NCBI GenBank assembly: GCA_947377705.1
Contig: CANCGU010000105.1
Location: 1-9,011, forward strand
Direction: 5' to 3'
DNA length: 9,011 nucleotides
Origin: Comamonadaceae bacterium
GTDB lineage: Bacteria > Pseudomonadota > Gammaproteobacteria > Burkholderiales > Burkholderiaceae
Shown: one piece after another, positions 1 through 9,011 of the stretch
Layout of the letters: every line of letters starts with the position of its first letter
Numbering within the stretch: position 1 is the first letter of the stretch
Translations under genes and position numbers: made by a program
The notes under the pieces: generated by a model
The model's input: only the letters and a program-made list of their open reading frames with translations
The model's database searches: none
Told to the model about the DNA's origin: nothing

Positions 1-590
1 TCTTGCATGTCCTTCAACATGCGCTGCGGCCAAGCAGGATCGAACACCAGGTCTTGGGCCATCAGCCGGGGCGGGATGGTCACGATCACCTGTGCTCCCA
101 GTTGGGTCCAGCGACCACTGGGGTCTTCCAGCGCAAGCTCCACGGCATGGGGGCGCAGCTTCATGGACAGCACACGCGTGTTGGCTTTGAAGTGCACTTG
201 GTCGGTGAACTGGGTATGAATGGCCTCGACCAAGGCCTGCGTGCCGCCCGCGATGCGGTAAGACGATGGCACCTGTTCCCAAGCGCTTTGGTGTTTGAAC
301 AGTTTGCCATCCGCCCCTTCCACGACCGCAGCCCCTTGGCTGTGTTGTGCAAACGCGGACAACTTGAGTTGCGCCAGCAGCTTTGACATACGCGGGTTCA
401 TGTCGGGCCAAAACCAAGAAGGGCCCAAATCCACACGGTGTGCTGACGCCGTGGGGGCGTGACTCAAAACACGACCACCCATGCGGTCACGCGCATCGAT
501 CAATAGAACACGGTGACCGGATTGTTCAAGCAACCAGCTGGCGTAAAGGCCGCTGAGACCAGCGCCAATGACAACGACAGGATGAGACAT
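1..590 (-). CDS. Flavin monoamine oxidase-like FAD-dependent oxidoreductase, N-terminal part (runs off the window)
   Basis: The reading frame starts at ATG 588-590 and stays open to the window edge, giving about 196 residues; the C-terminal part lies outside. The N-terminus MSHPVVVIGAGLSGLYA is a Rossmann FAD-binding fold with GxGxxG at Gly9, Gly11 and Gly14. It is followed by the second FAD motif RMGGRV (residues 36-41) and the segment DLGPSWFWP, all typical of the flavin amine oxidase family. Such enzymes oxidise amines or related substrates using FAD and oxygen; the substrate cannot be told from this half. An AAAGG ribosome site lies 8 bases before the start and overlaps the end of the SDR gene. 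The start is only 12 bases after that gene's stop, so the two are very probably co-transcribed. The family call is firm; the specific function is unknown. Confidence 0.88.
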   Translation of the reverse strand, partial: MSHPVVVIGAGLSGLYASWLLEQSGHRVLLIDARDRMGGRVLSHAPTASAHRVDLGPSWFWPDMNPRMSKLLAQLKLSAFAQHSQGAAVVEGADGKLFKHQSAWEQVPSSYRIAGGTQALVEAIHTQFTDQVHFKANTRVLSMKLRPHAVELALEDPSGRWTQLGAQVIVTIPPRLMAQDLVFDPAWPQRMLKDMQ

Positions 591-602
591 GAGATGCGCC
601 TT

Positions 603-1265
603 TCAAAGGGTGGCCGACATGGGCCGAATATCGAGTTCGTGGGTCCAGACATTGGACGGTTGGTGAAAAAGTTGCCAGTAAATTTCTGCCAAATCGGTCA
701 CAGACATGCTGCGCGCCTCTTGGGCACCCGTGAAGCGTTGCTGTGTTTTGTCCGACCAGATCAAGCCATCCAATAGGGTGTGAACCACATGGATGCCATC
801 GGCACTGTGCTCACGTGCCAGTGCCTGCGTGAGTCCGCGCAAGGCGAACTTGGCGCTGCTGAACGCTGAGAAAAGCGGCCCCGCGCGTACGCTGCCTGAG
901 GCTCCGCTGAAGATCAGACTTCCACCCCCTTGCGCCTGCAAGCGGGGAATGGCTTGTTGCGCGACGTTGACTGCCGTCAAGGTCATCGAACGCCAAACCT
1001 GTTCAAACACTTGAGGTGCGGTGTCTAAAAACGCCTCACGGTGAAACTGCATGGCATTGTGAATCACGCCCGCCAGTGGCTTGTTGGGGTCCAAGCTGTT
1101 GAACAACGCGGCGGTGGCGCGGGTGTCACTCAAATCGACATGAATATGGCCCTCACCGTGTCGCGAGACAGGCACCACGTGGTATCCGCCAGTACGAAAG
1201 CGGGCTTCAAGCGCCTGCCCCAAACCATCGCTGCTGCCAGCAATCAAAACCGTTTTTTCTTGCAT
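603..1265 (-). CDS. Short-chain dehydrogenase/reductase (SDR) family protein with Phe at the catalytic Tyr position
   Basis: The 220-residue protein has a classical-SDR Rossmann layout. The nucleotide-binding loop AGSSDGLG (residues 9-16) matches TGxxxGxG, and IHNAM (68-72) replaces the usual NNAG. The FSGASGS segment (119-125) holds the expected catalytic serine, and K139 is the expected active-site lysine. At the YxxxK position the sequence reads F135-S-S-A-K139, so the catalytic tyrosine is replaced by phenylalanine (codon TTC). From memory, a subfamily of short SDRs with FxxAKFALRGL and a C-terminal W-x-x-ELD-x-RP motif, seen here at 207-215, commonly has Phe at this position, so this is probably a subfamily trait and not damage. 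Classical Tyr-dependent reduction would still be doubtful. The gene lies 123 bases after the PfpI gene and 12 bases before the amine oxidase gene, suggesting one operon. NAD(P) binding is inferred; the substrate is unknown. Confidence 0.9.
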   Translation of the reverse strand: MQEKTVLIAGSSDGLGQALEARFRTGGYHVVPVSRHGEGHIHVDLSDTRATAALFNSLDPNKPLAGVIHNAMQFHREAFLDTAPQVFEQVWRSMTLTAVNVAQQAIPRLQAQGGGSLIFSGASGSVRAGPLFSAFSSAKFALRGLTQALAREHSADGIHVVHTLLDGLIWSDKTQQRFTGAQEARSMSVTDLAEIYWQLFHQPSNVWTHELDIRPMSATL

Positions 1266-1388
1266 GATGTTTCACTCTTTCTAAGGTGCATGCGCGGCCA
1301 AACGACCGCCTGCACAACGACGGGTTGCACTGCTTGACCCACTGGGTGCGCGGCAAATTCGCACATCCAACGGGCCAAGCCAACACCA

Positions 1389-2090
1389 TCAACCTTGTAA
1401 ACGCAATGCCAATGCTTCTGCCAACGGAGGCGCAGAGGCTGGGCTTTGACCGGTCATCAAAGGACCATCGACCACCACGTTGGCTTCCCAATTGGCTTTA
1501 CTCTGGTACTTTGCGCCACGGCCCTTGAGCTCGTCTTCCAACGAGAACAGCAGATGCTGAAGCAACTCAATTTCTGTGTCTTCGTCGTTCTTAAAGCCTG
1601 TCAGATTCACGCCTTTGACCAGGTACTCACCGTTGGGTAACTTCACATCACGCAAGATGGCCGGTGCATGACACACCATCGCGATGGGGCGGTTGCTAGT
1701 GTAGAAGTCTTGGATCAACTTGATCAGGTGCGAGTCATGGGCCAAGTCCCACAACAAACCGTAACCACCGGGGATGAACACTGCATCGAACGTGTTGTAG
1801 TTGATGTTGCGCAACTTGCGTGTTTCTTTGGCCGCGTGCAATGCCACGGGGTCGTTCAAGAAACGATGTGTGTAGTCGGTGGTGAACGGTGCTTTCATGC
1901 TGAGCCAGTCAATGGGGGCCTCGCCGCCGTCGGGTGACGCCAGCACCACCTCGTAGCCGGCCTCGGTCAAGATGTAATAAGGCGCGGCCAACTCGGTGAA
2001 CCAAGTGCCGGTGTGTTTGCCGCTGATGCCCATTTCGTCCACCGACGACATGACCAATAAAACGCGCTTTTGTTTGTTACCTGTGCTCAT
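1389..2090 (-). CDS. DJ-1/PfpI family protein, Hsp31-like (type 1 glutamine amidotransferase-like)
   Basis: The 233-residue protein has the DJ-1/PfpI fold. The conserved N-terminal segment TGTWFTELAAPYY (residues 27-39) supplies Glu33, and the nucleophile elbow AMVCHAPAIL (137-146) supplies Cys140 and His141. FIPGGYG (105-111) is the usual loop before the elbow. Glu170 in FKNDEDTE sits where Hsp31 proteins place their third catalytic residue. Hsp31-type members act as glutathione-independent glyoxalases (methylglyoxal to lactate), holding chaperones or reported deglycases in the cytoplasm; which role applies here is inference. The start is well supported by a near-perfect ribosome site, GAAGGAG at 2096-2102, five bases before the ATG. 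A palindromic operator about 115 bases upstream indicates control by the TetR-type regulator encoded just beyond it. The 123 bases after its stop, before the SDR gene, hold no convincing gene. Confidence 0.92.
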   Translation of the reverse strand: MSTGNKQKRVLLVMSSVDEMGISGKHTGTWFTELAAPYYILTEAGYEVVLASPDGGEAPIDWLSMKAPFTTDYTHRFLNDPVALHAAKETRKLRNINYNTFDAVFIPGGYGLLWDLAHDSHLIKLIQDFYTSNRPIAMVCHAPAILRDVKLPNGEYLVKGVNLTGFKNDEDTEIELLQHLLFSLEDELKGRGAKYQSKANWEANVVVDGPLMTGQSPASAPPLAEALALRLQG

Positions 2091-2204
2091 AAAAACTCCT
2101 TCTCCCGCTGTGCGGATTGACTTCCAAAAACAGGCGCGTGAACCATTTCTCGCACCCTTGCCTCGCTTCCCCTGTTGAACTTTCTCAACCGGCGTTGCTC
2201 TTTG

Positions 2205-2238
2205 TGCATTACCTACCTATTAAAAGGTAGGTAATGCA
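2205..2238 (-). promoter_or_regulatory. Palindromic operator (probable TetR-type site) in front of the PfpI-SDR-amine oxidase genes
   Basis: Two perfect 14 bp inverted arms (2205-2218 and 2225-2238) are separated by the six bases 2219-2224. The core on the minus strand reads ACCTACC-N6-TAGGTA, which also occurs with identical spacing at 2861-2879 in front of the regulator gene. The central bases read TTTAAT on the minus strand, a 5-of-6 match to a -10 box, so a bound repressor would cover the promoter; no good -35 box is visible. The site starts 14 bases after the TetR-type gene's stop codon and 114 bases before the PfpI start. With no T tract following, it is not a terminator. Confidence 0.8.
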
Positions 2239-2252
2239 GTTAAAAAAACGAC

Positions 2253-2837
2253 TCAATGAATCACACTCGAAAGAAACACATCGCACATGCGGCGTGGCCC
2301 CATTGGCGACGTCACGCTGCGTCCGACCAACATCGCACCTTCAAGCAGCGCGAGCAAGGTTTGGGCGAGTGCTTTGGCACCATGCTGGCTCTGCAAAGTC
2401 CCACTCGACAAGCCCTCTTGGATGACATCGTTCAACCATGCCAAATTGAGCTGGAAAAAATGCTTCACCTCCACATTGACCGCTGCGTCAAGCGAATTCG
2501 ACTCCGCACCTAACATGCCACACACGCAGAGATGTTGGTTGTTTTCAAATGTCGTTTCGAACAAATCCGCATAGGCTTGCAGCCGTTTTGGCGCTGACTT
2601 AACCGAGGTGAGAATTTGTCGCAACGCATCGTCAAACTGATGTGTGTAGCGCTGAACCACAGTCACACCCAAATCTGCTTTGGAGCCAAAGTGATGGTGA
2701 ATGCTGGCTTTGCGCATGCCCACCACTTTGGCGATGTGTTCAAACGAAAACCCGTTGTAACCCACCTCTTGAACCAAGGTCTGCGCCGCATCTGCGATGC
2801 GCTGAGCCGAGGGTGAAAGTTCTGTGCGTGTGGTCAT
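2253..2837 (-). CDS. TetR/AcrR-family transcriptional repressor, possibly NemR-like electrophile sensor
   Basis: The 194-residue protein has a TetR DNA-binding domain at about residues 10-57, with the recognition helix region VVGMRKASIHHHFGSK (38-53). An all-helical ligand/dimer domain follows. The ATG at 2837 gives the usual TetR length, but an in-frame ATG at 2861 is possible; that one lies inside the operator. A still longer frame back to 2975 is unlikely because it would run through the operator and the putative promoter. Neither start has a clear ribosome site. Cys104 and Cys106 sit in LCVCGMLGAE. Aligned from memory on the AE pair, Cys104 falls at the position of the redox-active Cys106 of E. 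coli NemR. Operators at its own start and before the PfpI gene suggest autoregulation plus control of the downstream genes. The TetR call is firm; the signal is inference. Confidence 0.9.
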   Translation of the reverse strand: MTTRTELSPSAQRIADAAQTLVQEVGYNGFSFEHIAKVVGMRKASIHHHFGSKADLGVTVVQRYTHQFDDALRQILTSVKSAPKRLQAYADLFETTFENNQHLCVCGMLGAESNSLDAAVNVEVKHFFQLNLAWLNDVIQEGLSSGTLQSQHGAKALAQTLLALLEGAMLVGRSVTSPMGPRRMCDVFLSSVIH

Positions 2838-2860
2838 GGCGGCGTCTTGGTTTGATTGCA

Positions 2861-2879
2861 TACCTATCAGTTGGTAGGT
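2861..2879 (-). promoter_or_regulatory. Second operator, at the start of the TetR-type gene (autoregulation)
   Basis: On the minus strand it reads ACCTACC, six bases, TAGGTA, matching the core of the larger operator at 2214-2232 in sequence and half-site spacing. It overlaps the upstream ATG candidate (2861) and lies 23 bases before the ATG at 2837. Finding the same motif at both control regions, and noticing none elsewhere in the window, is the main argument that this repressor binds both. Confidence 0.75.
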
Positions 2880-2882
2880 TGA

Positions 2883-2888
2883 ATTATG
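2883..2888 (-). promoter_or_regulatory. Possible -10 box of the TetR-type gene
   Basis: CATAAT on the minus strand matches the -10 consensus at five of six positions and lies directly upstream of the operator at 2861-2879, where a repressor would block transcription. No convincing -35 hexamer is seen 16-18 bases upstream, so this is a weak call. Confidence 0.35.
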
Positions 2889-3070
2889 CATGAAAAAACG
2901 TGTCATGCCTATCTTTTTAAAAAATATTTTTCGAAGCCCCTGCGCTCCTTGGAGAGTACGAGCTTTGCAAGCCAAGGGCGCTACTGAATCTAGCAGTCAG
3001 CGCGAAGCCCTAAAATTGCAACTGGTCCTTGCGCTCGCTGTTCGAGCCAGACAACAACTCAACCTTCACC

Positions 3071-3970
3071 ATGTCCGAACCTACGGGGCCCAGCGCCGAC
3101 ACACACTTTGCCCCTGCCAGTTCGGTGCTGGAATTTGCCAACTGCCGCTGGCGGGTGCGCCGGCCTAAGCCCTTTGTTTTGGTGATTGAAGGCGAAGTAG
3201 AAGACAAATCGGCTGCACCCACCGACTACCTTCACGACAAGCTGCTCTTGCCCGAGTGGCGCGAAGCCTTCTACAAGCTTGTCGATGCCACTGGCTTGGT
3301 GGTCTGCCTGAATGTGCATACCCAACACCCCACCTACCGCGATGTGCGCGGGCGCTCTAGCAAAGGACGTCTGAGCCAAGGCGAGTACTACCACCACGAC
3401 GGCTGCACGGGCCCCGTCAAGCCGCGCTTTGTGGAAATTCGCTGCCCCATCCAGCCGCAAACACGCGGCGTGGCCACCGCTGTAGCGCCCCATCACGATG
3501 TGGTCAAAGCCATGGTGCAAGTGCTGCCCGCCGAGCTGGCCGCCACAGCCGCACTGGCCTCGCAAGACATGAGCCCCGGAGCCTTAGACCACATGGACTA
3601 CGAAGCGCTCGACCACTTGCAAGGCCTCATCACACGCACCGTGCGCAAGAAGCTCAACGCCGAAGGCGCACGCAACTACTTCCGCCAAGTGGATGCCGCT
3701 GCCAATGCCTACTTTGAACCTTGGGCCTTGGGCGAAAGCCGCTTTATTGCCAACGCCAACAGCCGGCTAACCATGCAACACCGCCGCGCCTACCAAGCCC
3801 CACACACCGGCGGCGTAGCCAATGGCCACTTGGTCAAGCGCTGGACCCATGAAGAACTGCTGCTACCCGGCCAAGTGACCGACCTTGCCTTGATTGCCGC
3901 GCTGTGCAGCGAAGAAGGTGATGAAGTGGATGGGGAGCGGGCTGAGGGGTGTTATCTCGGAGTGCATTGA
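3071..3970 (+). CDS. Uncharacterised protein with a possible Fe(II)/2-oxoglutarate oxygenase signature
   Basis: I do not recognise a named family for this 299-residue protein. ATG 3071 (MSEPTGPS) is preferred over an upstream TTG at 3029 because the added residues look non-conserved; no strong ribosome site is visible for either. The sequence has features expected of a double-stranded beta-helix oxygenase. EYYHHDGC (105-112) contains an HxD pair (His108, Asp110). Distal His237 in LTMQHRRAY (233-241) is followed by Arg238 and Arg239, as in the metal-His and 2-oxoglutarate-Arg region. If correct, it would be a cytoplasmic iron-dependent oxygenase, but this is inference from motif spacing only. 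There is no signal peptide or membrane segment. A TAAAAT -10-like sequence lies at 3011-3016. The last ~200 bp occur again at 5207-5411, downstream of the ATPase gene. The gene is divergent from the TetR-type gene. Confidence 0.75.
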   Translation: MSEPTGPSADTHFAPASSVLEFANCRWRVRRPKPFVLVIEGEVEDKSAAPTDYLHDKLLLPEWREAFYKLVDATGLVVCLNVHTQHPTYRDVRGRSSKGRLSQGEYYHHDGCTGPVKPRFVEIRCPIQPQTRGVATAVAPHHDVVKAMVQVLPAELAATAALASQDMSPGALDHMDYEALDHLQGLITRTVRKKLNAEGARNYFRQVDAAANAYFEPWALGESRFIANANSRLTMQHRRAYQAPHTGGVANGHLVKRWTHEELLLPGQVTDLALIAALCSEEGDEVDGERAEGCYLGVH

Positions 3971-3976
3971 GTGCGA
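3775..3976 (+). repeat. Left copy of a ~200 bp direct repeat (3' end of the oxygenase-like gene)
   Basis: This segment covers codons for the last 65 residues of the oxygenase-like gene, its TGA stop and six following bases. It aligns with 5207-5411 with about 11 substitutions and one in-frame 3-base insertion in the right copy (counted by eye). Similarity stops abruptly at GAGTGCGA on the right side of both copies. The ATPase gene and its promoter lie between the copies. Confidence 0.95.
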
Positions 3977-4001
3977 GCAAAAAAGCGACTAAACCACATT
4001 G

Positions 4002-4034
4002 CTTTTTAATATAGCCGCGACTTTTTAATATAGT
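4002..4034 (+). promoter_or_regulatory. Tandem 13 bp repeat and likely promoter of the ATPase gene
   Basis: CTTTTTAATATAG occurs at 4002-4014 and again at 4021-4033, a 19 bp period, in a short AT-rich island between GC-rich genes. It supplies a plausible promoter: TTAATA (4006-4011), a 17-base spacer and TATAGT (4029-4034). A 7 bp inverted repeat, GTCATTT (4033-4039) and AAATGAC (4052-4058), follows directly before the ATPase start and could be a regulator site. The leader would be only ~20 bases and has no clear ribosome site. Confidence 0.45.
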
Positions 4035-4061
4035 CATTTCGTTTGGTCGTAAAATGACCGC

Positions 4062-5192
4062 ATGAAACGCTACCTCGATGACCGTGTACAGGCCGACTTG
4101 GCTAAAAAAATGGTGTTCCTGACTGGCCCGCGCCAGGTCGGAAAAACCACGCTCAGCCGCCAGCTCATCGCCCAGCAAGGCGGGCAATACCTTAACTACG
4201 ACGTGCCCGCAGACCGGGCCATCATCCTGCACCAGCGCTGGAACCCACAGGCGGCACTGCTGGTGCTCGATGAAATCCACAAAATGCCCGACTGGAAAGC
4301 TTGGCTCAAAGGCGTGGTCGATGGCAGACCCGCCGCCCAACAACTGCTGGTGACCGGCAGCGCCCGCATGGACACCTTTCGGCAAAGCGGTGAATCTTTG
4401 GCTGGGCGCTTCTTTGGGCTGCGACTGCACCCGATATCGGTGCGTGAATGGTGCGAACAAACCGGGGCCACGCCCGATGCAGCGCTCACACATTTGCTAG
4501 AGCGCGGCGGCTTTCCTGAACCCTGCCTAGCCACCGACAACGAACATGCTGAACGCTGGCGCAGACAATACTTTGACGGCCTCGTGCGCAACGACGTGCT
4601 GGAGTTTTCCCGCATCCAAGAGGTCAACGCCATTCGCCTGTTTGCCGAGCTGCTGCGCTCACGCGTGGGATCGCCCCTGTCGCTGGCAAGCATTGGGCGC
4701 GACTTGGCTGTGTCGCCCGTCACGCTCAAAAAATACCTCGACATCTTGGAAGCGCTCTACATCGTCTTTGTGGTGCGCCCTTTTCACGACAACATTGCCC
4801 GCGCCGTGCTGCAAACGCCCAAGGTGTACTTTTACGACACCGGCTTGGTGGTGGGCGACGACGGCCTGCGATTTGAAAACCTGGTTGCCACCGCCTTGCA
4901 CAAGCATGTGCAGTGGCAGCACGACGTGCAAGGCCAAGAAACTGGGCTGCACTACATCCGCACCAAAGACGGGGCCGAGGTGGACTTTGCCCTGAGCCAC
5001 AAAGGCCAGCTCACCCAATTGGTGGAATGCAAACTGTCAGACCCCAAACCCCACCGCGCCCTGCTGCGCTTTGCCCGCGAACAGCCGCAAGCGCAGGCGG
5101 TGCAAGTGGTGCGCCATTTGCCGCACAGCCATGCGCTGGGCGAGATACAGGTGACGCGGGCTGATGATTATTTGAATGGGTTGGCGGCTTGA
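4062..5192 (+). CDS. AAA+ ATPase with DUF4143 domain (COG1373-type)
   Basis: The 376-residue protein has the usual length and layout of the ATP-binding AAA_14/DUF4143 family. Walker A is GPRQVGKT (22-29), Walker B is LLVLDE (66-71), and LLVTGSARM (95-103) is the sensor segment. An NDVLEFSRI motif (177-185) leads into a winged-helix-like region (about 205-235: LASIGRDLAVSP...LKKYLDIL). The C-terminal part has FENLV (271-275), GAEVDF (304-309) and VECK (321-324), resembling a PD-(D/E)xK nuclease-type core with Asp308, Glu322 and Lys324. These proteins are widespread, often isolated or mobile genes, and their biological role is not established. The gene stands alone between two direct copies of the oxygenase 3' end (3775-3976 and 5207-5411), so it looks like an inserted unit with its own promoter. 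The family call is confident; the function is unknown. Confidence 0.93.
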   Translation: MKRYLDDRVQADLAKKMVFLTGPRQVGKTTLSRQLIAQQGGQYLNYDVPADRAIILHQRWNPQAALLVLDEIHKMPDWKAWLKGVVDGRPAAQQLLVTGSARMDTFRQSGESLAGRFFGLRLHPISVREWCEQTGATPDAALTHLLERGGFPEPCLATDNEHAERWRRQYFDGLVRNDVLEFSRIQEVNAIRLFAELLRSRVGSPLSLASIGRDLAVSPVTLKKYLDILEALYIVFVVRPFHDNIARAVLQTPKVYFYDTGLVVGDDGLRFENLVATALHKHVQWQHDVQGQETGLHYIRTKDGAEVDFALSHKGQLTQLVECKLSDPKPHRALLRFAREQPQAQAVQVVRHLPHSHALGEIQVTRADDYLNGLAA

Positions 5193-5206
5193 AGCTCTAG
5201 GCAAAC

Positions 5207-5411
5207 GCAACACCGCCGCACCTACCAAGCCCCACACACCGGCGGCGTAGCCAATGGCCACTTGGTCAAGCGCTGGACCAATGAAGAGCTGCTGCTACCC
5301 GGCCAAGTGGCCGACCTTGCCTTGATTGCTGCGCTGTGCAACGAAGAAGATGATGATGAAGTGGATGGGGAGCGGGCTGAGGGGTGTTACCTCGGGGCGT
5401 ATTGAGTGCGA
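5207..5411 (+). pseudogene. Right copy of the direct repeat: orphan C-terminal fragment of the oxygenase-like gene
   Basis: The codons match the last 65 residues of the oxygenase-like protein, from QHRR onward to the stop at 5403-5405, without start codon, HxD motif or N-terminal domain. About seven substitutions change amino acids and four are silent, and there is one extra Asp codon. This looks like relaxed constraint, although the frame is still open. It lies in the same frame as the ATPase gene, whose TGA at 5190-5192 is the only stop between them. It sits directly upstream of the terminator, as expected for the original 3' end of a gene convergent with lpdA. Confidence 0.88.
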
Positions 5412-5424
5412 TGAATACGCAGCC

Positions 5425-5451
5425 TAATCACCGCATCGAATGCGGTGATTA
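5425..5451. repeat. Perfect 12 bp inverted repeat with 3-base loop
   Basis: TAATCACCGCAT, then CGA, then ATGCGGTGATTA. The following bases are A-rich on the plus strand, and no T tract follows on either strand. It is therefore not a standard intrinsic terminator, despite lying between two convergent 3' ends. It could act as an RNA 3' end-protecting hairpin or a protein-binding palindrome. It occurs once in the window. Confidence 0.7.
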
Positions 5452-5469
5452 AAAAACCCTTCGCAGAAT

Positions 5470-5505
5470 AAAAAAGCCCAGACAGTTTCCTGTCTGGGCT
5501 TTTTT
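5470..5505. terminator. Strong bidirectional intrinsic terminator
   Basis: The 16 bp stem AAAAAAGCCCAGACAG (5470-5485) pairs with 5490-5505 around a TTTC loop. There are six T residues on the 3' side of the plus strand and six on the 3' side of the minus strand. It ends plus-strand transcription from the ATPase/oxygenase remnant and minus-strand transcription from the lpdA fragment. The GCCCAGACAG-TTTC-CTGTCTGGGC core is identical to that of the terminator of intact lpdA at 7016-7045. Confidence 0.93.
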
Positions 5506-5523
5506 GTTTGCAGCGCGAAGCGT

Positions 5524-5735
5524 TTACTTGTTGCTAGGCGGCAAGTCCGTGCAGCTACCGTGCGTCACTTCTGCCGCCATGCCGATGCTTTCGCCCAGCC
5601 TGGTGTGTGGGTAGATGGTTTTGCTGATGTCAACAGCGTCTGCGCCCATCTCGATGGCCAAAGCAATCTCGCCGATCATGTGTCGCCCGCGTGCGTGCCC
5701 ACCATGCCGCCGCCGAGGATTTTTCCCTAGCCGTG
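5524..5735 (-). pseudogene. Broken 3' fragment of lpdA (dihydrolipoamide dehydrogenase C-terminus)
   Basis: The minus strand encodes [20 protein letters not shown]... to DLPPSNK and a TAA stop, clearly the C-terminal ~70 residues of the intact LpdA at 7068-8930. It is dead: a 2-base insertion at the CATGTGTCGCCC site (around 5679-5684) breaks the frame, and upstream of it a TAG replaces a His codon. The catalytic segment HPHPTLGE has become YPHTRLGE. Similarity including the terminator spans 5462-5735 against 7004-7277. Many differences are silent in the lpdA frame (at least nine by eye), showing that the fragment diverged for a time as a working gene before decaying. At 5735 it joins an IS remnant abruptly, so a 5524-5772 frame on this strand is a chimaera with IS codons and not a real gene. 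Confidence 0.92.
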
Positions 5736-5835
5736 CAACGATCTGGCTTTCACTGAATCTTGATTTCTTCACGTACTAACTTCGCTAGGTGGAATTCTCT
5801 ACTCTCAGCTGGTTCGGGTTTCCGAGGGGGCTTCA
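5736..5835 (-). mobile_element. Remnant of an IS3-family insertion sequence (left end and first codons of orfA)
   Basis: The minus strand reads KKSRFSESQIVA after a GTG codon at 5770-5772. This is the characteristic N-terminus of IS3-family OrfA transposases (normally MKKSRF[ST]ESQIV). After about 13 codons it breaks off into the lpdA fragment. Upstream, the minus strand has TGAAGCCCCCTCGGAAACC (5817-5835), resembling an IS3-type terminal repeat beginning TGAA and GC-rich. Its distance of ~63 bases from the orfA start fits an IS left end; that boundary is less certain. The element cannot encode a transposase. The remnant ends about five bases from the stop codon of the zinc-ribbon gene. Confidence 0.75.
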
Positions 5836-5840
5836 CGCTG

Positions 5841-6542
5841 TTACCCTCCCCTTAGCTTCTTTTCGTGAGATTCGTACTTTTTGGCTTGCTCAGGAAAATC
5901 CCTGCTCATTGAATCAATCGCTTGGAGCTTTTGCGCAGCGCTGGTTTTCGGGCTGTTTATGTCCGCCACATAAGATTTGAACTCTGCATCGGCGACCATT
6001 TTTTTAAGGTATGCATCATCAGACACTTTGGCACAAGGACGCAAAGCAGTTGCGGCATCCCAGTACCGGCCGCTTGCAAAGAGCGCTTTATATCGGCTCT
6101 TCTTCTCGTCTAACAGTGGGACACATTCCGCTTTCATTTGTTTTTCAAGTGCTTCCTGCTCTTTGTCGAAAGCAGCTCGCTCTTTATCGAATTCAGCTTG
6201 GTAATACGACTTTACTGCGGACTCTCGTTTTTCGCGCTCAATCCTTTTCGCTGGTGTCTCTGCGGCTTTTTCACCATCTCTGATGATGCCGGAATAAACA
6301 CTGTCGCAGTCGCCCCTGCTCCCGCCAAAATTCTTCTCGCACACCTGCCGGGCTGCAATGGCTTGGTGCTCGTAATCAGGCTTGGCGCCACTCCACACAA
6401 GAATTAAAGCCACCACACCAACGGGAACACCTACCAACCACGGCCAAAGCTTCTTCTTGGGGATAACGGCCCCGCACTTAGGGCAGGCGAGCGCCGATGT
6501 GCTGATCTCCTTTTCGCACTCCGAGCATTTGATTATTGGCAT
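5841..6542 (-). CDS. Zinc-ribbon, single-membrane-segment protein with coiled-coil region; function unknown
   Basis: The 233-residue protein begins with a zinc ribbon: CSEC (Cys6, Cys9) and CPKC (Cys20, Cys23), spaced as in the short zinc-ribbon domains of bacterial membrane proteins. A Lys-rich stretch (29-31) leads into one hydrophobic segment, WPWLVGVPVGVVALILVW (33-50). Charge distribution suggests the ribbon is cytoplasmic and the rest outside. Residues 88-140 are highly charged and predicted coiled coil by eye (EKAAETPAKRIEREKRES...). Cys68, Cys79, Cys140 and Cys170 could form disulfides if exported. No enzyme motif is seen and I cannot name a family. Base composition is more AT-rich than the neighbours, with many AAA/GAA/TTT codons, and the gene is flanked by an IS remnant and a duplicated lpdA fragment. 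It is therefore probably acquired. The ATG at 6540-6542 is preceded only by a weak ATAAG. Confidence 0.82.
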   Translation of the reverse strand: MPIIKCSECEKEISTSALACPKCGAVIPKKKLWPWLVGVPVGVVALILVWSGAKPDYEHQAIAARQVCEKNFGGSRGDCDSVYSGIIRDGEKAAETPAKRIEREKRESAVKSYYQAEFDKERAAFDKEQEALEKQMKAECVPLLDEKKSRYKALFASGRYWDAATALRPCAKVSDDAYLKKMVADAEFKSYVADINSPKTSAAQKLQAIDSMSRDFPEQAKKYESHEKKLRGG

Positions 6543-6562
6543 CTTATTTTGACTGCTATTTA

Positions 6563-6591
6563 ATTAACATTATTAAGCTTACTACATTCAA
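6563..6591 (-). promoter_or_regulatory. Possible promoter of the zinc-ribbon protein gene
   Basis: On the minus strand TTGAAT (6586-6591), a 17-base spacer and GTTAAT (6563-6568) give a fair sigma70-type match in an AT-rich stretch directly before the gene. The implied leader is very short (about 13 bases), so other start sites are possible. Confidence 0.3.
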
Positions 6592-7003
6592 ACGGATGAG
6601 CCTTTAAGCCTGCCTGGGTGGTACACGCTGATACAGAATAATGTACAAAGTGAGCCATCTGCAAAGATTGAACGTTCAGAAAATCCAACCACATTTGCAC
6701 GAGTATGGCTCACGTTTTAGGCGTCACAGGCCTGCGCACTAGGGCCTACTTGGATAAGCAGGGTGCTTGCTCTAGGGCTGTTGTCCGAGATTTCTCTGTA
6801 GTACCCGTTGCTGGCGGAACTAGAGCAGCCATTCCATGCAGCGTTGACAAAACCGCTTTGCCACCCTTACCAACTGACGCGCTGATCGACCTCAAAGTCC
6901 GGCAGCGTATGGAACCGCCAGTCCTTTGGATTTATTCCATCAAATCTGAATAGACCTCATAAGCGCACAGAAATCCCCCGCTCATGCATCCGCCTTGTTC
7001 GAG
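6592..7003. other. Intergenic stretch without a convincing gene; possible degraded coding DNA
   Basis: No RNA gene or recognisable domain is seen. The plus strand has an open frame 6705-6953 (82 codons from ATG) with mixed codon use and no ribosome site or family resemblance. The minus strand frame 6953-6717 reads protein-like (for example DGINPKDWRFHTLPDFE) but is interrupted by one in-frame TAA at 6867-6869 and has no start. Either could be a remnant of an acquired gene. A 9 bp inverted repeat, GTGAGCCAT (6650-6658) and ATGGCTCAC (6705-6713), lies in this stretch; its role is unknown. Confidence 0.4.
6705..6953 (+). CDS. Doubtful small hypothetical open reading frame
   Basis: This is an 82-codon open frame from ATG 6705. 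The product has no membrane segment, no recognisable motif and no family resemblance. Its codons include AGG and AGA and lack the GC-rich third-position bias of the surrounding genes. There is no ribosome site upstream, and the start codon lies within one arm of a 9 bp inverted repeat. It may be non-coding; the opposite strand over the same bases is about equally plausible as a broken gene. Confidence 0.15.
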   Translation: MAHVLGVTGLRTRAYLDKQGACSRAVVRDFSVVPVAGGTRAAIPCSVDKTALPPLPTDALIDLKVRQRMEPPVLWIYSIKSE

Positions 7004-7277
7004 CGCAGAAAACACAAAGCCCAGACAGTTTCCTGTCTGGGCTTTTTTGTTAAGCAACGCGAAGCGTTTACTTCTTGCTAGGCGGCAAGTCCGTGCAGCT
7101 ACCGTGCGCCACTTCTGCCGCCATGCCGATGCTTTCGCCCAGCGTGGGGTGTGGGTGGATGGTTTTGCCGATGTCCACAGCGTCTGCGCCCATTTCGATG
7201 GCCAGAGCGATCTCGCCAATCATGTCGCCCGCATGCGTGCCCACCATGCCGCCGCCCAAGATCTTGCCGTGGCCGTG
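7004..7277 (-). repeat. Intact-side copy of a ~274 bp direct repeat (lpdA 3' end plus terminator)
   Basis: The segment from CGCAGAA (7004-7010) through the terminator into lpdA as far as 7277 aligns with 5462-5735 in the same orientation, with roughly one difference in nine by eye and small compensating indels. Between the copies lie the IS remnant, the zinc-ribbon gene and the 6592-7003 stretch. Confidence 0.92.
7016..7045 (-). terminator. Intrinsic terminator of the aceF-lpdA operon
   Basis: The 13 bp stem AAAGCCCAGACAG (7016-7028) pairs with 7033-7045 around loop TTTC, 22 bases after the lpdA stop. On the minus strand the tail is TTTGTGTTTTC, weaker than the six T residues of the second copy at 5470-5505. 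On the plus strand six T residues follow, so it also works against transcription entering from the left. Confidence 0.88.
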
Positions 7278-8930
7278 GGCCTCGGGTGAATCGTCAAACA
7301 GCAGTTTGGTCACGCCTTCGTCGCGGCCGTTGGCAATGGCGCGGCCAGAAGCCGTCCAGGGGAACAAGCCCTTTTTCACCTTGATGCCTTGCGCTTTGGC
7401 TTGGTCTTCGGTCAAGCCCACCCATGCCACTTCGGGGTCGGTGTAGGCCACGCTTGGGATGACGCGTGCGTTGAACGCAGCGGCTGCCAACTCTTTGTTG
7501 CCTTGCAGTTCACCCGCAATGACTTCGGCTGCCACATGTGCTTCGTGCACCGCTTTGTGCGCCAACATAGGCTGGCCCACGATGTCGCCAATGGCAAAGA
7601 TGTGCGGCACGTTGGTGCGCATTTGAATGTCGACGTTGATAAAGCCACGGTCAGTCACGGCCACGCCGGCTTTTTCAGCAGCGAGTTTTTTGCCGTTGGG
7701 CGTGCGGCCCACGGCTTGCAACACCAGGTCGTACACCTGCGGCGCGGGGGCTGTGCCGCCCTCTTCTGCCGGTGCAAACGTGACTTCAATGCCTTCAGGC
7801 AAAGCGCGTGCAGACACGGTCTTGGTCTTGAGCATGATGTTGTCAAAGCGCTTGGCGTTCATCTTTTGCCAGACCTTGACCAAGTCGCGGTCAGCGCCTT
7901 GCATGAGGCCGTCCATCATTTCCACCACGTCCAGACGTGCGCCCAACGTGCTGTAAACCGTGCCCATCTCTAGGCCGATGATGCCGCCGCCCAAGATGAG
8001 CATGCGCTTGGGCACCTCTTTGAGTTCCAAAGCCCCAGTGCTGTCGACCACGCGTGGGTCGTTGGGCATGAAAGGCAAACGCACCGCTTGCGAGCCTGCA
8101 GCGATGATGGCCTTCTTGAAGGCGATCACTTTTTTGCTGCCGGTGGTGGCTTGTGCCGTGCCGCTGGTCTCGCTCACTTCGAGGTGGTTGGCCCCCACGA
8201 ATTGGCCCAAGCCGCGCACGGTGGTGACCTTGCGCATCTTGGCCATGGCAGCCAAGCCGCCTGTGAGTTTGCCAACGACTTTTTCTTTGTGGCCGCGCAG
8301 CTTGTCGATGTTGACGGCGGGTGCACCGAAGTCCACACCGAGGTCAGCCATGTGGGCCACTTCGTCCATCACCGCTGCCACGTGCAGCAAGGCTTTGGAG
8401 GGGATGCAACCCACGTTCAAACACACGCCGCCCAAGGTGGCGTAGCGCTCAACGATGACCACATTCAAGCCGAGGTCAGCCGCACGGAATGCAGCCGAGT
8501 AACCGCCAGGGCCGCCGCCCAACACAAGCACATCGCACTCGATGTCGGCAGAACCGCCGAAGCTGGAAGCCACAGGTGCAGGGGCTGTAGCCACAGCCGG
8601 CGCTGCGGCAGAAGCAGTTGCAGCTGCTGGGGCCGAACTAGCTGCCGATGCTGCAGCTGGGGCTGGGGCTGAAGCAGCAGACGCGCCCGCGCCCTCACCT
8701 TCGAGCACCAACACCACAGAACCTTGCTTGACCTTGTCGCCCAGCTTGACTTTCAACTCTTTCACCACGCCCGCGTGTGAGGATGGAATTTCCATCGACG
8801 CTTTGTCGGACTCCACGGTGATGAGCGATTGCTCTGCGCGCACGGTGTCACCGGGCTTGACCAGCAACTCAATCACGGCCACTTCGTCGAAGTCGCCGAT
8901 GTCTGGAACTTGGATATCAATCATTGCCAT
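7068..8930 (-). CDS. lpdA: Dihydrolipoamide dehydrogenase (E3) with N-terminal lipoyl domain
   Basis: This 620-residue flavoprotein reoxidises the dihydrolipoyl arm of the pyruvate dehydrogenase complex, passing electrons through FAD and a redox disulfide to NAD+ in the cytoplasm. Residues 1-80 form a lipoyl domain with the lipoylated lysine Lys43 in ESDKASME. Residues 81-125 are an Ala/Pro-rich swinging linker. The FAD motif is GGGPGG (138-143), the redox disulfide is Cys170/Cys175 in [13 protein letters not shown], the NAD motif is GGGIIG (314-319), and AIGD (446-449) is the second FAD contact. The active-site His594 and Glu599 sit in HPHPTLGE. The extra lipoyl domain makes it longer than the ~475-residue E. 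coli Lpd and is usual in betaproteobacteria. The start is supported by TAAGGA eight bases upstream; the gene begins nine bases after the aceF stop, so both are on one transcript. Confidence 0.98.
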
Positions 8931-8939
8931 ATCAAGTCC

Positions 8940-9011
8940 TTAGAGCAACACGCGACGGAAGTCGCCGAGGATTTGACCGAGGTACGCATTGAAGCGTGCC
9001 GCTGCTGCGCC
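8940..9011 (-). CDS. aceF: Dihydrolipoamide acetyltransferase (E2 of pyruvate dehydrogenase), last 23 codons only
   Basis: The minus strand frame entering from the right edge ends ...RFNAYLGQILGDFRRVLL and TAA. This is the very conserved C-terminus of the E2 catalytic domain of pyruvate dehydrogenase (typically RFNxYLGxxLxDxRRxLL). E2 forms the core of the complex and transfers the acetyl group from lipoamide to coenzyme A. Only the C-terminal end is in the window, so domains cannot be checked, but its position nine bases before lpdA fits the standard aceE-aceF-lpdA order. The pyruvate rather than 2-oxoglutarate assignment rests on the tail sequence and on the lipoyl-bearing E3 downstream. 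Confidence 0.9.
   Translation of the reverse strand, partial: GAAAARFNAYLGQILGDFRRVLL

What the first reader, a model, noticed from the sequence alone, without database searches (positions are those of the whole stretch)
3775..5411. DUF4143 ATPase bracketed by direct repeats of its neighbour's 3' end
The ATPase gene, with its own promoter region, lies exactly between two direct copies (3775-3976 and 5207-5411) of the last ~200 bp of the oxygenase-like gene. The left copy completes the intact gene; the right copy is an orphan fragment. This resembles integrative elements that restore the 3' end of their target gene, or single-crossover integration of a circle carrying a 3' end segment. No integrase, transposase or terminal repeat is visible. 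Recombination between the copies would remove the ATPase and leave a complete oxygenase gene.
Basis: partly seen in the sequence, partly recalled or inferred. Interest (0 to 1): 0.72.

Follow-up and report, generated by a model that had tools for sequence, protein, structure and literature searches.

The report
Integrase-free insertion hotspot with scars
In freshwater Limnohabitans-type bacteria, foreign genes keep being inserted between two ordinary genes, apparently by one normal homologous join and one sloppy join, and some of these events leave a broken copy of the neighbouring gene's end as a scar.

Summary
The repeats are real: the last ~205 bp of the "oxygenase" gene recur after the ATPase (93% identical). 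Between the two cargoes lies window 5207-5735, a relic of the ancestral ox-lpdA junction, collinear with empty sites in relatives.

The gap is an insertion hotspot: 9 of 31 relatives with both genes in view are empty; others hold 0.7-23 kb of varied genes, and 18 of 52 occupied gaps (window included) keep same-direction fragments of ox or lpdA 3' ends. Fragment lengths vary widely, no integrase was recognised in the 30 relatives' cargo ORFs scanned, and in three genomes (perhaps not independent) orphan and intact lpdA copies differ almost only at third codon positions: alleles of different lineages brought together, not a fresh self-duplication.

Best explanation: homology-facilitated illegitimate recombination, one end anchored in the border gene, the other joined inside the same gene. 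The window's own ox pair does not show the codon signature. Repeats, empty sites and allele divergence are shown; the mechanism is inferred. A scar-rich variant of known integrase-free hotspots.

The parts
3071..3970 (+). ox: intact left border gene (label only; ORF listed from 3029, ATG at 3071 fits the relatives' start)
   Evidence: no family hit
3775..3976 (+). left copy of the ox 3' end, part of the intact gene
3977..4061 (+). upstream region of the ATPase, carried with cargo 1
   Evidence: homologous in L008 and L013
4062..5192 (+). cargo 1: AAA_14/DUF4143 ATPase, PADLOC candidate family PDC-S01
5193..5206 (+). ATPase tail and right junction; similarity to L013 and L093 ends about 5202 (GGC), then ox sequence
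5207..5411 (+). orphan ox 3' end (right copy)
5207..5735 (.). relic of the native ox-lpdA junction: ox 3' end, hairpin 5426-5450, terminator 5473-5503, lpdA 3' end
   Evidence: aligns over its whole length to 8 of 9 empty sites, 76.9-91.9%, and to the ninth over 520 columns at 69.8%
5524..5735 (-). orphan lpdA 3' end, frame disturbed
5736..7003 (.). cargo 2: zinc-ribbon protein gene 5841-6542 (-) and ORF 6705-6953 (+)
   Evidence: no relative of this stretch in the fetched loci beyond one 64-bp match
7004..7277 (-). second copy of terminator and lpdA 3' end, part of the intact gene
7068..8930 (-). lpdA: intact right border gene, dihydrolipoyl dehydrogenase with lipoyl domain

Best explanation
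The ox-lpdA gap is an integrase-free insertion hotspot. Chromosomal DNA from a related strain or species, carrying cargo beside its own ox (or lpdA), recombines with the recipient. One end is homologous, inside the border gene; the other is joined illegitimately at a variable point. When that point falls inside the same border gene, the recipient's old 3' end stays behind as an orphan and the intact gene receives the donor's 3' end. In the window this happened once from each side, so a piece of the original junction (5207-5735) is stranded between two cargoes. Shown: both repeats, empty sites, the relic junction, scars in many loci, variable scar length, copies of different-lineage origin in some genomes. 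Inferred: delivery by natural transformation, which end was homologous, and the order of events.
For: Relic junction collinear with empty sites. Empty sites in 9 of 31 relatives with both genes in view, gap 71-120 bp. Scars in 18 of 52 occupied gaps (W plus 51 relatives, 247 kb): 6 with ox, 14 with lpdA fragments, 2 with both; all in direct orientation save one 73-bp hit in L047; 388 other genes of the same loci (433 kb, own versions only) gave 3 hits, all inverted. Three 400-kb samples of other regions gave 0 orphan copies beyond a gene's 3' end. Orphan versus own intact lpdA: third-position differences 43 of 48 (G036), 74 of 94 (G039), 16 of 18 (G041), no gaps, frames open, so these copies diverged as working genes in different lineages. 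There the orphans keep one shared left flank (95.0-96.5% over 716-733 bp) while the three intact copies have different terminators. W and L013 are homologous from ox through the ATPase to about 5202, where W turns into ox sequence.
Against: The window's own ox pair lacks the signature: 11 differences, 4 at third positions, 7 in non-synonymous codons, 3 gap columns, and both copies share a variant private among the 24 rows, so in situ duplication or gene conversion fits it as well. Window lpdA pair: 10 of 18 at third positions, 2 gap columns. The G036, G039 and G041 orphans share a flank, so they may descend from one event. G039 copies are identical only over about 300 bp in mid-gene, not up to the orphan's broken end as the simplest model predicts. 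Microhomology at the ATPase junction is at most GGC and not provable. Competence is not demonstrated: DprA family 17 of 20, ComEC family 18 of 20 genomes, and both ring in E. coli too.
Confidence: 0.65

Rival explanations
1. Campbell-type integration: a circle carrying cargo plus a 3'-end segment integrates by one homologous crossover in the border gene, giving the same flanking copies.
For: Identical anatomy; the ATPase|ox3' junction shared by W, L008 and the L022 remnant could be a circle joint; in L052 an lpdA and an ox fragment lie side by side in reversed order.
Against: Needs a circularised chromosomal fragment for each of many different cargoes; no replicon or circle genes were recognised in the 30 cargo ORFs scanned. 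Not tested directly.
Confidence: 0.15
2. Insertion with long target duplication by a transposition-like process that copies the recipient's own gene end.
For: Window ox copies show no third-position excess (4 of 11) and share a private variant.
Against: lpdA copies in G036, G039, G041 diverged under selection as separate alleles; no transposase in the window and no terminal repeats; duplicated length varies from tens of bp to 1500 bp.
Confidence: 0.1
3. Remnants of integrase-driven elements that target the 3' end of ox or lpdA and restore it, now without integrase.
For: Anatomy as in elements that replace the 3' end of a protein gene (e14 in icd, recalled). Tyrosine integrases exist in all 32 genomes searched.
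Against: No integrase in the 30 cargo ORFs scanned; none of the listed places lies in the gap in the 8 genomes where I could identify the gap's contig (G002, G004, G005, G008, G013, G031, G038, G041), though that list was cut; a phmmer check of 52 gaps with two integrases found nothing, but the two queries did not find each other either, so it is weak. No fixed crossover point; two targets.
Confidence: 0.08
4. Assembly artefact.
For: The window comes from a short metagenome-type contig.
Against: Same junction in independent assemblies L008 and L022; scars also in isolate genomes.
Confidence: 0.02

Closest known systems
Homology-facilitated illegitimate recombination (de Vries and Wackernagel 2002, Prudhomme 2002, Meier and Wackernagel 2003; originals not read, seen cited in passages of PMC5361080 and PMC2884548)
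   Same: One homologous join, one illegitimate join, cargo gained beside an anchor gene.
   Different: As I recall, laboratory products typically lose recipient DNA; here the illegitimate join lies inside the anchor gene, so an orphan 3' end remains. RecA and uptake dependence untested.
Insertion with long target duplication (Nobusato et al. 2000, Gene 259:99; original not read, seen in passages of PMC1643837, PMC4978471, PMC3154945)
   Same: Insert flanked by long direct repeats of the target; empty site with one copy.
   Different: There frequently linked to restriction-modification genes; here varied cargo, and in three genomes the copies are alleles of different lineages.
Gene-transfer hotspots without mobile elements (Oliveira et al. 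2017, PMC5635113; passages read)
   Same: Rapid gene turnover between two conserved genes, homologous recombination at the flanks proposed.
   Different: That model has two homologous ends; the scars here indicate one illegitimate end.
Orphan immunity-gene arrays in V. cholerae T6SS loci and Rhs C-terminal displacement (PMC5361080; passages read)
   Same: Displaced 3' modules stay behind as orphans after anchored insertion.
   Different: There the gene end is exchanged for a different one; here a housekeeping gene is restored intact.

Membership tests
Homology-facilitated illegitimate recombination product | One insert border lies in sequence homologous between donor and recipient | tested here: met
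   ox-ATPase side homologous in W, L008, L013; intact lpdA copies with differing terminators
Homology-facilitated illegitimate recombination product | Other border non-homologous, with at most a few bases of microhomology | tested here: inconclusive
   W departs from L013 and L093 at about 5202; GGC at most shared with ox; donor sequence known for this junction only
Homology-facilitated illegitimate recombination product | Depends on DNA uptake and RecA | not testable with these tools
   DprA family 17 of 20, ComEC family 18 of 20 genomes; weak
Insertion with long target duplication | Long direct repeats flank the insert; empty site has one copy | tested here: met
Insertion with long target duplication | The repeat is a duplicate of the recipient's own target | tested here: inconclusive
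   Not met for lpdA in G036, G039, G041; open for the window's ox pair
Integrase-mediated element restoring a 3' end | Recombinase gene in the element | tested here: not met
   Window ORFs and 30 of 216 cargo ORFs; one search list cut; weak
Integrase-mediated element restoring a 3' end | Fixed crossover point and constant repeat length | tested here: not met
Gene-transfer hotspot without mobile elements | Variable gene content between the same two conserved genes | tested here: met
   216 cargo ORFs in 137 clusters, crude ORF calls
Gene-transfer hotspot without mobile elements | No mobile-element genes | tested here: inconclusive
   IS30-like domains in L022 (rve) and L027 (HTH_38), otherwise none in the 30 scanned
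Gene-transfer hotspot without mobile elements | Raised recombination in the flanking genes | tested here: inconclusive
   W lpdA last 400 columns 97-100% to L002, next 1100 columns 88-98%; no formal test

The most novel reading that the evidence does not exclude
Once formed, [cargo + copy of the neighbour's 3' end] is a self-contained, integrase-free cassette: the two gene-end copies serve as homology arms, so cargo lodged there can be popped out, taken up and re-inserted by ordinary recombination at the same gene in related species, precisely and without harming the gene. The ATPase|ox3' junction found in three species would be such a travelling cassette, carrying a candidate anti-phage gene.
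Probability: 0.25. Interest if true: 0.72.

Novelty: new variant of a known kind. Interest (0 to 1): 0.56.

Why it matters
Many gene-gain hotspots lack recognisable mobile elements, and how genes enter them is inferred from population statistics (PMC5635113, passages). Orphan 3' ends of the border genes, with the codon-position test, give a footprint of individual insertion events: which side was homologous, which was not, and whether the DNA came from another lineage. The same footprint can be searched for at other hotspots. If the gene-end copies also act as homology arms, single genes such as candidate defence ATPases can move between species without a recombinase of their own.

Tried and rejected
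Integrase element: disfavoured by variable orphan length, two target genes and no integrase recognised in scanned cargo; not every cargo gene was scanned. Transposon: no shared end word above background (6 and 7 nt; 300 random segments mean 6.2, max 13), no transposase domain in the window ORFs scanned. Genome-wide habit of Limnohabitans: not supported, 0 orphan copies beyond a gene's 3' end in 1.2 Mb from three genomes. The same screen gave, in those samples, 5 copies beyond a gene's 5' end (all G004), 1 and 1 'inside' 5' cases (G014, G004) and 1 'inside' 3' case (G004), which I did not follow; its 5' hits in the loci were mostly lipoyl-domain paralogy around lpdA. The first repeat listing was swamped by giant repetitive ORFs and cut, so one search replaced it. 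Phasing the window's ox copies against L008 and L013: no donor tract seen. Donor of cargo 2: none in the fetched loci; 16 related proteins at 60-77% identity exist in the large protein set, without context. ATPase elsewhere: 8 of 49 genomes carry it at 81-83% nt identity in another, shared neighbourhood; two of those 8 show short 3'-end copies there (L095 56 bp at 79%, L101 49 bp at 84%), suggestive only. Dropped rows: the L024 ox hit (the gene's own end past an early stop); the L022 ox hit (30 bp, E 5e-4) lies above the E cut-off and is not in its counts; the contig-end lpdA starts of L024, L037 and L056 were trimmed. Paper searches for such scars; none of the listings names this site, but most subscription papers are not held.

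Full report
Observation. The two copies of the ox 3' end lie at 3775-3976 and 5207-5411: 205 aligned columns, 93.2% identity (two pieces). The left one ends the intact gene, the right one is an orphan, and the ATPase with its upstream region lies between. The ATPase has AAA_14 and DUF4143 domains and matches the PADLOC candidate family PDC-S01 (best E 3.3e-62). 'Oxygenase' has no support: no hit in Pfam, PADLOC, NCBIfam or PDB sequences.

The window's middle is a relic. Window 5206-5735 (ox 3' end, hairpin, terminator, lpdA 3' end) aligns over its whole length with the empty ox-lpdA junction of 8 of 9 relatives (76.9-91.9% identity) and over 520 columns with the ninth (69.8%). So the original junction is stranded between two inserts, one on each side, and both border genes are intact.

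Empty sites and turnover. One scan of genome contigs with the ox protein matched 99 stretches and kept the best 80, mostly Limnohabitans and relatives. In 31 of the 80 both genes were found in the fetched stretch; 9 of these 31 are empty, gap 71-120 bp (L001, L011, L014, L020, L028, L032, L035, L039, L043). Elsewhere the gap holds 0.7-8.9 kb in the stretches with both genes, and 11-23 kb in five further genomes where I fetched both ends (G004, G005, G031, G038, G041). From W and L001-L061, a crude ORF caller gave 216 cargo ORFs in 137 clusters. I scanned 30 cargo ORFs of relatives against Pfam: class II aldolase, TctC, DUF2130, NnrU, type I restriction, cytochrome bd, PhoD and others; IS30-like domains in L022 (rve) and L027 (HTH_38); no tyrosine or serine integrase. 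PF00589 rings in all 32 genomes searched; none of the listed places lies in the gap in the 8 genomes whose gap contig I could identify, but the list was cut. A phmmer search of the 52 gaps with two integrases found nothing; the two queries found only themselves in the control, so this test is weak.

Scars. I searched each occupied gap of 300 bp or more (52: W and 51 relatives; 247 kb, many cut by contig or stretch ends) with ox and lpdA, both strands. Ox 3' fragments occur in 6 (W, L003, L005, L008, L040, L052), lpdA fragments in 14 (W, L026, L027, L030, L033, L037, L038, L041, L045, L046, L047, L052, L054, L061); together 18 of 52. All are in the direct orientation except one 73-bp hit in L047. 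The ox fragments lie in the last 196 bp of 900, the direct lpdA ones in the last 803 of 1863. Control: 388 other genes of the same loci (433 kb; own versions only, whereas ox and lpdA were also searched in the window's version) gave 3 hits, all inverted. The L024 ox hit was dropped (the gene's own end). Several lpdA scars consist of two pieces with the middle missing, as expected of decay. Longer orphans turned up when intact lpdA was located: 1038 bp in G036 (L163), 1500 bp in G039 (L164), 279 bp in G041, which also has two ox 3' copies of 118 and 121 bp. In three 400-kb samples from other regions (G002, G014, G004) the screen for orphan copies beyond a gene's 3' end found none, so this looks like a feature of the site; the ORF caller was crude and the screen has its own unexplained 5' hits in G004.

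Whose copies are they? If an insertion copies the recipient's own gene end, orphan and intact start identical and the orphan then drifts at all codon positions. In G036, G039 and G041 the differences are 43 of 48, 74 of 94 and 16 of 18 at third positions, without gaps. These copies diverged as working genes in different lineages. There the orphan keeps one shared flank (95.0-96.5% over 716-733 bp), while the three intact copies have different terminators. I read the orphan as the recipient's old end and the intact gene as a hybrid with a donor 3' end. Because the flank is shared, the three may go back to one event, though their broken ends and cargoes differ. L054 (16 of 23) and L008 ox (10 of 17) point the same way; L005 ox (4 of 5) is too small. 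Against this, the window's ox pair shows no bias (4 of 11) and the window's lpdA pair little (10 of 18, 2 gap columns). In G039 the two copies are identical over about 300 bp in mid-gene but differ again nearer the broken end, which needs mosaic exchange or gene conversion.

The ATPase insert. L013 carries ox-ATPase without an ox copy on the right; G021 (L093) has the same ATPase right flank on a contig that begins inside the ATPase, and its ox on another contig (L021) is followed by other sequence, so its ATPase site is open. The ox-ATPase side is shared by W, L008 and L013. Similarity between W and L013 stops at about 5202, where W turns into ox sequence; GGC is the only possible microhomology. 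In L013 the ATPase is broken. W, L008 and an L022 remnant share the right junction. W and L008 cargo are 97.05% identical over 1222 bp, the ox copies about 90%, so the cargo seems to have been exchanged after the site arose; purifying selection on the ATPase (differences 1, 4, 19 by codon position) may add to that. Eight other genomes carry an 81-83%-identical ATPase in another shared neighbourhood; I recognise acetoacetyl-CoA synthetase and dapD there by eye, from no call.

Mechanism. The facts fit homology-facilitated illegitimate recombination: a donor fragment of cargo plus border gene pairs with the recipient's border gene, and its other end is joined where it can be. Joins that destroy lpdA would be selected against (inference); joins that leave an intact gene plus an orphan end survive. 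A circle integrating by one crossover gives the same product and cannot be excluded. Competence is not shown: DprA family 17 of 20 and ComEC family 18 of 20 genomes, families that also ring in E. coli. A paper search for Limnohabitans with natural transformation gave 4 listings, none on the subject by title and start of abstract.

Known relatives. Passages read: PMC5635113, PMC5361080, PMC2884548, PMC1643837, PMC4978471, PMC3154945, PMC3784515. The Nobusato, de Vries, Prudhomme and Meier papers were not read. The present case is a variant: scars at both border genes of one hotspot, with evidence in some genomes that the duplicated ends are alleles of different lineages.

Noticed in passing
window 3977-4061; upstream of the ATPase in L094-L101: The ATPase upstream region holds repeated GCGACT / AGTCGC words (AGTCGCGACT palindrome in several genomes), kept across loci that differ elsewhere; looks like an operator.
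   Followed up: no
L052:12407-12528: An lpdA fragment and an ox fragment lie 5 bases apart in the order lpdA then ox, the reverse of the native order; hints at a circle joint or nested inserts.
   Followed up: no
L003, L005, L006, L007, L025, L064 versus L022, L026, L027, L028 and others: A class II aldolase gene sits downstream of ox in some species and upstream of it, within about 2 kb, in others.
   Followed up: partly
L095:4527-4582 and 5824-5878; L101:5922-5970 and 7946-7993, 5789-5847 and 6701-6759 (ATPase-forward orientation): Short, decayed 3'-end copies flank the ATPase or its neighbours at its other chromosomal location too.
   Followed up: partly
L123-L142 (G014) and L143-L162 (G004): Giant repetitive ORFs of 7,202 and 10,052 codons.
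   Followed up: no
L013:2245-3376: The ATPase is a broken gene there.
   Followed up: no
G004 sample, L143-L162: Five direct-repeat copies beyond gene 5' ends in the screen, unexplained.
   Followed up: no
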